Assembly (NCBI RefSeq): GCF_012720115.1
Contig: NZ_VNWN01000007.1
Location: forward strand, 124,001 to 188,000
Source of the DNA: Sneathiella chinensis
Lineage (GTDB): Bacteria; Pseudomonadota; Alphaproteobacteria; Sneathiellales; Sneathiellaceae
DNA: 64,000 nucleotides
Direction of reading: 5' to 3'
In this document: positions 1 through 64,000 of the stretch, one piece after another
Numbering within the stretch: position 1 is the stretch's first letter
Layout of the letters: the number at the start of each line of letters is the position of its first letter
Program-made: the position numbers and the translations under genes
The notes under the pieces: model-generated
Seen by the model: only the letters and a program-made list of their open reading frames with translations
What the model was told of the DNA's origin: nothing
Databases searched by the model: none

Positions 1-1
1 T

Positions 2-745
2 GAAATCCTGACCATCAAGGGACGGAAGGCGGAACTGACCGATGCCGGGGAGCTACTGCTTCGCCGCTCCCGCCACCTTCTTGAGGAAGCCTCCTGTCTG
101 GAAGCGGCGGCCCAATCCCTCTATCAGGGGTGGGAGCCGGAACTGACGCTGGCGGCGGAAATCCTGTTCCCCGTACCGCTGCTGATGAGGGCCCTTGACC
201 AATTGGGGGCCGAGGCCCCGCACACCCGCGTCGAGATTGTGGAAAGTGTCATGTCCGGGACGGACGACATGATCACAAACCGCAAGGCCGATCTGGCCAT
301 CTGCGTGACCCCGCCGGCGGGTTTTTTCGGCGTTCCCCTGATGGAGGTGCAGTTCGATCTGGTTACCGCGCCCTCCCACCCGCTTGCCCAAGCGGGCGTG
401 CCGGTGACCCCGCAAATGCTCAGCCGCCATCGCCAGATCATTGTGCGGGATTCCGGTATCAACAGACGCGACAATCAGGGCTGGCAGCGGGCCGAACAAC
501 GCTGGACCTTCAGTCACCAGTCATCCGCGACCGAGGCGCTGCTGAACGGCTATGGCTTTTCGTGGGCACCGCTGACCCTGCTGCAAGCCCCCTTGCGGGA
601 GGGCCGTCTGGTACGCCTTGAAATGGAAACACCCAGCGAGCGGCGGGTGACGCTGCATCTGGTGAAGGTGCATGGCGACAGCACCGGCTCGGCCGCCCGG
701 TGCCTGCACGATATTCTTCAATCGGTTGTGGAAGGCGCGCCTTAA
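2..745 (+). CDS. LysR-family transcriptional regulator, 5' truncated by the window edge
   Basis: The open frame enters from the left edge (first full codon at base 2) with no start, so the gene is partial. The visible first residues (ELTDAGELLLRR) are the end of a LysR winged helix-turn-helix and its linker helix. The rest, about 200 residues, is a periplasmic-binding-protein-like effector domain of the LysR C-terminal type, with stretches such as KADLAICVTPP and LNGYGFSWAPL that match the family's usual strand and helix pattern. The protein would be a DNA-binding activator or repressor responding to a small molecule. Its target is not visible, because LysR targets usually lie divergently upstream, outside the window. 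Confidence 0.85.
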   Translation, partial: EILTIKGRKAELTDAGELLLRRSRHLLEEASCLEAAAQSLYQGWEPELTLAAEILFPVPLLMRALDQLGAEAPHTRVEIVESVMSGTDDMITNRKADLAICVTPPAGFFGVPLMEVQFDLVTAPSHPLAQAGVPVTPQMLSRHRQIIVRDSGINRRDNQGWQRAEQRWTFSHQSSATEALLNGYGFSWAPLTLLQAPLREGRLVRLEMETPSERRVTLHLVKVHGDSTGSAARCLHDILQSVVEGAP

Positions 746-799
746 AAAGTCACAACCGGCGCGGCTCCGGCGTCCTTTTCCCTCCAGTGGAGAAGGACC

Positions 800-2008
800 A
801 TGCCCCCATTTGCCGCCCGGATTATCCAGTATTTCAGGCTTCCCCTGCCCGAACAGGAACAGGACCCGAACCGCGCCCTGTTGCAACAGGCGGTTTTTGA
901 CGCCTTCCTGATGGTGTCCATTGCGGCGGAAAAGGCCATCCCGCTGGCCCCGGACGACATCACCATCATTATTCGCCTCAAGAACAGCCTGCACGCCGCT
1001 GCCATCCCCGCCGAGACAGAAGCGGCGTTCTGGTCTGCCTATGAACGGATCACGCGGGCCTTCAAGCCCATCTCAATTGCCAGTATCCGGGCCACATCCC
1101 CGCCCCTTGAAGGACAAAGCCGGACCGGCCGCCGGCGGTTCTGCCTGTGGCCGCGGGTGTCCCTCTCAACACGCTGCGCCAATACCTACAAGCTGCTGTC
1201 CCTTGTCACATTGCTGGCACTCATTCTGGTGCAGGTCTACTGGTATATTGGTTGGTCACTGACCTCGGATATCCGGGCGCAGCGCCAAACCATCGCTGCC
1301 TATGATAAAGAACGGGCGGGCATTGCCCTCAGCCTTGACGGCAACCCTCAGGAACAGAACAGGTTTTCACTGGAACAAAGGAATCGGGTTCAGACCCTCG
1401 ACAGCCTGATCACGGAACATCAAAACTGGAAAATGGCCGCTGAAAACCACCTTCAGAACTGGAATCAGGTCTGGTCCAACATGGACCTGCTGACCTTGCA
1501 GCCGTGGCAGAATGACGATTACAGGAACTACCCGCCCGAGGTACAGCGCCGCATTCAGTTCGTGTCGGCGGAAAACACCCTGCAGGCCATTTCCGAATAT
1601 GCCCTGCCCATCCTGTACGGCCTGATCGGGGCCTGTTTCTATATCCTTCGCCAGATCCCCAAGGAGATCGAGGCCCTGACCTTTTCCATGAATTCCTATA
1701 TCGGGTACAGCCTTCGCATGGTTCAGGGGCCACTGGCCGGGATCATGACCAGTTACTTCTTCAGTTCCGATCCCATCGAACCCTCCGGGTTGGTCAGCTC
1801 GGGCCAGAACGGCCCTGCCCTTGAGCCCGGCCTGACCGCCCTCAGCCCGCTGGCGGTGGCCTTTCTGGCCGGATATAGCGTGGAGTTCGTTTTCCGATTC
1901 TTCGACAAGCTGCTGTTTTCATCGGACACACCGGGCCAGACGACCCAAAACTCCCCCAACACCCACCCACCGACGCCCGGGGCGGGAAATTCAACCAAAC
2001 CGGATTAA
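800..2008 (+). CDS. Hypothetical multi-pass membrane protein
   Basis: This 402-residue protein has a good ribosome-binding site (ggagaagg, 4 bases before the ATG). I do not recognise a family. The first ~125 residues are soluble. A hydrophobic helix lies at about 130-155 (LLSLVTLLALILVQVYW). A polar, charged, probably helical stretch follows to about 265. Further hydrophobic segments come near 270-290, 312-325 and 350-375. The last ~30 residues are a Pro/Thr/Asn-rich tail. The gene follows the LysR gene on the same strand, with 54 bases between them. Nothing in the neighbourhood indicates a role. Confidence 0.7.
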   Translation: MPPFAARIIQYFRLPLPEQEQDPNRALLQQAVFDAFLMVSIAAEKAIPLAPDDITIIIRLKNSLHAAAIPAETEAAFWSAYERITRAFKPISIASIRATSPPLEGQSRTGRRRFCLWPRVSLSTRCANTYKLLSLVTLLALILVQVYWYIGWSLTSDIRAQRQTIAAYDKERAGIALSLDGNPQEQNRFSLEQRNRVQTLDSLITEHQNWKMAAENHLQNWNQVWSNMDLLTLQPWQNDDYRNYPPEVQRRIQFVSAENTLQAISEYALPILYGLIGACFYILRQIPKEIEALTFSMNSYIGYSLRMVQGPLAGIMTSYFFSSDPIEPSGLVSSGQNGPALEPGLTALSPLAVAFLAGYSVEFVFRFFDKLLFSSDTPGQTTQNSPNTHPPTPGAGNSTKPD

Positions 2009-2362
2009 GGGGGAAAGTGCCGGAAATCCGGGCGTTTCATAAAAACAAACCTAGATTTAGAATATTATTTTATTAGCGATTAACACTTTTATAATATTAT
2101 GGTATAAATATGAGGTTGTCCAAGGTTGATCGGAGCTGTTGCTGCCTTATTCCAAGCCCCCCAAACAAAGGTATCAACAGCTTCGGTTACCCCTTCCCCC
2201 GGCTCCCTCCCTCAGGTCACCCTTCCGATCTTCCGCGCCTGTTTCTGCTGAAACCCCTTCTGGTAGTTTTTTAAAATTTCTCGCGACCTCCGGTTGTTTC
2301 CTTAACGAAAAAGTAAGGGTTGGGGATCACACTGCATCGCTTGGTGACAGTATTCAGGATGA
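2009..2362 (+). other. 354-base intergenic region: AT-rich promoter segment plus long leader
   Basis: This is the only gap above 300 bases in the window. Positions 2038-2115 are very AT-rich and contain a good sigma70-type promoter (listed separately). The remaining ~250 bases would be the untranslated leader of the EAL gene at 2363. They are C-rich (runs such as ccccttcccccggctcc near 2190) and show no convincing terminator, tRNA or known riboswitch. A TTG-initiated frame at 2139-2366 overlaps the next gene's start by four bases; I do not call it a gene, but translational coupling is possible. Confidence 0.6.
2080..2108 (+). promoter_or_regulatory. Sigma70-type promoter for the CNB-EAL gene
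   Basis: TTAACA at 2080-2085 and TATAAA at 2103-2108 are separated by exactly 17 bases, each one mismatch from the consensus hexamer. The surroundings are AT-rich. The start point would be near 2115, giving a leader of about 250 bases. Confidence 0.6.
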
Positions 2363-3580
2363 GTGATTTCCGTGTATCGCAAACAGGTAAAACAAGGCGA
2401 AACAATCTTCGGCTATGAACAGCCGGGCGACAGCGCTTTTCTGGTTGAAAGCGGTCAGGTGCGCATTCTGGACAAGATCACCCAGAAAGACAGCTATCTT
2501 CTGGGGCCGGGCGACATGTTCGGTGAATATGGCGTCATCGCCGGTGCCAGCCATTATTCCGCCGCCGTCGCCGAGGAAGACTGCCTTCTTCTGGTGGTCA
2601 GTCGCGAGGAAATTGAAGAAAAAACCAATTCCGCTGACCCCATGATCAGCCTGTTCCTGAAATTCTTCATGGAACGCTGTCATGACCTGACAAAGCGGCA
2701 TCATGGTGTGCCTGTCACCCCGCAAGACCAGCCGGCGCCCCTGCCCCATCGGCGGGATATCGCCCTGCGCTCCCACCGCGAGCAGCTTTTGAAGGAATTC
2801 CAGATCAAGGAAGAACTGGAACGCGCCCTTCTCAATGACGAAATGGTGCTGTATTTCCAGCCGATCATCTCGCTGCGCGGGGGTTTTACGGCCGGTTTCG
2901 AGGCCCTGCTACGCTGGCAGCATCCCACACGCGGCCTGCTGTCCCCCTATCATTTCATCGATATTGCGGAAACCACCAACATGATTGTCCCCATCGGGGA
3001 CTGGGTGTTCCGCGAGGCCTGCAAACAGGCCCGCGATTTCAACCTGAAGACGGCAGAACTCGGCAAACCCGAAGTCTTTGTCAGCATCAATATTTCGGCC
3101 AACCAGTTTGCGGTTCCCAACATTTCCAGACGGTTCAAGGAAATCACCGAGGAGACCGGCGCCGATGTCTCGACCATTGAGCTGGAAATCACCGAAAGCG
3201 TTCTGATGGAAGATACCGCCCACGCCAAAAAAGTGCTGGGCGAGGTCAAGGAACTGGGATTTGATCTTGTGCTGGATGATTTTGGAACCGGCTATTCCAG
3301 CCTCAACTATCTGCACCAGTTCCCCATCGACAAGCTGAAGATCGACCGATCCTTCACCCACACGGTCCTCACCGACGAAAGCAGTCTGGAAATTGTCCGG
3401 GCCATTTCCGGCCTTGCCCACAACCTGAATATCGAGGTTGTCGCCGAAGGGATCGAGGAGCGGGAACAACTTTCCCTCTATCGGGATCTCGACTGTCACT
3501 TTGGACAGGGTTATCTGATTTCAAAACCGCTCAGCGTTCAGGATGTATACGGCATTCTGGGAACCCGGATGTCTATCTAG
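2363..3580 (+). CDS. Cyclic nucleotide-binding domain / EAL domain c-di-GMP phosphodiesterase
   Basis: A 405-residue cytosolic protein. Residues ~1-100 form a cyclic-nucleotide-binding beta-roll (PGDSAFLVESGQVRIL, GPGDMFGEYGVI). Residues ~150-400 form an EAL domain that should hydrolyse cyclic di-GMP. It keeps the EALLRW signature, the ISANQF segment, ELEITES, the DDFGTGYSS loop 6 motif, KIDRSF and VAEGIE, so catalysis is expected. A stop codon (2360-2362) directly precedes GTG 2363, with AGGA three bases further upstream, so GTG is the earliest possible start. The fusion suggests that a cyclic mononucleotide or other ligand controls c-di-GMP turnover. It has its own promoter and converges on tgt. 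Confidence 0.9.
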   Translation: MISVYRKQVKQGETIFGYEQPGDSAFLVESGQVRILDKITQKDSYLLGPGDMFGEYGVIAGASHYSAAVAEEDCLLLVVSREEIEEKTNSADPMISLFLKFFMERCHDLTKRHHGVPVTPQDQPAPLPHRRDIALRSHREQLLKEFQIKEELERALLNDEMVLYFQPIISLRGGFTAGFEALLRWQHPTRGLLSPYHFIDIAETTNMIVPIGDWVFREACKQARDFNLKTAELGKPEVFVSINISANQFAVPNISRRFKEITEETGADVSTIELEITESVLMEDTAHAKKVLGEVKELGFDLVLDDFGTGYSSLNYLHQFPIDKLKIDRSFTHTVLTDESSLEIVRAISGLAHNLNIEVVAEGIEEREQLSLYRDLDCHFGQGYLISKPLSVQDVYGILGTRMSI

Positions 3581-3612
3581 GCTCCCCGAACGGTTCGCTT
3601 CCGCCCCCTCGC

Positions 3613-4746
3613 CTAGAGGGGGTCGATATCCCCGCGTTCCTGCGCCGCATGAAAATCAAGCGCAAAATCGGCCATGGCGCCATTCTCGATCGCATCCCGC
3701 ATACCGGCCATCAGGTCCTGGAAATAGGTCAGGTTATGGGCTGACAGCAATACCGCGCCCAGAATTTCCTTGGCCCGGAACAGGTGATGCAAATAGGCCC
3801 GTGAATAGGTCCGGCAGGCCGGACAGCGGCAATGCTCGTCCAGCGGACGGGGATCGTCCTGATGACGGGCGTTACGGATATTCACTGTCCCAAGACGGGT
3901 GAAGGCCTGTGCATTGCGGCCAGACCGGGTGGGCAGGACGCAATCGAACATGTCAATGCCGCGCATGACACCGCCGACAAGGTCGCTCGGCTTGCCAACC
4001 CCCATCAGGTAACGGGGTTTTTCCTGCGGCATGTTGGGGGTGGTGAATTCAAGGGTGCGGAACATTTCCTCCTGTCCCTCGCCCACGGCCAACCCGCCCA
4101 CGGCATATCCCTCGAACCCGATATCGGTCAGGGCGTCAATGGATTCATGGCGCAAGTCTTCGTAGGTGGAACCCTGCACAATGCCGAACAGGCCGTATCC
4201 CGGCCGCGGCTCCCACGCATCGCGGGAGCGTTTTGCCCACCGCATGGAGCGGCGCATGCTGTCGGCGGCCATCTTGTGATCGGCCGGATAGGGCGTGCAT
4301 TCATCAAAGGCCATGGTGATGGTGGCATCCAGATCATTCTGGATCTGCATGGAGCGTTCCGGCGTCAGGTCGAACCGCTTGCCATCGATATGGGATTTGA
4401 AGACAACCCCGTTTTCATCGATCTTGCGAAGCTCGTTCAGGGACATCACCTGAAACCCGCCGGAATCGGTCAGGATCGGCCGTTCCCAATTCATGAACTT
4501 GTGCAATCCACCAAGGCGCCGAACCCGTTCGGAACCGGGCCGCAGCATCAGGTGATAGGTATTGCCCAGCAGGATATCCGCACCGGTTTCGCGCACCATT
4601 TCCGGCGTCAGGCCCTTGACGGTTCCGGCGGTTCCGACCGGCATGAAGGCCGGGGTCCGAATGTCCCCGTGGGCCGTTGACAGGGTACCCCGCCGCGCAG
4701 CCCCGTCCCGGGCGTGAATATCAAATGTGAATACTTTTTCAGTCAT
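3613..4746 (-). CDS. tgt: Queuine tRNA-ribosyltransferase (bacterial TGT)
   Basis: 377 residues, the usual length for bacterial TGT. It exchanges guanine-34 of GUN-anticodon tRNAs for preQ1 in queuosine synthesis. Visible signatures are the N-terminal [27 protein letters not shown] (nucleophilic region), the GIVQGS segment and the C-terminal zinc site [18 protein letters not shown]. The start ATG overlaps the queA stop as ATGA, so the two genes are translationally coupled and act in consecutive steps of the same pathway. Converges with the EAL gene, 32 bases away. Confidence 0.97.
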
Positions 4747-5774
4747 GATGCGGGATATAGCAGCGAGCTGTCTCCATAGGAATAAAAACGGTATTTCTCG
4801 TCGATGGCGTGGCCATAGGCCTCTTTCATGCGATCAAAGCCGGAAAAGGCCGATACCAGCATGAACAGGGTCGATTTGGGCAGGTGGAAATTGGTCATCA
4901 GCAGGTCCACGGCCTTGAACCGGTATCCGGGCGTGATGAAGATATCCGTCTCGCCCTGAAACGGATGAACGATCCCGTAGTCATCGGCCGCACTTTCCAG
5001 CAGGCGAAGGCTGGTCGTCCCTACGGAAACCACGCGCCCGCCCTTTTTCCGGCAGGCATTGATAATCTCGGCGGCGTCGGGGCGGATCACGCCATATTCC
5101 GCGTGCATCTTGTGATCGTCCGTATCCTCGACCTTGACCGGCAGGAAGGTCCCGGCCCCCACATGCAGCGTGGTCGCCACCGTAACCACACCCTTGGCCT
5201 TGATCTGCTCCATCAGGGCCGGGGTGAAATGCAGGCCCGCCGTCGGGGCGGCTACGGCCCCTTCCTCGTTGGCGAAGATGGTCTGGTAATCTTTCTTGTC
5301 CTGCTCGTCCACCTGACGGATGGAACCGATATAGGGCGGCAGGGGAATTTCCCCATATTCCGACAGCTTCTGCATCAGGTCGGCCCCGGAAAAGTTGAAG
5401 GCCAGCGCCACTTCGCCGCCATCGAACTTGTCGGCCACCAACGCCTTGAAATCATCGCCAAAGCTGATTTCATCGCCGGGCTTCAGCTTCTTGGCCGGTT
5501 TGGCAAAGGCGTGCCAGGTATCCAGCGACACATTCTTGTGCAGGGTGACCTCGATCTTGGCGGTGCGGCGCATGCCCCGCAACCGGGCCGGGATCACACG
5601 GGTATCGTTGAACACAAGAACATCGCCCGCCTCAAGAAAGTCTGGCAGGTCGCCCACCGTATGATCGGACAGGCTGTCCCGCACCACGAGAAGTTTTGCG
5701 CTTTCCCGGGGACTGACAGGCCGGTCCGCGATCAGGGTTTCCGGCAGGACGAAATCAAAGCTATCAACACGCAT
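4743..5774 (-). CDS. queA: S-adenosylmethionine:tRNA ribosyltransferase-isomerase
   Basis: 343 residues. It transfers and isomerises the ribosyl moiety of SAM onto preQ1-tRNA to give epoxyqueuosine. Typical QueA sequence is visible throughout: [14 protein letters not shown] at the start, [22 protein letters not shown] and [17 protein letters not shown] near the C-terminus. First gene of a two-gene operon with tgt, separated from the upstream cyclophilin by a strong minus-strand terminator at 5806-5846. Its promoter must therefore lie in the short gap or within the upstream gene. Confidence 0.97.
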
Positions 5775-5805
5775 GGAATATTTCTTTACCCCGGCTCATC
5801 CGGTC

Positions 5806-5846
5806 AAACAAAAAACGAACGACTTCCCGGACCGGAAAGCCGTTCG
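5806..5846 (-). terminator. Rho-independent terminator after the cyclophilin gene
   Basis: Read on the minus strand, a 14-base-pair stem with two G-T wobbles and a 3-base loop (arms at 5833-5846 and 5816-5829) is followed by TTTTTTG. It lies just after the cyclophilin stop and ends that transcript before queA. Confidence 0.85.
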
Positions 5847-5864
5847 CTTCGAAACGGTCGGTCT

Positions 5865-6347
5865 TTACTGAACGTCAGCGGCCACTTTCAGGCTGACGAT
5901 CTTGTCCGGATCGGCGACGCTGCCGTTCATCATGCCGTCACCTTTCTTGATATTGTGCACATGTTCCATGCCTTCAACAACCTGACCCCAGATGGAATAC
6001 TGGCTGTCCAGATGCGGGGCCGGTGCGAACATGATGAAGAACTGGCTGTCGGCGCTGTCCGGATGGGCCGCACGGGCCATGGAGCAAGTTCCCTCAATAT
6101 GAGCTTCACCGGAGAATTCCGCGCTCAAGTTCTGGCCGGACCCACCGGTTCCGTTGCCTTTCGGATCACCGGTCTGGGCCATGAAGCCGTCGATGACGCG
6201 GTGGAAGACAATCCCGTCATAGAAACCTTCACGGGCCAGTTCCTTGATGCGGGCAACGTGGTTCGGTGCCAGGTCGGGGCGCATCTCAATGACAACGCGG
6301 CCATCCTTCAGTTCAAGATACAGCGTGTTTTCGAGATCTGCAGACAT
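5865..6347 (-). CDS. ppiB: Peptidyl-prolyl cis-trans isomerase, cyclophilin type (cytosolic)
   Basis: 160 residues with the full cyclophilin fold signature: FHRVIDGFMAQTGDPKGNGTGG, SQFFIMFAPAPHLD and FGQV-like WGQVVEGMEHV. It catalyses proline isomerisation. There is no signal peptide, which points to a cytosolic enzyme of the PpiB type rather than PpiA. It lies 43 bases after coaD on the same strand, probably co-transcribed with it, and ends at a strong terminator. Confidence 0.93.
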   Translation of the reverse strand: MSADLENTLYLELKDGRVVIEMRPDLAPNHVARIKELAREGFYDGIVFHRVIDGFMAQTGDPKGNGTGGSGQNLSAEFSGEAHIEGTCSMARAAHPDSADSQFFIMFAPAPHLDSQYSIWGQVVEGMEHVHNIKKGDGMMNGSVADPDKIVSLKVAADVQ

Positions 6348-6390
6348 AGTAATGCTCCTGTTCGCCCGCCGCGGCAGGCCTTGATATCAA

Positions 6391-6900
6391 TTATTTTGCG
6401 GCCTTTATCTTGGCCACGCGCTCAACAATCTTTGTTGCGGTGGTTTTTGACACAAATGGCGTAATATCGCCACCCAGAAACGCAATTTCCTTAACCAGGC
6501 TGGATGCAATGAACTGATGCTGGTCAGAGGCCATCAGGAACACGGTTTCAATATCCGCATTCAGGCGGCGGTTCATGCCCACCATCTGGAATTCATACTC
6601 AAAGTCGGACACGGCGCGCAGGCCGCGAATGATGACACTGGCGTTGCATTCCTCGGCGAAATGCATCAGCAGGTTCTGGAACGGCCGCACCTCGAAGTTG
6701 GTGTCGGGGAATTCCTCGGTCATTTTCAGCGCCATCGCACAGCGTTCCTCAACACTGAACAGAGGGTTCTTCCCCGGGTTCATGGCAACGCCGATCACCA
6801 GTGTATCCACCAGTTTCGCCGCTCGCTTGATAATATCATAATGACCCAGCGTGATGGGGTCGAAAGTTCCAGGATATAGGCCGATACGCTCTGTAGGCAT
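6391..6900 (-). CDS. coaD: Phosphopantetheine adenylyltransferase
   Basis: 169 residues, the typical length. It joins 4'-phosphopantetheine and ATP to make dephospho-CoA. The nucleotidyltransferase motif GTFDPITLGH (T/HxGH) is at residues ~9-18, RGLRAVSDFEYEFQM follows mid-protein, and the C-terminal SSLVKEIAFLGGDI carries the conserved substrate-binding serines. The gene lies 77 bases after gyrA and precedes the cyclophilin gene, an order common in alphaproteobacteria. Confidence 0.96.
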   Translation of the reverse strand: MPTERIGLYPGTFDPITLGHYDIIKRAAKLVDTLVIGVAMNPGKNPLFSVEERCAMALKMTEEFPDTNFEVRPFQNLLMHFAEECNASVIIRGLRAVSDFEYEFQMVGMNRRLNADIETVFLMASDQHQFIASSLVKEIAFLGGDITPFVSKTTATKIVERVAKIKAAK

Positions 6901-6977
6901 GATGAGGGGTCCTCTCTGATTATCTGCTATTTCTTGTTGCTAGCTTGTTATGGATTTTCCCCGGGTTGACGGCTCCC

Positions 6978-9740
6978 TCAGGAGCCATCATCCGGAATTT
7001 CACTGGATACTTCCGTTGTTTCTGTTGTTTCGGTTGCTTCGGTTTCGACGAGACCGTTTTCCAGATCATCCTCGTCATGCTCGTCATCCGACTTGTCCTC
7101 AAGCGCGGTGACAGAGACGACTTTCTCTCCTTCAGCAGTTTTAAACAGGGTTACCCCCTGGGTATTCCGACCGGCAATCCGAATATCCGCGATCGGTGTC
7201 CGGATCAGCTTGCCCCCATTGGTCACCAGCATGATCTGGTTATCCGGCAGGACTGGGAAGGTCGCAACCACCTGACCATTACGCTTGGACGTCTCAATAT
7301 TGATGATGCCCTGACCACCGCGGTTGGTAACGCGATATTCGTAGGCGTTGGTCCGCTTGCCATACCCGTTTTCGGTGATCGACAGCAGGACTTCTTCAAG
7401 ATCGAACAGTTCCTGATACCGTTCCGGGGTCATATCCCCGTAATCAGTCACATTACCGTCTTCATCCACGGAACGGCGGGCCTTCAGATAGGCTTCCCGT
7501 TCTTCTGTTTCCACATCCACATGACCCAGAACGGACATGCCGATCACCCGGTCACCGCTGGCCAGACGCATACCCCGGACACCGGATGAATCCCGGCCCT
7601 TGAACAGACGTACATCGGTGGACTGGAAGCGGATACATTTACCGCCATAGGCCGCCAGCAGAATGTCGGATTGTTCGGTACAGATGCCGACGCCGATCAA
7701 CTGGTCATCGTCATCCAGACGCATGGCGATCTTGCCGTTTGATTTCACGTTGGAGAAGTCACTGAGGCGGTTGCGGCGCACGTTACCGTTGGCGGTCGCG
7801 AACATCACCTGCAATTCATTCCAGCTATCCTCTTCCTCCGGCAGCGGCATCAGGGTGGAGATGACCTCCCCTTCCTCAAGCGGCAACAGGTTGATGATGG
7901 CCTTGCCCAGACTTTGCGGAGAGCCAAGCGGCAGGCGATACACCTTCATCTTGTAAACCCGCCCGAAGGAGGAGAAGAACAGCACCGGTGTATGGGTGTT
8001 CACCACGAACACCTGCGTTACAAAATCCTCGTCGCGGGTCTGCATGCCGGAGCGGCCCTTGCCGCCGCGACGCTGCGGACGATAGGTGGACAGTGGCACC
8101 CGCTTGATATAGCCCTTGTGACTGACAGTCAGAACCATGTCTTCCTGCTGGATCAGGTCCTCGATGTCGTGCTCGAACTCGTTTTCCTCGATCAGGGTCC
8201 GGCGCGGTGTCGCGTATTTCTCTTTCATCTCCAGAAGTTCGGTCTGGATGATGTCGATCAGGCGCGGACGGCTGGACAGGATATCGAGATAATCGACGAT
8301 CCGCTCGCCCAGCCCCTTCAATTCGTCGCCAATTTCATTCTGGCCAAGGGCTGTCAGGCGTTGCAGGCGCAAATCCAGAATGGCGCGAGCCTGGAATTCA
8401 GACAGGTGATAGGTGCCATCTTCGTTGATCGGGTATTCCGGGTCATCCACCAGACGGATCAGCGACTCAACGGACGTGGCCGGCCAGGCACGGGACATCA
8501 GTTCGGTGCGGGCGGTCAGCGGGTCCGGCGCGCTGCGGATCAACTGGATCACTTCGTCGATATTGGCCACGGCAATGGCCAGACCGATCAACACATGGGC
8601 CCGCTCCCGCGCCTTGCGAAGCAGGTATTTAGTCCGGCGGGTGACAACTTCTTCACGGAAATCAAGGAACGCTTCCAGAAGCTCTTTCAGGTTCATCAGT
8701 TCCGGCTTGCCCCGGTTCAGGGCCAGCATGTTCACGCCGAATGATGTCTGCAGCGAGGTGTAGCGGTACAACTGGTTGAGGACAATCTCGGCCACCGCAT
8801 CGCGCTTGATCTCGATCACGACGCGAACACCATGACGGTCGGACTCATCGCGCAGATCGCCAATCCCTTCCACCTTCTTGGAGCGGACAAGGTCAGCGAT
8901 TTGTTCGACCAGACGGGACTTGTTCACCTGATAGGGAATTTCCGTGACAATCAGGGCCTGACGGTCCTTGCGGATTTCCTCGACCTCGACCTTGGCCCGC
9001 ATGATCACGGACCCGCGGCCTGTGGTCAGCCCACTGATCGAGCCGGAACGGCCCAGAATGACGCCCCCGGTGGGGAAGTCCGGTCCGGGAACGTAATCCA
9101 GCAGTTCTTCCTCGCCCATTTCAGGCTTGCCAAGAAGCGCCACGCTGGCATCGATCACCTCGCCAAGGTTATGGGGCGGGATATTGGTCGCCATACCAAC
9201 CGCGATACCCCCGGCCCCGTTCACCAGAAGGTTCGGGTAGCGGGCGGGCAGAACCGTCGGCTCCTGCTCCGAATCGTCGTAGTTGTTGGCAAAATCAACG
9301 GTTTCCTTGTCGATATCATCGATCAGGCTTTCCGCGGCTTTTTCCAGACGGGCCTCGGTATACCGCATGGCGGCAGCCTTGTCGCCGTCCATGGAACCAA
9401 AGTTCCCCTGCCCTTCCACAAGCGGCAGACGCATGGAGAAATCCTGCGCCAGACGGACCATGGCATCGTAAATCGCGCTGTCACCATGCGGGTGGTAACG
9501 ACCCATCACGTCACCGACGACGCGGGCGGATTTACGGAATTGCTTGTCCGACGTATAGCCGTTTTCGTACATGGCGTAGATGATACGCCTGTGTACCGGC
9601 TTCAACCCGTCCCGCGCATCTGGCAGCGCACGGGAAACGATCACACTCATGGCATAGTCCAGATAGGACTTGCGCATTTCCTCTTCGATCGTGACGGGAA
9701 CTATGTCCTTCTCGGATGGTGGCAAGGTTACGTCGTTCAA
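6978..9740 (-). CDS. gyrA: DNA gyrase subunit A
   Basis: 920 residues. This is the DNA cleavage-reunion subunit of the A2B2 gyrase that introduces negative supercoils. The winged-helix region has the catalytic tyrosine context ([11 protein letters not shown]). The quinolone-resistance region reads [17 protein letters not shown], with the Ser and Asp of the susceptible type. The GyrA box QRRGGKG (residues ~560) starts the C-terminal DNA-wrapping blades. The protein ends in an acidic, Glu/Thr-rich tail of about 40 residues, as in many gyrases. The gap of 183 bases upstream should hold its promoter. Confidence 0.98.
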
Positions 9741-9923
9741 GGCATACTTCCATGTTTGGGCGATGTTCCGGAAACGCCCCCGGGGAACATCGAAAACTCA
9801 ACCATTATCAGGTCCCCCCGAATGGAGCGGAGGGTCCCTGACGTTCTACAAGATAAACGGCGCCTGTGCAACTGTTGCAGTCGCCAACACCGCGCCCCTT
9901 CAACCGCCGATGCCCAATCGGGA

Positions 9924-12710
9924 TCAGCCCTGCTGCTCCGGGGCGTTCTTGTGGGCCGGTGCGGACTTGCCAAACCGCTGGTACAGGATGGCCAGACCGA
10001 TCAGGCAGCCCCCCAATCCAAGGAACGAGACAGCCCGCAGCAACCCTTTCAAGGCGGCCATATCCAGCACGAACACCTTGGCCACGGTCAGCAGCACCAG
10101 CACAAACGCCGCCTTTTTGACAACCGTGTTATCCCTTACAATCCCCAGCAGCAGCGCAAGGCTGGCATACAGGATCCAGACCAGCGAATAGGTATAGAAT
10201 TCCATCTCACTGGTATAGCCAAGGGTCAGGTCGTGCCCCCGGAAGGCATGGCGCACCTCGGTGGTCAGGTAAAACAGCACCAGCCCCCCTGCGGCCATCG
10301 CCAATATGCGGGCAAGACCCTGATGGCGCGGATCGGCGATCCGGCCGAACCACAGGAACATGCCCGCCGGCACCAGATAGAGCAGCATCAGCCAGTCAAT
10401 CACGATCATGCTGCCCACACTGCCTGTATAGTTCAGGAACGGGTTCGCCAGCAGCAAGCCGAAACCGACCAGCAGGACAAGCCCAGCCACACCCAGAATG
10501 CGCCAGCCCCAATCCCGGACCACGGTCCGGTTCCGGCCGTTCAGCCAGTAAAGCCCCAAGGCGTTGGCCAGAAGCGAAGCCACATGAATGGACAGTTCTG
10601 CAAAACTGTACCCCATCAGCGTATAGGCCCCCTGCCCCGGTGCATCCTGAAGCACCCCGGCGAACTGGCGAACTGTCAGGGCCACAAAGGTCACCCAGAA
10701 CAGCAGCACCCCGCTTTCCAGAAGTGTCACCACATAATCGGTCTTTTCCCGGCGGAACAGGTGCCATGCAAAGGCAAAGGCCAGAATGGGCACCCCGAAG
10801 CCATAGAAATACCATTCAACCGGCACACCCCAACTAAAGAAGGCACGCACCACCGCACTGTCCAGTTCCAGCCGGACAATAACAATCAGGATCAGAATAC
10901 CGGCAAGATGACGGAACGCAGCCAGCGGCAAGCGGCTATGAATAACCGCAATCGCCGCCACCTGCAGGGCGAAGGCGATGGTCAGCCATTCCTTTTCAAG
11001 GGCTGCCGCCAGGGCCAGCGACAGGCCGGACGTGGCGCCAATGGCAAAGACGGCGACCACGGATTGCACGACACGTCCGTCATGCCCCCGCAGGATAAAG
11101 GACGCGGCGGCCACATAGCCGGCCGCAAGAATAAGCGCGATCAGCGCCCATTCCGGTGCGGTCCCCATGCGATTGAAATGCCAATAGGCAACACAGAACA
11201 GCAGAATGGGACCGGCAACCGCCTCGGCCGCCCCAAGGACAGGCAGAATGCCGCTCTGGACCCGCCACAACCCATAGGCCCCATAAAACACACCCAGAAG
11301 CAGCGCCGTTGTCACATAACGCATGGTGTCCTGTTCCTGATAATCAACGGGCCACAATCCCATGAACAGCAACCCGGCCACAAGCGACACCACCACCATC
11401 AATTCCAGACGCGGCTCCCGCCATGCCAGAAGCGCTGCCATCACCGGCACGGCATAGACAAGCAGGCTGGCCAGCGGGGCGTGATCGCCGTGCACCGCCA
11501 GCATGACACCGGCAGCGGCCACACCCACAAAGGCCAGATGCAGGATAAAGGACGCCGACAGCGGACGGGTTACAAGACGCAGCGCATCCATCGGTCCGGC
11601 ATAATCGTCCTGCTGCATATGGTTCAGGAAGAAGAAGACAAAGAGCCCCATGACGGCAAGGCCATAAAGTTCCACAACCATGAGATCGGCGGCCCCTGTC
11701 AGTTCAGCACTGTACCAAAGCAGGAACCACACGGCACTGGCCCCCAGATTGGCCAGACCGCCCCACATCCACGGGCGATAGCGCAGCAGCCACAGACTGC
11801 CCGCCAGAACCGCTGTCAGATACAGGAACAGAAGCTCGGTTGACGGGTCCCGCGATCCGACCAGAAGCGGCACGATATAGGCACCCAGCATGGCCAGACC
11901 CGCCATCCACGGCCCCAGCAACAGGGAATAGGCCAGCCCGGCGGCAGATGTCAGCGCCATCAGGATCAGGGTCACAACCGGCGGATACAGGCCGTAAAAA
12001 CCGAACCCGGCATAAATCGCCCCATAAACGGTCAGCAGTCCCGCCCCGACAAGGGCCAGCGGCACCCGGCCCCACGCTGCGGGATTATCCCCCCGCACCG
12101 GTTGGCGACGCGCCCATTCCCCGGCACCCACCATGGCAACACCGGCGACCAGACCGGCAATAATGCGCGCCCACGGCCCCAGAAACCCGTTATCGATGGA
12201 GTATTTAACAATAAAGACACCGCCAAGGGCCAGCGCAATTCCGCCCAGCCAAACCAGCCAGTTTTCGGCAAAAGACGCGTCCCAACGGGATTGCTTGGCT
12301 GCCGGTGCGGTGGCCTCACGGGCCGCGATACGCTCTGGTTCACGATCCGGTGCGGCACTGTCTTCCGCCGCGCCCTTGCCCGCTGCAGCCTCTTCCGCAT
12401 CGGTTGCGGCCTCTGCCTCCGCCTCAGGCTCCGCCGCTTTCACTTCAGGCTTGGGTTGTGGTTGTGGCTCTGGCGCCGGTTCGACCGGCACGGTTTCCAC
12501 AATACTGTCCGGCGGGGCCTGATCCGCGGCCTTGGCCTTTGCGGCCGCGCCCCCGTCCCGAAGATGCTGGACAACATAATCCTCCAGCACATCAAAGCGT
12601 AGCTCCAGTTCCTTCAACCGGCGGCTCTGCCGAACCGCACGGACAATCCCCCATCCGATCAACCAGAACACGGCCAATGGAATGACAACCAGGGCAAAAA
12701 ACTCTTCCAT
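9924..12710 (-). CDS. DUF2339 family large polytopic membrane protein
   Basis: 928 residues. It has one N-terminal membrane helix (~6-26) and a short basic coiled segment (RRLKELELRFDVLEDYV). An Ala/Glu/Pro-rich linker runs to about residue 135. After that there is a continuous array of more than twenty hydrophobic helices to the C-terminus. This layout, including the GGIALALGGVFIVKYSIDNGFLGP-like start of the helix array, is that of DUF2339. No enzymatic function is established for the family. The start has GAGG six bases upstream. Its 3' end is 183 bases from gyrA. Confidence 0.85.
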   Translation of the reverse strand: MEEFFALVVIPLAVFWLIGWGIVRAVRQSRRLKELELRFDVLEDYVVQHLRDGGAAAKAKAADQAPPDSIVETVPVEPAPEPQPQPKPEVKAAEPEAEAEAATDAEEAAAGKGAAEDSAAPDREPERIAAREATAPAAKQSRWDASFAENWLVWLGGIALALGGVFIVKYSIDNGFLGPWARIIAGLVAGVAMVGAGEWARRQPVRGDNPAAWGRVPLALVGAGLLTVYGAIYAGFGFYGLYPPVVTLILMALTSAAGLAYSLLLGPWMAGLAMLGAYIVPLLVGSRDPSTELLFLYLTAVLAGSLWLLRYRPWMWGGLANLGASAVWFLLWYSAELTGAADLMVVELYGLAVMGLFVFFFLNHMQQDDYAGPMDALRLVTRPLSASFILHLAFVGVAAAGVMLAVHGDHAPLASLLVYAVPVMAALLAWREPRLELMVVVSLVAGLLFMGLWPVDYQEQDTMRYVTTALLLGVFYGAYGLWRVQSGILPVLGAAEAVAGPILLFCVAYWHFNRMGTAPEWALIALILAAGYVAAASFILRGHDGRVVQSVVAVFAIGATSGLSLALAAALEKEWLTIAFALQVAAIAVIHSRLPLAAFRHLAGILILIVIVRLELDSAVVRAFFSWGVPVEWYFYGFGVPILAFAFAWHLFRREKTDYVVTLLESGVLLFWVTFVALTVRQFAGVLQDAPGQGAYTLMGYSFAELSIHVASLLANALGLYWLNGRNRTVVRDWGWRILGVAGLVLLVGFGLLLANPFLNYTGSVGSMIVIDWLMLLYLVPAGMFLWFGRIADPRHQGLARILAMAAGGLVLFYLTTEVRHAFRGHDLTLGYTSEMEFYTYSLVWILYASLALLLGIVRDNTVVKKAAFVLVLLTVAKVFVLDMAALKGLLRAVSFLGLGGCLIGLAILYQRFGKSAPAHKNAPEQQG

Positions 12711-12851
12711 CGAAATCCTCGACGTTATTCAGATACGGGGTGGGACGAAACTGTCAGAATGACGGGCAATTATTGGTTGATTTTCAACGAATGCCAAGTG
12801 GCATTTTTTTGGCCTTTGCCGCGCCGGCGCCATATTATGTGTGTGCCGGAC

Positions 12852-12879
12852 AAAAAAAATCCCGGCACAGAGCCGGGAT
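12852..12879 (-). terminator. Rho-independent terminator after the DUF6356 gene
   Basis: Minus-strand 8-base-pair stem (ATCCCGGC pairing with GCCGGGAT, arms 12872-12879 and 12859-12866) followed by eight T. It lies 28 bases beyond the stop of the small membrane protein gene. Confidence 0.85.
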
Positions 12880-12906
12880 CAAGGTATGGGATATTCGCTC
12901 CCCCGT

Positions 12907-13182
12907 TCAGAGGCAGGCACTGTCCAGAGCCAGATGCGCCCCTGTCTTGTCCTCGGTTGTCGGAGCTTTCCTCACCACGCGGCTCGTCACCATCCGACCA
13001 TAGAGCCGCGCAATGATCCCGCTGGCGGTTTTCTCAAACAAAAACGGAAAGACCGCGTGCAAAAACGCACACAGGGTTGCCAGAAAAAGCCATCCCCCAA
13101 AACCGGAAGACATCCGCATATGCTCCACATAGGTCTCGTTGACCGTATTCGGATGTTCCGTAAATAGCGCTTTCAGGCTCAT
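12907..13182 (-). CDS. DUF6356 family small membrane protein
   Basis: 91 residues. The N-terminal pattern (LFTEHPNTVNETYVEHMRMSSGFG), one hydrophobic segment at ~30-50 (WLFLATLCAFLHAVFPFLF), and the following EKTASGIIARLYGRMV match a short alphaproteobacterial family that I recall as DUF6356. Its function is unknown; older annotations call it a capsule protein without support. It sits alone between the DUF2339 and trkH genes, with its own terminator. Confidence 0.75.
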   Translation of the reverse strand: MSLKALFTEHPNTVNETYVEHMRMSSGFGGWLFLATLCAFLHAVFPFLFEKTASGIIARLYGRMVTSRVVRKAPTTEDKTGAHLALDSACL

Positions 13183-13371
13183 ACCCTGTTTCCCGTCCTG
13201 TCTGGTTCTTAAAAATGCTACGTCAGCGTGACGGGCATATTCTATTCAGGTTCTGATGGATTATTTTCCCAAAATTCACGCCCGATCCGAAATAAATGAA
13301 ACACGCGTTTCAAAATTTTACAGGATACCGGAATTCTATACCGATCCGCACGGTGTGGGGTGTGATCCTGC

Positions 13372-14784
13372 TCAGCTTCGCCAGAATCTTGGCGTCAGGA
13401 AGACCAGCAGGGTGAAAATTTCCAGACGGCCCAAAATCATCTCGAAGGCCAGCGCCCATTTCACGAAACTGGTCAGGCTGCCATAATTACCGGACGGGCC
13501 GATAATCGGGCCAATCCCCGCCCCTTCGTTGGCAAGGGCAGCGGCCGATCCGCTCAGGCTGGTCATCAGGTCAAGGCCACTTAACGCCAGAATGAATGCA
13601 AAGAACAGGAAGGTGACCATATAGATGAACATGAAACCGGCCACACTGCCGAACACCTCGCCGCTGATGACCTTGCCCTCGTATTTCGCGGTAAACACCC
13701 CGCTTGGAAAAACACTGCGGGAAATAATCTGGCGGATCATCTTGCCGCTGACCACAAACCGCATGACCTTGATCCCGCCGCTGGTGGAACCGGTACACCC
13801 CCCAGTCATGATCAGCAGGAAGAAAAACAGCGCCGAAAATCCGCTCCAGCCGGAATAATCCTCGATCGCGAAACCGGATGTGGTGACAACCGACACCACA
13901 CTGAACGCGGCCAGAAGGGACGCATCGGCGACACTTTCCTGCCGCTCCATCACTAGCCAGATGGCAACCGACGCGATCACGATCAGCAGCCCAGCCCCAT
14001 ACACCCATAACTGTTCGCTGGCGAACTGGCCCTTGCGGACGGCCCGGATATACCAGATGAACGGAACACTGCCCGCGAACATGAAGACGACACAGCTCCA
14101 CTTGACGAAGTCGCTGTCAAAATAGCCAAAGGACTGATCGTGGGTCGAAAAGCCCCCGGTGGAAACGGTCGCAAAGGTATGGGCCACCGCATCAAACAAG
14201 GACATCCCCCCGATCAGGAAGGCCGCAATACAGAGGATCGTCATGGCCAGATAAACCCAGATGGTGACCGACGCCAGTTTTGCGGCCGAAGGCAGTTCGT
14301 CGTCGGTGCGTTCGGAACTTTCGGTCTGGAAAAGCTGCATTCCGCCAATTTTCAGGAACGGCAGGATGGCAATGGCCATGACCACAATGCCGATCCCGCC
14401 CAGCCATTGCAGGAACGCCCGCCACATCAGGATACTGTGCGGCATGTCATCCAGATTGGACAGCACCGTTGCCCCCGTTGTGGTGATGCCGGACGCGGCC
14501 TCGAACACCGCATCGGTCAGGGGGATACCCCACAGCCAGAACGGCAGGGTTGCCGCCGCCGTCAGGGTCACCCAGACCGAAACCGTCAGAATGAATAATT
14601 GTTTTCGGCTGAAGGACATCTCGGCGCCGCGACTGACCAGAATAAAGCCAATCCCGAAGAACATGATACAGGCGAACGCCTCCAGAAACGGCGCTTCCGC
14701 CCCTTCGTTCAGCATTTCTATCAGGATCAGGGGCAATCCTATAATGGTCAGGACTGAACCGTTCACGAACAAGATGGGTCTCAT
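13372..14784 (-). CDS. trkH: TrkH-family potassium uptake protein
   Basis: 470 residues, an inner-membrane K+ translocating subunit of the SKT superfamily that works with a TrkA/KtrA-type NAD-binding gating protein (not in this window). Selectivity-loop segments with the conserved glycines are visible: ASGITTTGATVL, FATVSTGGFSTHDQS, MTGGCTGSTSGGIKV and ANEGAGIGPIIG. WRAFLQWLGGIGIVVM and the later LMTSLSGSAAALANEG are typical of TrkH. The gene diverges from the Lrp-type regulator at 15062, with about 280 bases between them. Confidence 0.95.
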   Translation of the reverse strand: MRPILFVNGSVLTIIGLPLILIEMLNEGAEAPFLEAFACIMFFGIGFILVSRGAEMSFSRKQLFILTVSVWVTLTAAATLPFWLWGIPLTDAVFEAASGITTTGATVLSNLDDMPHSILMWRAFLQWLGGIGIVVMAIAILPFLKIGGMQLFQTESSERTDDELPSAAKLASVTIWVYLAMTILCIAAFLIGGMSLFDAVAHTFATVSTGGFSTHDQSFGYFDSDFVKWSCVVFMFAGSVPFIWYIRAVRKGQFASEQLWVYGAGLLIVIASVAIWLVMERQESVADASLLAAFSVVSVVTTSGFAIEDYSGWSGFSALFFFLLIMTGGCTGSTSGGIKVMRFVVSGKMIRQIISRSVFPSGVFTAKYEGKVISGEVFGSVAGFMFIYMVTFLFFAFILALSGLDLMTSLSGSAAALANEGAGIGPIIGPSGNYGSLTSFVKWALAFEMILGRLEIFTLLVFLTPRFWRS

Positions 14785-15061
14785 ACCCGAACCACTCGAA
14801 TTATTGATCTTCCTTCACCGACGACCGGAAAAAACAAGGAAAATCAATCAGCAAGAACGATCCTGTCCCTGATATGACCGGGTGCCAGAACCAATTTGTA
14901 TGCGCCTTATGCTTATAAACGTCAAACCAATTCTTCTTTTTCCCTGCCTGCCAGAAACCCACCGAAGTCCCGTAACCAGAAACATATTGACACTTCAAGG
15001 TACCATGCCGAAACATATGTTTCGTAGATTGCCCCGAAAACGCACAAAGAAGGTATCTGTC

Positions 15062-15511
15062 GTGGACAAGATCGATCGCAAGATTCTGAAACTTCTGCAA
15101 GAAGACAGCCGCATCCCGGTCACTGAACTGGCGGAACAGGCGGGATGCTCCCGTACGGCCTGCTGGCGGCGCATCAAATCCATGGAGGAAACGGGCCTCA
15201 TCCGCAAACAGGTCGTTCTGGCGGATCGCGAAAAACTGGGAGTCCCGGTGACGGTCTTTGTCAATATCAAGACCCGCGAGCATGAACCCGGCTGGCTTGA
15301 GAAATTCGCCAGAACCGTGGATCAGTTCCCCGAGATCATGGAATTTTATCGCATGAGCGGAGATGTGGATTACCTGCTGAAAGTGGTGGTGCCGGACATT
15401 GCATCCTATGACAATTTCTATCGCCGCCTGATCCAGTCCATCAGCCTGTCGGATGTCAGCTCCAACTTCGCCATGGAAGAAATAAAATTCACAACCGCCC
15501 TGCCCGTCTGA
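15062..15511 (+). CDS. Lrp/AsnC-family transcriptional regulator
   Basis: 149 residues from GTG 15062, which has AGAAGG eight bases upstream and gives the family's usual start (DKIDRKILKLLQEDSR). Earlier in-frame starts at 14882 and 15005 would add a basic extension not seen in the family. Residues ~5-60 form the helix-turn-helix (ELAEQAGCSRTACWRRIKSME), and ~65-149 form the RAM effector domain with SGDVDYLLKVVVPDIASYDNF. It likely senses an amino acid or similar ligand. It lies 172 bases upstream of the ABC importer operon on the same strand and may control it. Confidence 0.9.
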   Translation: MDKIDRKILKLLQEDSRIPVTELAEQAGCSRTACWRRIKSMEETGLIRKQVVLADREKLGVPVTVFVNIKTREHEPGWLEKFARTVDQFPEIMEFYRMSGDVDYLLKVVVPDIASYDNFYRRLIQSISLSDVSSNFAMEEIKFTTALPV

Positions 15512-15620
15512 CATTTTCAGGAGACTGACCAAACCTCGTAAATCACACAAAGAAAATAAGACAAAATTCTGATTTAAAACAACTTTCATATTTTTACATC
15601 AAAGGCAAAAACTCCAATTG

Positions 15621-15636
15621 ATTGGCGCCCACCAAT
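15621..15636. promoter_or_regulatory. Inverted repeat upstream of the ABC importer
   Basis: ATTGG-N6-CCAAT lies 48 bases before the binding-protein start and 110 bases after the Lrp-type regulator gene. The arrangement would suit a dimeric regulator's operator. It is a short repeat, so chance cannot be excluded. Confidence 0.35.
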
Positions 15637-15683
15637 GACGTAATTTGGTGCAAAATCAAATCCTTGAGGGAGGTCCCTTTACA

Positions 15684-16721
15684 ATGCTGAAATTCAATCT
15701 TGGTGCCATGACGCGCCGTTCCCTGTTTGGCGCACTTGCAGGCGCTGTTCTGGCCTCCGGTTTTGCCGGTGCTGCACAGGCAGACGACAAGATCACCATC
15801 GGGGCCCTGCGCTTCACGTCCCACGCGCCGTCCTTCATCGCCTATGAAAAAGGTTACTTCAAGGAAGAAGGTCTGGATGTTGAACTGAAATTCTTCCAGG
15901 CCGCCCAGCCCGTCGCGGTTGCCATTGCGTCCGGCGATATCGATTTTGGCGTCACTGCCATGACCGGCGGCTTCTTCAGCCTTGCCGACAAGGGTGCCGT
16001 CAAGGTCATCGGCGGAATGATGGCCGAAAAGCAGGGTTTTCCCGGTAACGTCATTCTGGCATCCAACGCGGCCTATGACGCAGGCCTGACAACCCCGGCG
16101 GACCTCAAGGGCAAAAGCTGGGCCATGACCCAGCAGGGGTCCTCCTTCCACTATATGGCCGGTCTGATTGCCGAAAAGAACGGCTTCACCACCGCGGACA
16201 TGCAACTGAAAGCCCTGCAGAAGGTTGGCGCCATGATCGGTGCCCTGAAATCCGGGCAGGTTGATGCCATGGCCATCGTGCCGCACATTGCTGCCGGTCT
16301 GGTCAAGGGCGGCGCTGCCAAGGAAATCGGCCGGGTGCAGAACCTCGGTGACTATCAGGTGACAACCATCTTCACCTCGACCCGCAACACCGAAGAAAAG
16401 CAGGACATGGTCAAACGCTTCATGCGCGCCTATTCCAAGGGGATTGCCGACTATCTTGCCGTCATGGGCGACCAGAAGAAAGACCCGGCTGCAACAGAAG
16501 CCATGGTCGACCTGATCCACAAATATGTCTACACAGACCGTCCGCGGGAAAAAGCCGCGCCGTCCATCAAGGCCGGTGCCGTTTACCTGAGCGAGGGCGC
16601 AGCCCTGAACACCAAGGACATTGCCGCACAATTGGCATGGTTCCAGAAAAACAATCTGGCACCGGCCAGCCTGACACTGGAAAAGCTGGTTGACACAAAT
16701 TTTGCCGATACAACCAACTGA
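15684..16721 (+). CDS. ABC transporter substrate-binding protein, NMT1/SsuA-like
   Basis: 345 residues from ATG 15684 (GGGAGG about 10 bases upstream). The N-terminus has TRRSLFG followed by a hydrophobic stretch ending AGAAQA, a twin-arginine-type or Sec signal peptide. The mature protein has the NMT1/SsuA fold signatures: FIAYEKGYFKEEGLDVEL, VAIASGDIDFGV and DLKGKSWAM. This class binds nitrate, sulfonates, bicarbonate, taurine or thiamine precursors; nothing here chooses between them. First gene of a three-gene importer with the ATPase and permease that follow. Confidence 0.9.
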   Translation: MLKFNLGAMTRRSLFGALAGAVLASGFAGAAQADDKITIGALRFTSHAPSFIAYEKGYFKEEGLDVELKFFQAAQPVAVAIASGDIDFGVTAMTGGFFSLADKGAVKVIGGMMAEKQGFPGNVILASNAAYDAGLTTPADLKGKSWAMTQQGSSFHYMAGLIAEKNGFTTADMQLKALQKVGAMIGALKSGQVDAMAIVPHIAAGLVKGGAAKEIGRVQNLGDYQVTTIFTSTRNTEEKQDMVKRFMRAYSKGIADYLAVMGDQKKDPAATEAMVDLIHKYVYTDRPREKAAPSIKAGAVYLSEGAALNTKDIAAQLAWFQKNNLAPASLTLEKLVDTNFADTTN

Positions 16722-16752
16722 TCCGGCAGTATCATAGGGTAGAGAGTAAAAG

Positions 16753-16773
16753 AGGGGCGGTTCTTCCGCCCCT
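16753..16773 (+). terminator. Intra-operon GC hairpin between binding protein and ATPase genes
   Basis: AGGGGCGG and CCGCCCCT form a perfect 8-base-pair stem with a 5-base loop, followed by a weak T-containing tail (TCTGATTT). Between a solute-binding protein and its ATPase, such a hairpin commonly gives partial termination or protects the upstream mRNA, keeping the binding protein in excess. Read-through to the next gene is expected. Confidence 0.6.
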
Positions 16774-16793
16774 TCTGATTTGGCGGGGGCCAC

Positions 16794-17561
16794 ATGGATT
16801 TGAAACTGGACGGGATTTCGCACGCCTATGATGCGACCCGGGTTCTGAACAATATCGATTTCACCATCAAGGCGGGACAGATCATCTGCATCATCGGCCC
16901 GTCCGGCTGTGGCAAGTCAACCTTGCTGCGCTTTATCGGCGGGTTGGAACGCCCGACCGAGGGACAGGTCCTGCAGATCGGTGATCCCCCAGCTGAAAGC
17001 CTTAACCCGCTGACCTATATCTTTCAGGATTTCGCCCTGCTGCCGTGGCGCACGGTACGGGGAAATATCAGTCTGGTCCTTGAGGATCATGGCATTCGCG
17101 GCACCGAGGCCGACACCATTATCAATGATGTGCTGGCCCGCACCAAGCTGTCCGATTTCGGGGCGGCCCTGCCCAAACAGCTTTCCGGCGGCATGAAACA
17201 GCGCGTTGCCATTGCCCGCGCCCTTGCGGTCAAGCCCGCCTGCCTGCTGATGGATGAGCCCCTGTCCGCCCTTGACAGCCAGACCCGCGAGTTGCTGATG
17301 GATGATCTGGTGGATTTGTGGCTGAAGGAAAAATACACAGCCTGCTACGTCACCCATAACCTGAACGAAGCCGTGCGCCTTGGCCACCGGGTTGTGGTGC
17401 TGTCGCGCCGCCCCGGACAGGTGCGCGACATTGTCGATATCGACATCCCCCTTGAAGACCGCCTGAAGCATCCTGCCCTGTTGCAGGAAAAGCAGGATTA
17501 CCTCTGGAACCTGATGCGCGAGGAGGCCCGCGCCGCCGACCTGGAGTTGCTCGATGCCTGA
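16794..17561 (+). CDS. ABC transporter ATP-binding protein (nitrate/sulfonate type)
   Basis: 255 residues. Walker A GPSGCGKST is at ~39-47, the Q-loop IFQDFALLPWRTV near 82, the signature LSGGMKQR near 135, Walker B CLLMDEPLSALD near 155, and the switch histidine in CYVTHNLNEAV. These are the features of an SsuB/TauB/NrtD-type ATPase. Its stop overlaps the permease start by eight bases, so expression of the two is coupled. It drives the importer whose binding protein is at 15684. Confidence 0.93.
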   Translation: MDLKLDGISHAYDATRVLNNIDFTIKAGQIICIIGPSGCGKSTLLRFIGGLERPTEGQVLQIGDPPAESLNPLTYIFQDFALLPWRTVRGNISLVLEDHGIRGTEADTIINDVLARTKLSDFGAALPKQLSGGMKQRVAIARALAVKPACLLMDEPLSALDSQTRELLMDDLVDLWLKEKYTACYVTHNLNEAVRLGHRVVVLSRRPGQVRDIVDIDIPLEDRLKHPALLQEKQDYLWNLMREEARAADLELLDA

Positions 17562-18387
17562 TCTGGACACACCAACAACTGTACAGACCCCGTCTGCGGC
17601 AGCCGTAAAACCGGTTCCCTATCGCGGCGGTGGCTTCGCGCCGCGCCCGTCCCGGCTTGTGGCCCCCATCTTCTTTGTCCTGCTGTTCAGCCTGTGGGAG
17701 GCTGGCTCCCGGTTTGGCTGGATCAGTCCCATTGTCCTCCCCGCCCCGTCCGAAGCCTTTCAGGCCTTCATGGATCTGGTGAATTCCGGGCAACTGGTCC
17801 TGCATCTGGAAGCCTCGCTCATGCGGTTGGCCCTTGGATGGGTCGGGGGCACGGTGCTGGGGCTGGCCGTTGGCCTTGCGGCCGGCCTGTTCACGCTGGC
17901 CCGCGGCGGGATCGTGCCGTTTGTCGCCGCCTTTTTCCCGATCCCTAAAATCGCCCTGCTGCCGGTCTTTATCATCTGGTTCGGCATTGGCGAGGAATCC
18001 AAGGTTGCCACCATCCTGTTCGGCACCTTCTTTCCGACGGTCATTGCCGTGTATGGCGGCGTCGACAATGTGGACCGGGGCCTCATTCGCATGGGGCAGT
18101 CGTTCAATCTTGGCTGGTGGTCCATTGTTCGCAAGATCATCCTGCCGGGTGCCCTGCCTGCGCTTCTGTCCGGGTTTCGGATTTCCGCCTCTATCGCCAT
18201 CATCCTGCTGGTGGCCGCCGAAATGATTGGCGCGGAATACGGAATCGGGGCCTATATCCTGCTGGCCGGAAACCTGATGGCCATGGATCAACTGGTGGCC
18301 GGTGTTGCCATCCTGTCCCTGCTGGGCCTTTCCGTAAGCTGGCTGATTGGCCGGGCGGAAAAAATCTTTCTACGTTGGCGCGCATAA
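17554..18387 (+). CDS. ABC transporter permease (SsuC/TauC-like)
   Basis: 277 residues with a proline-containing N-terminal tail and about six membrane helices. The cytoplasmic coupling motif is in the segment RKIILPGALPALLSGFRIS, the EAA-like loop of binding-protein-dependent permeases. Similar to SsuC/TauC/NrtB permeases. Last gene of the importer operon; no terminator is obvious, and the following inverted repeat (18394-18441) belongs to the copper operon start. Confidence 0.92.
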   Translation: MPDLDTPTTVQTPSAAAVKPVPYRGGGFAPRPSRLVAPIFFVLLFSLWEAGSRFGWISPIVLPAPSEAFQAFMDLVNSGQLVLHLEASLMRLALGWVGGTVLGLAVGLAAGLFTLARGGIVPFVAAFFPIPKIALLPVFIIWFGIGEESKVATILFGTFFPTVIAVYGGVDNVDRGLIRMGQSFNLGWWSIVRKIILPGALPALLSGFRISASIAIILLVAAEMIGAEYGIGAYILLAGNLMAMDQLVAGVAILSLLGLSVSWLIGRAEKIFLRWRA

Positions 18388-18393
18388 TTTTTG

Positions 18394-18441
18394 CCTTGAA
18401 GACGCCGTAATTCACTCCTATGTTTTTCGGCATCTTCAAGG
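18394..18441 (+). promoter_or_regulatory. Long inverted repeat over the copper-operon promoter and first RBS
   Basis: CCTTGAAGA plus GCCG (18394-18407) pairs with CGGC plus TCTTCAAGG (18428-18441), thirteen pairs with one C-A mismatch, around a 20-base loop. The left arm contains the putative -35 box and the right arm contains the AAGG that would serve as ribosome-binding site of the first copper gene. It could be a protein operator, or an RNA hairpin that hides the ribosome-binding site if transcription starts further upstream. There is no T-run after it, so it is not an ordinary terminator. Confidence 0.6.
18396..18424 (+). promoter_or_regulatory. Candidate promoter of the copper operon
   Basis: TTGAAG (18396-18401) and TATGTT (18419-18424) are 17 bases apart, each four of six matches to the sigma70 consensus. 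The -35 box lies in the left arm of the inverted repeat described at 18394-18441, so a repressor or activator bound there would affect initiation. Confidence 0.45.
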
Positions 18442-18445
18442 ATGT

Positions 18446-18814
18446 ATGTTTTCAGGACCACCCGTGACCCGACACAGCCCCACCATAAACCGCAAGATAC
18501 AGATCATGGCCTTCGCCATGCTCGTTGCGTTTGTGACAAGTCTGTTCTCTGTCATTCCCACGTCCCTGTCCCATGCCAAGAACCACGAAGGCAGCCATAT
18601 CATGTCTGTTCAGGGCATGGCCCCGGCCCCTTCGCCCGAGAATACCCGCCATATGCATATGGAAAAATGCGGCATGACCTCTTGCTCCGTTTCCGTTCCG
18701 GCAATGGAAAACGGCTCTGTCCTGCTGGCGGCCCGTCAGGTTCACTTTACCGACCTGAATTCTATTCCATCCGGCCTTGATCTGGCCCCTCCGGGACGCC
18801 CTCCCTCAGCATAA
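18446..18814 (+). CDS. Small secreted Met/His/Cys-containing protein of the copper operon
   Basis: 122 residues from ATG 18446 (AAGGA just upstream); GTG 18464, with AGGA six bases upstream, is an equally possible start. A hydrophobic segment (MAFAMLVAFVTSLFSVI) ending near SLSHA looks like a signal peptide. The mature part holds HMHMEKCGMTSC, a cluster of possible soft-metal ligands, and ends in a proline-rich tail (APPGRPP). I do not recognise a named family. As the first gene before a cupredoxin, CopA and CopB, it is probably a periplasmic copper-binding accessory protein. Confidence 0.65.
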   Translation: MFSGPPVTRHSPTINRKIQIMAFAMLVAFVTSLFSVIPTSLSHAKNHEGSHIMSVQGMAPAPSPENTRHMHMEKCGMTSCSVSVPAMENGSVLLAARQVHFTDLNSIPSGLDLAPPGRPPSA

Positions 18815-18821
18815 TTTTCGC

Positions 18822-18958
18822 TCCCATCGTGTCTGGCCCGGTTCCTGTTTCATCAGGGCCGCACCCCGTGACGCGATTTCCTGACTATTTTTTTCTCACG
18901 TCCCATCGTGTTTGCAACACTGTGATCGAATGGCATTGATACGGCTGCGAGATGGGAC
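18822..18958. repeat. Repeated TCCCATCGTGT element before the cupredoxin gene
   Basis: TCCCATCGTGT occurs at 18822-18832 and again at 18901-18911, and GATGGGAC at 18951-18958 is the reverse complement of GTCCCATC at 18900-18907. All copies lie in the gap between the small copper protein and the cupredoxin. They could be regulator-binding sites or parts of an mRNA structure; the sequence does not say which. Confidence 0.4.
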
Positions 18959-18980
18959 AAGGATCGAAGGATCGAAACTT

Positions 18981-19538
18981 ATGCGTAAACTTAACTTTAC
19001 CCTTTCCTCCATGGCGGCCTGTCTTGTGGCGGCAACCGTCACCCTGACCTCTTTTCAGGCGCTTTCTGCAGGCAGTCATGCAGGCGGTCACGGCGGCGCC
19101 TCCGCCATTGGGGAGCCCGGCGACGCCGCAAAGGTCAGCCGGACCGTCGAAATCCGCATGTTCGACAATTACTACGAACCGGAAAATATTACGGTTTCCA
19201 AAGGCGAAACTGTTCGTTTCAAGGTCATCAATGCCGGTGAATTCGTTCATGAATTCAACATTGGGACCACCCTGTCCCACGCCGATCATCAAAAGGAAAT
19301 GATGATGATGATGGAGCATGGCGTTCTTGAAGCGGACAAGATCAACCGCGACAAAATGAAAATGGATATGGGGAACGGCATGACCATGGATCATTCCGAC
19401 CCTAACAGTGTTCTTCTTGAACCGGGCGAAAGCGCAGAAATCATCTGGCATTTCTCCGGCGACAAGGATCTGGAATTCGCCTGCAACGTGCCCGGTCACT
19501 ATGACAGCGGCATGATGGGCGACGTCCGCATCAACTGA
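18981..19538 (+). CDS. Periplasmic cupredoxin (type 1 copper protein)
   Basis: 185 residues from ATG 18981 (GAAGG upstream); earlier frames lack a signal peptide at the start. Signal peptide to about FQALSA, then a short Gly/His-rich stretch. The cupredoxin domain has a complete type 1 copper site: His in EFVHEFNIG, then Cys, His and Met in CNVPGHYDSGMMG. A Met/His-rich insert (HQKEMMMMMEHG, DKMKMDMGNGMTMDH) between strands is probably an extra copper-binding loop. It lies directly before the CopA oxidase and may pass copper or electrons to it. Confidence 0.9.
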   Translation: MRKLNFTLSSMAACLVAATVTLTSFQALSAGSHAGGHGGASAIGEPGDAAKVSRTVEIRMFDNYYEPENITVSKGETVRFKVINAGEFVHEFNIGTTLSHADHQKEMMMMMEHGVLEADKINRDKMKMDMGNGMTMDHSDPNSVLLEPGESAEIIWHFSGDKDLEFACNVPGHYDSGMMGDVRIN

Positions 19539-19547
19539 ACGAACACG

Positions 19548-19567
19548 CACAGCCGGCAACGGCTGTG
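19548..19567 (+). terminator. Intra-operon hairpin between cupredoxin and copA
   Basis: CACAGCCG and CGGCTGTG form a perfect 8-base-pair stem closed by a GCAA tetraloop, followed by CCCTCTGTTTT. It can act as a partial terminator or as an mRNA-stabilising 3' end for the cupredoxin transcript. Confidence 0.6.
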
Positions 19568-19595
19568 CCCTCTGTTTTCATTACAGGAATAACCC

Positions 19596-21485
19596 ATGAA
19601 TATGTTTACCCTGCGTGCCGCAAGGCGCGCTCTGGCCGTGGCTGCCCTGTTGGCGGTCCAGCCAGCCCTGTCCCATGCGGGGACCTACACCCTGACGGTC
19701 GACCCGGTCACCATCGATACCGGCGACTTCAAGAAAACCGGCATCGGGTATAACGGTGCCTCTCCCGGGCCGGTCCTGAAATTTCAGGAAGGCGAAGATG
19801 TCACCATCAACGTGACCAACAACCTGAAGGAGGAAACCTCGATCCACTGGCATGGATTGATCCTGCCCTTCCAGATGGACGGGGTTCCCGATATCAGCTT
19901 TCCCGGCATTGCCCCCGGCGAAACCTTTACCTATCGCTTCCCGGTGGTGCAGTCAGGGACCTACTGGTTCCACAGCCATTCCGGCTTTCAGGAACCGGAC
20001 GGGGCATACGGGGCCATCGTCATCACCCCCAAAAAGCGCGAACCGTTCAAGGTGGACCGGGATTATGTGGTTCAGTTCACGGACAAGCATCCCCATTCCG
20101 GGGCTCGTATCATGCGCAACCTGAAACAGGCGCCCGATTACTACAACCGGGAACAGCAGACCGTGGGCGACTTTTTCAGCGACGCCCGCAAGAACGGCCT
20201 GTCCGCCGCCCTTGACGACCGCATGGCGTGGGGCAGCATGCGCATGATGGCAACGGATATCGAGGATGTTCAGGGCTTCACCCCCCTGATCAACGGCAAG
20301 GGACCGGACCAGAACTGGACCGCCCTGTTCAAGCCGGGCGAACGGGTCCGCCTGCGGTTTATCAACTCATCGGCCATGACCTATTTCGATGTCCGGATAC
20401 CGGGCCTGAAAATGACCGTGGTTGCCGCCGATGGTAATCTGGTCCAGCCGGTGCCCGTTGATGAGTTTCGAATTGGCGTTGCCGAAACCTATGACGTGAT
20501 TGTTCGCCCGCAAGAGGACAAGGCCTATACCCTGTTCGCCCAGAGCATGGGCCGCACAGCCTTTGCCCGCGGTACGCTGGCCCCGCGCCCAGGCATGACG
20601 GCCCCGGTGCCGGACATGGGCGACAGCCCCCTTCTGACCATGGCCGATATGGGCATGGATCATGGGTCAATGGCCGGTATGGATCACAGCACCATGCAGA
20701 AAGAGGACCCGGCTGAAATGCAGGGCATGAACCATGGCAAGACCATGAACCACGGGACCATGAATCATGACGACATGAAGCAGGGCACCATGAAACAGGG
20801 CGGCATGGATCACAGCAAGATGCCGTCCGGCGGCATGAACCACGGCAGCATGAACCATGGCGACATGAAGCAGGATACCCTGAAACAGGGCGGCATGGAT
20901 CACGGCAAGATGCCGTCCGGCGGCATGAACCACGGCAGCATGAACCATGGGTCCATGCAGACGCAGGATCCGTTCTATGCGGCGGGCAGCGGGCTGACCC
21001 CGACCCCATCGGAAGGTCAGGGGAAATTCCTGTCCTATTCCGACCTGAAGGCCCAGCGTCCCCTGTACAAGGACCGCGAGGCCACCCGTGAAATCGAACT
21101 GCGCCTGACCGGCAACATGGAACGGTATATCTGGTCCATCAATGGCGTGAAGTATGAGGACGCCGACCCCATCCGCCTGCAATATGGGGAACGGGTGCGT
21201 TTCAAGTTCGTCAACGAAACCATGATGACCCACCCCATGCACCTGCATGGCATGTGGAGCATTCTGGATGTGGGGGCCGAGAAATGGGATCCGGTCAAGC
21301 ACACCATCAGCATTGCCCCCGGCACCACCGTCTATTCGGAAACCGAGGTGGATGCCACGGGACAATGGGCGTTCCACTGCCACCTGTCCTATCACGCTGC
21401 GGCAGGCATGTTCCGCAAGATCATCGTTGAGGGCGGACCTGACAACACCGCCGACATCACCCCGTTGAAAGGAGCCATCCAATGA
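19596..21485 (+). CDS. copA: Copper-resistance multicopper oxidase CopA/PcoA
   Basis: 629 residues. A signal peptide (ARRALAVAALLAVQPALSHA) sends it to the periplasm, where such enzymes oxidise Cu(I) or bind copper. All four copper-ligand blocks are present: SIHWHGLIL, WFHSHSGFQEPDG, HPMHLHGMWSIL and HCHLSYHAAAGMF, giving complete type 1, 2 and 3 sites. Between cupredoxin domains 2 and 3 (residues ~350-460) is a Met/His-rich region built from 30-residue repeats, probably a copper sponge. The stop overlaps the copB start by four bases (ATGA). Confidence 0.96.
   Translation: MNMFTLRAARRALAVAALLAVQPALSHAGTYTLTVDPVTIDTGDFKKTGIGYNGASPGPVLKFQEGEDVTINVTNNLKEETSIHWHGLILPFQMDGVPDISFPGIAPGETFTYRFPVVQSGTYWFHSHSGFQEPDGAYGAIVITPKKREPFKVDRDYVVQFTDKHPHSGARIMRNLKQAPDYYNREQQTVGDFFSDARKNGLSAALDDRMAWGSMRMMATDIEDVQGFTPLINGKGPDQNWTALFKPGERVRLRFINSSAMTYFDVRIPGLKMTVVAADGNLVQPVPVDEFRIGVAETYDVIVRPQEDKAYTLFAQSMGRTAFARGTLAPRPGMTAPVPDMGDSPLLTMADMGMDHGSMAGMDHSTMQKEDPAEMQGMNHGKTMNHGTMNHDDMKQGTMKQGGMDHSKMPSGGMNHGSMNHGDMKQDTLKQGGMDHGKMPSGGMNHGSMNHGSMQTQDPFYAAGSGLTPTPSEGQGKFLSYSDLKAQRPLYKDREATREIELRLTGNMERYIWSINGVKYEDADPIRLQYGERVRFKFVNETMMTHPMHLHGMWSILDVGAEKWDPVKHTISIAPGTTVYSETEVDATGQWAFHCHLSYHAAAGMFRKIIVEGGPDNTADITPLKGAIQ
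20744..20970 (+). repeat. 90-base tandem repeat encoding the Met/His-rich region of CopA
   Basis: The unit starting GAAACAGGGCGGCATGGAT occurs at 20792 and again at 20882, nearly identical over about 80 bases. A diverged half copy (from 20744) precedes them. The period of 90 bases keeps the reading frame and codes for GGMDHSKMPSGGMNHGSMN-type blocks. Recent duplication is the simplest explanation; copy number may vary between strains. Confidence 0.85.
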
Positions 21486-22207
21486 GGTTCGCAAGCATTT
21501 CATGCGCCGCCCTTGGCGCCCTTTTCACGGCAGCGGCGCCCCTGACCGCTCTGGCCCAAACGGAACCTCTTGTGTTTTACGGGCTTCAGATGGAACAACT
21601 GGAATACCGGGCGGGCGATGCCGGTCAGGATTTGCTGGTCTGGGACGGGGATGCCTTTGTGGGAACGGATGAGGTCCGGCTTCGCTGGGAAGGCAACGGG
21701 GAATATGACCTGAATGCCGACCTGTTTGAATCCGCCACCAACCAGCTTTCCATACAGGTTCCGGTTTCCGACTTCTGGGATGTCAAGGCTGGCATCCGGT
21801 ATGACAGCCCCGATGGACCGGACCGCTGGCACGGTGCGGTGGGCATCAGCGGCCTCGCCCCCCAGTGGATCGAGGTGGACAGTTCCCTCTATGTCAGTGA
21901 AAAGGGCGACGTTTCTGCCGATCTTGATCTGGAATATGAGCTGCTGCTGACCAATTACCTGACCCTGATCCCCTCGGCGGAAATGAGCGTGGCCTTTTCC
22001 AGCGACCGGGAAAGGGGCGTCGGGTCCGGCCTGAACAGTGCCGAAGTCGGCCTTCGTCTGTCCTATGACCTGTGGGACCGGATGCTGTCCCCCTATGTGG
22101 GCGTTGCCTATGAGCGATATTTCGGCGAGACCGCCGATTTTATTCGCGAGGAAGGTGACGAAGCCGACATGTTCAGCATTGTCTTCGGGGCGCGTCTGAT
22201 GTTTTAG
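21482..22207 (+). CDS. copB: Copper resistance protein B (outer-membrane CopB/PcoB)
   Basis: 241 residues. Signal peptide to about TALAQT, then an alternating beta pattern with family segments QMEQLEYRAGDAGQDLLVWDGDAFVG-like, PVSDFWDVKAGIRYD, GLAPQWIEVDSSLY and SPYVGVAYERYFGET. It ends in a terminal Phe (LMF) as outer-membrane barrels do. It lacks the long Met/His-rich N-terminal stretch of classical CopB, so it is on the short side. Translationally coupled to copA. Confidence 0.92.
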   Translation: MRFASISCAALGALFTAAAPLTALAQTEPLVFYGLQMEQLEYRAGDAGQDLLVWDGDAFVGTDEVRLRWEGNGEYDLNADLFESATNQLSIQVPVSDFWDVKAGIRYDSPDGPDRWHGAVGISGLAPQWIEVDSSLYVSEKGDVSADLDLEYELLLTNYLTLIPSAEMSVAFSSDRERGVGSGLNSAEVGLRLSYDLWDRMLSPYVGVAYERYFGETADFIREEGDEADMFSIVFGARLMF

Positions 22208-22234
22208 GCCCTGTTGTGTTCTTCGTCACTACGT

Positions 22235-22268
22235 CTGGAGGGGGTTTGTATCTTATATGCCCCTCCAG
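22235..22268 (+). promoter_or_regulatory. Hairpin / inverted repeat between copB and the PCu(A)C-like gene
   Basis: CTGGAGGGG (22235-22243) is the perfect reverse complement of CCCCTCCAG (22260-22268), with a 16-base AT-rich loop that includes TATCTTATAT. As RNA it would be a stable stem without a T-tail. As DNA it could be an operator around a -10 element for the next gene. Confidence 0.5.
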
Positions 22269-22295
22269 GCATACAGCCCGTAATCAGGAAATGAC

Positions 22296-22730
22296 ATGAA
22301 CAGACCAGTTGCTTATCTCGCGGCCCTTTTTGCGGCATGGCTTTCGCTTTCGACGGCCATGGCGGACGATATCGTTGTGTTCCAGTCCGCCGCCATCGAG
22401 GATGCGTATCTGACGCCAGCCGGGACCGGCGGCACCAGCACGTTGCGGATGCGGATAACAAACGAAGGTTTCGATAACATGACAGTGCTGGGGGTTGGCG
22501 GAAAATCCTTTCAGCGGTCCCGGATCATCGCCAAGCTGGGCGATCTGGAATATGCGGAACTGGATTCCATTTCCATCCCCCGCGAGGAATCCCTCGACAT
22601 GACCAGCATGCACCTGTTCGTCCAACTTAATAATATGGATAAACCGGTTAAAACGGGAGACGTGGTAAACCTGACCCTTGTGCTGCCCTATGGCGAACTT
22701 CCGTTTCAGGCCCATGTCCGGGCGAACTGA
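22296..22730 (+). CDS. PCu(A)C/DUF461-like periplasmic protein with degenerate copper site
   Basis: 144 residues with a signal peptide (MNRPVAYLAALFAAWLSLSTAMA). The C-terminal half follows the PCu(A)C copper chaperone pattern: SISIPREESLDMTSMHLFVQLNNMDKPVKTGDVVNLTLVL aligns in shape with the family's 'PGGYHLMLMGLKRPLKEGD..LTL' region. The family's metal motif (H/M, then M, then H-x-M) is incomplete: one His is kept, but the following Met is Phe (HLF) and the upstream HEM-type ligands are missing. So it is either a degenerate chaperone or a related fold with a different job. Last gene of the copper operon. Confidence 0.6.
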   Translation: MNRPVAYLAALFAAWLSLSTAMADDIVVFQSAAIEDAYLTPAGTGGTSTLRMRITNEGFDNMTVLGVGGKSFQRSRIIAKLGDLEYAELDSISIPREESLDMTSMHLFVQLNNMDKPVKTGDVVNLTLVLPYGELPFQAHVRAN

Positions 22731-22885
22731 TCCCTGCCCTTCGACATCCCATCCTTCAAATTCCCGTCATTTCAAAGAAAAGATTTGATCCCGCCAAAAG
22801 CCGCAATAGCTCTATATTAATTGTTTCGCATCTTACCCGGTAAACCAGAGTGCCATGAGAAACCGAAAGACAAGGAGCTGTTGCC

Positions 22886-23176
22886 ATGCAAAGGGTCTCA
22901 AATAAACAAGCGTCTCTCGCCCTGATCGCCGTTCTTACCCTGGGATTGGGGGCTTGCGCCTCCCAGGGGGAAATGGATCAGGGGTCCTCTTCTTCCAGTG
23001 CGACCATGATGGCCACCGAGGATGCCAAGGCCATGGCCAATGAAGCCCTTGCCGCCGCACGGGCCGCACAGGCTGATGCCAGCCGTGCGCTGAGCGAGGC
23101 ACAAGCTGCCCGTGAAGCCGCCGAGGCGGCCAATCGCAAGGCGGATATGACCTTCAAGAAATCCATGCAGAAGTAA
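22886..23176 (+). CDS. Lpp-like alanine-zipper lipoprotein
   Basis: 96 residues. It has a lipoprotein signal peptide with lipobox LGAC (ALIAVLTLGLGAC), a short Ser-rich linker, and a helix of about 55 residues very rich in Ala with regular spacing (AKAMANEALAAARAAQADASRALSEAQAAREA in part). This is the alanine-zipper form of Braun-type lipoproteins that trimerise in the outer membrane. It ends in FKKSMQK; a C-terminal Lys, as in Lpp, could allow peptidoglycan attachment. It converges on an L,D-transpeptidase gene 21 bases away, the enzyme class that attaches Lpp. Confidence 0.85.
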   Translation: MQRVSNKQASLALIAVLTLGLGACASQGEMDQGSSSSSATMMATEDAKAMANEALAAARAAQADASRALSEAQAAREAAEAANRKADMTFKKSMQK

Positions 23177-23197
23177 CATCCCCCACACCGTCCTGCT

Positions 23198-24154
23198 TCA
23201 GGACGTGCCCCCGGCGCCGCTCTTTGCGACAGGGGGCGTTATGGGGATGGGGATACCGCGCCGGGCCGCCAGAATGCTGTTCACAAGGGGCCAGTCCACC
23301 TGTTGCAGCCACGGACCGGCGGCGGCCTCAACCATGGGAAATACAGTGCTGACAGGGACAGGCTGCATGGCCTCGCCCCATTCCACCTGATCGGCCTGCG
23401 CCTGCGATGGATGGGCCTCCAGATAAAGCTGCCCGTCATGCCAGCCCACCAGAACGGGGCTGTCAAGAATGGTGACAGATGTGCCGATGGTGACCTTGTC
23501 AAACAGATACTCGATATCCGCCGGGTAAAGGCGCAGGCATCCATGACTGACCCGCCGTCCAACTCCTAACGGGTTGTTGGTGCCGTGCAAAAGATAGGAC
23601 GCCCATCCCAGATCAAGGGCGAACCGGCCCAGCGGGTTGTTCGGCCCCGGCCCAATTGCCGCGGGCAGGTCCGGCTGTTCCTTGCGAATGGATGCAGGGG
23701 GCCGCCAGACCGGGTCCTTGCGCTTTCGGATGACGCGGGTCTGTCCGGGCGGGGTTTCCCAGCCCTGCCGCCCCACCCCCACTGGAAAGGTTTTCACCGT
23801 CTTACCATCCCTTGAAAACAGGAACAGGCGCTGCTGTGCCAGATTGATGACGATGCCTTCCCGGCGGCCCGGCGGCAACAAATGGGCGCCCGGCAGGACA
23901 ATCCGGGTGCCAACCGCAGGCATCCACGGATCAACCCCGGGATTGCCGGCCACCAGTTCCGTATATCCAAGGGAAAACCGTTGCGGCAGGCCGATCAGGG
24001 TCTCGCCGTCCGCAATCCGGTGTTCGGCCATTTCCCCCACCAGATCCGATGTGACGGTAAATTCCGCGGCCTGCGCCGGTACCACGGACACAAGCAACAG
24101 GGCCAAGGCCGGGGCGGCGGTGATACGAGACAGGGCTGACAGCGCCGCTCTCAT
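23198..24154 (-). CDS. L,D-transpeptidase (ErfK/YbiS/YcfS/YnhG family)
   Basis: 318 residues with a signal peptide ending near VPAQA. An N-terminal LysM-like part (EHRIADGETLIGLPQRFSL) is followed by the YkuD catalytic domain. The active site HGTNNPLGVGRRVSHGCLRLYP is complete, including the Cys nucleophile. The enzyme makes 3-3 peptidoglycan cross-links or attaches lipoproteins to peptidoglycan in the periplasm. Its start overlaps the upstream ftsH stop by four bases (ATGA). It faces the Lpp-like lipoprotein gene, a plausible substrate. Confidence 0.93.
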   Translation of the reverse strand: MRAALSALSRITAAPALALLLVSVVPAQAAEFTVTSDLVGEMAEHRIADGETLIGLPQRFSLGYTELVAGNPGVDPWMPAVGTRIVLPGAHLLPPGRREGIVINLAQQRLFLFSRDGKTVKTFPVGVGRQGWETPPGQTRVIRKRKDPVWRPPASIRKEQPDLPAAIGPGPNNPLGRFALDLGWASYLLHGTNNPLGVGRRVSHGCLRLYPADIEYLFDKVTIGTSVTILDSPVLVGWHDGQLYLEAHPSQAQADQVEWGEAMQPVPVSTVFPMVEAAAGPWLQQVDWPLVNSILAARRGIPIPITPPVAKSGAGGTS

Positions 24155-25965
24155 GTCTTCAGGCTTCCAACCAGTTTTTGAAGGTCTTCCGTCTCAAGGG
24201 TTTCCTGCCTCAAAAGCTGGGTCGCCCCCGCTTCAAGAACGGTGCGGTTTTCCTTCAGCAAGGCCACGGTCCGCGCAAAAAGATCGCCGATAATGGACTT
24301 AACCGCCTGATCGATCCGCTCCGCCGTTGCCTCGCTATAGCGCCGTTCCAGATAGGCCGGGGCCTCCTGCCCCAGAAAGCGGGACTTTTCCGTATCGTAG
24401 CTGACCGCCCCCAGATCATCATTCATGCCGTATCGGGTGACCATGCTGCGCGCAATATCCGTCGCCTTGGCCAGATCATCCGCCGCCCCCGTCGAAAGCT
24501 GGTTGAACACCAGATATTCTGCGGCCCGTCCACCCAGAAGAACGCAAATCTTGTTCTCCAGCTCCGTCCGGGTCATCAGGTATCTGTCCTCTGTCGGTCG
24601 CTGGATCGTATATCCAAGCGCCCCCACCCCGCGCGGGATGATGGACACCTTATGCACCTCATCCGCGCCGGGCAACATCATGGATGTCAGGGCGTGCCCC
24701 ATTTCGTGATGGGCGACAATTTCCCGCTCGCGCACATTCAGCAGACGGTTTTTCTTCTCCAACCCGGCAACGATCCGCTCAATGGCCCGTGTATAATCGT
24801 CCAGCGTCACATTCTCTGACCGGCGGCGGGTGGCCAGCAGCGCCGCCTCGTTCACCAGATTGGCAAGGTCGGCGCCGGTAAAGCCGGTGGTCAGCCCAGC
24901 GATTTCCTCCGGGTCCACCGAACTGTCATTGATCACCTTGCGCATATGGACCTTCAAAATCTGCACCCGGCCCGCCCGGTCCGGCCGATCCACCAGAATT
25001 TGCCGGTCAAACCGCCCCGCCCGAAGGAGCGCGGGATCAAGGATTTCCGGACGGTTGGTGGCGGCCAGCAGGACCAGCCCCGAACTGGGGTCAAAGCCAT
25101 CCAGTTCGCTCAACAACTGGTTCAGGGTATTTTCCCGCTCGTCATGGCCGCCGGTGATGGGGCCTGCGCCCCGTGCCCGGCCCACCGCATCCAGTTCATC
25201 CACAAAGATAATGGCCGGGGCCTTCTTTCGGGCCTGTTCGAACAGGTCGCGAACCCGCGCCGCGCCAACACCGACAAACATCTCGACGAATTCGGACCCG
25301 GATATGGAATAGAACGGCACCCCGGCTTCGCCCGCGACAGCACGGGCCAGCAGGGTTTTCCCCGTGCCCGGCGGCCCGACCAGCAAGACCCCCTTCGGAA
25401 TATGCGCCCCCAGCTTGCCGTAATCCTCCGGCGATTTCAGGAAATCGATAATCTCCTGCAACTCCTCTTTCGCCTCGTCCACGCCGGCCACATCGTCAAA
25501 CCCGACCCTTGTATCCTTTTCCACGTAAACCTTGGCGTTACTTTTCCCCACCTGCATCAGCCCCCCGGCACCGGACTGGGAAATGACCTTGCGGAAAAAA
25601 AACATCCAGAGGGCAAAGAAAAACAGCACCGGAATGATCCAGGACAGCAGGGTCGCAAGCCACGTGCTTTCCGCAACGCCGCTATAGGACACGCCGTTTT
25701 TGTCCAGATAGGCGGCGATATCGGGATCGACCCGGCGGGTATAGAACCTCTCCTTGCCGTCCTGCGGCTGGGCGAACCGACCGCGAATTTCTTGATTACT
25801 GACCTGCAGATCGGTCAGGTCTCCCCGCTCCAGATGATCCTTGAACTGGCTATAGCTCAATTGCTCGGTGGTCTGGGTACTGGCCCAGAAATTCTGGATG
25901 GCGAGGATCAGGAATAATGCCGCAACAAAATACCAGAAATTTCCCTGTGTTTTTCGATCAAGCAT
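24151..25965 (-). CDS. ftsH: FtsH-family ATP-dependent zinc metalloprotease
   Basis: 604 residues from ATG 25965 (AAGGA eight bases upstream); a 16-residue longer frame exists but lacks this signal. Two membrane helices flank a small periplasmic domain (~10-30 and ~95-120). The AAA+ module has [19 protein letters not shown] and the SRH motif. The protease motif is HEMGH rather than the usual HEAGH; the zinc ligands and catalytic Glu are kept. It is coupled to an L,D-transpeptidase, not to tilS/folP as the housekeeping ftsH often is, so it is probably a second FtsH paralogue. Confidence 0.93.
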
Positions 25966-26187
25966 CTTGGTGATCCTTTTTCGGACAGACTTCCCCGCAA
26001 CCGCTCCCCGCACGAGGCCTTAATTCACTAAAACATTATACAGGAAAATTGTGAACAGGTTTCCCCTTCTCCTCTGGCCTGTTTTAGAAAAATGTGAGGA
26101 TTATACCGATTTAAGGTCTGTTTTTGTGTTTCCGGGATCGCTAAACTGCCCGCAAGAAATAAAACAAATTCCGGGGAACAATCCTGA

Positions 26188-26958
26188 ATGGCGTATCGTA
26201 ACTGGTCTTTCTTCAGCGTCCTTCTGACAGTTTTCCTGCTGTCCGCTGCACCGGTAAAAGCCCTGACCGAAACGGTTCCCGTGAATATCCTGTTTTCCAA
26301 TATTCCCCCGCTGGTCATTGACGAGCCGAACAGCCCCGCCGGTCTTTTGTGGGATATTGGCGGCGAGTTGGCGACCCGATTGGGGCGGGCCAGCGGGCCT
26401 CAAACACCTGTCGTGCGGCGGCACCTCCTGCCGTGGAGCCGTGCCTATCAGCAGCTTCTGAACACCCCTGAAACCATCATGCTGCAAATGGCCCGCAGCG
26501 AGGATCGGGAAACCCTGTTCCACTGGATCACGCCAGTGACAGAAATCTCCCTCACCTTTATCTCCATCGCTCCGCCAGCCATCGATACCGTGCAGCAGGC
26601 CCGCCAACAAGGCAGCATCGGAGTTTACCGCGACAGTATGCTGGAACATGTGCTGCAGGAAAACGGCTTTGATCACAGCCTGATCCGCACCAACAACAGT
26701 GAAACCGGCGCCCGTATGCTGACCGCCGGGCGACTTGATACGTGGTTCGCCCTGCAGCAGGAAGCCGACTGGCTGCACAAGAAAGGTATTCTTCCCGCGT
26801 CCCCCGTCATTGGAAAACCGATCCGCGAAACCGAACTTTGGGCCGTCGCCTCACAAGCAACGCCTCTTTGGCTCAGGGAGCAGATTTCCGGCGCACTGGA
26901 AGCCATCCGGAAGGACGGTACCCTGCAACGCCTGAAGGATAAATACGGGCAACAGTGA
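26188..26958 (+). CDS. Periplasmic solute-binding protein, bacterial SBP family 3-like
   Basis: 256 residues with a signal peptide (WSFFSVLLTVFLLSAAPVKA). The two-lobe fold of amino-acid-type binding proteins is suggested by ARSEDRETLFHWITPVTE, QGSIGVYRDSMLEHVLQENG, ARMLTAGRLDTWFALQQEADW and the C-terminal ALEAIRKDGTLQRLKDKYGQ. No transporter genes are nearby. Stand-alone proteins of this type are often sensors or orphan receptors in marine alphaproteobacteria. It diverges from ftsH. Confidence 0.75.
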   Translation: MAYRNWSFFSVLLTVFLLSAAPVKALTETVPVNILFSNIPPLVIDEPNSPAGLLWDIGGELATRLGRASGPQTPVVRRHLLPWSRAYQQLLNTPETIMLQMARSEDRETLFHWITPVTEISLTFISIAPPAIDTVQQARQQGSIGVYRDSMLEHVLQENGFDHSLIRTNNSETGARMLTAGRLDTWFALQQEADWLHKKGILPASPVIGKPIRETELWAVASQATPLWLREQISGALEAIRKDGTLQRLKDKYGQQ

Positions 26959-27028
26959 TTCTGCCCCCGACCGGGCAAAACCGACCAGACAACAGAAACA
27001 GAAACGACAACAGACGGAAAAAGCCACC

Positions 27029-27436
27029 ATGACAACAAACCATACCGGATCATGCCTCTGCGGCGCGGTCAGTTTTGAAATTCACGGCCCGTTCGAACAT
27101 TTCTTCCTGTGTCACTGCCACCATTGCCAGAAAGACACCGGTTCCGCCCACGCCGCCAACCTGTTTTCCAGCACCGCCGAACTGGTCTGGCGTTCCGGTC
27201 AGGACAAGGTTTCCAGTTTCACCCTTCCCGGCACCCGCCATGGGAAAAGTTTCTGTTCCTGCTGCGGATCGGCCCTGCCATCCCTGCAAATGAACGGCAC
27301 CCTTCTGGTTGTGCCCGCCGGCAGTCTGGACACCCCGCCCGGCCTCCGCCCGAACGCCCACCTGTTCATGAACAGCAAGGCCGATTGGGACCACGCCCTT
27401 GAAAACCTGCCCAAACTGCCGACCCTGCCGGAATAG
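27029..27436 (+). CDS. GFA family protein (Gfa-like zinc protein)
   Basis: 135 residues. Zinc-binding motifs of the GFA (glutathione-dependent formaldehyde-activating enzyme) fold are all present: GSCLCGAVSFEI, FLCHCHHCQKDTGSAHAANLF and SFCSCCGSALP. Most family members are not proven formaldehyde-glutathione enzymes, so only the fold is assigned. It follows the solute-binding protein gene and ends before a bidirectional terminator. Confidence 0.88.
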   Translation: MTTNHTGSCLCGAVSFEIHGPFEHFFLCHCHHCQKDTGSAHAANLFSSTAELVWRSGQDKVSSFTLPGTRHGKSFCSCCGSALPSLQMNGTLLVVPAGSLDTPPGLRPNAHLFMNSKADWDHALENLPKLPTLPE

Positions 27437-27454
27437 TTTCCAACCCCCAAACAC

Positions 27455-27487
27455 AAAAAAGGCCCCGCAGAGCGGAGCCTTTCTTTT
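27455..27487. terminator. Terminator between the GFA gene and ssb
   Basis: AAAGGCCCCGC (27458-27468) and GCGGAGCCTTT (27472-27482) form an 11-position stem with one mismatch and a 3-base loop. It is followed on the plus strand by CTTTT and preceded by an A-run that gives a T-run on the minus strand. It can serve both converging genes. Confidence 0.8.
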
Positions 27488-27538
27488 CGGTTTTTATCAA
27501 CGGGGCACTGGCGCAAATGCGGCCGCCCCGGTCCCGTC

Positions 27539-28063
27539 CTAGAACGGGATGTCGTCGTCGAAATCGCCGCCGGACGGGCCGCCACCAAAGCCACCGCCCT
27601 GGTTACCGCCGCCAAAACCGCCGCCTTGTGACTGACCGCCCCCAAAGCCGCCGCCCTGGTTGCCACCGCCAAAGCCACCGCCTTGACCGCCACCCTGGCC
27701 GCCGCCCTGACCACCGGCTGCATCCAGCATGGTCAGGTTGGAGTTGAAGCCCTGCAGAACGATTTCCGTTGAATATTTGGTAATGCCGTCCTGTTCATAC
27801 TGGCGGGTCTGAAGCTGGCCTTCGATATAGACCTTGGACCCCTTGCGCAGATAGTTTTCAGCAACCTTGCACAGCCCTTCGTTGAAAATCACAACCCGGT
27901 GCCATTCGGTCCGCTCGCGACGTTCGCCGGAGTCCCGATCGCGCCAGCTTTCCGACGTAGCGATCCGCAAATTACACACCGGTTTCCCGTTCTGCATGTG
28001 CCGGACCTCCGGGTCTGCCCCAAGGTTACCGACCAGAATGACTTTGTTGACGCTACCTGCCAT
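27539..28063 (-). CDS. ssb: Single-stranded DNA-binding protein
   Basis: 174 residues. Residues 1-~115 form the OB fold ([48 protein letters not shown]). A long Gly-rich linker made of GGGFGGGNQ-type repeats follows, and the protein ends in the acidic tip DDDIPF that recruits partner proteins such as Exo I, RecO and PriA. Divergent from uvrA, a common alphaproteobacterial arrangement. The Gly-rich linker comes from a simple DNA repeat (27545-27715). Confidence 0.97.
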
Positions 28064-28154
28064 AGTTTCGTGCTCTCGATTCGATGAATAACTTGAATTT
28101 TGGATGCCAACCTTACCTTGTCGGCGCCGCCCTGACTAGAGCAAATCGGCAAGT

Positions 28155-28182
28155 TTGACAATAAGAACAAAAACGGTACAAA
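28155..28182 (+). promoter_or_regulatory. uvrA promoter with an overlapping SOS-box-like sequence
   Basis: A perfect -35 box TTGACA (28155-28160) and TACAAA (28177-28182) are 16 bases apart. Within the spacer and -10 lies GAAC-N7-GTAC (28165-28179), one base from the alphaproteobacterial LexA direct repeat GAAC-N7-GAAC. LexA bound there would block the promoter. The leader to the uvrA ATG would be about 85 bases. Confidence 0.5.
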
Positions 28183-28274
28183 AATCATCTTTTTTTGTTC
28201 GCAAGACTGGAAATTTGCGTTCCGGGCCGTTAAGTTCCGCTCCACGGACGTCTTCAGAACCGGGCAGGAAACTC

Positions 28275-31184
<2,910 letters not shown>

Positions 31185-31253
31185 CCCTGACAGGCCCGGC
31201 CCCTGCAACATCTGCCCGCCGGCCGGCCCGTCCCTTGAGATAAAGAGTAGCAA

Positions 31254-32594
31254 ATGAGCGAAAACATCAAACCTGTTCACGTTGTTGGTGGTGGACTTGC
31301 CGGATCGGAAGCCACATGGCAACTGGTCAGCAAGGGCATTCCCGTCGTCCTGCATGAAATGCGGCCGGTCCGCGGTACGGACGCCCACCTGACCGATGGT
31401 CTGGCGGAACTGGTCTGCTCCAACTCCTTCCGCTCTGACGATGCGGATAACAACGCGGTTGGCCTGCTGCACAAGGAAATGCGTGAGCTTGGCTCCCTCA
31501 TCATGGAAAGCGCCGATGCCAACAAGGTACCGGCGGGCGGTGCCCTTGCCGTGGACCGGAACGAGTTTTCCGCCTATGTGCAGGACAAGCTGGAAAACCA
31601 CCCGCTTGTGACCGTCAGCCGCGAGGAAGTGACCGGCCTGCCGCCAGCGGAATGGGGCAATACCCTGATCGCCACAGGCCCCCTCACCTCGCCGGAACTG
31701 GCCGCCGCCGTGCATGAGGCCACCGGCGCCGATGCCCTATCCTTCTTTGATGCCATCGCCCCGATTGTCTACAAGGACAGCATCAATTTCGACATTGCCT
31801 GGTTCCAGTCCCGTTATGACAAGGGGGAAGGCTCCGACTATATCAACTGCCCCCTGACAGAAGAGCAATATTACACCCTGATCCGGGAATTGAACGAAGG
31901 CGGCAAGACCGAGTTTAAGGAATGGGAAAAAGACACCCCCTATTTTGACGGCTGCCTGCCGATCGAGGTCATGGCGGAACGCGGGCCTGAAACCCTGCGC
32001 TATGGCCCCATGAAGCCGGTCGGCCTGACCAACCCCCGTGATCCGGAGGTCAAGCCCTATGCCATTGTCCAGCTGCGTCAGGACAACAAGCTCGGGACCC
32101 TCTATAATATCGTCGGTTTCCAGACCAAGCTGAAATACGCTGAACAGACCCGCATCTTCAAGACCATCCCCGGTCTGGAAAATGCCGAATTTGCACGTCT
32201 GGGTGGTCTGCACCGCAACACCTTCATCAACAGCCCCGTGGTTCTGGATGACCAGTTCCGCCTGAAATCCGTGCCGCGTCTGCGCTTTGCCGGTCAGGTC
32301 ACCGGTGTTGAGGGATATGTGGAAAGCACGGCCATCGGGCTGCTGGCGGGCCGCTTCATGGCGGCTGAAAGGCTGGAAAAAGCCTTTACCCCGCCGCCCG
32401 TGACAACCGCCCTTGGTGCCCTGATGGGCCATATCACTGGCGGCGCCGATGCGGAAACCTTCCAGCCCATGAACGTCAATTTCGGGCTGTTCCCGCCGCT
32501 GGAACAACGGGTCAAGAAAAAGGAACGCAAACAGGCCTATACCCAGCGGGCCTTTGCCGCCTTTGATGCGTGGAAGGCCGATCTTTCCTTCTGA
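31254..32594 (+). CDS. trmFO: Methylenetetrahydrofolate-tRNA-(uracil-5-)-methyltransferase
   Basis: 446 residues, typical for TrmFO, the FAD- and folate-dependent enzyme that makes 5-methyluridine-54 in tRNA. The N-terminal dinucleotide-binding motif is [15 protein letters not shown]. Further family segments are [53 protein letters not shown] and [14 protein letters not shown]. It lies 69 bases after uvrA on the same strand and ends at a clear terminator. Confidence 0.97.
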
Positions 32595-32611
32595 TGCCCG
32601 TCAAAAAAGCA

Positions 32612-32650
32612 GGGGGCGAGCGGCTTTGTCGTATCGCCCCCGTTTTTTTT
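32612..32650 (+). terminator. Rho-independent terminator after trmFO
   Basis: GGGGGCGA (32612-32619) pairs perfectly with TCGCCCCC (32634-32641), followed by G and eight T (32643-32650). Ends the uvrA-trmFO transcript. Confidence 0.9.
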
Positions 32651-32667
32651 GAACAGAATTAAAAAAG

Positions 32668-32689
32668 TTGGTAACGATTTTTATACCAA
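32668..32689. promoter_or_regulatory. Inverted repeat in the promoter region of the 32810 gene
   Basis: TTGGTA (32668-32673) and TACCAA (32684-32689) form a perfect inverted repeat with a 10-base AT-rich centre, followed shortly by ACGG-ATA-CCGT. They lie between the trmFO terminator and the next gene and may be an operator. No clear -35/-10 pair could be assigned. Confidence 0.3.
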
Positions 32690-32809
32690 AAACGGATACC
32701 GTTGTAAGAAGACGATCAAAAGTTGAGGCCACGCGCCCCTTTCAGGGGTATGGGGGACGCGGCCAAGTACTGTTTAACAATACCTGTGGCGCAAGCCAGA
32801 GCGAGTGAC

Positions 32810-33766
32810 ATGAGCGAGAAAAACGGTTCAGGTTCCGAAATGGATCCAAGTACACATTTTGTGTTCAACCACAAGATTTTCAGTGTTGAGGGTGCCCATT
32901 TCAAACTGACACATGATAACCGGGAGCCTGCCCTGTATGTGACGATCGGCGATATCACGGGCGCGGTTCCTGTCCGGTCCCTCTGCCATGAATTCGGTAT
33001 TCCCGACGACAGTCAGGATGCGCAACTCTTGCGGATCATCAGTGGTGCCCTGAAATTCGTCAAGGAGATCCGCCCGAACGATTCAATTCCCACGGAAATT
33101 CTGGACGGCTCCGCCTCTTGGCATATTGAGGAAATTCACAGAAACGTGGCCCGCGGCCGCATTACCATGCAGCTTGTCTCGTGGCTGAGTGGCAGCGAGG
33201 AAATCATCACCAACTCCAGCGAGTTGGAGAATATCGCCAACAACCCGGACACCCGCGGCAAGGTTCAGAACGCCTTCCAGGAAATCGCCGAAAAGCTGGG
33301 CATCTCCAAGGAAGAGGTGATCGAGAAAGTGGATGATGTGATCCGCGAACTGGCCTATATCGAGGCCCTGCGGGACCATTATTCCCAGATCAAGAAAATC
33401 AAGAGCACCATCGACCGCCTGAACGTGGTGTACCGGCGCGACCGGGGCATGATGGAAGACCTGATCCGGATCACGGCCCTGCTGGAGCCGGTGGTCGAGT
33501 CCTTTGACAACATGTTCGAGGAACTGGATGCCCAGACCTGCGAGGTCCTGACCATCCTGAAAAACTTCGAGCCTACCATCGAACTGGTCCGCAACACCCG
33601 GGACGAGTTGCACCAGCGGTTCATGATCTGGGACGACATGATCAAGGGCTGGAAGAACCTCATTGCCGAGGAAAACCCGCTTGTTGAAAAACAGTTGAAA
33701 GCCACCTATCGCTTTCTGGCCCAGAACTACATGCAGGGACAGGTCTGGCGGTTGGGTCATCACTGA
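32810..33766 (+). CDS. Hypothetical protein with helical C-terminal half
   Basis: 318 residues from ATG 32810; in-frame ATG 32750 and TTG 32723 would add up to 29 residues without a better ribosome-binding site. I do not recognise a family. The first ~130 residues look like a mixed alpha/beta domain (THFVFNHKIFSVEGAHFKL, LYVTIGDITGAVPVRSLCHEFGI). Residues ~165-300 are predicted by eye to be long charged helices, including a possible coiled coil (ALRDHYSQIKKIKSTIDRLN). There is no signal peptide or membrane helix. It has a terminator on both sides and so is probably transcribed alone. Confidence 0.75.
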   Translation: MSEKNGSGSEMDPSTHFVFNHKIFSVEGAHFKLTHDNREPALYVTIGDITGAVPVRSLCHEFGIPDDSQDAQLLRIISGALKFVKEIRPNDSIPTEILDGSASWHIEEIHRNVARGRITMQLVSWLSGSEEIITNSSELENIANNPDTRGKVQNAFQEIAEKLGISKEEVIEKVDDVIRELAYIEALRDHYSQIKKIKSTIDRLNVVYRRDRGMMEDLIRITALLEPVVESFDNMFEELDAQTCEVLTILKNFEPTIELVRNTRDELHQRFMIWDDMIKGWKNLIAEENPLVEKQLKATYRFLAQNYMQGQVWRLGHH

Positions 33767-33794
33767 TCCGCAACCACACCGCCCATCCCCCCCC

Positions 33795-33831
33795 AAAAAA
33801 AAGGGAGGCATCCGTACAAGCGATGCCTCCC
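33795..33831 (-). terminator. Terminator for the NDUFAF6-like gene (also faces the plus-strand gene)
   Basis: GGGAGGCATC (33803-33812) and GATGCCTCCC (33822-33831) form a perfect 10-base-pair stem with a 9-base loop. On the minus strand it is followed by eight T (33795-33802). On the plus strand it is followed only by CTTCTTCTTC. Confidence 0.88.
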
Positions 33832-33865
33832 CTTCTTCTTCAGATACGTCAGATCCCGGGAGTTG

Positions 33866-34714
33866 TTATCCCAATAACTGCTGCAGGGTCAGGGTCAGTA
33901 CCTTTCGCTGCGCCCCCACATTCAGCTTGTGGTGAAGCGGATTATATCCCGCTGCTTTCAGCCGTTTCAGATACAGGCCGCTCAGGCCATTGATCGCGAC
34001 TGCGGGCGCGGCCTCTTTGGACAGGCTCCGGCGCTCTTTTCGAACCCTCCGATAATCCTCGTCCGCCAGCGCAGCAAGATCGCGAACCACCGCCTGCAGG
34101 TTGGGGCCGTATTCCGGCTGCAACAGGGTATAGCGGCTCATGCCTGTTTCTTGCAGGCGCTCGGTCGGTAACAGAACAAGATCGTGACGGGCATGGAACG
34201 GAATGGCCCGTATAATACCCAGCAACGCAAAGGCCCGCCCGGCCAGACTGGCGGCCTCCACCACGGATGAAGCCGGACTGGTACCCGCAACCACCTGCAG
34301 GATCAGCCGCTGCACCGCGCCGCCCGTCCCATCCGCATAGGCCAGAAGTTCGGCATCGTTCAGGATCGGGCTTGGGTCCAGATCGCGGGCGCGCACATCA
34401 ACCATGTCCAGCATCAGGTCATAATCAAGGGGCTGCTGGCGCGCTGTATGATCAAGGGCCTCGGCCACCGGATGGGCCTTGTGTTCGCCCTTCTTCAGGC
34501 CCTGCAGGGTGTCCCGCCACCATTGCAGACGGATATCCCCCAATAACGGTTCGGACACGGTTTCGCGAATGCGGGCGATTTCCGCATTAAAGGCAAGAAC
34601 GGCGTGAATGGCGTCCCGCTTTTCCGGCGGCGAGAACAGGGAAACCAGCCAGCGGTCATAATCATACCGCCGAACCTCTGCCGCGCTCGTAGATAGATTG
34701 GTGGTGTCCATCAC
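33866..34714 (-). CDS. Squalene/phytoene synthase-like protein of the NDUFAF6 type
   Basis: 282 residues of the SQS/PSY isoprenoid-synthase fold. The Asp-rich motifs needed for prenyl transfer are absent: the first is replaced by FNAEIARIRETVSE. That segment with PLLGDIRLQWWRDTL, and the later LGIIRAIPFHARHDLVLLP, correspond closely to human NDUFAF6 (FNVELAQVKDSVSE..MRMQFWKK, and IVTCLRATPYH..KVFLP, from memory). NDUFAF6 is an early assembly factor of respiratory complex I. The gene is therefore better read as a complex I biogenesis factor than a carotenoid or hopanoid enzyme. It is on the minus strand, downstream of the secDF / Mth938 block. Confidence 0.85.
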   Translation of the reverse strand: MMDTTNLSTSAAEVRRYDYDRWLVSLFSPPEKRDAIHAVLAFNAEIARIRETVSEPLLGDIRLQWWRDTLQGLKKGEHKAHPVAEALDHTARQQPLDYDLMLDMVDVRARDLDPSPILNDAELLAYADGTGGAVQRLILQVVAGTSPASSVVEAASLAGRAFALLGIIRAIPFHARHDLVLLPTERLQETGMSRYTLLQPEYGPNLQAVVRDLAALADEDYRRVRKERRSLSKEAAPAVAINGLSGLYLKRLKAAGYNPLHHKLNVGAQRKVLTLTLQQLLG

Positions 34715-34917
34715 ACTTCTTTCCGCCTGTTGACCCCGATACAGAATTGTTGTCGTCTTGTAACAGACTTCCCGCTAGAATAATTAAAAATTTAATGTCC
34801 GCAGGCGAAGTTTTACGTTATAAACCGTCTTATGTAACAAGAATTTACCGTCCCGTCTGAAACGGGCGGTTGCCGTATCAGGCAACTTTCTTTCAACACA
34901 CAGGCTAGAGGATAAAA

Positions 34918-35511
34918 ATGGCTTTTGAACTTCCAGAACTGCCGTATGCAAAAGACGCACTGGCACCGCACATTTCCGAAGAAACCCTGAACTTCCACCA
35001 TGGCAAGCACCACAACACCTATGTTGTGAACCTGAACAACCTGCTGGACGGTGACGACAGCAAGTCCCTGGAAGAGCTGATGAAAGAAACTGCTGGCGAC
35101 GCATCCAAAGCCGGTATTTTCAACAACGCAGCACAGGTCTGGAACCACACGTTCTACTGGCACTCAATGGCCCCCAATGGCGGCGGCAAGCCGACAGGCG
35201 CCATCGCAGCCAAGATCGACGAAGATTTCGGTTCCTACGACAAATTCGTTGAAGAATTCAAAGCCGCCGGCGCAACCCAGTTCGGTAGCGGCTGGGCATG
35301 GCTGGTTCTGGATGGTGGCAAGCTGAAGGTCGTCAAGACCCCGAACGCTGAATGCCCGCTGACAGACGGTGCAACCCCGCTCCTGACCATGGACGTTTGG
35401 GAACACGCTTACTATCTGGACTTCCAGAACCGTCGTCCGGACTATATCTCCACATTCCTGGACAGCCTGGTCAACTGGGACTTTGCCAACGAAAACCTGG
35501 CAAAAGCCTGA
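34918..35511 (+). CDS. sodB: Superoxide dismutase, iron type
   Basis: 197 residues with no signal peptide, so cytosolic. Metal ligands are visible in [21 protein letters not shown] and [20 protein letters not shown] and the Gln-containing [10 protein letters not shown] fit the Fe-type enzyme. The gene is in plus orientation between two minus-strand genes that are neighbours in many relatives, so it looks inserted into that order. Its leader (34715-34917) is AT-rich with CTAGAAT and ATTAAA-NN-TTTAAT. A strong terminator follows. Confidence 0.96.
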
Positions 35512-35532
35512 TCCGACGGGTCATGAAATAAT

Positions 35533-35563
35533 AAAGGCGCCGGATTTTCCGGCGCCTTTTTTT
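35533..35563 (+). terminator. Rho-independent terminator after sodB
   Basis: AAAGGCGCCGGA (35533-35544) pairs perfectly with TCCGGCGCCTTT (35548-35559) across a 3-base loop, followed by more T. It is 21 bases beyond the stop codon. Confidence 0.92.
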
Positions 35564-35620
35564 GTGTGTGTCAGGGACTGAATATCGCGGCCTTCAGGAC
35601 CGGCGCAACAGGCCGCAAGA

Positions 35621-35998
35621 TCAGACGGCAATCAGGGCAGCCGCCACCCGGCGCCCTTCCAGCAGCAGCACATTATAGGTGCGTACCGCCGCGCCCGTAT
35701 CCATGGCGTCAATGACAACGCCCTTGTCCCGCAGCGCCCGCCTGACATCATCCTCGATAAAGGCCATGCTGGCCCCGCAGCCGATCAACAGGATTTCAAT
35801 ACCGGGGTCCTGATCGCCCACCGATGACAGGCTCTCGACCGTTACGGTTTCCGCCGTGGTCACGTCCCAGCTTTCGGTCCGGTTCGGGAAAACCAGAACC
35901 GATCCCTCGTGGCGCACACCACTGATACGGAAGCCCATGTCACCATAGGAGTTGACGAGTTGTTGCCCTTCCTCGGGAAGGCCGGAAATATCCTGCAT
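35621..35998 (-). CDS. Mth938-like (DUF498) protein, NDUFAF3 homologue
   Basis: 125 residues with the Mth938 / DUF498 pattern: GDMGFRISGVRHEGSVLVFPNR, then EILLIGCGASMAFIEDDVRRALRDKGVVIDAMDTGAAVRTYNVLLLEGRRVAAALI in part. The eukaryotic member is NDUFAF3 (C3orf60), a complex I assembly factor that works together with NDUFAF4 and other factors. It lies 25 bases downstream of secF on the same strand, so it is probably co-transcribed with yajC-secD-secF. The partner-like NDUFAF6 homologue follows after sodB. Confidence 0.9.
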   Translation of the reverse strand: MQDISGLPEEGQQLVNSYGDMGFRISGVRHEGSVLVFPNRTESWDVTTAETVTVESLSSVGDQDPGIEILLIGCGASMAFIEDDVRRALRDKGVVIDAMDTGAAVRTYNVLLLEGRRVAAALIAV

Positions 35999-36023
35999 GA
36001 TCTATCCTGTCAGCAGGGCCGTA

Positions 36024-36989
36024 TCAGCCCTGCTTTTCCGCATCGAGCGTATCGTCGCTCGGTTTGAAGCCGTCTTCTTCCTCGTTCCGGTGGGTCAGCC
36101 CGATATGCAACAGGATCGGTGCCGCAACGAAGATGGACGAATAGGTCCCGACCACAACGCCAAAGATCATGGCCGTGGCAAAGCCCCGAATGACCTCGCC
36201 GCCAAAGATGAACAGCGCCACCAGTGCCAACAGGGTGGTCAATGAGGTGATGGTTGTCCGGGACAGGGTCTCGTTGATGGACAGGTTCAGAAGGTCGGCG
36301 ACCTCCATCTTCTTGTAGCGGCGGAAATTCTCGCGAATGCGGTCATAGACCACCACCGTATCGTTGATTGAATACCCCACAATGGTCAGGATCGCCGCCA
36401 CCGACGCCAAGTTGAATTCAATCCCCGTCACCGCGAACATGCCGATGGTCAGGATCACGTCATGAACAAGGGCCGCAATCGCCCCAACGGAATAATGCCA
36501 TTCAAAGCGCAGCCAGATATAGATCAGGATGGCAATAACCGCAACGATCACCGCCTCGATCGCGGTCTGGACCAATTCCGCAGAAACGGTCGGACCAACG
36601 AATTCCACCCGGCGATAGGATACACCGGTGCCGTAATCGGCCTCAAGGGTTTCCTTGACCAGCTTGACCGCTGCTTCCTGTGCGGTGGCATCGCCTTCCT
36701 GCCGCTGGATACGGATCAGGATGTCATCAGGCGCACCAAAGGTCTGCAGGGAAATCTGGCCCAGCCCCAACCCACCGAGAGAGGAACGCATGGCCCCCAG
36801 TTCCGGGGCTTCGGGCATACCGACTTCCATCATGATGCCGCCTTCAAAATCGATCCCCTTGTTCAGGCCGACGCCGAAAAACATCCCGGCGGATGCAACC
36901 AGCAACAGGCCGGAAAGGATAAAGGCGATGAAACGGCTTTTCAGGAAAGGCAGGTTCGTGTCAGACGGAATAATCTTGATTTTTCTCAT
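36024..36989 (-). CDS. secF: Protein translocase subunit SecF
   Basis: 321 residues from ATG 36989, which has a G-rich ribosome-binding site overlapping the secD stop; an upstream in-frame TTG is less likely. It has six membrane helices and the periplasmic domain of the RND-type SecF. Signatures are GVGLNKGIDFEGG, VEFVGPTVSAEL, VGYSINDTVVVYDRIREN and SINETLSRT. Together with SecD it uses the proton gradient to finish protein export through SecYEG. Confidence 0.97.
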   Translation of the reverse strand: MRKIKIIPSDTNLPFLKSRFIAFILSGLLLVASAGMFFGVGLNKGIDFEGGIMMEVGMPEAPELGAMRSSLGGLGLGQISLQTFGAPDDILIRIQRQEGDATAQEAAVKLVKETLEADYGTGVSYRRVEFVGPTVSAELVQTAIEAVIVAVIAILIYIWLRFEWHYSVGAIAALVHDVILTIGMFAVTGIEFNLASVAAILTIVGYSINDTVVVYDRIRENFRRYKKMEVADLLNLSINETLSRTTITSLTTLLALVALFIFGGEVIRGFATAMIFGVVVGTYSSIFVAAPILLHIGLTHRNEEEDGFKPSDDTLDAEKQG

Positions 36990-37003
36990 TGCTGCATCCC
37001 CCC

Positions 37004-38587
37004 TCAAATTTCAAGGGTCTTGGGACGCGCACGCTGCGCCCACAGGGAAATAATCATTCTGGAAAGCAGAATGGCCGTAAACATGGAGCAGATAATCCCG
37101 ATCCCGAGGGTCACCGCAAAGCCCTTCACCGGACCGGAGCCCATGACGAACAGGATCACCGCAGCGATACCGGTGGTCACGTTGGCATCCACGATGGTGG
37201 TAAAGGCCCGCTGATACCCGGACTCAATGGCATTCAGGGGCGATTTTCCAACCTTCAATTCCTCGCGAATACGCTCGAAAATAAGCACGTTGGCATCCAC
37301 CGCCATACCAATGGTCAGGATGATCCCGGCAATGCCCGGCAGGGTCAGGGTTGCCCCAAGAACGGACAGGGCCGCCATGATCAGAACGATATTCATGGCC
37401 AGCGCCACATTGGCCACCAGACCAAACCCGCCATAGGACAGGATCATGAAGATGGCCACGGCGGCCAGACCGATAAGCCCGGCAATTTCACCGGCGGCAA
37501 TCGAGTCGGCGCCAAGGTCCGGCCCAACAGACCGTTCCTCAAGAATTTTCAGCGGGGCCGGCAGCGCGCCCGCCCGCAGCAGCAACGCCAGATCCTGCGC
37601 GCCCTGCACATCAAAGCCGCCACTGATAACGGCGCTGCCGCCCAGGATCGGTTCATTGATACGCGGTGCGCTGATGACCTTGCCGTCCAGTACGATGGCA
37701 AAGGGCTTGCCCACATTCTGCGACGTTACCGTACCGAACTGCTTGCCGCCCAGACCGTTGAAACGGATGGACACAACCGGCTGGCCGTTCTGGTAGGTCG
37801 CCTGCGCGTCTTCAAGGTTCTCACCGGACACCATGACGCGATTAAAAATAACGTAATCCGGTTCCCCTTCTGTCAGGGCCGGAAGCCTTTTTGATCCCGG
37901 AGGGACGCGGCCGGTCCCGACGCTGGCAGACATGTTCACAAGATGAAAGGTCATCTGTGCGGTCTGGCCCAGCAGGTCCTTGATGCGGTCCGGATTGTCA
38001 ACGCCCGGCAACTGGACCAGAATGCGGTCCCTGCCCTGACGCTGGATCGTCGGCTCATTGACGCCCGTTTCGTTCACGCGGCGTCCAACAATTTCAATGG
38101 ATTGTTCCACCGCGGCCCCGATGCGGTCATTGATGGCCTGCTCGCTGGGGGTGATGGTGATAACCCCATCATCCGAGGTGGAGATAATGGCACTGCGCTG
38201 GCCGTTTGGCAGCAGAACGGAGAGAGGCGCGAGCCTCTCCCGTGCCAGATCACGATCCCCGACATTGCGAAGTGTGACCGATACGCTGTCGCCCTTTATG
38301 GAGGGTGCGGCACTGTAACCGATTTTCGGCTCTTCCCGAAGGAAGCTGTCCCGCACCGTATCCACAATGCCTTCCAGCATTTTTTCCTTAACGTCATCCG
38401 TGTCCACCTGCAACAGCAGGTGGGAGCCCCCCTGAAGATCCAGTCCCAGATTGATATGTTGGCTGGGGGCCCATTCGGGCAGTCCGGCCAGTTTCTCCTT
38501 GGGAATAAAATTCGGAATCGTATAGACCACCCCAAGAATGCACACGAGCAAAACAAGGGCGATCTTCCACTTCGGGAAGCTGATCAT
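37004..38587 (-). CDS. secD: Protein translocase subunit SecD
   Basis: 527 residues. A first membrane helix is followed by the GLDLQGGSHLLLQVD motif, the P1 periplasmic domain, and five C-terminal helices with GAALTLPGIAG-like ATLTLPGIAGIILTIGMAVDANVLIFERIREEL. It forms the SecDF complex with the next gene. It lies 11 bases after yajC; the three genes form one operon, in the usual order. Confidence 0.98.
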   Translation of the reverse strand: MISFPKWKIALVLLVCILGVVYTIPNFIPKEKLAGLPEWAPSQHINLGLDLQGGSHLLLQVDTDDVKEKMLEGIVDTVRDSFLREEPKIGYSAAPSIKGDSVSVTLRNVGDRDLARERLAPLSVLLPNGQRSAIISTSDDGVITITPSEQAINDRIGAAVEQSIEIVGRRVNETGVNEPTIQRQGRDRILVQLPGVDNPDRIKDLLGQTAQMTFHLVNMSASVGTGRVPPGSKRLPALTEGEPDYVIFNRVMVSGENLEDAQATYQNGQPVVSIRFNGLGGKQFGTVTSQNVGKPFAIVLDGKVISAPRINEPILGGSAVISGGFDVQGAQDLALLLRAGALPAPLKILEERSVGPDLGADSIAAGEIAGLIGLAAVAIFMILSYGGFGLVANVALAMNIVLIMAALSVLGATLTLPGIAGIILTIGMAVDANVLIFERIREELKVGKSPLNAIESGYQRAFTTIVDANVTTGIAAVILFVMGSGPVKGFAVTLGIGIICSMFTAILLSRMIISLWAQRARPKTLEI

Positions 38588-38598
38588 GGATTAATCCG

Positions 38599-38955
38599 TT
38601 ACTTTTTCTTGAATTTTCCGAACAGACCGCCGTTTTCCTTTGCGTCTGTTGACGATGCGGACGGTGCGGCTGCGTCAGAGGCGGGTTCAGTCTTGCCCCG
38701 TACCTCGCTCAAGGTTGACTTGACAACGTCGATGCGTACTTCAGGTGCCACTTCGATCTGGACGATGTTGTCGTCCCGTACCTTTGTGACCTTACCCATA
38801 ATGCCGCCTGCGGTGACAACATTGTCGCCCCGGCGAACTGCCTCGATCATGGCGCGATGTTCCTTCACCCGCTTTTGCTGCGGGCGGATAAGCAGAAAAT
38901 AGAACACGACACCGATAAGGATCAACGGCATAAGTTGCGCGAGTCCCTGGTCCAT
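38599..38955 (-). CDS. yajC: Preprotein translocase subunit YajC
   Basis: 118 residues: one N-terminal membrane helix (LMPLILIGVVFYFLLIRP), the QQKRVKEHRAMIEAVRRGDNVVTAGGIMGKV motif that defines YajC, and a charged Ala/Ser-rich tail ending FGKFKKK. First gene of the yajC-secD-secF operon. It diverges from the DUF815 ATPase gene, with about 216 bases between them that must hold both promoters. Confidence 0.97.
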   Translation of the reverse strand: MDQGLAQLMPLILIGVVFYFLLIRPQQKRVKEHRAMIEAVRRGDNVVTAGGIMGKVTKVRDDNIVQIEVAPEVRIDVVKSTLSEVRGKTEPASDAAAPSASSTDAKENGGLFGKFKKK

Positions 38956-39171
38956 TACTTTGATCCTCTAATTCAATCTGTTAGCCCCGACATTGTCAAA
39001 ATACGCCTGACAACATCATACAAATTCCGAACGACTGTTATAGTAGACCTGTATGGCATTGCAAGTCGCAATCAGTTCCGCCAACAACAATCCTGCGCCA
39101 CTTTTTTTGGTGGGTTTTTCATGTCAGGACCTCTAGATTGGGGCGAACACCGTCAAATTCAATTGGTCATC

Positions 39172-40029
39172 ATGAGTAAAAAGAAAATAATTGAACAGCT
39201 GACCCGCATTGCTGACAGTCTGGAGCGGCTGACCCCGTCCGCACCGAAAGCCCCGGACCTGTCTTCGGATACGGCCTATGTCTGGGAAGCCGAAAAGAAC
39301 GAGCTTCGCCCCGTCCCCCGTGTTGCCCATGTGGACATGTCCATGCTGCATGGCATTGACCGGGTCAAGGATATCCTGCTCGACAACACCCTGCGCTTTG
39401 CCAAGGGGTTTCCCGCCAACAACGCCCTTCTGTGGGGCGCGCGCGGCATGGGGAAAAGCTCGCTTGTCAAGGCGGCCCATGCCCTTGTGAACCGTGAACT
39501 TGGCGACCGGTTGGTGCTGGTGGAAATCCACCGGGAGGATATCCCCTCCCTGCCGGAGCTACTGCGCACGCTTCAGGCAACGGATCGCCCCTGCGTCCTG
39601 TTTTGCGACGACCTGTCCTTTGACGGCGACGATGATACGTATAAATCCCTGAAAACCGTTCTGGATGGCGGCCTTGAAGGACGCCCCGCCAATGTGATCA
39701 TCTATGCCACGTCAAACCGCCGTCACCTGATGCGGCGCGACATGATCGAGAACGAGCGGGCCACTGCCGTCATGCCATCCGAAGCCATCGAGGAAAAAGT
39801 CTCCCTGTCCGATCGGTTCGGCCTGTGGCTTGGCTTTCACAGTTGTTCACAGGATGAATATCTGGATATGATTCGAGCCTATGTGGCCCATTACAGCATC
39901 CCCATTTCCGACGAGGAGTTGCAACGGGAAGCCATCGAATGGACCCGCACCCGCGGCTCCCGCTCTGGCCGTGTCGCGTGGCAATATGTACAGGATCTGG
40001 CCGGACGGATGGAAACGCCGCTCCGCTAG
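39172..40029 (+). CDS. DUF815 family AAA+ ATPase
   Basis: 285 residues from ATG 39172 (MSKKKIIEQL), the length usual for DUF815; ATG 39121 in the same frame would add 17 residues, and neither start has a strong ribosome-binding site. The ATPase core has Walker A WGARGMGKSS and Walker B VLFCDDLSFDGDD. Later come YATSNRRHLMRRDMIEN and the DRFGLWLGFHSC segment with the arginine typical of this group. The precise role is unknown. The gene is a regular neighbour of yajC-secDF in alphaproteobacteria. Confidence 0.9.
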   Translation: MSKKKIIEQLTRIADSLERLTPSAPKAPDLSSDTAYVWEAEKNELRPVPRVAHVDMSMLHGIDRVKDILLDNTLRFAKGFPANNALLWGARGMGKSSLVKAAHALVNRELGDRLVLVEIHREDIPSLPELLRTLQATDRPCVLFCDDLSFDGDDDTYKSLKTVLDGGLEGRPANVIIYATSNRRHLMRRDMIENERATAVMPSEAIEEKVSLSDRFGLWLGFHSCSQDEYLDMIRAYVAHYSIPISDEELQREAIEWTRTRGSRSGRVAWQYVQDLAGRMETPLR

Positions 40030-40075
40030 GACGCGCTTTCTTTATTTCCGAACGGAACCATCCCTGCCCTTCGCA

Positions 40076-40098
40076 TCCGGCGGCCACACACCGCCGGA
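40076..40098 (+). terminator. GC hairpin after the DUF815 gene
   Basis: TCCGGCGG and CCGCCGGA form a perfect 8-base-pair stem with a 7-base loop 46 bases after the DUF815 stop, but with no T-run. It may be a Rho-assisted 3' end for either converging gene; the assignment as terminator is tentative. Confidence 0.4.
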
Positions 40099-40115
40099 CG
40101 CCAATCCGACCCCAT

Positions 40116-40147
40116 TACCGATCCGCCCCCATACCGATCCGCCCCCA
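40116..40147. repeat. Two exact copies of a 16-base unit next to the catB stop
   Basis: TACCGATCCGCCCCCA occurs at 40116-40131 and immediately again at 40132-40147, with a third, degenerate copy just before (around 40101-40115). It reaches the last bases before the catB stop codon, in the gap between converging genes. Confidence 0.8.
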
Positions 40148-40148
40148 A

Positions 40149-40787
40149 TTACTGGGCGTTGCTGACCGTGCCCTGCCAGTAATCATAAAGGGCGGCGATA
40201 TCCCCGCTGGTCATCAGGGGCATGGCCCGGCCCAGCTGTTCGTCGGTCCAGTCCCACCACGCCATTTCAAGCAGCATGGCAATACTGTCCTCATCAAAGC
40301 GCTTGCGGATCTCTTTCGCAGGGTTCCCCCCGACAATGCTATAGGGGTCCACATTTCGGGTGACCACCGCCCGCGACCCGATGATGGCCCCATGCCCGAC
40401 CTGAACGCCCGGCATGATCACGGCCTCGGCCCCGATCCACACATCATGGCCGATCACCGTATCCCCGGCGGGCTGGTATCCGTCCCGCGCCCCGGAAAAA
40501 TGCTCGACCTCGGACATATAGTGGAAGGGAAAGGTGCTGATCCATTCGGGACGGTGCCCCTGATTACCGGCCATGATAAAGGCGGTGCCGGTCCCGATGG
40601 AACAGAAACTGCCAATCACCAGCCGGTCCACGCCCGGCTCCGGCAACAGATAGCGGGCACAGTCGTCAAAACCGTGGCCATGATAATAACCGGAATAATA
40701 GCTGTGGCGCCCGACCTCGATATTGGGGTTGGTCACCTGCTGGTCCAGCGGGATGCCCTTGAAGGGACTTTCAAAGAAATTTGTCAT
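40149..40787 (-). CDS. catB: CatB-type (xenobiotic) acetyltransferase
   Basis: 212 residues, the length of type B chloramphenicol acetyltransferases, left-handed beta-helix enzymes that use acetyl-CoA. Strong family segments: [52 protein letters not shown] (catalytic His in NQGHR, split here in text), [30 protein letters not shown] and LLEMAWWDW. This resembles plasmid and chromosomal CatB enzymes end to end. Whether it acetylates chloramphenicol cannot be read from sequence. It sits in the housekeeping block with no mobile-element signs, so it looks chromosomal and long resident. Confidence 0.92.
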
Positions 40788-40921
40788 GATGTTCTGTCAC
40801 TGTCAGTAACGGCGTGGATCGCATGGAAGCCACGCGACGAGACGCCAAAAGAAATCGAAAGGAAGGTAGGAGGCCCCCAAGCGGAGTACCCGGCAGAAAA
40901 CCGATCTTACAGCCCGATCAG

Positions 40922-40957
40922 ATGGAGCACATGGAGCACATGGATCACATGGATCAA
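40922..40957. repeat. Four 9-base tandem copies between catB and the nlpD-like gene
   Basis: ATGGAGCAC twice, then ATGGATCAC and ATGGATCAA, head to tail in the 203-base gap between catB and the nlpD-like gene. The plus-strand reading would encode Met-Glu-His / Met-Asp-His units, but I see no gene containing it. It may be an old simple-sequence expansion. Confidence 0.7.
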
Positions 40958-40990
40958 GCGTCCTGGACGATGGTCCTGCCTTGGGGTCGG

Positions 40991-42292
40991 TTATCGGCGG
41001 GCCAGCATGGTGGCCGGATTGATGGCCTTGCCCTGCTTGCGCACCTCGAAATGAACCTGCGGTGTATCCACGTCACCTGTCGCACCGGCATGGGCGATGA
41101 TATCCCCCTTGCTGACCCGGTCGCCCTTCTGCACCAGAATGCGCGCATTATGGCCATAGGTGGTGACATATCCATCCGCATGGGAAATCAGGATCAGGTT
41201 CCCGAAGGACCGCATTTCATTCCCCACATAGGACACGATGCCGTTTTCGGCGGCCCGAACCGGATCACCGGCCTTGGCAAGGATATTGATGCCGTCATTA
41301 TGGAAGCCGTTGCTCTTCTTCCCGAAACCGGACACCACCTTGCCGGATACCGGCCAGATAAACCGGCTTCCCTCCCGCGAGGGGGGGCGCTTGATGGAAT
41401 AGCGTTCCCGCGGGACCGGCGGCAGGTCCGCCTTCGGGATGGCCGTTCCGCCCATCACCTCCTCCGGGGAGCGGCGGGGCGTTTGGGGTTCCGGCGCGGT
41501 ACGGTTGACAAGCCCCGACCCGGAAACCGGACCCAGACTGGCCACCCGAACGGGCTTATCGGTCTTGGGGGTGGGCGCGGCGGATTGCCCCGTCCCGGCC
41601 CCAATGGCCTGCCGCTGCGGTGCGGTGGTTGCCGCCGACGTGGCAGGCGCAGAGGCCCCCGAAGGCGCGGCCAGCGATGCCGACGTTACGGCCCGGCTGG
41701 TGGCTGCGGAACTCACGCTGCGACTTTCCTGTCGCGGCTGCACATCGGCCACAGGCCAAGCCTTGTCGCCCATGGAGGCAACACGGATTTCCCGGCGCTG
41801 CCGATCGGGAATACGCAGGACCGAGCCAACGCCGATCTGGTAGGGCGGGTTCATCCGGTTGAAATGGGCAATTTCCCCCATCTCGACGTTATAGACCCGT
41901 GAAATGGCATAGAGGGTTTCCCCCGGCTGGACACGATGCCCCTTGAAGGCCGGGATCTTGACCTGCTGTCCCACATAAATCGTATAGGGCGCCCGGGCCC
42001 GGTTCAGGGCCAGAACGGACTGGGTGGGAACACCGTGCCGATCCGCGATCCGGGTATAGGTATCGCCCGGCAGAACGGTCACATGATGATAGGACAGGTT
42101 GTCATAATAAAGGGACGGATTATCTGCCACTGCCACGGTCGCCGCCGGGCGTGTGGAAGCATAGGTCCGGGACTTGTCAATGACTGCGGGTGAGCCGGAA
42201 AGATACCGGTTATATCCGCATCCCCCCAAAACACTGGCAAGCAACAATCCCAGAACCGCCGTGCGGCCATATGTATAAATCCACCCTCTCAT
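40991..42292 (-). CDS. LysM / M23 (LytM) domain lipoprotein, NlpD-like
   Basis: 433 residues. Lipoprotein signal with lipobox LGGC. Two LysM domains lie at ~65-160 (VLPGDTYTRIADRHGVPTQSVL and VQPGETLYAISRVYNVEMGEI). A long Pro/Ala/Ser-rich linker follows, then a C-terminal M23 domain. The metallopeptidase zinc site is incomplete: HNDGIN keeps His/Asp, but the HxH motif reads QVHFEV and the catalytic YAHL-type segment is YGHN. That is the pattern of NlpD/EnvC activators that switch on amidases rather than cut peptidoglycan. The order surE-pcm-nlpD supports this. Confidence 0.9.
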   Translation of the reverse strand: MRGWIYTYGRTAVLGLLLASVLGGCGYNRYLSGSPAVIDKSRTYASTRPAATVAVADNPSLYYDNLSYHHVTVLPGDTYTRIADRHGVPTQSVLALNRARAPYTIYVGQQVKIPAFKGHRVQPGETLYAISRVYNVEMGEIAHFNRMNPPYQIGVGSVLRIPDRQRREIRVASMGDKAWPVADVQPRQESRSVSSAATSRAVTSASLAAPSGASAPATSAATTAPQRQAIGAGTGQSAAPTPKTDKPVRVASLGPVSGSGLVNRTAPEPQTPRRSPEEVMGGTAIPKADLPPVPRERYSIKRPPSREGSRFIWPVSGKVVSGFGKKSNGFHNDGINILAKAGDPVRAAENGIVSYVGNEMRSFGNLILISHADGYVTTYGHNARILVQKGDRVSKGDIIAHAGATGDVDTPQVHFEVRKQGKAINPATMLARR

Positions 42293-42361
42293 GGTTTGAA
42301 TTTAACCATAAAAGGCCGCGAATCGCAAGCCATTTGCAACACCACAAGATGTAGTAACGAC

Positions 42362-43009
42362 TCAACTTTCTATGGCAAGCCCTTGAACCAAAGGCACGAA
42401 TCTGACCGGAATAAGGACTTCTTCGGTCAGGGTCCCCTGCTCGTCACGGGTGAGTTTCACGATCTCCTGATGGGCACTGTCCCGGCCAACGGGTATCACC
42501 ATGATCCCGCCGCAGGCCAACTGGTCGATCAGGGTCTCAGGGATGGTTTCGGCGGCGGCGGTAACAATGATCCGGTCAAAGGGGGCCTGTTCGGTCCATC
42601 CCTTGTATCCGTCCCCCAGCTTTGTGGTAACATTGGTGATCTTCAGCCGCTCGAACAGGCGTACCGCCGTCATATGCAGGGACCGGTACCGTTCGATGGA
42701 ATAGACCCGGCGGCACAACTTGGAGAGAACCGCGGCTTGATAGCCGGACCCGGTACCGATTTCCAGAACCTTGCGCCGCTTGTCCAGTTCCAGCAACTGG
42801 GTCATATAGGCGACGATATAGGGCTGGCTGATGGTCTGGCCGCTGGCGATGGGCAGGGCGATATTCTCATACGCCCTGTCCTTGAATGTATCCGGAACAA
42901 ACTCCTCCCGTGGAACCCGTTCAATGGCCGACAAGACATCCGTATCTGTTATGCCCTGCCGACGAAGTTCCATGATCAGGCGGATTTTCTGCGCCGCATA
43001 CTCGTTCAC
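42362..43009 (-). CDS. pcm: Protein-L-isoaspartate O-methyltransferase
   Basis: 215 residues. It repairs isoaspartyl residues using SAM. Motifs: PREEFVPD, LPIASGQTISQPYIVAYMTQ, the SAM-binding VLEIGTGSGYQAAVL, and FDRIIVTAAAETIPE. It follows surE by 26 bases on the same strand and precedes the nlpD-like gene, the same order as in Escherichia coli (surE-pcm-nlpD). Confidence 0.97.
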   Translation of the reverse strand: MNEYAAQKIRLIMELRRQGITDTDVLSAIERVPREEFVPDTFKDRAYENIALPIASGQTISQPYIVAYMTQLLELDKRRKVLEIGTGSGYQAAVLSKLCRRVYSIERYRSLHMTAVRLFERLKITNVTTKLGDGYKGWTEQAPFDRIIVTAAAETIPETLIDQLACGGIMVIPVGRDSAHQEIVKLTRDEQGTLTEEVLIPVRFVPLVQGLAIES

Positions 43010-43035
43010 TTCTGTACTACCTTCCGGATCACACT

Positions 43036-43791
43036 CTAACCCAGTGCCTTTGCCAGATTGTCCAGAGAGGACTCATTGGTCAGGTTCAGCTTCAGTGGTG
43101 TTACAGACACCATTTTATTTTCAACGGCATGAAGGTCGCTGCCCTCAAACGGCTTGCCCGAGGACGGACGATAGCCAAGCCAGTAATACTCGCGCCCGCG
43201 GGCGTCCACACGGGCATCGATCAGCAGGTTCGACAGGTCTCGCTTGCCCTGACGGGTAACCACAACGCCCTGTACCTCGTCCACCGGAATGGCCGGGAAG
43301 TTGATGTTGACCAGCGTATCCTCGCCCCACCCGGTTTCCAGCAGCTTACGGATAATTCCCGGCGCCATTTTCTCGGCGGTTTCCCAGTGGATTTCCGGGG
43401 AATCGAACATGCACATGCTAAGCGCGATGGACGGGACACCCAGCAGGGTTCCCTCACTGGCGGCGGCGACCGTACCGGAATACAGCACATCCTCGCCAAG
43501 GTTCGCGCCCCGGTTCACACCGGACAGGATCAGGTCCGGCTTGTCATCCGGGAACAGATAGTTCAGCGCCATCATCACACAGTCGGTCGGAGTTCCTTCC
43601 ACTGAATATTCAGTTTCGGAATATTTGTTGACCCTGAGAGGATCATGGAGGGTCAGGGACCGGGAGGCCCCGCTCTGCTCCTTGGCGGGAGCCACAATCA
43701 CAACCTCATCTGACAGCGAATAGGCAATTCGCTTCAGCACTTCCATACCAGGGGCATCAAACCCGTCATCATTACTGAGTAATATGCGCAA
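43036..43791 (-). CDS. surE: 5'/3'-nucleotidase SurE
   Basis: 251 residues. It hydrolyses nucleoside monophosphates and is linked to stationary-phase survival. The N-terminal metal site ILLSNDDGFDAPGM, APAKEQSGASRS, GTPTDCVMMAL and DLILSGVNRGANLGEDVLYSGTV in part are diagnostic. It lies 32 bases after serS and 26 bases before pcm, so probably one transcript. Confidence 0.97.
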   Translation of the reverse strand: MRILLSNDDGFDAPGMEVLKRIAYSLSDEVVIVAPAKEQSGASRSLTLHDPLRVNKYSETEYSVEGTPTDCVMMALNYLFPDDKPDLILSGVNRGANLGEDVLYSGTVAAASEGTLLGVPSIALSMCMFDSPEIHWETAEKMAPGIIRKLLETGWGEDTLVNINFPAIPVDEVQGVVVTRQGKRDLSNLLIDARVDARGREYYWLGYRPSSGKPFEGSDLHAVENKMVSVTPLKLNLTNESSLDNLAKALG

Positions 43792-43823
43792 CGTTACACC
43801 TTTTTCTTTCTTGTTCTACTTGG

Positions 43824-45095
43824 TTACTTGGTAATTTTTTCAAGCCCGCCCATATAGGGGCGCAGCACTTCCGGCACCACAATGGAGCCGTCGGCCTGCT
43901 GATAGTTTTCCATCACGGCAATCAGGGTCCGCCCCACGGCAAGACCGGAACCGTTCAGGGTATGGACGAAACGGGTTCCCTTTTCCCCGTCCGGCCGATA
44001 CCGGGCCTTCATCCGGCGCGCCTGAAAATCCCCGCACACGGAACAGCTTGAAATTTCGCGATACCTGTCCTGCCCCGGCAACCAGACCTCGATGTCATAG
44101 GTTTTCCGTGCCCCGAAGCCCGTATCCCCTGCACACAGGACCATCACCCGGTAAGGCAGGCCCAGACGCTGCAGGATATCCTCGGCGCAGCCGGTCATCC
44201 GCTCATGTTCCTCATTCGAGGTTTCCGGCGTGGTGATGGAGACCATCTCGACCTTGGCGAACTGATGCTGACGCAGCATACCCGCCGTATCCTTCCCGGC
44301 AGAGCCTGCCTCGGACCGGAAACAGAGGGTATGAGCCGTAAAGCGGCGCGGCAGTTCCTCTTCGCTCAGGATGCTGTCCCGCACCAGATTGGTCAGCGGC
44401 ACCTCGGCGGTCGGGATCATGTAGCTGCCCGTATCCACCTTATAAAGGTCTTCCTCAAATTTCGGGAGCTGGCCGGTGCCAAACAGGGCATGGTCCCGCA
44501 CCATCACCGGCGGAGAGACTTCCAGATACCCTTTTTCCTCGGTATGCACATCCATCATGAAGGCGGCAAGGGCCCGTTCCATGCGGGCGATCTGTCCGCT
44601 GGTGACCACAAAACGGCTACCGGACAGCTTGGCCGCTGTCTCGAAATCCATCATGCCAAGAGCTTCGCCCAGTTCATAATGCTCTTTCGGCTCAAAATCG
44701 AAGGAAGGCACATCGCCAAAGCGGCGCACTTCCACATTGTCGTCTTCGTCGGCCCCATCCGGCACATCGTCCTTCAGGACGTTGGGGATACCGGCCAGAA
44801 GATCATCCATGCGGGCGGCCATGTCCCGCTCCGACGCTTCCATTTCCTGAACAGAGGCCTTCAGGTCCGACACTTCGCGGATCAGGGCGTCCGCATCCTC
44901 ACCGGCGGCTTTCGCCTTGCCGATGGCCTTGGCGGCCTCGTTGCGGCGGGCCTGCGCGGTCTGAAGTTCGGTCTGAAGTTTCCGCCGGCTCTCGTCCAGT
45001 TCCACCACAACAGCGGAAAGAGGCTCTGCCCCGCGCCGCAGAAGGGCGGCATCGAAAGCGTCCGGGTTTTCACGAATCCATCTTAAATCAAGCAT
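43824..45095 (-). CDS. serS: Serine-tRNA ligase
   Basis: 423 residues, class II synthetase. An N-terminal coiled-coil arm (~30-110) binds the long variable loop of tRNA-Ser. The catalytic core shows [15 protein letters not shown], motif 2 [35 protein letters not shown] and motif 3 [20 protein letters not shown]. The 243 bases upstream (45096-45338) separate it from tatC. I saw no T-box or attenuator there, only unremarkable sequence. Confidence 0.98.
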
Positions 45096-45338
45096 GTCTT
45101 GGCCATTTCGAAATCTGGTCTTGGTCGGAAAGGGCGCGCTGTGGTCCGATCAAAGCCCACACCCTGCCCCGCCATTTTTTACAAGGAACACATCTGTCCG
45201 GATGTGGGAACTCCCCTCCTCATCCGAACGGCTCTGGTTTGTATAATTGCCTGCGCCCTGCCCGTCCAGAGCCCAAACCGATTGTTGGGGACAAAATTAT
45301 TCATCCCACCGGGAAATGTTGCTGAATTGCCGCCCGGA

Positions 45339-46208
45339 TCACTCTTCGGCGGCGGCCCGTTCCTCGCGCTTTTTCTCGACCATCCGCACACTGACGATGG
45401 ACAGCGCATACAAAAGGATGATCGGGATCGCCAGCGTGATCTGGGACAGCGGGTCCGGCGGTGTCAGGATCGCCGCAGCAATAAACGCAAACACGATGGA
45501 ATATTTGAACTTTTCCTTCAGGCCCTGGGACGTGACAATCCCCACCCGACCCAGCAGGGTCAGCAGGACCGGCAACTGGAAACACAGACCGAACGCAAAA
45601 ATCAGCTTCATGGACAGGCTGAGATACTCACTGACCCGCGTTTCCGCCTGAATGGGCAGGGCCATCGGCTCGGACGGTGCGGGCAGGAATTCCAGCATCT
45701 TCGGATATTCGGATGTCAGCGCCGTGAAAGCCTTTGAATAAAGACTGGCGCTGTTCCCGGTCTCGAAGCTCAGCAGGAATTTCCACGCCAGCGGCATGAC
45801 AATTTCATAGGCCAGCGCCCCGCCCAGAAAGAACAGCACCGGCGTTACCACCAGAAACGGCAGGAAGGCCTTTTTCTCGTGCTTGTACAGGCCCGGCGCC
45901 ACAAAGGCCCAGATCTGGGTTGCCACAATGGGGAACGAGATAAACAGGGCAACAAAGAAGGCAATCTTGATATTGGTGAAGAAGGCTTCGTGCAGGCCGG
46001 TGAAGATCATCCGGCGCCCTTCCACGTCATCGCCAAGGGCGGCGACCAGTGGGCGGACCAGAAAGGCGAACAGCTCTTCCGAGACCAAATAGCACAGGAT
46101 AAAGGTCACGAGCACAGTCAGAACCGAATAAACAAGGCGGTTCCGAAACTCGATGATATGCTCCATCAACGGAGCCTTGCTATCTTCAATATCGCTGTCT
46201 GAATGCAT
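45339..46208 (-). CDS. tatC: Sec-independent protein translocase TatC
   Basis: 289 residues with six membrane helices. It recognises twin-arginine signal peptides. Diagnostic segments: APLMEHIIEFRNRLVYS, GLHEAFFTNIKIAFFVALFISFP in part, WAFVAPGLYKHEKKAFLPF and FGLCFQLPVLLTLLGRVGIV. Its start lies four bases after the tatB stop. Last gene of tatABC. It would export folded proteins, possibly including the TRRSLFG-type binding protein at 15684. Confidence 0.97.
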   Translation of the reverse strand: MHSDSDIEDSKAPLMEHIIEFRNRLVYSVLTVLVTFILCYLVSEELFAFLVRPLVAALGDDVEGRRMIFTGLHEAFFTNIKIAFFVALFISFPIVATQIWAFVAPGLYKHEKKAFLPFLVVTPVLFFLGGALAYEIVMPLAWKFLLSFETGNSASLYSKAFTALTSEYPKMLEFLPAPSEPMALPIQAETRVSEYLSLSMKLIFAFGLCFQLPVLLTLLGRVGIVTSQGLKEKFKYSIVFAFIAAAILTPPDPLSQITLAIPIILLYALSIVSVRMVEKKREERAAAEE

Positions 46209-46212
46209 GGAC

Positions 46213-46674
46213 CTAGGACGCCTTCGTCCCCTCTACCGCCGGGGCGGGTTTTGCATCCTCCGCCGGGGGCGGACTGATGGAATTGTCGGAAGTGGTGGAT
46301 GTGTCTGTCTTCGCGGAAGTATCGGCAGCGCCGGCAGCCGGTTTGGCGTCGGCAGTGCCCGATTTCCGGGGGTCGCGAATTTCCGGCTTCACATCATCGA
46401 ACATGTTCTCGAAGGTTCCGGTCGGATCAACCGCATCCTCAATCTGTTTCTTGATGTTGAAATCGGTGCCGTTCTGAACGGTCTTTTTCAGGTCATCCAG
46501 TTCCGCATCGCGGGCCAGATCATCAATACCCGACTGGAAATCCCGGGCCAGCGCACGCGCTTTCCTGACATATTTCCCGACAGAGGCAATTGCCCGTGGC
46601 AAGTCCTTCGGACCAATCACCAGAATGGCCACAATGACTACAAACACCATCTCGGACCAGCCGATATCAAACAT
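46213..46674 (-). CDS. tatB: Sec-independent protein translocase TatB
   Basis: 153 residues. It has an N-terminal membrane helix (FDIGWSEMVFVVIVAILVIGPKDLP), then an amphipathic helix (RAIASVGKYVRKARALARDFQSG) and an Ala/Ser/Thr/Asp-rich, probably disordered tail. IGWSEMV distinguishes TatB from TatA. Middle gene of tatABC, with 50 bases to tatA. Confidence 0.95.
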   Translation of the reverse strand: MFDIGWSEMVFVVIVAILVIGPKDLPRAIASVGKYVRKARALARDFQSGIDDLARDAELDDLKKTVQNGTDFNIKKQIEDAVDPTGTFENMFDDVKPEIRDPRKSGTADAKPAAGAADTSAKTDTSTTSDNSISPPPAEDAKPAPAVEGTKAS

Positions 46675-46724
46675 GGCCCACCGTCTTGACTGTCCTAAAC
46701 ATCTGCTACGGGATACGGGACAAA

Positions 46725-46937
46725 TCAGCCTTGTGCGGCCTTGTCCTTTTCTTCCGTGGTTTCTTTGGCATTTTCAGACGCGCTGATTTCCTTTGCGCTG
46801 TCTTCTTCATTCATGCCTTTTTTGAAGTTCTTGATGCCTTTGGCAAGGTCACCTGCCACACGGGGCAGTTTGCCGGCGCCAAAAATGATAAGCACAATGA
46901 CAAGGATCAGAACAATTTGCCAAGGACCTATACTCAT
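46725..46937 (-). CDS. tatA: Sec-independent protein translocase TatA
   Basis: 70 residues: MSIGPWQIVLILVIVLIIFG membrane helix, GAGKLPRVAGDLAKGIKNFKKG amphipathic helix and an acidic tail. TatA oligomers form the variable pore of the Tat system. First gene of tatABC. The 241 bases upstream contain a minus-strand TATAAT (47068-47073) that may be the operon's -10 box, though no matching -35 box is evident. Confidence 0.95.
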   Translation of the reverse strand: MSIGPWQIVLILVIVLIIFGAGKLPRVAGDLAKGIKNFKKGMNEEDSAKEISASENAKETTEEKDKAAQG

Positions 46938-47178
46938 AATTTAACTCCTGGTCTCGATTTCGAGACGACTAATAACAGTTTCCCAAAATCCGCTGCCACG
47001 GTCCAACCTCAGACCCCTGACGCACCGCGAATTTCTCCCTACTCCCTTATATAACGGGATAGGCACGATTATACGACCACTAATTTCAAAAAACGCCATT
47101 GTCGCGGCATTGTCCCTGCCCTGTAACCGGACTGTCACAGCCGCCGGGTTCCAAGGCGAAACCCCTGCCCGCCGTGGC

Positions 47179-48228
47179 TCAATCAAAGGCAAAGACCTGC
47201 CGCTGGTCCAGATGAATGCTGCACACCTCTCCATCCTGTGGTTGCAGGATGCTGGCGGCGCGGGCGGTCACGCGGCGACCGGATGGCAACTCCAGATCGA
47301 TCAGGCAGAACGGCCCAAGATTGCGGCTGCCGACGACGCGCCCTTCCCGGTGGCCTTCCGGATGCCGTTCACCGGCGAAGCGTTGCAGGCGGATGGCTTC
47401 CGGCCGGATCAGCACATTCACCGCGCCTGTCCGCCCGTCTTCGGCGGGTTTGTCCAGAACCCCCAGCTCCGTTTCAAGGGTCGTGTCCGTCAACATGCCC
47501 TCAACCCGGTTGACCTCGCCAAGGAAGGCCGCAACGAATTCGTTTTTCGGCTGGCTGTAAAGTTCGGCAGGCGTGCCCTGCTGTTCCACACGGCCGTTCC
47601 GCATCAGGACAATTTCGTCCGCCATGCGCATGGCCTCTTCCGGGTCATGGGTCACCAGCATGACCGTTGTGCCTGTTTCCTTGAGGAACGCCAGCGTCTC
47701 GTCCCGCACCTTGTTGCGAAGGACCACATCCAGCCCGGAAAACGGCTCATCCATCAGCAGCAAACGTGGGTTCGGTGCCAGCGCCCGGGCCAACGCCACC
47801 CGTTGCTGCTCTCCGCCGGACAGCATATGCGGATATTTCTCGGCCGATCCGGTCAGGCCCACCTGTTCCAGTATCCGGGCGACAACCTCTGCCTTCTCCG
47901 GTCCGCTTTGGCCCAGCAGGCCAAAGGCGATGTTATCGAACACGCTGAGATGCGGGAACAGGGCGTAATCCTGAAAGACCAGTCCGACCTGACGATCCTC
48001 GGCCCCGACGAAGATATCCGGGCCGGCCATTTTCTCGTCCTTGATCCAGACCTCGCCCGCGTCGGGTTGTTCCAGCCCGGCGGCGATGCGTAAAGTTGTC
48101 GACTTCCCGCAGCCCGACGGCCCCAGCAAACAGACAATCCGGCCCGCCCCCACTTCCAGCCGGTCGATCTCGACGCTGAAATTCTTGTTATTGCGATGCC
48201 TGATATGGGACAGAACCAGCTTACTCAT
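47179..48228 (-). CDS. ABC transporter ATP-binding protein, iron(III) FbpC-like
   Basis: 349 residues from ATG 48228 (AAGGG seven bases upstream, overlapping the permease stop). Walker A GPSGCGKST, Q-loop VFQDYALFPHLSV, signature MLSGGEQQRVALARAL, Walker B LLLMDEPFSGLD, and a C-terminal TOBE region (~240-349). The length and domain order are those of FbpC/PotA-type ATPases. It pairs with the two-domain permease just upstream; no binding protein gene is adjacent. Inferred substrate: ferric iron, from the permease type only. Confidence 0.9.
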   Translation of the reverse strand: MSKLVLSHIRHRNNKNFSVEIDRLEVGAGRIVCLLGPSGCGKSTTLRIAAGLEQPDAGEVWIKDEKMAGPDIFVGAEDRQVGLVFQDYALFPHLSVFDNIAFGLLGQSGPEKAEVVARILEQVGLTGSAEKYPHMLSGGEQQRVALARALAPNPRLLLMDEPFSGLDVVLRNKVRDETLAFLKETGTTVMLVTHDPEEAMRMADEIVLMRNGRVEQQGTPAELYSQPKNEFVAAFLGEVNRVEGMLTDTTLETELGVLDKPAEDGRTGAVNVLIRPEAIRLQRFAGERHPEGHREGRVVGSRNLGPFCLIDLELPSGRRVTARAASILQPQDGEVCSIHLDQRQVFAFD

Positions 48229-48232
48229 TAAT

Positions 48233-49954
48233 CTACCCTTCCGCGCCGCCATCTTGCCCCGGACGGGACCTGGCAATGGCGCGACTCAAGATAATCACGG
48301 GGATGATACCGGCGGCAACGATGGCAAGGGACGGCCCGGCGGCTTCGGACAAGCGCTCGTCCGAGGCCAGTTCATAGGCCCGAACCGCCAAGGTCTCAAA
48401 CCCGAACGGCCGCATGATCAGGGTTGCCGGAAGTTCCTTCATCACATCCACAAACACCAACAGCAGGGCGGTCATCATGCTGCCTGAAATAATCGGGATA
48501 TGGACCCGAATCACGGCCTTCAGGCCGGTCACCCCCATGGTGCGGGCGGCCCGGTCCATGTTGGGCGTGATCTTGCCGACGCTGGCCTCCACCGTGTTCA
48601 GGGCCACGGCCAGAAACCGCACCATATAGGCAAAAATCAGCGCCACAAGGGTCCCGCTTAACAGCAGGCCCGTCGAGATGCCGAAGGTGCTGCGCATGAA
48701 GGCATCCACGGAATTGTCCAGAAAGCCGAACGGGATCATGACGCCTACGGCCAGCACCGGCCCCGGAATGGCGTATCCCATGGCGGACACCCGCACCGCC
48801 GCGGTCCGCACCGGGTTTTTCCGCCCGGAAACGCCGCCCCGCATGCCATAGACAAGCCCCATGGCAATCACCAGCGTCAGAAGACTGGCCACCATGGCGA
48901 CGGAAATACTGCTGAAGGCAAGCGCGGGAAATTCAAGATTGAGAACCGCCTCGGGATGGCGCAGGCTTTCATGCAGCAGCCAGCCCGACGGCAACAGGAA
49001 ACCAAGGAACACCGGCAACAGACAGGCCAGAAACGCCCCGCCCGCCCGCAGGCCCGACAGCGGAAACCGGCGAATGCCCTGATAGCGACCGGTTGTGTGA
49101 TGATATTTGCGCGCACCGCGGTTCAACCGCTCCACGATCACCAGCAGAAAGACAAACCCCATCAGCATGGCGGCAAGCTGCGCTGCGGCGGCTGGCTCCC
49201 CCATGCCCAGCCAGATGCGGAAAATCCCGGTGGTGAAGGTATCCACGGCAAAATACTGAACCGTCCCGAAATCGCTCAGCGTTTCCATCAGCGCAAGGGC
49301 AAGACCGGTGACAATGGCGGGCCGCGCCAGCGGCAGGGCGATATGAAAGAAAATGCCCCACGGGCCCCGGCCCAGTGTGCGCCCGACCTCAAGAACACAG
49401 ATGGACTGCTCCAGAAAAGCGGCCCGACTGACCAGATACACATACGGATACAGCACCAGCCCCAGCATCAGGACCGCGCCGCCCACGCTTCTGACCGGCG
49501 GGAACCAGTAATCCTGCCGGGTCCAGTCGAACAGATCCCGCAGGAAGGTCTGTACCGGCCCCGCGAAATCGAACATCCCCGTATAGGTATAGGCGATGAT
49601 ATAGGCGGGCATGGCCAGCGGCAGGAACATGGCCCAACTGAACAGGCGTCGCCCCGGAAACTCGCACATGGTGACAAGCCACGCCGTCCCGACCCCGATG
49701 AACACCACCAGCACGGACACACCGGCAAACAGGATCAGGGTATTTAGCAGATAAACAGGCAGAACCGTTGACGCCAGATGGGACCAGATATCCCCGGCTG
49801 GCACAAAGACAAAACCGAACACCACAAGAATGGGCACCGCCACCAGAAGGGCGACAAGCATGGACAGCCCTGCCCCGGTCATGGACAGAAAGTTATTTCC
49901 GCGTCTGCCGGGCCGTTTCAGGCTTCCTTGTTGTTGGTATTCGGCAATCCCCAA
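48233..49954 (-). CDS. ABC transporter permease, two-domain FbpB-like (iron)
   Basis: 573 residues with about twelve membrane helices, a fusion of two permease domains as in FbpB/SfuB. EAA-type loops are visible in EVGRTLGRGPWGIFFHIALPLARPAI and ARTMGVTGLKAVIRVHIPII (both shown in part). A good start with AAGGA eight bases upstream is TTG 49954; ATG 49882 has no ribosome-binding site. It works with the ATPase that follows, four bases apart. The binding protein must be encoded elsewhere. The pair lies between scpB and tatA, genes that are usually close together. Confidence 0.88.
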   Translation of the reverse strand: MGIAEYQQQGSLKRPGRRGNNFLSMTGAGLSMLVALLVAVPILVVFGFVFVPAGDIWSHLASTVLPVYLLNTLILFAGVSVLVVFIGVGTAWLVTMCEFPGRRLFSWAMFLPLAMPAYIIAYTYTGMFDFAGPVQTFLRDLFDWTRQDYWFPPVRSVGGAVLMLGLVLYPYVYLVSRAAFLEQSICVLEVGRTLGRGPWGIFFHIALPLARPAIVTGLALALMETLSDFGTVQYFAVDTFTTGIFRIWLGMGEPAAAAQLAAMLMGFVFLLVIVERLNRGARKYHHTTGRYQGIRRFPLSGLRAGGAFLACLLPVFLGFLLPSGWLLHESLRHPEAVLNLEFPALAFSSISVAMVASLLTLVIAMGLVYGMRGGVSGRKNPVRTAAVRVSAMGYAIPGPVLAVGVMIPFGFLDNSVDAFMRSTFGISTGLLLSGTLVALIFAYMVRFLAVALNTVEASVGKITPNMDRAARTMGVTGLKAVIRVHIPIISGSMMTALLLVFVDVMKELPATLIMRPFGFETLAVRAYELASDERLSEAAGPSLAIVAAGIIPVIILSRAIARSRPGQDGGAEG

Positions 49955-50128
49955 CGGGCTAGTCCTTAGTACGAAATAGTCAACTGCCCCTCAATACGCC
50001 CCCTGCCCCCACATGTAAATAATAATCAGTCGCATAGACGGCCCGCTGTGACAAAAAAACGCAATGAAAATGAAACAGGGCGGATTTCCAGCGAAACACC
50101 CCTTGAAAGGGGGTCTGGCGGCAGGGGA

Positions 50129-50731
50129 TCAGTCTTCCTCTTCCTCCGGGTCGAGGGGGGGCGCATCATCGCCCCGGATCAGGTCATCAAACAGGCCGGA
50201 CGGCTCGGTTTGCAGCAGGCCCGCCGCTTTCAACTCATCAAACCCCGGCAGGTCGCGAATATCATCCAGCCCGAAATGGATCAGGAATTCCTGTGTCACC
50301 CCGTAGGTAACCGGGCGGCCCGGTGTGCGCCGCCGTCCGCGGGGGCGGATCCATCCCGCATCGAACAAGACATCCATCACCCCCCGGCTAAGACCGACAC
50401 CGCGAATTTCCTCAATCTCGGAACGGGTAATCGGCTGGTGATAGGCAATGACAGACAGGGTCTCAAGGGCGGCGCGGCTCAATTTCCGGGTATTTTCCTT
50501 TTCATCCTGAAGCAGCCAGGACAGATCGGGCGCAGTCAGGAAGGTCCATTTCCCGGCCAGCTTCACCAGATTGACGCCCTTGTGTTCATAATGTTTGTGC
50601 AGCAGGTCCAGAATGGCGGGAATATCCGCGTCTTCCGGCAGGCGGGCGGCAATGTCCAGTTCGCCCAATGGCTCCTTCGCGGCAAAAAGCAAGGCTTCCG
50701 CCATGCGGACATGTTCCGGGTTGGCTGTCAT
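50129..50731 (-). CDS. scpB: Segregation and condensation protein B
   Basis: 200 residues. Tandem winged-helix ScpB, part of the SMC-ScpAB condensin that organises the chromosome. Signatures: RMAEALLFAAKEPL, LSRAALETLSVIAYHQPITRSEIEEIRG in part, and GRPVTYGVTQEFLIHFGL. The C-terminus is acidic (DPEEEED). Its start overlaps the scpA stop by four bases, showing coupling. Confidence 0.95.
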   Translation of the reverse strand: MTANPEHVRMAEALLFAAKEPLGELDIAARLPEDADIPAILDLLHKHYEHKGVNLVKLAGKWTFLTAPDLSWLLQDEKENTRKLSRAALETLSVIAYHQPITRSEIEEIRGVGLSRGVMDVLFDAGWIRPRGRRRTPGRPVTYGVTQEFLIHFGLDDIRDLPGFDELKAAGLLQTEPSGLFDDLIRGDDAPPLDPEEEED

Positions 50732-51555
50732 TCGTCCTCACTTTCCTGTCTTTTCTCCCGCCGGGCCCGCACCTCGATCGGGCCGAACAAGTGGGCCTGA
50801 CGCACTTCAAGCTGGCCTTCCTTGACCATCTGCAGGCTGGCCAGCAAGGTGGAGGCCTCGGCCGAACGCCGGGAAAACGGGTCTTTCAGGTTCTTGGGCA
50901 AATAGGCCGTCAGATCGACCCAGTCCGGCACCTTGCCCAGCATCCGCTCCAGCCGCTCAAGGGCTGCCTCCACCGTATAGATGGCGTTGCGCATGAGGCG
51001 CAGAGGGTTCTTGATGCCCTTGCGGTCCTTGTGGGCGGCATAAGCCTGCAACAACTCGCGAAGGGAACAGTCATACCGGGAATGGCGCACCACTTTCACC
51101 CCTTCCGGGCGGCCCCGCCGCATCCGGTCACGGCCCGTAACCTGTCCGTTGATCAGCTTTTCCGCCGCTGTCCGCATGGCCTCCAGCTTTTTAAGCTGAA
51201 AGGCCAGCCGTTCGGCCATTTCCTCACCGGACGGTCCATCCTCCTCCGGCTCTTCCGGCAGCAGAAGGCGGGATTTCAGATAGGCCAGCCACGCCGCCAT
51301 CACCAGATAGTCGGCCGCCACCTCAAGCCGCAGCTTCTGGACTTCCTCGATGAAGGCGAGATACTGTTCCGCCAGTTCAAGAATGGAGATTTTGAGAAGG
51401 TCAACCTTCTGGTCCCGAGCCAGAACAAGCAGGACATCCAGCGGACCTTCATACCCGTCCAGATCGACAACAAGACCCGGCCCTGACGAGGCCGCCGCCT
51501 CCTCAGCATCCAGACGATCCGAAACGTTGAACAGCCCGTTATCCTTCAAGGACAT
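50728..51555 (-). CDS. scpA: Segregation and condensation protein A
   Basis: 275 residues from ATG 51555; the frame is open for 17 more codons upstream, but these overlap the M50 protease gene. An AAAGG sits directly before the ATG, unusually close. The kleisin signature is visible in YEGPLDVLLVLARDQKVDLLKISILELAEQYL (in part) and VMAAWLAYLKSRLLLP. It links SMC heads together with ScpB. Coupled to scpB (ATGA) and 25 bases after the M50 gene. Confidence 0.94.
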   Translation of the reverse strand: MSLKDNGLFNVSDRLDAEEAAASSGPGLVVDLDGYEGPLDVLLVLARDQKVDLLKISILELAEQYLAFIEEVQKLRLEVAADYLVMAAWLAYLKSRLLLPEEPEEDGPSGEEMAERLAFQLKKLEAMRTAAEKLINGQVTGRDRMRRGRPEGVKVVRHSRYDCSLRELLQAYAAHKDRKGIKNPLRLMRNAIYTVEAALERLERMLGKVPDWVDLTAYLPKNLKDPFSRRSAEASTLLASLQMVKEGQLEVRQAHLFGPIEVRARREKRQESEDE

Positions 51556-51580
51556 CCTTTCTGTTGTGGTCAGAAAAACT

Positions 51581-52267
51581 CTAGTCAAACCCCGCCAGTG
51601 TTGCAATCACGGAAATAACCGTGGCGATCGGCCCGCTCATCAGCCAGCGCATGGGGTCCATGTCACTGCCGAACTGACGGAACAGCATGGGCAGCAGGAT
51701 AATCACCCCGATCAGGATCAGAAACCCGAACCGTTCCAACCGGGCCAACGGAATGGCCAGAAAGTTAGGCAGAATGCCGACGGCCACCCGCCCCCCATCC
51801 AGCGGCGGTATAGGCAAAAGGTTAAAAAAACCCAGTACCACATTGAGAACCAAGCCATTTCTCAGGTTCAAGGCAACCCATTCACGCCAGTCTACGGGAA
51901 GATAATCCAGTGCATGAAAAGACAACATGCACAGAAAGGCGAGCAGGAAATTCATCATCGGACCGGCCAGCGCCACCAGCACCATGTCCCGGCGCGGATG
52001 ATTGAGGCGCATGAAATTGACCGGCACTGGCTTGGCATATCCAAACAGGAACGGCGCCTTTGCCATCAGCAACAGGCCGGGAATAAGCACGGTCCCGATC
52101 GGGTCCACATGTTTGAGCGGGTTCAGGGTCACCCGCCCCTGCCGCTTGGCCGTATCATCGCCAAGTCGCCACGCCGCAAAGGCGTGACCGGCTTCATGCA
52201 GGGTAATGGCCAGCAAGGCAGGCAATAGCCAGATGGACACCTGATAGAGAACGTTTCCCATATCCAT
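51581..52267 (-). CDS. Site-2 protease family (M50) membrane protein
   Basis: 228 residues, mostly membrane helices. The active site ITLHEAGHAFAAW (HEXXH) is in the first helix, and the third zinc ligand is in NLLPIPPLDGGRV. This is the minimal S2P type without a PDZ domain, often annotated as a site-2 protease next to nagZ and scpA in alphaproteobacteria. Its substrate is unknown. The start codon shares one base with the nagZ stop (TGATG). Confidence 0.92.
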   Translation of the reverse strand: MDMGNVLYQVSIWLLPALLAITLHEAGHAFAAWRLGDDTAKRQGRVTLNPLKHVDPIGTVLIPGLLLMAKAPFLFGYAKPVPVNFMRLNHPRRDMVLVALAGPMMNFLLAFLCMLSFHALDYLPVDWREWVALNLRNGLVLNVVLGFFNLLPIPPLDGGRVAVGILPNFLAIPLARLERFGFLILIGVIILLPMLFRQFGSDMDPMRWLMSGPIATVISVIATLAGFD

Positions 52268-53313
52268 CAGCCCTCTCCCCGACCGGCAAGCAGGCCCTGC
52301 AATTCGGCCATCATGTCCTCGGTGCCCCCCATCGCCGGGGCCGCCCCGTCAAGGGCGGTCAGGGACTTGTCCAGTCGGCGCAGGGTCTCATCGGAAACCG
52401 CGCCGCAGGCCCCCGCAACCTCTTTCATTTCGTCCATTTTACCGGAACAGTGCAGGATCAGGTCCACCCCCGCCTCCAGCGAGCGCGCCGCCCGCGAGGC
52501 CAGACTGCCCTGCAACGCCTCCATATTCAAATCATCGGACAGCAACACCCCGCCAAATCCGATTTCCCCGCGGATCACATCCTCGATCACACGGCGGGAC
52601 TGGGTTGCCGGATTGTCCGGGTCGATATCCTGATAGACAATATGCGCCGTCATGCCCCACGGGACATGGGACAGTTTCCGGAACGGGACAAAATCACTTG
52701 CTGACAGATCCGAATGGCGGGCCGGAACGACCGGCAATTCAAGATGGCTGTCCACCGTTCCCCGGCCATGCCCCGGCATATGCTTGATCACCGGCAGGAT
52801 ACCGGCGGCAAGGAATTCCTCGGCCACAAAGGCGCCAAGGGTGGCCACAACGTCGGGATTGCCGGAAAAGGACCGGTCCCCAATGACACTGGAGGTTTCC
52901 CCCAGCGACAAATCAAGACAGGGGGAACAATCCACGGAGAAACCAACGCTGGCAAGCTCCGCTGCGATGATCCGGGTGGCAAGGCGCACCGCCCGCTCGC
53001 CCCGGACCGGGTCTTCCGCATAAACGGCCCCAAGGGCGCCGAAGCTTGGCAGGGAATGCCAGTGCGGCGGCCGCAGCCGCTGTACCCGTCCGCCTTCCTG
53101 ATCCACAAGGACCGGCGCGCCCGGTCGCCCCACCGCCTCGCGAAAGCTGTTGATCAGGGCCCGCACCTGATCCGGCGTATCAATATTGCGGGCGAACAGG
53201 ACCAGCCCCACAGGATTGACCGCCCGGAAGAAGTCAACTTCCTCCGGGGTCAGGGTCAGGCCCGCGCACGAGAAAATAACGGCGCGGGTGCCGGTAAAAT
53301 CACTTTTTGGCAA
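52267..53313 (-). CDS. nagZ: Beta-N-acetylhexosaminidase NagZ (GH3)
   Basis: 348 residues. It removes N-acetylglucosamine from muropeptides in peptidoglycan recycling, in the cytosol. Diagnostic: VDQEGGRVQRL, FSVDCSPCLDLS, GDRSFSGNP, KHMPGHGRGTVDSHLELP and LLSDDLNMEAL with the nucleophile Asp. The only plausible start is TTG 53313, with AGGA eight bases upstream; the next in-frame start would cut into the first strand. It overlaps the SPOR gene by 14 bases. Confidence 0.95.
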   Translation of the reverse strand: MPKSDFTGTRAVIFSCAGLTLTPEEVDFFRAVNPVGLVLFARNIDTPDQVRALINSFREAVGRPGAPVLVDQEGGRVQRLRPPHWHSLPSFGALGAVYAEDPVRGERAVRLATRIIAAELASVGFSVDCSPCLDLSLGETSSVIGDRSFSGNPDVVATLGAFVAEEFLAAGILPVIKHMPGHGRGTVDSHLELPVVPARHSDLSASDFVPFRKLSHVPWGMTAHIVYQDIDPDNPATQSRRVIEDVIRGEIGFGGVLLSDDLNMEALQGSLASRAARSLEAGVDLILHCSGKMDEMKEVAGACGAVSDETLRRLDKSLTALDGAAPAMGGTEDMMAELQGLLAGRGEG

Positions 53314-54244
53314 CGAGACAATCCTGTTTTTCCGCCTTCAGGGCCGTACACAGATTTTCCGCACCAGCCCGGTTTTCAAAGGCCCCGGCCTGCAGGCGAT
53401 GGAACATTCCCTTGCCCTTGACCTCGACACTCTGGATGAAATGAGGCACGCCGGTCAGCAGGGCCTTATGCGCCTTTTGAAGCCGTCCCCACGCCTGTTC
53501 CGCCGCATCGGTAGAGCGGAACGCGCCAATCTGAACCCGATAATCACCGGCATTGGCCGGTTTCTTCGGGGATGTTCCCGCCTTTACCGGGGCCGGAGCC
53601 GCAACTTTTTCAGGCTCTGGTGCCGGCTTTGCTTCCGGTTTCGCTTCCGGTTTTGGCTCCGGCTTGGCTTCGGCGGCCTTGGCCTCAACCTCTTTCACGG
53701 TGTTTGCTGCGGTTTCCTGCTCACGCTGGACCTTTTCCACAGGGGTCCGGGCGGCGGCAGTGGCGGCGGCTTCTGCCTCGGTCGTTGCGTCAGATACCGC
53801 ATCGGATGCAGCCTGCCCTTCCGGCTTCGCCATCAGGGTTTCCGCCTGATTGCCGGCTTGCGCCTCGCGCTCGGTTTCGGTGATATCAACAGGGGCCGGA
53901 TCATTGGTGGATTCCTCCGGCGCTTCCATCAGTTTCTCGACCTTTTCCTCGGCCTGCTCCGGATTTAGGACGCTGAACACCTGCTTGTCCTGATGGGGAA
54001 TATCCATGCCGCCCGGATTTTCAGGCTGCTGCTTGACCGGCGAGGTATCCGCCTTGACGATGGGCGGGGCCAGTTGGACCCCCTTTTTCACGCCCTGATC
54101 ATAGGCATACCAGATGCCGATACCGAACCCGGCAACGATGGTCACGGCAAGCGCCGCCCCGATCAGTTTTCCGCGGCTGAAGCGCGGTTCGTCATATTCC
54201 TCATAATATTCTTCTTCTTCCGGAAAATCCTGATGGTTGGTCAA
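53300..54244 (-). CDS. SPOR-domain membrane protein
   Basis: 314 residues from TTG 54244, with GAGGAG eight bases upstream inside the end of the previous gene. Acidic N-terminus (FPEEEEYYEEYDEPRF), one membrane helix (~30-50, LIGAALAVTIVAGFGIGIWYA), a long Ala/Glu/Lys/Pro-rich periplasmic linker (~60-235) and a C-terminal SPOR domain (YRVQIGAFRSTDAAEQAWGRL ... FHRLQAGAFENRAGAENLCTAL, in part). SPOR domains bind denuded glycan at the division septum, so a cell division role is likely. Regular neighbour of argS and nagZ in alphaproteobacteria. Confidence 0.92.
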   Translation of the reverse strand: MTNHQDFPEEEEYYEEYDEPRFSRGKLIGAALAVTIVAGFGIGIWYAYDQGVKKGVQLAPPIVKADTSPVKQQPENPGGMDIPHQDKQVFSVLNPEQAEEKVEKLMEAPEESTNDPAPVDITETEREAQAGNQAETLMAKPEGQAASDAVSDATTEAEAAATAAARTPVEKVQREQETAANTVKEVEAKAAEAKPEPKPEAKPEAKPAPEPEKVAAPAPVKAGTSPKKPANAGDYRVQIGAFRSTDAAEQAWGRLQKAHKALLTGVPHFIQSVEVKGKGMFHRLQAGAFENRAGAENLCTALKAEKQDCLVAKK

Positions 54245-54249
54245 AACTA

Positions 54250-55293
54250 TCACTCCTCTACCATCTCGATGCCAAGGATTTCCAGCCCCTCGCACAATTG
54301 CAATTTCAGGGCGCTCAACAGCCCAAGACGGGCCGGGCGCGTCCCGGTTTCAGTCAGATATTCGGACGACACAAGTCGCTCCTCCCTCTCCAGCCGGAAA
54401 AATAGCAGGGAAAGGTCATGCAGGAAAGCCGACAGATGGATGATATCCCGGTTTCTGAGCGACTGTTCCAGTGCCAATGGCCACTGACACATGAATTTGG
54501 CGATTTTCTGTTCATTGCTCCGCGTCAACACGGAATAATCCACATCAACGGGATCCTCGCCCCCCTCACCCGCGCTTGCCGCTGCCAGCAACGACCGGAT
54601 ACGGCTGATCGCGTAAGGAACGGCAAAAACCGGATTGTCATAGGACTGATCCACCGCCCGGACCGGGCTGAAATGACGGGCAAAGGACGCCCCGTTGGCC
54701 AGCAGGGCAAAACGCACCCGTGGCAGGGAGCATTTGGCAACGGCGGTTCGGGTCGCCATGCCCCGATCCCCATCTTCCGGCGCGGGAGAAAGGGCGTAGG
54801 CCAGCCCCGCCAGATCGGCCACCTTCATCAGGGCCTCCACCTGCCAGAACTGTCTGGCGGATACCAGATCGTCCGTCGTCGCGGGTCGGACCAGCTCAAA
54901 CCCGCCCTGATTTTCCAGCAGGCTCATGCCATAGGCCCGCGCCCGTTCCAGAATGACCGGGATTTCCGCCAGCCAGTATCCCGCCTGCAGGTGGATATTC
55001 ACATATCCGTTGGGGGCCACCTCGGCGGAGCGGACCGACGGCACGGCCTCAACGGCCGCAAGGACCGTGCGGGCCAGACGGTCCCGCACCTCCTCTTCCT
55101 GCCCACTGGCCAACAGCAGGATATTGCTGCAAAGATCGCCCCGGCTTTCCTCTTTCGGGGGGCGCAGGGTCAGGTTTCCTGAGGGTGCTGCCGGACGGGG
55201 GGCCCCGTGCTCCGCCCCCGGATCAGCAGCGGCCTGCTGTTCCAGCACCGCACAAAGCGCCCGCCACACGGGCCTGACATAACTTTCGGACAT
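54250..55293 (-). CDS. ArgRS-like protein lacking the catalytic core (DALR domain protein)
   Basis: 347 residues from ATG 55293; a TTG 12 codons earlier is possible. Alpha-proteobacterial ArgRS is about 580 residues. Residues ~1-130 match its N-terminal Add-1 domain (LRPPKEESRGDLCSN, PNGYVNIHLQAGYW, RARAYGMSLLENQGG). The region that should contain HIGH reads DDLVSARQFWQVEAL. Then about 200 residues of Rossmann core and KMSKS are missing. From ~185 it matches again: VRFALLANG, DQSYDNPVFAVPYAISRIRSLL and the DALR anticodon-binding domain (AFLHDLSLLFFRL, GLEILGIEMVEE). It cannot be a normal synthetase. The frame is intact, and it sits at the canonical argS position, its stop overlapping the ribosome-binding site of the SPOR gene. 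Confidence 0.85.
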   Translation of the reverse strand: MSESYVRPVWRALCAVLEQQAAADPGAEHGAPRPAAPSGNLTLRPPKEESRGDLCSNILLLASGQEEEVRDRLARTVLAAVEAVPSVRSAEVAPNGYVNIHLQAGYWLAEIPVILERARAYGMSLLENQGGFELVRPATTDDLVSARQFWQVEALMKVADLAGLAYALSPAPEDGDRGMATRTAVAKCSLPRVRFALLANGASFARHFSPVRAVDQSYDNPVFAVPYAISRIRSLLAAASAGEGGEDPVDVDYSVLTRSNEQKIAKFMCQWPLALEQSLRNRDIIHLSAFLHDLSLLFFRLEREERLVSSEYLTETGTRPARLGLLSALKLQLCEGLEILGIEMVEE

Positions 55294-55401
55294 AGGGCAG
55301 TTTTTCTCTTTTTTCGGGGCGATTGACAAAAGGTCCCATGATTAATACATGATTAGAGGAGACGAGGCCAACCCCGGCTTTTTCCTGAAGAGAGTAACCG
55401 C

Positions 55402-55752
55402 ATGTTTTCACAAGATACAATGGAACCCCCTGTCAAGCTGTCCGATACGGCTGCCGCGCAGATCAACACCATTGTCCGGGATATGAATTCCGACAAGAAG
55501 ATGCTGCGTGTTGCTGTCAATGGCGGCGGCTGTTCAGGGTTCCAGTACAGCTTTGATCTGGACGACACCCGTAACGACGATGACATGGTCGTTGAAAAGG
55601 ATGGGGCCGTCCTGCTGGTGGACAGTGTGTCCCTGATGTATCTGGCCGGATCGGAAATCGATTATGTCAGCGACCTGATCGGCGCTGCTTTCCGCATCAA
55701 CAATCCCAATGCCACGGCTTCCTGCTCCTGCGGGTCCTCCTTCTCCGTCTAA
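55402..55752 (+). CDS. erpA: Iron-sulfur cluster insertion protein ErpA
   Basis: 116 residues, an A-type Fe-S carrier. The three conserved cysteines are in NGGGCSGFQYSF and the C-terminal ASCSCGSSFSV. It delivers clusters to apoproteins such as those of isoprenoid synthesis. ATG 55402 has only GAGAG upstream; ATG 55423 is an alternative that would shorten the N-terminus by seven residues. Divergent from the ArgRS-like gene. In many relatives a dGTPase gene (dgt) lies between erpA and argS; it is not here. Confidence 0.95.
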   Translation: MFSQDTMEPPVKLSDTAAAQINTIVRDMNSDKKMLRVAVNGGGCSGFQYSFDLDDTRNDDDMVVEKDGAVLLVDSVSLMYLAGSEIDYVSDLIGAAFRINNPNATASCSCGSSFSV

Positions 55753-55792
55753 AGCTCGGCTCCCCCTAGAGCCTACCTCCGTCCTGTGGTTG

Positions 55793-55810
55793 GGGGCGAA
55801 AACGCCCCTT
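55793..55810 (+). terminator. Weak terminator after erpA
   Basis: GGGGCG (55793-55798) and CGCCCC (55803-55808) form a 6-base-pair stem with an AAAA loop, followed by TT and, 20 bases on, CCCCCTTTT. It is a modest signal 41 bases after the erpA stop. Confidence 0.45.
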
Positions 55811-55912
55811 GCCTTGCCCCCTTTTCCCGGCGTTAATGGTTGACGATTGCCCCAGTCGTGATAGACAAACGGACGTGACCAATGCACGCTTATTCTGTGG
55901 GGACCCTCATCC

Positions 55913-56689
55913 ATGAAAATTGCCAGCTGGAACGTCAATTCCGTCAAGGCCCGCCTGCCCATCCTTCTGCATTACCTGAAGGAAGAGGCCCCGGATGTTC
56001 TTTGTCTTCAGGAACTGAAAGTGGTGGACGAGGCTTTCCCCCGCCTTGAGGTGGAGGAACTGGGCTATAACGTGGAGACCCACGGCCAGAAAACCTATAA
56101 CGGTGTCGCCATCCTGTCCAAGCACCCCATGGAAGATGTGATGCGCCGCCTTCCCGGCAATGACGAGGATGAGCAGGCCCGCTATATGGAGGCCACCATC
56201 AACGGTGTGCGCGTTGCCTCCATCTACCTGCCCAACGGCAACCCCATCGATACGGAGAAATTCCCCTATAAACTCGGCTGGATGGACCTTTTGATCCAGC
56301 GGGCGAAAGACCTGCTGGCCCTTGAGGAGCCGGTGGTTCTGGCCGGGGACTATAATATCATCCCGCAGGACGAGGATTGCTATGATCCCAAGGCATGGGA
56401 AAAGGACGCCCTGACCCAGCCGGAAAGCCGCAACCGCTTCCGCCAGTTGCTCAATCTTGGCTATTTCGATGCCTATCGGACCTTTACCCCCAATGTGAAT
56501 TACACCTACTGGGATTATCAGCGCGGCGCCTGGCAGAAGGACAACGGCATTCGCATCGATCATCTTCTGTTATCCCCGCAGGCCATCGACACGTTGAAGG
56601 CCGTCGGGATCGACAAGGAACCGCGCGGTATGGAACGCCCATCCGACCACACCCCCATCTGGGTGGAACTGGACCAGAAGATCGACTGA
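55913..56689 (+). CDS. xth: Exodeoxyribonuclease III
   Basis: 258 residues of the exonuclease III / AP endonuclease family, acting in base-excision repair. Active-site segments: ASWNVNSVKARLP (Asn), CLQELKVVD (Glu), YNGVAILSK, VVLAGDYNIIP (Asp/Asn) and the C-terminal RPSDHTPIWVEL (Asp-His). A G-rich site (GGGGACC) precedes the ATG. The nearest relatives keep it beside erpA. Confidence 0.96.
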   Translation: MKIASWNVNSVKARLPILLHYLKEEAPDVLCLQELKVVDEAFPRLEVEELGYNVETHGQKTYNGVAILSKHPMEDVMRRLPGNDEDEQARYMEATINGVRVASIYLPNGNPIDTEKFPYKLGWMDLLIQRAKDLLALEEPVVLAGDYNIIPQDEDCYDPKAWEKDALTQPESRNRFRQLLNLGYFDAYRTFTPNVNYTYWDYQRGAWQKDNGIRIDHLLLSPQAIDTLKAVGIDKEPRGMERPSDHTPIWVELDQKID

Positions 56690-56800
56690 CCTTCCACCCA
56701 TCGCCAAGGCCGCCTGTGCGGGCGCTCCCCTTCTCTTTCGCTGATTTTGCAACATATTGTTAGAAGATATGCTGCAAATCAGGACAGAAATGCGGGTCCA

Positions 56801-57313
56801 ATGCTCCACGGTGACGGCTTTGAGCATACCACCCCGATCGTAAAAGCGGGGTTTGACTACTGGCTCTCCAAAACCGGGGGCCGGTCCATGCCCCGTTGGG
56901 CCGATATCAACCCGGCGGAAATGCTGCCCCTGCTGCCCCATATCCTTGTGGTCCATGTCCAGTATGATCCCCTTGATTTCATCGAGCGGATCACCGGCGA
57001 GCGCATTGTGGAGCGCAGCGCCTGCAAGACCATGAATGTGAACTGGCGAAACTGCCCCGAACGAGAGCCCGGCAGCCGCATGTGGACCGCGTTTGAAGAA
57101 GTGGTAAACCGGCAGGAACCCAGCTATCAGATCCTTGCCTATTCAGGGCCAAAAAAAGACTACCTGAAAATAGAGGCCATCATCTGCCCCATATCCGACG
57201 ACGGTAAAACCGTGATCAAGACCATCGCCTTTGTGGATCATGTGGACAAGGCGGATAAGGACCGTTTCCCCAACCCACCGCGCGACCCTGACCCGGATCA
57301 GGGGTCCGCCTGA
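56801..57313 (+). CDS. PAS-domain protein of the PAS_5 / DUF1457 type
   Basis: 170 residues from ATG 56801; a TTG at 56747 would add 18 residues, and neither has a strong ribosome-binding site. The pattern WADINPAEMLPLLPHILVVHVQYDPLDFIERITGERIVERS (in part) is that of the small stand-alone PAS proteins common in Rhodospirillales-like bacteria (R-x-DIDP, dp-x-dF..R..G). The ligand and output are unknown; there is no catalytic domain. The C-terminus is Pro/Asp-rich. It follows xth by 111 bases. Confidence 0.78.
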   Translation: MLHGDGFEHTTPIVKAGFDYWLSKTGGRSMPRWADINPAEMLPLLPHILVVHVQYDPLDFIERITGERIVERSACKTMNVNWRNCPEREPGSRMWTAFEEVVNRQEPSYQILAYSGPKKDYLKIEAIICPISDDGKTVIKTIAFVDHVDKADKDRFPNPPRDPDPDQGSA

Positions 57314-57435
57314 CCCCCTAAAAATACATCCATTAGGTGTGTTTTTCTCCAAAACAAAACAATTCAGGGGTTGCGTAACAGAATTTTTCTCATATTTTGG
57401 ATCGCTGAGACACACACTAAAAGATTGTTGTAACC

Positions 57436-60426
<2,991 letters not shown>

Positions 60427-60451
60427 GGAGCCTCTCCCTCCATGACCTGAC

Positions 60452-60483
60452 AAAAAGGGGGCCGTAAAAACGGCCCCCTTTTC
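60452..60483. terminator. Bidirectional terminator between the autotransporter and ilvD
   Basis: AAAAGGGGGCCG and CGGCCCCCTTTT form a 12-base-pair stem with a 6-base loop (TAAAAA). T-runs follow on both strands, so it serves both converging genes. Confidence 0.92.
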
Positions 60484-60513
60484 TATTTTGAACAATCGCC
60501 TTGTCGGCAGTAA

Positions 60514-62367
60514 TTATTTCTGGACCTGCGTCACATCGCGGACCGCGCCGCGGGCGGCACTGGTGGTCATGGCCGCATAGGCCTGCAGGGCACGGGACAC
60601 CACGCGGGTCCGCTGTTCGGTCGGCTTCCACGCATCGGCACCGCGGGCTTCCATGCGGGTGCGGCGGGCGGTCATTTCCTCGTCCGTGACGGCAAGGTTG
60701 ATGGTGCGGTTCGGGATATCGATCTCGATGATATCGCCTTCCTCGACCAGACCGATATTGCCGCCTTCGGCTGCTTCCGGGGAAACATGGCCGATGGACA
60801 GGCCGGATGTCCCGCCAGAGAAACGCCCGTCGGTCAACAACGCACAGGCCTTACCAAGCCCCTTTGATTTCAGATAAGAGGTCGGATAGAGCATTTCCTG
60901 CATTCCCGGTCCGCCTTTCGGGCCTTCATACAGGATCACGACAACGTCGCCTTCCTTGATCTCGTCATTCAGGATGCCCTTGACGGCGCTGTCCTGACTT
61001 TCGAACAGGCGCGCCGGACCGGAGAATTTCAGGATGCTGGCATCCACACCGGCGGTTTTCACGATGCAGCCCTCTGCGGCGATGTTGCCATACAGAACAG
61101 CCAAACCGCCATCCTGACTATAGGCATGTTCCTTGCTGCGGATACAGCCGCCTTCGCGGTCCACATCCAGTTCCGGATACCGCTTGGACTGGCTGAACGC
61201 CTCGGTCGTCCGAACGCCGCCCGGACCCGCCCGGTAAAATTCCTGAACCGTGTCACTGCGGGAGACCTTCACATCCCAAAGCTCAAGCGCATCGGAAACG
61301 CTGGGGCTGTGAACGGTGGTCAGATCGTTGTGAATAAGACCGGCCCGGTCCAACTCTCCCAGAATGCCCATGATACCGCCAGCCCGGTGAACATCTTCCA
61401 TGTGGTAATGCTGTGTGCTGGGCGCCACCTTACACAGATGCGGCACCCGGCGGCTGAGACGGTCGATATCCTCCATGGTGAAGCCAACCTCGCCTTCCTG
61501 CGCGGCGGCCAGCAGATGCAGAACCGTGTTGGTGGACCCGCCCATGGCGATATCCAGGGTCATGGCATTCTCAAACGCCTTGAAATTGGCGATTTCGCGG
61601 GGCAGCAGGCCCTTTTCATCCATTTCATAATGACGGCGGGTAATATCAACAACCGTCCGCGCCGCATCCAGGAACAGCTGTTTGCGGTCCGCATGGGTGG
61701 CCAGCAGGCTGCCGTTCCCCGGCAGGGCAAGGCCAAGGGCTTCGGTCAGGCAGTTCATGGAGTTGGCCGTAAACATGCCGGAACAGGAACCACAGGTCGG
61801 ACAGGCGGAACGCTCAACCTCGGCGACCTTTTCGTCGGACACGTTGGGGTCCCCCGCCTGAACCATGGCATCAATCAGGTCGAGCCCGATTTCCACGCCA
61901 TCGGCCATGCCTTTACCAGCCTCCATCGGGCCGCCGGAAACAAAGACGACCGGAATGTTCAGCCGCATGGCCGCCATCAACATGCCCGGCGTGATCTTGT
62001 CGCAGTTGGAAATACAGACCATGGCATCAGCACAGTGGGCGTTGACCATATATTCAACAGAGTCGGCAATGATCTCGCGGGACGGCAGGCTGTACAGCAT
62101 CCCGTCATGGCCCATGGCAATCCCGTCATCCACCGCAATGGTGTTGAATTCCTTGGCCACACCGCCGCATTTTTCAATCTCGCGGGCGACCATCTGGCCC
62201 AGATCCTTCAGGTGCACATGGCCCGGCACGAACTGGGTGAAAGAGTTGACGACCGCAATGATCGGCTTGCTGAAATCCCCGTCCTGCATGCCTGTCGCAC
62301 GCCACAGCGCACGGGCACCTGCCATGTTCCGGCCATGAGTGGATGTCTTCGATCTGTATTGCGGCAT
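60514..62367 (-). CDS. ilvD: Dihydroxy-acid dehydratase
   Basis: 617 residues. An Fe-S enzyme of branched-chain amino-acid synthesis. Typical segments: [44 protein letters not shown] with the cluster Cys, [44 protein letters not shown] and [21 protein letters not shown] in part. AAGGAA lies just before the ATG. Single gene, ending at the shared terminator. Confidence 0.98.
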
Positions 62368-62550
62368 TTCCTTGTTCCCTGACTGGTTTACAAACTCTTT
62401 TTCATTCCTACCCCTTTAATCCCCAGAGGGCAAGCGGCTGAGAGGGCTTTTATACCCCTATTCGGCACAACACAAGGCAACACTATTTGATTGAACAATA
62501 ATTACACAACACTACTTAAAGGTGTTTAAAGTAACCAAGTGAGTTTTACC

Positions 62551-64000
62551 ATGCAATGTGAAGGTATTACACGCGCCGGGAAAAGATGCCGAAAAAAGTC
62601 GATCCCCGGTGAACTCTTCTGCGATACGCATAAACGGGTTCGGCGCACCCACAGTCTAGCACTATTATTTCCCATATTGCTCTTTTTTATTGTCATTAAT
62701 TTCTTTTTCTACGGCATTTTGTTTGAAAGTATTATCCTGAACTATTTCGGGATCAGCTATCTGGCGTGGGCCGGGGTTGAGGATCTGGTCCTTGGAACTG
62801 TCCGCTATGGCGGTGTGGTCCTTGGCATTTCCCTTCTTGTGTGGATGGCCTACAGCCTGCTTCTGGGGCTGTTCCTTGGTTTTTCCCTGCTGGGGCGGGT
62901 CATCCTGAATCTGCGCGGGGAGAATTTGCCCTTCCGGACAAGGCTCGCCATTATCGCCTACAGCCTTGTGATTTTCCTGTTCAACATCCTGCGCCTGATC
63001 TTCCTGCCCCTGCCAACGACAATCCGGCGAAAGTCGGAAAAGTTCCTCTCGCAGAGGGAGCGGTTCGCCCTTGGCCTCCGCCGGTTGCGCCCCGCATCGG
63101 GAGCAACAACCCCGCCGCCTGGCCTGCCCGCCCGGACCGCGTGGCACTATTTCTCGCGCTTTGCCCTGCTGCAGCAGTTTGGCCGCCATCGCTTTTTCGC
63201 GCTGGCCATGATCATGGTTCTATCCAGCATCGGCCTGCTGACAGTTGCCGCAAACAAGGCGGGGAACACACTGACCTGCCTGCAGGAAACGGCCGCCCCA
63301 TCCGCTGGCGGCACTCTCGCTCTGCCCTCCGGCATGACCCAGTATTCTGACTGTCCGGGCCTTGCAGCCTCCCCCGCCGCTTCTGGCGGTCACATGGCGA
63401 ACCTGTTTTCCGTGGTGCCGGGCCTGCTGGATTTCCCGCTTGTCCGGGTCGATGGTCCGTCTCCGGCAGGCTGGATGATCTATCTTCGCACCACGTCGCG
63501 CTACACCCTGTTCTTTGATCCGGCAGGCCATAAACCGGTTGTGCTGCCGGGGGCCTTGGCTCTTAACCTGTGGCCTGCCGAACCGGCCCCGCCCAAGGAC
63601 CGCTCCGCCCCGGTGTTGGCCCCGGCCCCTTCCTCGCAGTCTGAGCCTGCAGTTGTGGACACCCCCTCGCCCCTTCAGCGCTTGCTGCAGGAACTGGCCA
63701 ACCTGAAGCGTCCCGCGCCCGAAACACCACCTGCGCAGGTTCCGGCTCAGGCAGCCCCCTTCGGGTATGACAGCTATACCGAGATACAGGCCGACCAGAT
63801 CAAGGATCGCAATATCCCTGTTGGTTGCCTTGCCACACCCCCCAGCCTTGTCAGCCGCTTCCAGAAGGACAGCCACATCCTGTCATCGCCCGTGGATCAG
63901 CAAGCCCTGATTGACCATGCGACAAAGCTTGCGGCCCGGCCTGACGCCGCCGTTCTTGTGTTCGGATTTGCCGATCCGTCCGGGCGCCGGGGGTATAACA
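62551..64000 (+). CDS. Membrane protein with N-terminal Cys/His motif and OmpA-like C-terminus, 3' truncated
   Basis: The frame is open from ATG 62551 to the window end (483 codons, no stop), so the gene is incomplete. Residues 3-29 (CEGITRAGKRCRKK...FCDTHK) form a small Cys/His zinc-type motif of the kind I recall as DUF5763. Hydrophobic segments at ~35-60, ~85-115, ~128-150 and ~210-230 make it a membrane protein. A Pro/Ala-rich region (~325-395) leads to the start of what looks like an OmpA-like domain (HILSSPVDQQALIDHATKL, VLVFGFADPSGRRGYN), which would bind peptidoglycan. ATG has no strong ribosome-binding site. Divergent from ilvD. I know no named family with this whole architecture. 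Confidence 0.75.
   Translation, partial: MQCEGITRAGKRCRKKSIPGELFCDTHKRVRRTHSLALLFPILLFFIVINFFFYGILFESIILNYFGISYLAWAGVEDLVLGTVRYGGVVLGISLLVWMAYSLLLGLFLGFSLLGRVILNLRGENLPFRTRLAIIAYSLVIFLFNILRLIFLPLPTTIRRKSEKFLSQRERFALGLRRLRPASGATTPPPGLPARTAWHYFSRFALLQQFGRHRFFALAMIMVLSSIGLLTVAANKAGNTLTCLQETAAPSAGGTLALPSGMTQYSDCPGLAASPAASGGHMANLFSVVPGLLDFPLVRVDGPSPAGWMIYLRTTSRYTLFFDPAGHKPVVLPGALALNLWPAEPAPPKDRSAPVLAPAPSSQSEPAVVDTPSPLQRLLQELANLKRPAPETPPAQVPAQAAPFGYDSYTEIQADQIKDRNIPVGCLATPPSLVSRFQKDSHILSSPVDQQALIDHATKLAARPDAAVLVFGFADPSGRRGYN

Follow-up and report, generated by a model that had tools for sequence, protein, structure and literature searches.

A probably displaced arginyl-tRNA synthetase gene without its catalytic domain is kept at the ancestral argS place in Sneathiella

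Introduction

A relative of arginyl-tRNA synthetase (ArgRS) without the catalytic core has already been named in prokaryotes, since a family model exists for NrtL (NCBIfam NF045898, "ArgS-related anticodon-binding protein"). The model has 327 positions and a layout like that of the protein described here, with the Add-1 and DALR domains and no core. Another synthetase-like protein is SLIMP, which we take to be a protein of insects. The passages of PMC9437257 that deal with it describe a SerRS-like mitochondrial protein in which tRNA binding is kept and aminoacylation is absent. Vertebrates have DALRD3, according to the relevant part of PMC7237682 a DALR protein without a synthetase core, which binds a subset of the arginine tRNAs and recruits a tRNA methyltransferase. 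As for the complete bacterial ArgRS, its Add-1 domain is described as reading A20 of the tRNA D-loop (in sections of PMC8975779 and PMC8318970); the E. coli residues listed there for A20 are F36, Q40, A78 and N84, with F82 stacking (PMC8975779).

We noticed no core-less ArgRS of bacteria among the matches listed in our search of the open-licence literature. The same literature yielded no paper on NrtL and none on Sneathiella together with a tRNA synthetase; where Sneathiella and argS occur together, the term stands, judging by title, for antibiotic resistance genes.

Here we analyze a gene of Sneathiella chinensis that lies in a 64,000-nucleotide stretch of DNA, hereafter the window. An original prediction, made from the letters of the window, had read it as an ArgRS without catalytic core at the native argS locus.

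Results

The gene occupies positions 54250..55293 on the minus strand, stop included, and its frame is intact, as had been predicted: 347 codons, from the ATG at 55293 to the TGA at 54250-54252. We assigned it as an ArgRS-derived gene without core, encoding 347 amino acids, on the basis of the open reading frame, its domains and its relatives. Pfam searches identified the Add-1 domain (Arg_tRNA_synt_N, PF03485) at residues 40-102 (54988..55176, minus strand; 26.8 bits against a cut-off of 21.5) and the DALR anticodon-binding domain (DALR_1, PF05746) at residues 226-347 (54253..54618, minus strand; 38 bits against 22.3). The class I catalytic domain (PF00750) had no Pfam match in the protein. 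Two of the parts that an active ArgRS requires, Add-1 and DALR, are thus present above their Pfam cut-offs, and two others, PF00750 and the HIGH motif, are both absent, which bears out the predicted core-less ArgRS.

The size of the missing part had been put at about 200 residues. The loss of the core stands, but the missing segment is somewhat larger, roughly 240 residues, when gauged on a 593-position profile of the type-B (alphaproteobacterial) ArgRS. On this profile the N-terminal matches of 20 short proteins stop at positions 116-174, and their C-terminal matches start at 405-449. The HIGH region had been called unrecognisable, and its motif is indeed gone: the first His is replaced by Asp in 18 of 19 short proteins and the second by Ser in 14 of 19. 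The region itself, however, can still be aligned, as a strand-helix-strand. Model secondary structure and column counts place this beta-alpha-beta stub of the Rossmann core, with HIGH erased, at residues 132-170 (54784..54900, minus strand).

The S. chinensis genome (99% complete) has one full-length argS, located on another contig, and this is its sole PF00750 match. The encoded protein has all three ArgRS domains according to Pfam and aligns nearly end to end with the E. coli enzyme. The active argS that the prediction expected elsewhere is therefore available, at least as a gene that looks active from its sequence, and a genome lacking any other argS, which would have spoken against the prediction, is not what we found. 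We also considered a trans-split ArgRS and rejected it: in this genome a type-B ArgRS query matched nothing beyond the resident full-length argS and the short gene, and no stray type-B catalytic piece was found with it. The cell therefore has an ArgRS, and the short gene is not one half of a split enzyme.

We searched for relatives of the short gene in 60 genomes: that of S. chinensis and 59 others, comprising 23 of the same genus, 35 of the class outside the family, and G024, from the other genus of the family at hand. The short form was present in 20 of the 23 same-genus genomes, with 33-42% identity to the window protein; the three genomes without it are 56, 65 and 66% complete. G024 gave no match in this search, but it has a further degraded copy between SPOR and erpA, in which both domains still score above the Pfam cut-off. 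The short form is thus kept at the locus across the genus, with a degraded copy in the sister genus, and close relatives with an intact argS at this position, which would have contradicted the prediction, were not found: genus relatives carry the short form. As for the statement that relatives carry the active argS at this place, it is correct for other families of the class but not for the genus and G024, both of which have the short form there.

Among the 21 genus copies, only that of G009 lacks the start region. The resident full-length argS of the same genome (G009:C12:832409-833487) is split by an in-frame TAG. The damage in both genes probably reflects assembly errors; because the resident argS there also has an in-frame stop, the simplest explanation is an assembly prone to error.

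Searching named genomes gave 15 loci, eight of them titled Sneathiella, one Sneathiellales, and six carrying broader labels (including one Rhodobacteraceae). Named species with the short gene include S. chungangensis, S. litorea and S. sedimenti. All 15 loci have erpA-like and xthA-like genes on one side, and 14 have SPOR and nagZ on the other; in the fifteenth, the contig ends within the short gene.

We also searched 385 genomes of the class for core-less forms with a profile of the short form, which matched in 321 of them at an E-value of 1e-5. Among the matches listed, those covering the whole profile in a single run were all in the genus (5 genomes). Forty genomes were searched again at an E-value of 0.1, namely the 25 genomes outside the genus with one match, G262, 9 of the 64 genomes with no match, and G024, G205, G299, G376 and G599. 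Outside G024, the matches lay in frames of at least 543 amino acids, except in G262, G026, G167, G374, G043 and G060; there were also two marginal matches in stop-broken frames. Four of the exceptions were read against type-B ArgRS: G262 has a whole type-B ArgRS in which the frame changes, and the matches in G026, G167 and G374 contain core sequence and end at the edge of the locus. No second core-less form was found in these 40 genomes, 9 of the 64 no-match genomes included, with G043 and G060 standing outside the four that were read. The G262 locus (L110) holds the whole type-B ArgRS in two frames on one contig, with the frame change in the core, and thus a frameshift, real or of the assembly.

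Two types of ArgRS were distinguished by their match to the catalytic model: type A, with an E-value below 1e-75, and type B, with one from 1e-8 to 1e-20. Type A is the E. coli-like enzyme. The 35 genomes of the class outside the family comprise 4 with type A, 28 with type B and 3 with no match, and type A occurs also in further families of the class. It was found in the S. chinensis genome and in 21 of the 23 same-genus genomes, the misses being G002 (91% complete) and G016 (56%). BLAST against one seed per type sorted the fetched proteins into 27 of type A and 37 of type B with no ambiguity. The type-B profile matched all 20 short proteins (19 from the genus and the sister-genus copy) with 61-121 bits; the type-A profile gave 19 of them -0.4 to 24.9 bits and did not match the remaining one. 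A tree was built over 337 shared columns from 20 short proteins, 34 of type B and 8 of type A. All the short proteins, the G024 copy included, group in a single clade (support 100), and the branch that separates type A from type B (100) puts this clade with type B. Their clade is sister to all 34 type-B rows (type-B clade 92) and not nested among them, which is possibly a long-branch effect; many of the type-B rows were taken from high-scoring matches, and the sample is uneven.

dgt lies beside argS in six of the seven type-B genomes examined (the exception is G036), nagZ lies within 2 kb in all seven, and SPOR stands between argS and nagZ in all four type-B loci fetched. The type-A genomes G028 and G039 have nagZ-dgt gaps of 1.1 and 1.4 kb, which hold SPOR and are too small for argS as well. 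Considering this loss together with the shortened gene in the Sneathiella family, displacement therefore had two outcomes, clean loss or a shortened gene. The short gene is a descendant of the alphaproteobacterial-type argS without its catalytic domain, and stands at the ancestral argS place. The type-A gene would have been acquired horizontally, and its arrival would have come first.

The S. chinensis genome also contains two dGTPase-family genes (G000:C18:19488-20738 and G000:C12:1183106-1184365), both away from the erpA-argS place. This lineage seems to have reshuffled both genes of the locus, argS and dgt.

Around the short gene, the window has the following arrangement. The short gene is the first of a same-strand run (all on the minus strand) that continues with a SPOR-domain gene in the same direction (53300..54244; PF05036), a glycoside hydrolase family 3 gene (52267..53313; PF00933) that we take to be nagZ-like, an M50-family peptidase gene (51581..52267; PF02163), scpA (50728..51606; PF02616) and scpB (50129..50731; PF04079), the last four given as the listed ORFs. 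Its divergent neighbour on the plus strand is an Fe-S biosynthesis gene (55402..55752; PF01521), presumably erpA-like, beyond which lies an Exo_endo_phos family gene (55913..56689; PF03372), presumably xthA-like. Farther along, a PAS_5-domain protein gene (56747-57313) precedes a 996-amino-acid ORF at 57436-60426 on the plus strand, which has a glycine-rich start and looks autotransporter-like by eye.

The short gene had been thought to overlap the SPOR gene. This does not hold for the SPOR start that we set, by eye against relatives, at the TTG at 54244, 5 nt past the stop of the short gene; an overlap arises only from a GTG farther upstream in the mechanical ORF. In relatives, a GTG that is in frame with SPOR touches the short-gene stop or lies directly next to it, again by eye. 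The last two codons of the short gene read GAGGAG (54253..54258, minus strand), which from its position is a putative Shine-Dalgarno sequence for SPOR, and every one of the 20 genus copies whose 3' end can be read, the window copy among them, carries GAGGAG, AAGGAG or AGGGAG in its last codons. SPOR thus appears to have its ribosome-binding site inside the final codons of the short gene, and a function at the DNA level may therefore explain in part why the last glutamate is invariant.

Among 19 full copies, dN/dS was 0.22-0.36 in the 12 closest pairs, all of them pairs among six species. In species similar enough for such a measurement, the short gene is under purifying selection; for the lineage of the window copy dN/dS is not measurable because synonymous changes approach saturation (median pS 0.73 across all pairs). 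Mean pairwise identity across 19 genomes was 39% for the short form against 77% for the resident ArgRS, the short form being the more divergent in 171 of 171 pairs. It has therefore evolved far faster than the resident enzyme, and the constraint on it is moderate. Twenty-eight columns are invariant in all 19 short proteins, counting the start Met (the start was chosen by alignment). Where columns are at least 90% conserved in both type B and the short form, 17 have the same residue and seven have switched: H to D142, V to C188, D to S209, E to D283, H to F299, R to Y312 and F to L313. As far as sequence comparison can tell, this is the pattern of a protein on which the constraints have changed, not of one that is decaying.

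We compared the positions that contact the tRNA. The N84 column of the A20 pocket has N in all 19 short proteins, as well as in two left-out genus copies and in the sister-genus copy. The stacking F82 column has Y in 16 and D in 3 of 19, the columns of the GDYQ-like motif have G in 18 and D in all 19, and the A78 column has E in 8, S in 6 and A in 5. F36 and Q40 are kept neither in the short form nor in type B, where H and A are commonest. The pocket residues of the window protein are A93, Y97 and N99; column mapping makes Y97-V98-N99 (54997..55005, minus strand) the equivalent of E. coli F82-x-N84, which reads tRNA A20 (roles from the relevant section of PMC8975779). Four tRNA-Arg genes are among the 41 tRNA genes found, and all four have GGA in the D-loop, which gives A20 (position 20 was set by eye); three other tRNAs compared have no A at position 20. 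On the anticodon side, DALR residues invariant in type B are replaced in the short form (H to F at 299, R to Y at 312), and PHR at 284-286 is lost. The short proteins are acidic (pI 4.6-5.9); the net charge of both domains is about equal in the short form and type B, and is therefore uninformative on RNA binding.

An AlphaFold model built from the 19-sequence alignment (mean pLDDT 88.5, pTM 0.85) gave a confident two-domain ArgRS-like fold, consistent with the prediction. The best 20 PDB rows in Foldseek were ArgRS structures; below the ArgRS rows came LeuRS, CysRS, IleRS and MetRS (Z 10.7-12.7), as expected for the shared class I fold. VIA-align placed 318 residues of the model on chain C of 5b63 (E. 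coli ArgRS-tRNA) at 3.5 A with Z 21.5. Since the superposition spans enzyme residues 1-576, both tRNA-gripping ends roughly keep the spacing of the whole enzyme in the model. The remnant of the Rossmann core appears in it as strand-helix-strand (132-136, 143-162, 166-170).

Discussion

The explanation that we favour, at slightly better than an even chance on the comparisons and the structure model above, is that type A took over, that the native argS lost its core, and that the remainder was kept as a non-catalytic accessory factor gripping tRNA-Arg. The second, E. coli-type ArgRS would have taken over charging, and the native argS would have lost its core by an internal deletion in the ancestor of the family. 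The stripped gene would then have been retained for a non-catalytic protein that grips tRNA-Arg by the D-loop, through the A20 pocket. The anticodon arm would be held too, with altered contacts, and the reading of the anticodon altered or lost; such a protein would serve as an adaptor, chaperone or sensor for tRNA-Arg. The geometry of both tRNA grips in the model, the invariant A20 asparagine, A20 in all four tRNA-Arg genes and the changes on the anticodon side favour a tRNA-Arg protein that holds the elbow. The first three of these lend indirect support to the tRNA-Arg-binding role that the prediction had suggested. A more specific version, which we put forward tentatively and rate below an even chance, is that in the Sneathiella family the displaced native gene itself, rather than a duplicate of it, was carved in situ into a dedicated tRNA-Arg regulator or adaptor that reads A20, with its anticodon-side contacts rewired. 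If true, bacteria would have in this displaced-argS adaptor an equivalent of DALRD3 or SLIMP.

The same changes on the anticodon side could be read otherwise. The protein is acidic, its DALR residues are replaced, and it has new invariant residues (C188, S209, F299, Y312 and L143) that occur rarely or never in type B; it also adjoins SPOR-nagZ in 14 of the 15 named loci, all those with a contig that extends to these genes. This would suit a protein-binding scaffold that has lost tRNA binding and either regulates the resident ArgRS as its partner or was recruited to the downstream peptidoglycan and division genes, two roles that the prediction had also named. We consider this unlikely, as the A20 asparagine is invariant and the overall ArgRS geometry is retained in the model; moreover, argS itself already stood next to SPOR and nagZ in the ancestral arrangement, so the position is no evidence of recruitment. 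The DNA-level role of the last codons gives some weight to a further reading, to which we assign a slightly smaller probability still: the gene would be a decaying remnant serving as operon leader, its translation delivering ribosomes to SPOR through the Shine-Dalgarno sequence in the last codons. This motif in 20 of 20 copies, a SPOR start that touches, abuts or follows the stop by 5 nt, the fast divergence and the more degraded sister-genus copy are all compatible with it. A leader, however, would require neither 28 invariant columns nor a dN/dS close to 0.3 nor a two-domain protein with a confident fold, and the type-A genomes G028 and G039 lost the gene and yet kept SPOR beside dgt.

An assembly artefact, a strain-specific truncation or a fresh pseudogene has a negligible probability in our estimate. 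The only damaged copy is that of G009, whose full-length argS is stop-interrupted as well, whereas the short form is present in 20 assemblies from relatives in the genus and in that of the sister genus, which excludes the artefact scenarios. Given this distribution, the dN/dS of 0.22-0.36 and the 28 invariant columns, the short form is neither an artefact nor a fresh pseudogene.

Returning to the favoured reading of a retained tRNA-Arg-gripping factor, the old gene would be expected to vanish after a takeover by another synthetase type, as it did in two other type-A genomes; the Sneathiella lineage represents the other outcome. The retention of the old gene as two RNA-holding parts suggests a new job, which may still involve arginine tRNA. 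The boundary of the deletion, the retained tRNA contacts and the swapped residues can be read over about 20 species. The lineage offers a natural experiment in which to see how much of a synthetase stays useful once catalysis is gone, as well as a simple bacterial case for asking what a core-less tRNA-binding protein does.

Compared with NrtL, the window protein matches NF045898 in one run (41-343 to 31-322), and full-length ArgRS, one per type, matches it in two stretches. Its score of 63.6 bits is far below the cut-off of 340, which none of 14 control genomes passed; the sister-genus copy scored 64.5 bits and three genus copies 34.5-69.7. The protein shares with DALRD3 a C-terminal DALR domain and the lack of a synthetase core, but the N-terminal part of DALRD3 is described as having no recognisable motif (in the part of PMC7237682 that covers its domains), whereas the window protein keeps Add-1 above the cut-off. 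SLIMP possibly derives from a duplication of mitochondrial SerRS, according to the corresponding passage of PMC9437257, whereas here the native enzyme's own gene was stripped. With type-B ArgRS the short form has in common Add-1, DALR, the operon position and its origin by profile and tree; it differs in lacking about 240 residues of the catalytic domain and in the erased HIGH. What is special about the short form is that a non-catalytic synthetase relative is the displaced native gene itself, at its own locus.
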